NCBI GenBank assembly: GCA_031283505.1
Contig: JAITBO010000203.1
Location: 1-8,551 of the forward strand
Length of the DNA stretch: 8,551 nucleotides
Reading direction: 5' to 3'
Source of the DNA: Treponema sp.
GTDB taxonomy: Bacteria; Spirochaetota; Spirochaetia; Treponematales; Breznakiellaceae
In this document: piece by piece, positions 1 through 8,551 of the stretch
Layout: every line of letters begins with the position of its first letter
Numbering within the stretch: position 1 is the stretch's first letter
Notes under the pieces: generated by a model
The model's database searches: none
The model's input: the letters and a program-made list of their open reading frames with translations, nothing else
What the model was told of the DNA's origin: nothing
Made by a program: the position numbers and the translations under genes

Positions 1-279
1 GCCGTGGATAATATCCGTTTCTTCTGTTTTGGCGGTGATCATGATAATGGGAATTTTTGATATTTCCCGTATTTTACGGCAAAACACCTCGCCGGAGAAG
101 TCCGGAAGCATAAGGTCCAAAAGTATCAGGGAAACGGAATTCCTTTCAAAAAGGCCCATGCCTTCCCTGCCGTTTTTGGCGCAAAGGGCTGTATACCCGT
201 TTATTTCGAGGTAGGACTTTACGAGACTAAGGATTTTTTCTTCATCATCCACAACAAGGACCGTCTGCTTATCTTTCAT
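1..279 (-). CDS. OmpR-type response regulator, N-terminal receiver domain (partial)
   Basis: Reading leftwards from the ATG at 277-279, 93 codons stay open to the window edge, so the C-terminal output domain is not visible. The protein starts MKDKQTVLVVDDEEKILSLV. It shows the receiver-domain landmarks: the acidic pair D11/D12, the phospho-acceptor D55 in LLDLMLPD, and T82 in the IIMITAK segment after beta-4. The conserved lysine of beta-5 would lie beyond the edge. The wording around D55 and T82 is typical of the OmpR/PhoB subfamily, which would normally carry a winged-helix DNA-binding domain. A partner histidine kinase would be expected further left but cannot be seen. The promoter region shares a repeat with the efflux operon promoter, which suggests that this regulator controls the pump and itself (inference). 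There is no Shine-Dalgarno sequence before the ATG. An in-frame TGA about 14 codons upstream, with no other start codon between, fixes this start. Confidence 0.9.
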   Translation of the reverse strand, partial: MKDKQTVLVVDDEEKILSLVKSYLEINGYTALCAKNGREGMGLFERNSVSLILLDLMLPDFSGEVFCRKIREISKIPIIMITAKTEETDIIHG

Positions 280-286
280 AGCCGCT

Positions 287-338
287 GGTATACCACAGAA
301 TTGTGAAAGGATTATGGCTAAATTATGTCAAAATTGTG
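287..338 (-). promoter_or_regulatory. Response-regulator promoter with four 11-bp-phased CAYAAT boxes
   Basis: On the plus strand ATTGTG, ATTATG, ATTATG and ATTGTG start at 300, 311, 322 and 333, exactly 11 bp apart. Read on the minus strand they are CACAAT, CATAAT, CATAAT, CACAAT. The next slot downstream carries GGTATACC (287-294), a plausible -10 element, and no good -35 hexamer lies 16-18 bp upstream of it. Direct repeats on an 11-bp period next to a -10 with no -35 are the known geometry of PhoB/OmpR-family activator sites. The -10 is so close to the ATG at 279 that the transcript would have almost no 5' leader. The box array is seen directly; the regulator assignment is inference. Confidence 0.65.
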
Positions 339-386
339 TTTTTTTGCATTTTTTAGCCGGGTGAATGAAGCACAGAAAAAATTTAT
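296..386 (-). repeat. 91-bp promoter-segment repeat, copy 1
   Basis: This stretch matches 7491-7580 with four substitutions and one single-base indel in an A run (about 86 of 91 columns identical by hand count). Both copies have the same orientation, and each lies directly upstream of a minus-strand transcription unit. The repeat includes the four phased boxes, an A/T-rich stretch (AAAAAATGCAAAAAAA on the minus strand) that could be bent or act as an UP element, and a GC patch. Identity extends well beyond the boxes, so common descent by duplication or conversion is more likely than convergence on a binding site. Confidence 0.9.
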
Positions 387-450
387 TTAGGGAATCTCCG
401 GAAGCTGAAGTTTTCAGAGCCTCTCTTTAGAGTATGGCTAAAGGGTTACG

Positions 451-495
451 AAAAAAATCAAGAAACAAGGACGCTGTTTTCACAGCGTCCCTTGT
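451..495 (-). terminator. Intrinsic terminator of the efflux operon
   Basis: A strong hairpin lies at 465-495. GGACGCTGT (469-477) pairs with ACAGCGTCC (482-490) around a TTTC loop, and the stem continues through ACAAG/CTTGT with one bulged base. On the minus strand it is followed by a U-rich tail, including seven Ts complementary to 451-457. It begins 8 nt after the stop codon of the last operon gene (503-505), exactly where a rho-independent terminator should be. Confidence 0.9.
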
Positions 496-502
496 TCCCA
501 GG

Positions 503-973
503 TCAATTCATGCCCTGTAGTTTTTTCCGCACTTCCTCGATAATCATCTGCAAAGTGTCAACCTTGTCCTCAAGCTCAAGCAAATCGGGGCTTCGTGTAC
601 CTGCGATAGTTCTCACCTCGTTCACTGCGATGGTCAAACGGTCTTTCAGGGCGGTGTCGGTGATGTGGGGCGTTACCTTGTCGGTCGCGGTGGTTAAACG
701 GCTGACGCTGTTCCGTGCATCCATAGTCCGCCCGGCTTTTAACTGGCTCAAGATGTCGTCAGCGGCTTTTTCTATATCATGGGTAAAGGGAACAGGGTCT
801 TCGTTTGCCATACCCGCGCCGTGGCCGCCCCCACCGCTTGTATCGCCGGAGTTTCCCATACCGCCCATACCACCGCTTTGCGCTGTTGCTATTTGTCCTG
901 TTCCAAAGGCAAACATCGCCATGAACAGAACAACCGTCAGTTTGGTTGTAAACAACCTTAGCAGGTTTTTCAT
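503..973 (-). CDS. Small exported Gly/Met/His-rich helical protein, last gene of the efflux operon
   Basis: This encodes 156 residues if it starts at the ATG at 971-973, which has a perfect AAGGAGG eight bases upstream. An in-frame ATG 25 codons earlier has no such site. Residues 1-31 form a signal peptide (basic MKNLLRLFTTK, hydrophobic core, cleavage probably after ATA at 31), so the product should be periplasmic or surface-exposed. Mature residues 33-57 are Gly/Ser-rich with four Met and one His (GGMGGMGNSG and GHGAGMA). Residues 60-154 look fully alpha-helical with no cysteine, perhaps a small helical bundle. I do not recognise the family. It follows the RND pump by 67 bp, and a terminator lies just after it. 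The Gly/Met tract resembles those in the pump and the lipoprotein of the same operon, so a periplasmic metal-binding or pump-accessory role is a reasonable guess, in the position where other systems carry CusF-like chaperones. It is not CusF-like in sequence. Confidence 0.85.
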   Translation of the reverse strand: MKNLLRLFTTKLTVVLFMAMFAFGTGQIATAQSGGMGGMGNSGDTSGGGGHGAGMANEDPVPFTHDIEKAADDILSQLKAGRTMDARNSVSRLTTATDKVTPHITDTALKDRLTIAVNEVRTIAGTRSPDLLELEDKVDTLQMIIEEVRKKLQGMN

Positions 974-1009
974 TTTCAAAACCTCCTTAACAATTTTGAT
1001 GCCTTTAAT

Positions 1010-1042
1010 CACACACAACAATTGTGCCGGCATTGTGTTTTT
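1010..1042 (-). promoter_or_regulatory. Pair of 11-bp-phased CACAAT boxes before the last operon gene
   Basis: In the 67-bp gap between the pump gene and the small Gly/Met-rich gene, ATTGTG occurs at 1021-1026 and 1032-1037 on the plus strand (CACAAT twice on the minus strand, 11 bp apart). The upstream unit, AAAAACACAAT, resembles the first unit of the main operon array, AAAACCACAAT. The next slot is not TATA-like; only a weak GATTAA at 1005-1010 follows. It may be an internal promoter or operator for the last gene, or chance. Confidence 0.35.
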
Positions 1043-4000
1043 ACGCAACCTTCTCTTTTCTGTTATACCAGGTCCAATAAATGCAGGGCAGAATAAACAA
1101 TGTCAGTATCGTTGAAGTAATCAAGCCGCCGGTAACAACAATCGCCATTGGGTATTGCATTTCCGCGCCGGTACCGCTGGCAAAGAGAAGGCTCAAGCTG
1201 GCAGCAAGGGTCGTGCCGGCGGTCATCATCACGGGACGCAGGCGGGATAACGCGCCTTCAAAAACAGCTTCCCTGAGGGGCAGTTTTTCACGTAGCTGTT
1301 TGATGTACGTTACCATTATCACGCCGTTTTCAAGAGCTATGCCGCCCAAAGCAATGTAGCCTACTGCCGCCGCTACGGTAAAAAAGGTGCCGGTCAAGAG
1401 CATGGCTACAATGCCACCCACAAGAGAAAAAGGAATATTGAGTAGTATCAGTACCGCATCGCTCCATGACTTAAAGGCCATGTAGAGCAGAAAGGCCATC
1501 AACAGGAACACTACCGGAATGACCATCGCAAGCCGCGACTTGGCCCGCCGCTGATTTTCATACTGGCCGGTCCACTTGTAGGAGTAACCGGGGGGCAGTT
1601 CTACTTTTTCTTTGATAACGGCGTTTGCTTCATTGACAAAACTTACCACATCCCGGTCACGGCTGTTCATCTGAATAACCAGCACCGGCATACTGTCTTC
1701 GCTGGAAATCATTGACGGGCCATCGGCAATGCGGAATTGTGCCACATCTCCCAACGGCACATACACCGGCCCCTGCACGGTGGAAGCTATACCGCTCGAT
1801 AAGCCGCCTGCTGATGTTGTGGAAACTGCGGGCTGATCCGCGCCCATGCCGCTCATTGCGCCACCGGAGGAATCGCCCATACCTCCGCCGCTCATACCGC
1901 TGTCACCGCCGCCCATGCTGTTACCCATGCCGGAAGAAGAAGCCGCTATACTGCCGCCGCCAGAAATGGGTATCAGAATGTCCTGCATAGCGTCTATACT
2001 TTCGCGGCTTTCACGGTTGTAGCGCACCAGCACGTCAAAGCGCCGTCTCCCTTCAATCGTTTTGGTGGCAACCCTGCCCCCGATGGCAAGTTCTATGGCG
2101 TTCTGCACATCCGAAACATTAAGGCCGTAGTGGGCGGTTTTTTCACGGTCAACCTGGATTTCAAGATAGGCCGCGCCGAGTACGCGCTCGGCAAGAAGGT
2201 CGCTTACGCCGCTCACATTACGCAGGGCGTTTTCAATATCGAAGGCTTTTTCCTGCAAAACCCTAATGTCCTCGCCGTAGAGTTTTATGCCTAGATCGGT
2301 ACGTACACCGGTAGTCAGCATGGCAAGCCGCCCGGCGATAGGCTGGGTAAACGCCATGTTTAACCCCGGCAATGCGGATAGTTTTTCCATCATCTGGTGT
2401 TCAATCGCTTCCTGTGTTAATTCTTTACGCCACTGTTTTTTCGGCTTGAGGGTAACAATGGTTTCAATCATACTGACAGGAGCGGGGTCCATCGCCGTTT
2501 CGGCCCGGCCAACTTTGCTCACCGAAAGTTCAATCTCCGGTATTTCCATGATAAGCTGGTCCATCGTTTTTGCGCTTTCCACCGCCTGGCTTAAAGACAC
2601 GCTGGGGAGCATGGTCGGCATGACGAGGAACGTTCCTTCGTTGAGGTCCGGCATAAAGGTTGTGCCGATAAAGGGGGCAAGCCCGATGCCGCCTATAATT
2701 GTGATAAGCGCCGCGAGGACCGTGGCTTTCCGGTGTTTCAATACCCATTTCAGGGCAGGCCGGTATATCTTGTTCATGGCCCTGACGATAAACGTTTCTT
2801 TTTCGCTGATTTTGCCTTTCAGCAAAAACGTACACAACACCGGGACGATGGTGAAAGCTACGATGAGGGAACCTGTCATGGCGAAACTTTTTGTCCAGGC
2901 AAGCGGGGTGTAGAGTTTGCCTTCTATGCCGGTCATGGTGAACACCGGCAGAAAGGTAACGATAATGATGACAAGCGAGAAAAAAATTGATGACGATACT
3001 TCCTTTGAGGCGTCTCTGGTTATGTCTACAATGGAACGTCCTCCGGTATTTTTTGCCAGCCTGCCGTAGACATTTTCAACGATGACGATTCCCGCGTCCA
3101 CCATCACGCCGATGCCGACGGCGATACCGCCCAATGACATGAGATTTGCCGACAGTCCTATTTGCCTCATGGCGATAAAGGCCAGAAGGATTCCCAGGGG
3201 GATGACGCTGGCGACAATGATGCTTGAACGGATATGCCCCAGGAAAAGAATGAGGATAATACTCACCAGGATTGATTCCTGTATCAGTTCCCGGACCAGG
3301 CTGTTAACCGCTTCCAGCACGAGTTCGGTCTGGTCGTAAAACGGCACAATACGCACCCCTTCCGGCAAGGACGGCGTTATTTCGGTGATTTTTTCTTTTA
3401 CCGCGCTAATCACATCCAGTGTGTTAACACCCATACGGGAAATGACGATGCCGCCCGCGGCTTCGTGTCCGTATTTCGTCAGCACCCCGCGCCGAAAATC
3501 CGGACCGGCGGCGATTTTCGCTATATCCTTGACAAACACCGGCACATAGTTGTTTTGCGTAACCACGATATTCCGTATATCTTCAATTGATTCAATCAGG
3601 CCCAATCCGCGGATAATGAATTCCTGCCCGTTCTGTTCTACTACTTTCGCGCCAAGGTTGGCGTTGTTCGCGGCAATCGCGCCGTACACCTGATTGAACG
3701 TTACCCGGTAGCTCTGCATAAGGGCAGGGTCAAGGTTTACCTGATACTGCATGACATAGCCGCCTACGCTGGCAACTTCCGCAACGCCGGGAACGCTGGC
3801 AAGCTGCTGTTTAATCGTGAAGTCCTGTAAAGTTCGGAGGTCGGCAAGGCCGTAGCTGTCGCTTTCCACGGTATACATGAACACCTGTCCCATCGTGGTG
3901 CTTACCGGGCCGAGGGAGGGCATAACATCCGCGGGTAGCTGCGGTGTGGCCGCCTGTAATTTTTCGCTGACCACCTGCCGCGCAAAGTAGGGGTCTACGC

Positions 4001-4298
4001 CATCCTCAAAAATAACGGTGATGAGGGACATACCGAAAGACGAAGCGGAGCGGACCTGTTTGACCATTGGCAGCCCCCGCATGGCAGTTTCCAGCGGGTA
4101 GGTTACCTGATCCTGTATCTCCTGCGGCCCCCGGCCCATCCAGTCTGCGGAGACAAGCACCTGGTTTTCGCTCAGGTCGGGATATGCGTCAACCGGCGTC
4201 TGGCGTATCACAAAAAATCCGTAGACGATAACAAGCACGGTTAAAGCGATGATGATTACCCTGTTTTTCAGGGAAAAATTGATAATGGCGTTCAGCAT
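1041..4298 (-). CDS. cusA: CusA-type heavy-metal efflux RND transporter, probably Cu(I)/Ag(I)
   Basis: The product has 1085 residues, the usual length of HME-RND pumps plus an insertion. It is the inner-membrane proton antiporter of a tripartite pump. The family layout is intact: TM1 at about 12-31, a large periplasmic loop, TM2-6 at about 340-493, TM7 at about 525-545, a second periplasmic loop, and TM8-12 at about 922-1074. TM4 carries the HME-type motif GIGVMVDAGIVIVEN with D401, and TM10 has E990 in ALENGV; both align with proton-relay residues of CusA. Substrate-site methionines M560 (VMPTMLP), M610 (APVSMIET, with E612) and M660 (RLAMLTTG) align with CusA M573, M623 and M672, favouring Cu(I)/Ag(I) over Zn/Co/Cd. 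The equivalent of CusA K984 is valine (RLRPVMMT), as in CzcA-like pumps. Residues about 779-843 are an unusual Gly/Ser/Met-rich insertion. The start has AGGAGG seven bases upstream, overlapping the stop of the upstream gene. Confidence 0.93.
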   Translation of the reverse strand: MLNAIINFSLKNRVIIIALTVLVIVYGFFVIRQTPVDAYPDLSENQVLVSADWMGRGPQEIQDQVTYPLETAMRGLPMVKQVRSASSFGMSLITVIFEDGVDPYFARQVVSEKLQAATPQLPADVMPSLGPVSTTMGQVFMYTVESDSYGLADLRTLQDFTIKQQLASVPGVAEVASVGGYVMQYQVNLDPALMQSYRVTFNQVYGAIAANNANLGAKVVEQNGQEFIIRGLGLIESIEDIRNIVVTQNNYVPVFVKDIAKIAAGPDFRRGVLTKYGHEAAGGIVISRMGVNTLDVISAVKEKITEITPSLPEGVRIVPFYDQTELVLEAVNSLVRELIQESILVSIILILFLGHIRSSIIVASVIPLGILLAFIAMRQIGLSANLMSLGGIAVGIGVMVDAGIVIVENVYGRLAKNTGGRSIVDITRDASKEVSSSIFFSLVIIIVTFLPVFTMTGIEGKLYTPLAWTKSFAMTGSLIVAFTIVPVLCTFLLKGKISEKETFIVRAMNKIYRPALKWVLKHRKATVLAALITIIGGIGLAPFIGTTFMPDLNEGTFLVMPTMLPSVSLSQAVESAKTMDQLIMEIPEIELSVSKVGRAETAMDPAPVSMIETIVTLKPKKQWRKELTQEAIEHQMMEKLSALPGLNMAFTQPIAGRLAMLTTGVRTDLGIKLYGEDIRVLQEKAFDIENALRNVSGVSDLLAERVLGAAYLEIQVDREKTAHYGLNVSDVQNAIELAIGGRVATKTIEGRRRFDVLVRYNRESRESIDAMQDILIPISGGGSIAASSSGMGNSMGGGDSGMSGGGMGDSSGGAMSGMGADQPAVSTTSAGGLSSGIASTVQGPVYVPLGDVAQFRIADGPSMISSEDSMPVLVIQMNSRDRDVVSFVNEANAVIKEKVELPPGYSYKWTGQYENQRRAKSRLAMVIPVVFLLMAFLLYMAFKSWSDAVLILLNIPFSLVGGIVAMLLTGTFFTVAAAVGYIALGGIALENGVIMVTYIKQLREKLPLREAVFEGALSRLRPVMMTAGTTLAASLSLLFASGTGAEMQYPMAIVVTGGLITSTILTLFILPCIYWTWYNRKEKVA

Positions 4299-4309
4299 TT
4301 CAGGTCCTC

Positions 4310-5449
4310 CTAATTGTGGCCGCCGCTTGACGCGCCGCCGTGGCCGCCATGACTGCTGAGAGCGCCAAGTTTGGTTTGCGAGTCAAGGAGGAAGGCGGCG
4401 GCGCTTACTATTATGTCGCCCTCATCAATGCCGGATAGTATTTGCACATAGCCGTTGGCATATTGCCCCGCCTGAACCGCGTGTCTGACAAAGGTATTTT
4501 CATTTTGTGCCCAAAACACCATCTGCCCCTCCGCGCCTTCGAGTATTGACGTTTCCGGTATAACAATGCTTTCCCCCAAAGGGACACGGATTGACGCGCC
4601 GACAAACATATTCGGTTTTAATTTACCTTCGCTGTTGTCAAGTTCTACCCGCACTTTCAAGGTGCGGGTAACATCATCCAGCACAGGACTGATGAACACT
4701 ACCTTGCCGGTAAAGGTTTCACCGGGATAAGCCTGGCTGGTAATAAGCGCTTCCTGTCCTGTCCGTACATTGGCAATATCTTTTTCGTAAATATCCGCGG
4801 TTATCCATGCGGTAGAGAGGTCAACAAGGCTGTAGAGCCGGTCGCCGGGCCTGATATACACGCCGGGAAGCATTTGCCTTTCCAGTACGATACCGCCGAA
4901 TTGAGCGTATATCGGCATATATTCCCGCGCCTGTTTTGCCTGCTCCAGGCGGCGTATATCGCTGTCCGGCACATTCAGAATTGAAAGCCGCCGCCGCGCT
5001 GCTTCCTGCAAGGCGGCGTTGGTTCCGTCCAAAAGCTGTAAATATTCTTCCTGCGCGGCGATATAGGCGGGGCTGTAGACTTCGCCTAAGACCTGGCCGG
5101 GGTAGATGTATTCGCCTTCCACCGCCGCATAGAGCCGCTCAAGGCGGCCTTCAACACGGGAGGTAAGATAGGTCCTTGCCCTTTCGTTGATAACGATTTT
5201 ACCCGTAGTTTTTATGTCTTTTCGCAAATTCCGCACCGCCGCCCGTGCGGTCTGTATTCCCGCAAGCTGCCGCGCCCGTTCGTCAAGGGTAACGGTATCG
5301 CCTGATACTACGATGGGCCTTGAAGCCGGGACTGTGTTTTCCGTCATGGTTATTTCAGACTGCGGTTTTATCACCTTAAAATAAAATCCAATACCGGCAA
5401 TAACCAAAACGATAACTGCTCCACCAATAATTTTTATGCCCCTGTTCAT
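4310..5449 (-). CDS. cusB: RND periplasmic adaptor (membrane fusion protein), CusB-type
   Basis: This 379-residue adaptor would link the RND pump to the outer-membrane channel in the periplasm. An uncleaved N-terminal anchor spans about residues 5-24, and there is no lipobox. Split lipoyl (barrel-sandwich) halves are seen at about 99-129 (VEGRLERLY, PGQVLGEVYSP) and 182-216 (FGGIVLERQMLPG, SLVDLSTAWI). They are separated by a short helical hairpin at about 130-178. A beta-barrel (about 218-290, ending KLKPNMFVGASI) and a membrane-proximal domain (about 295-355) follow. The heavy-metal-binding N-terminal YHS-like domain of some CusB relatives is absent; only M35 lies near the N-terminus. The last 14 residues form a Gly/Ser/His tail with H367, H370 and H378 that could bind metal. 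The start has AAGGAG eight bases upstream. The gaps to its neighbours are 16 and 11 bp, so it is surely co-transcribed. Confidence 0.92.
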   Translation of the reverse strand: MNRGIKIIGGAVIVLVIAGIGFYFKVIKPQSEITMTENTVPASRPIVVSGDTVTLDERARQLAGIQTARAAVRNLRKDIKTTGKIVINERARTYLTSRVEGRLERLYAAVEGEYIYPGQVLGEVYSPAYIAAQEEYLQLLDGTNAALQEAARRRLSILNVPDSDIRRLEQAKQAREYMPIYAQFGGIVLERQMLPGVYIRPGDRLYSLVDLSTAWITADIYEKDIANVRTGQEALITSQAYPGETFTGKVVFISPVLDDVTRTLKVRVELDNSEGKLKPNMFVGASIRVPLGESIVIPETSILEGAEGQMVFWAQNENTFVRHAVQAGQYANGYVQILSGIDEGDIIVSAAAFLLDSQTKLGALSSHGGHGGASSGGHN

Positions 5450-5465
5450 TTTTTACACTCCTTGT

Positions 5466-6791
5466 TTAGTACCGCTGTCCGCTGTCTGGAAAATACGGCT
5501 GACCGATTATCTGTTCAAGCCCCGCAAGGGCTTTTTCGTAATCCACATGGGATTTGAAGTAATCAAGCCGGGCGTTGCGTAAACTGGTAAGGCTGTCCAT
5601 GACGGACATAAAATCGCCCCTTCCGCTCCGGTAGGCGGTAATAACGGCCTGCCAGGTCTGTTCTGCCTGGGGGATGACGGTTTTTTCGTAAAGGTCGATG
5701 AGCCGCCGTGCGGACTGTGCCCCGCTTACGGCCATCGACAAATCCATGCTTGCCATATTCCGCATATCCGCCAATGCTGCTTGTGCGGCGGCAACACCCG
5801 CGTTTGCTGATTTTACCTGTGCGTTGTACTGTCCGAACCAGAGAGGCAGCATGACCATAAAACCGACTTTCCATGAATTTCTGTTGGTCTCCCGCATATC
5901 GAGGGAATAATCGGCGCGGCCTGTCCGGGTGTCCAGCATCTTCATCAACATGGGGTCCATCACCGTGGATTGGACAAAACTGAAACTCAATTTGAAGTCC
6001 GGCCAAAATTGGCTTCTTGCCATTGACACATTGTTTCGCGCCATTTCAAGTTCCCAGGTCATGCTTGCAATGGCAGGATTGTTTTGTGATAAGCGCCGCA
6101 GTTCATCAAGATTAAATTCGGGAACAGCAGTTGAAAATTCCTCATGTATGGCAAGGGGCGTATCCGCTTCCCGGCCTAAAAAATAATTGAGCTTGTTTTT
6201 CGCCATAGTTTCCATAGTTTCCATGTTGAGAATGTCGGTTTCCATTTTTGCAAGTTCCGTTTGTGAACGCAGTGTGTCTTGCAGGGGGGAAGCGCCGCTT
6301 GAATAATTGGCCGCCGTAACCATATTAAACTGCCGCATGAGTTCCAGATTTTCACGCATGATTGCAAGGCTCTGCTGCGCGTACAATAAATCGTAGTAGG
6401 CTTGCTTTACGGCGACATACACCTCCATCTGTTTTACCTGAAAATCCGCGCCCGCCATGCCCGCCTCGCTTTTTGCCATGTTCCGCATGGCTATAAGTTT
6501 TGTGGGGAACATGATTTCCTGGGACAGGCTGTACTCAAACATCATGGGCTTGCCGCCGTTTGCGGGAATGTCGTCTAACATGACACCAAATTCAGGGTTG
6601 GGCCAGCCGCTGGTGATGGCGATGCTCCGCTGTTTTTCTATCCACCGCTGGCGGCTTGCGATCAGAGCGGGGTTGTTGTTGCCCGCAAGGTCCAGGGCTT
6701 GCTGCAAGGTTAACGGCTCCGCTTCCTGTGCGGTGATAAAACTTGCAAGCAAAACAAGCGCGGCTGCAAACAACCATTCTTTTGTTCTCAT
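5466..6791 (-). CDS. cusC: TolC-family outer-membrane efflux channel (CusC-like)
   Basis: The product has 441 residues, the usual size of an outer-membrane factor. A signal peptide spans residues 1-21 (MRTKEWLFAAALVLLASFITA, cleaved before QEAE). No cysteine follows, so unlike E. coli CusC it is not a lipoprotein. The mature chain has the two-fold internal repeat of the family: LTLQQALDLAGNNNPALIASR at about 27-47 corresponds to FNLDELRRLSQNNPAIASM at about 226-244. Each is followed by helical and strand segments, and the second ends with a long helix containing AYRSGRGDF at about 386-394. The predicted outer loop of the second repeat is Met-rich (M278, M281, M283, M285 in VMDPMLMKML), and MM occurs at 83-84, which suits a copper/silver system but is only suggestive. 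Its ATG lies one base after the TAG of the preceding lipoprotein gene, implying translational coupling. A GGGGGG run eight bases upstream may act as ribosome binding site. Confidence 0.9.
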   Translation of the reverse strand: MRTKEWLFAAALVLLASFITAQEAEPLTLQQALDLAGNNNPALIASRQRWIEKQRSIAITSGWPNPEFGVMLDDIPANGGKPMMFEYSLSQEIMFPTKLIAMRNMAKSEAGMAGADFQVKQMEVYVAVKQAYYDLLYAQQSLAIMRENLELMRQFNMVTAANYSSGASPLQDTLRSQTELAKMETDILNMETMETMAKNKLNYFLGREADTPLAIHEEFSTAVPEFNLDELRRLSQNNPAIASMTWELEMARNNVSMARSQFWPDFKLSFSFVQSTVMDPMLMKMLDTRTGRADYSLDMRETNRNSWKVGFMVMLPLWFGQYNAQVKSANAGVAAAQAALADMRNMASMDLSMAVSGAQSARRLIDLYEKTVIPQAEQTWQAVITAYRSGRGDFMSVMDSLTSLRNARLDYFKSHVDYEKALAGLEQIIGQPYFPDSGQRY

Positions 6792-6792
6792 T

Positions 6793-7350
6793 CTACATAC
6801 CCCCCATGCCGCCGCCGGCTTCTTTTTTTGTTATAGGCATATTCATAAAATTTTTCAGTTCCGAACCAGAGAAACCAACAATTTTCGTGCTTACCGGCGC
6901 CATATATGACAGCCTTACATTGGAAAATTTGTCCCCATCTTCCGCCTCGCCGCTAAACGCTATTTGAAAATGGTATAAGGTCTTTTCCTCTCCCCGAATT
7001 CTGGTAAAAGCACTGTCAAGGTTAGGGTTTTGATTGGGTGTTATGACGGCGGGAAAACTCCCGTTATAATCAAAACTCACGGTGAAGGGTGCCCATGCGC
7101 CTGCTGTTCTGTCGGACCGCACCGGCTCATCAAAGTTCAGCGTAATGTGCAGAGTTGTCGATTTCATGGAATCCATGTTCATTGAAGTAACTTCCCATAC
7201 TGCTTTTTCAATAGCAAGGTCTGAATACATATACCCGGTTTCGTTGGGTTCCATCGCAGGGCTGTCACAGCCTGCCAGAGTAAAAACGATTGCCGCCGTA
7301 ATAACGATACCACAAAAATCTGCGCCCATGATCCGCCTTATTGTTTTCAT
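6793..7350 (-). CDS. Lipoprotein of unknown family, first full gene of the efflux operon
   Basis: This 185-residue protein has a lipoprotein signal: basic MKTIRR, a hydrophobic stretch at about 14-26 and lipobox LAGC with C28 as lipidation site. The mature part looks rich in beta strands (STTLHITLNFDEPV, PFTVSFDYNG, LYHFQIAFSG, NVRLSYMAPV), suggesting a beta-sandwich or immunoglobulin-like periplasmic domain. It has a Met cluster at M57, M59, M62 and ends in AGGGMGGM. I do not recognise the family. The gene is coupled to the channel gene (stop and next ATG one base apart), so it probably serves the pump, for example as a metal-binding or assembly accessory. The start at 7348-7350 has no good Shine-Dalgarno; the alternative ATG at codon 8 has AAGGCGG close by but would lose the basic n-region. 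Upstream the frame stays open to a TGA near 7413 without any start codon. Confidence 0.85.
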   Translation of the reverse strand: MKTIRRIMGADFCGIVITAAIVFTLAGCDSPAMEPNETGYMYSDLAIEKAVWEVTSMNMDSMKSTTLHITLNFDEPVRSDRTAGAWAPFTVSFDYNGSFPAVITPNQNPNLDSAFTRIRGEEKTLYHFQIAFSGEAEDGDKFSNVRLSYMAPVSTKIVGFSGSELKNFMNMPITKKEAGGGMGGM

Positions 7351-7414
7351 ATATAGCTTTGTTTCTTTTTTTGTGTGTGCATGGTCCCATTTTTTTGTGT
7401 GTTCCGTGATTCAT
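7265..7414 (-). CDS. Possible 49-residue leader ORF overlapping the lipoprotein start
   Basis: The strongest ribosome binding site at the head of the operon, AAAGGAGG (AGGAGG at 7421-7426), lies six bases before the ATG at 7412-7414. It does not serve the lipoprotein frame. This frame encodes 49 residues beginning MNHGTHKKMGPCTHKKRN, rich in His, Lys and Arg with one Cys, and ends with TGA at 7265-7267, 86 bases inside the lipoprotein gene. Two A7 runs (complement of 7366-7372 and 7390-7396) lie in it. Loss of one A, or a slip, would join this start to the lipoprotein frame. It may be a regulatory leader peptide, a coupling ORF, or the true start broken by a one-base change or sequencing error. 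It has no recognisable domain. Confidence 0.4.
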   Translation of the reverse strand: MNHGTHKKMGPCTHKKRNKAIYENNKADHGRRFLWYRYYGGNRFYSGRL

Positions 7415-7420
7415 AATTCG

Positions 7421-7447
7421 CCTCCTTTGCCTTTGGTAGTTCAAAGG
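7421..7447 (-). promoter_or_regulatory. 5' leader hairpin next to the leader-ORF ribosome binding site
   Basis: On the minus strand CCTTTG (7442-7447) can pair with CAAAGG (7430-7435) around a 6-base loop. The identical CAAAGG at 7424-7429 overlaps the Shine-Dalgarno AGGAGG, so CCTTTG could instead mask the ribosome binding site. Two mutually exclusive pairings of this kind could tune translation. Stems are only six pairs, so this is tentative. Confidence 0.3.
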
Positions 7448-7483
7448 GATATGAGTTTTCACCTTTTCTGGTGACGCCAAAAA

Positions 7484-7533
7484 TCTATAACAGAATTGTG
7501 AAAGGATTATGACTAAATTATGTCAAAATTGTG
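7484..7533 (-). promoter_or_regulatory. Efflux-operon promoter with four 11-bp-phased CAYAAT boxes
   Basis: On the plus strand ATTGTG, ATTATG, ATTATG and ATTGTG start at 7495, 7506, 7517 and 7528, exactly 11 bp apart, as before the response regulator. On the minus strand the units read AAAACCACAAT, TTTGACATAAT, TTAGTCATAAT and CCTTTCACAAT, followed by TCTGTTATAGA, where TATAGA (7484-7489) is a good -10. The would-be -35 position 17 bp upstream is TCATAA, a poor match, so activation by a regulator bound to the boxes is likely. Transcription would start near 7476, giving a leader of about 60 bases to the leader ORF. Confidence 0.7.
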
Positions 7534-7580
7534 GTTTTTTGCATTTTTTAGCCGGATGAACGAAGCACAGAAAAATTTAT
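7491..7580 (-). repeat. 91-bp promoter-segment repeat, copy 2
   Basis: Near-identical to 296-386, same orientation, offset 7195 bp without indels until an A run at the end. It carries the operon's regulator boxes. A 5'-truncated gene remnant begins 37 bp to its right, which may mark the break left by the duplication. Confidence 0.9.
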
Positions 7581-7606
7581 CAAAAAATTCAGTTTTTTTT
7601 AATATC

Positions 7607-7634
7607 CATAATTTAATCACAATTCAGGGATAAA
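7607..7634 (+). promoter_or_regulatory. Rightward promoter-like site with two phased boxes before the HMA gene
   Basis: On the plus strand CATAAT (7607-7612), CACAAT (7618-7623) and GATAAA (7629-7634) follow one another at 11-bp steps. This is the same order and spacing as the last two boxes and the -10 of the pump promoter (CATAAT, CACAAT, TATAGA), but facing right. It lies outside the 91-bp repeat. Transcription would start near 7641 and give the HMA gene a leader of about 150 bases containing the gene remnant. Inference from pattern only. Confidence 0.5.
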
Positions 7635-7781
7635 TTATTCAATAACCCCGAACCGTTTATCGCCGCCGGGGTCGAACCCTCCAGGATTGAGGGCTGGGCC
7701 TTTGCCCAGGTTACGGTAGATGACGCCAACGGGAAACCCATAGAGGTGGACAAGATTTTGAAACCCTTTAATCTGATATAA
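7617..7781 (+). pseudogene. 5'-truncated gene remnant (C-terminal part only), family not recognised
   Basis: After an in-frame TAA at 7614-7616 the frame is open to TAA at 7779-7781 with no ATG, GTG or TTG near its beginning. From about 7638 it reads like a real protein tail (FNNPEPFIAAGVEPSR, then IEGWAFAQVTVDDANGKP, ending KILKPFNLI), with ordinary amino-acid composition and GC-rich third positions. It ends 9 bases before the HMA start, as an operon partner would. The likely reading is a former gene of the metal locus that lost its 5' end. The predicted rightward transcript starts inside it, so it is probably not translated. I cannot name the family. Confidence 0.5.
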
Positions 7782-7790
7782 GAGGAAACT

Positions 7791-8024
7791 ATGGAAAAGG
7801 CTGTTTTGCGGGTTGATGGAATGTCCTGTGACCATTGTGTAAAAACCATCACCAAAGCGGTGGGGGAACTTCCCAGCGTGAAAAATGTAGCGATAGATAT
7901 AAAGGGCGGTACAGTTTCCTTTATGTTTGATCCGGCAAAGTCGCCGCTTGAAAATGTTGAAGCGGTTATTACCGATGCGGGTTACGATGTGAAGAGGTTA
8001 TTGAAAAACTATAACCGTAACTAG
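7791..8024 (+). CDS. HMA-domain copper chaperone, CopZ-like
   Basis: The product has 77 residues, a single heavy-metal-associated domain of normal length with the beta-alpha-beta-beta-alpha-beta fold pattern. The metal-binding loop is GMSCDHC at residues 10-16, with C13 and C16 as thiol ligands and M11 as the conserved supporting residue. The family binds Cu(I), sometimes Ag(I), and delivers it to P-type ATPases or regulators in the cytoplasm. AGAGGA lies five bases upstream of the ATG. It stands opposite to the pump operon with a shared control region between them, and a site resembling the pump promoter faces it. Presumably it buffers cytosolic copper while the pump clears the periplasm. 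It is not fused to an ATPase; the stop TAG at 8022-8024 is followed by unrelated sequence. Zn- or Hg-binding relatives have similar loops, so the metal is inferred from context. Confidence 0.92.
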   Translation: MEKAVLRVDGMSCDHCVKTITKAVGELPSVKNVAIDIKGGTVSFMFDPAKSPLENVEAVITDAGYDVKRLLKNYNRN

Positions 8025-8048
8025 ACAAAAAACCGTGTCCTTTTTATT
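8024..8048 (+). terminator. Weak terminator-like hairpin after the HMA gene
   Basis: GACA and TGTC flank AAAAAACCG directly after the stop codon, followed by CTTTTTATT. The stem is only four pairs, so efficiency would be poor. It is the only terminator-like element before the phage-like gene. Confidence 0.25.
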
Positions 8049-8054
8049 AAAAAT

Positions 8055-8083
8055 CTGAAAATTGCACGTTTCTCGTATATAAA
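8055..8083 (+). promoter_or_regulatory. Possible promoter of the phage-like gene
   Basis: CTGAAA (8055-8060) and TATAAA (8078-8083) are 17 bp apart, fair matches to -35 and -10 hexamers. The start would lie near 8090, about 23 bases before the ATG. No CAYAAT boxes are present, so it appears independent of the metal regulon. Confidence 0.3.
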
Positions 8084-8112
8084 TCCGGTTTTACTCGGCT
8101 TACCCTGTACCT

Positions 8113-8551
8113 ATGGAAAACGAAACCGGGGTACAGAACCCTTCCATTCATTCACTTATCCTCCTTGATGACTTCAAGGCTATTTTAGGCATAGATGACC
8201 GGGAGGATTGCCTTTCCCGGTACTGTCTTATCACGGCCACTTACACCGTTGAGCAATACTGCAAACGGCGGCTTTTGCGGCGGAAAAACACGGATTACTT
8301 GACTTTTACGGGGGAGTATGTTTTTACCCTGCGGGAATACCCGGTACTGAAGGTTCTAACCGTATATGCCGCAACCGCCGGAACGGTACAACGGGGAGAA
8401 CCCCTTTTTGGCCCTGCAAGTCTTGTTGATCCCAAACATTACTATTGTCTCCCCGATGAAGGTATCCATGAGGATATTCCCTTCTCGTTGGTATTACGGC
8501 CTCCCCCGCGTCTTACACAAGAGGAAATGGGGATACAGGTACGGTATTTGG
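8113..8551 (+). CDS. Phage head-tail connector-like protein (gp6-type), partial at right edge
   Basis: The frame is open from the ATG at 8113 to the window end (146 codons visible, no stop). The beginning follows the pattern I know from phage gp6-like head-tail connector/DNA-packaging proteins: LILLDDFKAILGIDDREDCL at residues 15-34 (short helix, then acidic turn). An ITATYTVEQYCKRRLL helix follows, then a strand pair and LREYPVLKVLTVYA at about 74-87. These proteins form a ring joining portal and tail. The visible length already exceeds the short (about 100-residue) members, so it may be a longer variant. No capsid or portal gene lies to its left, so the phage region would have to extend right. 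There is no Shine-Dalgarno sequence, and the upstream frame has no alternative start back to TAA at 8080. Assignment is by pattern memory, without an alignment. Confidence 0.6.
   Translation, partial: MENETGVQNPSIHSLILLDDFKAILGIDDREDCLSRYCLITATYTVEQYCKRRLLRRKNTDYLTFTGEYVFTLREYPVLKVLTVYAATAGTVQRGEPLFGPASLVDPKHYYCLPDEGIHEDIPFSLVLRPPPRLTQEEMGIQVRYL

Follow-up and report, generated by a model that had tools for sequence, protein, structure and literature searches.

Phased CAYAAT direct repeats as putative operators of an OmpR/PhoB-type regulator at a CusCBA-type pump locus of Treponema sp.

The window, i.e. the whole analysed stretch of 8,551 nucleotides (contig JAITBO010000203.1, assembly GCA_031283505.1, Treponema sp.), carries a CusCBA-type pump operon between a response regulator gene and a divergent chaperone gene. 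The pump operon is on the minus strand and starts with ORF185, a lipoprotein-like gene (6793..7350) with 16 other homologues, which matched neither Pfam nor NCBIfam models at the thresholds applied. The operon continues with a CusC/TolC-type outer-membrane factor (5466..6791; OEP, 8.8e-39), a CusB-type adaptor (4310..5449; HlyD_D23, 3.1e-69), a CusA-type HME-RND pump (1041..4298; TIGR00914, 1096.5 bits with the cut-off at 701.45) and, as the last gene, ORF157 (503..976). ORF157 encodes a small secreted protein, homologues of which stand behind CusA in the pump loci L001-L005, and it matched DUF1090 only below the cut-off of that model. An intrinsic-terminator-like hairpin (467..492, minus strand; one found, 0.9 expected in shuffles) is located after ORF157 and before the regulator promoter. 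The gene of the predicted OmpR/PhoB-type response regulator (1..279, minus strand) is cut by the contig end, and its N-terminal 93 residues were recognised by Pfam as Response_reg (3.9e-19; 69.3 bits, cut-off 30.2). On the plus strand, the CopZ-type HMA copper chaperone (7791..8024; HMA, 8.7e-17; TIGR00003, 64.9 bits, cut-off 62) has both the HMA domain and a GMSCDHC motif, with the specific CopZ models scoring below their cut-offs. It is preceded by a remnant of an lp231 gene (C-terminal end; 7644..7781, plus strand), which was matched by eye and is intact in the pump locus L003 (3211-3906). A phage head-tail adaptor-like ORF was observed at the right end of the window on the plus strand, and megablast of the window against phages and plasmids gave no match.

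Twelve of the 19 CAYAAT words of the window belong to 11-bp arrays. According to word positions and spacing counts, four boxes at 11 bp stand before the regulator (300..338, minus strand) and four before the pump operon (7495..7533, minus strand); according to word positions, two stand before ORF157 (1021..1037, minus strand) and two at the divergent promoter (7607..7623, plus strand). The 12 boxes listed in the original prediction were all present at their places; the plus strand that it gave for the boxes before the regulator had to be corrected, the word being on the plus strand at the divergent promoter only. In all four arrays the CAYAAT strand is that of the genes ahead. The array predicted before the HMA gene does lie upstream of the CopZ-type gene, with the lp231 remnant in between. 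CAYAAT pairs at 11 bp were counted eight times in the window versus 0.01 expected, and all the same-strand pairs 6-44 bp apart were at 11, 22 or 33 bp. The best one-degenerate hexamer at spacing 11 likewise reached 8, whereas none of 60 dinucleotide shuffles exceeded 2 (the better of spacings 10 and 11 being taken), and the post hoc choice of the motif therefore does not have the power to explain the arrays. Chance origin was ruled out by the pair count and the shuffles. As is typical of PHO-box-like sites, each array consists of at least two boxes in the same orientation with an 11-bp period.

The arrays of the regulator and of the pump operon lie within an 89-bp promoter cassette, consisting of the array and an upstream AT-rich stretch, which is present at 295..383 and 7490..7578 (both minus strand) as a direct repeat of 94% identity. 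All 24 box positions are identical between the two copies. The repeat stops just after the last box, and the two promoters each have their own -10. Since the two arrays represent one duplication, their 4+4 boxes count once and the window holds three independent arrays; the four sites of the original prediction all exist, and two of them go back to one recent copying event.

Among the 15 pump loci found, the closest was L003 of Spirochaetia bacterium MS502-68, with a CusA 82% identical. Box pairs were found there at the pump promoter (4066-4082), at the ORF157 promoter (10503-10519), as the counterpart of the window array, and on the divergent side (3991-3975), where the array faces no gene. 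The distance between the divergent array and the pump array is 73 bp in the window versus 74 bp in L003. In the promoter alignments of the two loci, 102/188 and 73/127 compared positions were identical, which indicates that the boxes have been kept within rather diverged surroundings. CAYAAT arrays were absent from the other 14 of the 15 pump loci, among which L001 and L004 (other spirochaetes) come without DNA upstream of the pump. A CusA search in 394 spirochaete genomes (E ≤ 1e-150) returned only G001 and G003, and the pump is therefore rare among spirochaetes.

Relatives of the arrays and of the regulator were searched in spirochaete genomes. The pattern CAYAAT-N5-CAYAAT-N7-TAKAWT gave four matches in four of 394 Spirochaetia genomes and none in the reversed control. 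One of the four is the promoter of P0138 (genome G070), the closest homologue found of the window regulator (73% identity over its 93 residues), which is followed by a kinase gene; P0138 is full-length and of OmpR/PhoB type, with Response_reg and Trans_reg_C (92.5 bits). The other three, as judged by eye, were followed by a small ORF and then an outer-membrane-factor-like ORF (L246), by a small SHOCT-like ORF (L247) and by no clear gene (L249). Whether phased boxes are equally common elsewhere, which the original prediction had named as the finding that would speak against it, received a divided answer: against the 4 versus 0 obtained with the -10 stand near-equal counts of bare exact CAYAAT pairs in nine genomes of G070's family (12 versus 7 reversed, hardly enriched), and the exact pair followed by TA gave 3 matches versus 3 reversed in eight genomes chosen for P0138 relatives or arrays. 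Nine of the 12 bare pairs were opened, G003's three being left out. Three of the nine, those at the G070 regulator and at the HMA-DsbD genes of G070 and G107, are located upstream of copper-type genes and have a -10-like hexamer that begins 13 bp after the last box starts (offset 13); by eye, five of the other six are inside protein-coding frames, and the sixth (L256) is ambiguous. The HMA and DsbD domains were tested by Pfam in G107, and the G070 gene was assigned by eye from its similarity to it. Downstream of the HMA-DsbD gene in G107 come an FtrD-like gene, with 77% identity to its L003 counterpart, and CopA (76%). The three pair-plus-TA matches were one at this copper operon of G107 and two in G210, where none of the searched copper genes was found nearby and one site is against a long ORF; G249 gave no match in that scan despite its 70% homologue.

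A search with P0138 in 278 genomes (E ≤ 1e-60) yielded 15 genes, one of which is P0138 itself. An HMA gene was located just upstream in six of these 15 (L259, L261, L262, L263, L264 and L268), and none was found upstream of P0138 at G070 itself. In G249, the regulator of which is 70% identical, the gene order is a 264-aa ORF, an lp231 homologue, CopA, HMA, regulator and kinase, and this operon stands behind a degenerate array, CATAAT-N5-CAAATT-N7-TATACT, with TATACT at offset 13. The array was obtained by a relaxed scan, which also matched two places in L002 and L005 without a tie to a copper gene. From this gene order, the remnant-plus-CopZ segment of the window looks like the leftover of a G249-like lp231-CopA-HMA operon.

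Three-box CAYAAT arrays were matched six times in five of the 394 spirochaete genomes, with two matches in the reversed control, and none of them was before a recognised copper gene. By eye, short tandem repeats account for those of G131 and G056, those of G073 and G372 are one shared element, and in G280 three CACAAT boxes stand before creD and a regulator only 28% identical. The same scan of viral contigs gave at least 120 stretches, which were left out of the analysis. P0001 and its kin were considered as the window's own regulator and rejected at 45-55% identity in the receiver. The cut-off of TIGR01387 (CzcR/SilR/CopR subfamily; 279.2 bits) was reached neither by P0138 (161.6 bits) nor by the regulators of L030 (130.2 bits) and L196 (183.0 bits); the window regulator scored 50.5 bits, a value from the 93-aa fragment only.

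To determine the -10 register, the hexamers starting 6 to 25 bp after the start of the last box (offsets 6 to 25) were compared with TATAAT in 11 arrays. Offset 13 was the best (mean 3.9/6 matches), followed by offset 11 (2.6), and the last CAYAAT box accordingly ends 7 bp before the -10. Two of the 11 arrays (G070 regulator and G249) came from searches favouring offset 13, and the other nine did not. Scores of single arrays at this offset extended from 2/6 (divergent L003 array) and 3/6 (both other L003 arrays) up to 6/6. In the window, the -10-like hexamers at offset 13 are TATACC for the regulator (287..292, minus strand), TAGATT for the pump operon (7482..7487, minus strand; TAGATA at an equal offset in L003) and TAAATT for the divergent promoter (7631..7636, plus strand). 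The ORF157 array has a poor one, TGTGAT (1008-1013; 4/6 matches, without A at position 2), and the -10 is poor at the ORF157 arrays of both the window and L003. A TATA-like -10 in the next 11-bp slot, previously claimed for three cases, was seen in no more than two, at the pump (TATAGA) and, in a weak form, at the CopZ array (GATAAA). With the -10 at offset 13, the second-last box starts 24 bp before it and occupies the place of the -35. Promoter prediction gave no sigma-70 promoter-like site in 250-1100 and 7350-7800 and there was no consensus -35/-10 pair, which agrees with the missing -35 of the original prediction. The PHO-box-like arrangement of a repeat in place of the -35 and a -10 at a fixed offset was thus found, but it is poor at the ORF157 arrays and at the divergent L003 array. 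The regulator ATG is 7 nt past the -10 in the window and 6 nt past TATAAT in the G070 homologue, and the regulator mRNA is therefore probably leaderless.

The same geometry with another box was found in Negativicutes. In the pump promoter of Anaerospora (L002), TTCATA boxes stand at 11 bp with a -10 at the matching offset, and in Propionispora (G004) one TTCATA pair is located some 1 kb upstream of CusC and separated from it by two small ORFs, and a further pair precedes a DUF6803-regulator pair. The pattern TTCATA-N5-TTCATA-N9-TATNNT gave 85 sites in 48 of 250 Negativicutes genomes, versus 3 in the reversed control. When the spacing was left free from 8 to 16 bp, 107 matches were obtained, of which 85 had the 11-bp spacing and 22 one of the eight others; the reversed pattern gave 18 over all nine. 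Of the 85 sites, 76 were classified (eight were judged duplicates of others, and one, which shared 60 identical bases with another site, was removed). Within 2.5 kb ahead of the 76, CusC was found at 13, a regulator at 10 (8 with a kinase), DUF6803 at 8, an ORF157 homologue at 3 and CopA/HMA at 2; any searched gene was downstream of 34/76, and none of 42/76. Among 30 sites with 1.5 kb on each side, a searched gene (CusC, regulator or DUF6803) was downstream in 17/30 and on the divergent side in 0/30. The Negativicutes sites thus resemble those of the window in the 11-bp repeats, in the -10 offset (13 bp, counted from the C of the last box) and in their positions before CusC, ORF157 homologues and regulator-kinase pairs, and differ in the box, in the regulator branch and in DUF6803 and other targets. 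Their regulators form a separate branch, with 33-40% identity to the window receiver (tree on 93 aa), and the three regulators tested scored best with the BaeR and MtrA models, below cut-off. Because of this other branch, the TTCATA regulon supports the architecture and not the window regulator. No description of such a regulon was found among the open-access titles and abstracts listed in a limited search.

From these sequence comparisons, we consider it probable (about 0.8) that the OmpR/PhoB-type regulator whose gene starts at 279 uses the phased CAYAAT arrays as its operators, in a putative autoregulated copper two-component regulon with PHO-box-like sites in place of the -35. Under copper or silver stress, a partner kinase encoded beyond the window would phosphorylate the regulator, dimers of which would then line up head to tail on the 11-bp repeats, along a single face of the DNA. 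As the second-last box would be in the -35 place, 24 bp upstream of the start of the -10-like hexamer, we propose that the regulator acts as a class II activator in recruiting RNA polymerase. Its targets would be its own gene, probably leaderless, the pump operon of CusCBA type together with the last gene ORF157, which may be boosted separately from a further promoter within the operon, and the divergent transcript of the CopZ-type chaperone. The earlier ideas of head-to-tail 11-bp repeats replacing a -35, of autoregulation and of a copper regulon that joins sensor, pump and chaperone are supported, at the level of predicted sites, by related genomes, namely by the arrays at the 73% homologue P0138, at the HMA-DsbD genes of the same family and at the pump and ORF157 of L003. 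The case is weaker than first put in that the 4+4 boxes go back to a single duplication, the -10 offset is 13 and not 11, a remnant stands before the CopZ gene, and 11-bp-period repeats of a copper regulator have a precedent.

Another OmpR-family regulator might own the arrays, with the left-end regulator merely one of its targets. Regulator genes are often targets, 42 of the 76 classified TTCATA sites have no searched gene downstream, and the CACAAT boxes of G280 precede creD and a regulator of 28% identity; however, the scan that found the 73% homologue directly behind an array had no requirement for a regulator, and six of the 15 P0138 relatives stand behind an HMA gene, so that we hold such an owner to be unlikely. 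The two four-box arrays could also be no more than duplicated DNA on either side of the pump operon, with no role in the control of the regulator gene, and the 94% identity of the 89-bp direct repeat would agree with this reading. It is very improbable when the smaller arrays outside the repeat, before ORF157 and the divergent gene, and the G070 array before a homologous regulator are considered, together with the identity of every box position between the copies and the -10 outside the repeat that keeps offset 13.

The box of CusR, a metal-related OmpR-family regulator, is palindromic, and the true operator could be a CusR-type inverted repeat inside the array, the phasing being incidental. 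No palindromic operator of CusR/AgrR type was recognised at the promoters, and the AgrR consensus within 2 mismatches had no match anywhere in the window. The CusR palindrome was matched three times in the window with 3 mismatches (0.37 expected; 1/200 shuffles reaches three), and two of these weak matches are inside arrays (325-340 and 7520-7535), but these two are copies of one duplication, the ORF157 and CopZ arrays have no match, and it is the direct repeat that L003, G070 and G107 keep. We give this reading hardly any credence, and the difference from palindromic CusR boxes that had been predicted is upheld.

More tentatively, and with the balance somewhat against it, the -35-less promoter with 11-bp CAT-core boxes may be a portable copper-promoter architecture across phyla. 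On this view, Negativicutes and a few spirochaetes would share the CusCBA-ORF157 operon, its promoter geometry and the separate boosting of ORF157, the regulator would have been exchanged for one of another branch while the boxes drifted between TTCATA and CAYAAT, and the 89-bp cassette would have been copied to put the window regulator under the pump operator. The arrays provide an operator code that can be tested, both for a copper two-component system of spirochaetes that have been little studied and for a larger Negativicutes regulon, and they would tie ORF157, ORF185, lp231 and DUF6803, which have no known role, to copper or envelope stress.

As to known systems, an OmpR/PhoB-type regulator that contacts the sigma factor binds head to tail to the PHO boxes, which are direct repeats of 11 nt, and PhoB promoters with multiple PHO boxes occur (PMC4415409). 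The window shares with them the 11-bp direct repeats and the multiple boxes per promoter, and differs in its units, which are CAYAAT at copper genes and CTGTCAT-like in the PHO box (PMC4415409). AgrR of Cupriavidus metallidurans, also a metal-related OmpR-family regulator, has a box core with the inverted repeat ATKACANNNNTGTMAT, and was proposed as a type II activator with positive autoregulation, as we propose here; some AgrR sites have an extra direct half-site, and the CopR and PcoR boxes are named beside AgrR as of the inverted-repeat kind, unlike the direct repeats of the window (PMC7380067). A precedent is CopR of C. glutamicum, which binds the 11-bp-period direct repeat TGAAGATTTnnTGAAGATTT upstream of its own gene and is an activator of divergent copper operons (PMC3140484). 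Like the proposed window system, it is a copper two-component system with an 11-bp-period repeat at its own gene; unlike the window, it has apparently a single genomic site with two repeats of another sequence, and no RND pump is among the targets named there, which are a copper ATPase and a multicopper oxidase (PMC3140484). Direct repeats of 11-bp period for a copper regulator are already known from this CopR (PMC3140484). The architecture is of a known kind, and its cross-phylum extent is the more interesting part.

Two 89-bp direct repeats in equal orientation were located at 295-383 and 7490-7578, one on either side of the pump operon, and recombination between them could therefore remove the entire pump, an event in which the regulator promoter could be kept intact.

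The distance between the divergent array and the pump array was kept, at 73 bp in the window (divergent array at 7607-7623) and 74 bp in L003, the locus of Spirochaetia bacterium MS502-68 with the closest pump operon (divergent array at 3975-3991), where the divergent array faces no gene and the spacing is retained nonetheless. Lying upstream of the pump promoter, the divergent array may influence it. The C-terminal remnant of the lp231 gene was found on the plus strand at 7644-7781, with its intact counterpart in L003 at 3211-3906. A homologue of lp231 was present in the copA operon of another genome (G249), and the Pfam search of lp231 at a threshold of 0.01 returned no match. At the right end, an ORF at 8113-8550 (plus strand) resembled the phage head-tail adaptor phrog_442 (match 1.4e-05), and a prophage may adjoin or enclose the copper genes.

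By eye, a His- and Lys-rich ORF of 49 codons with a strong Shine-Dalgarno sequence (AAAGGAGG) was picked out on the minus strand at 7265-7412, overlapping the start of ORF185, which itself was without a good ribosome site in the window. This ORF is a possible leader peptide; no counterpart was seen in L003.

With downstream genes named by eye, the Negativicutes TTCATA-N5-TTCATA-N9-TATNNT sites (L178-L245) included, in one genome group, sites that stood ahead of OmpH-like and outer-membrane-protein-like genes, not copper genes. Small SHOCT-like membrane proteins, likewise named by eye, were found behind TTCATA sites L188, L209 and L214, and also downstream of one of the four spirochaete array matches (L247:1501, G183). 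In the spirochaete genome G280 (L168:6420-8583), three CACAAT boxes with 11-bp phasing were located ahead of creD and a response-regulator gene, with a kinase gene upstream of the array; this is a CreBCD-like locus with the same 11-bp phasing as in the window.
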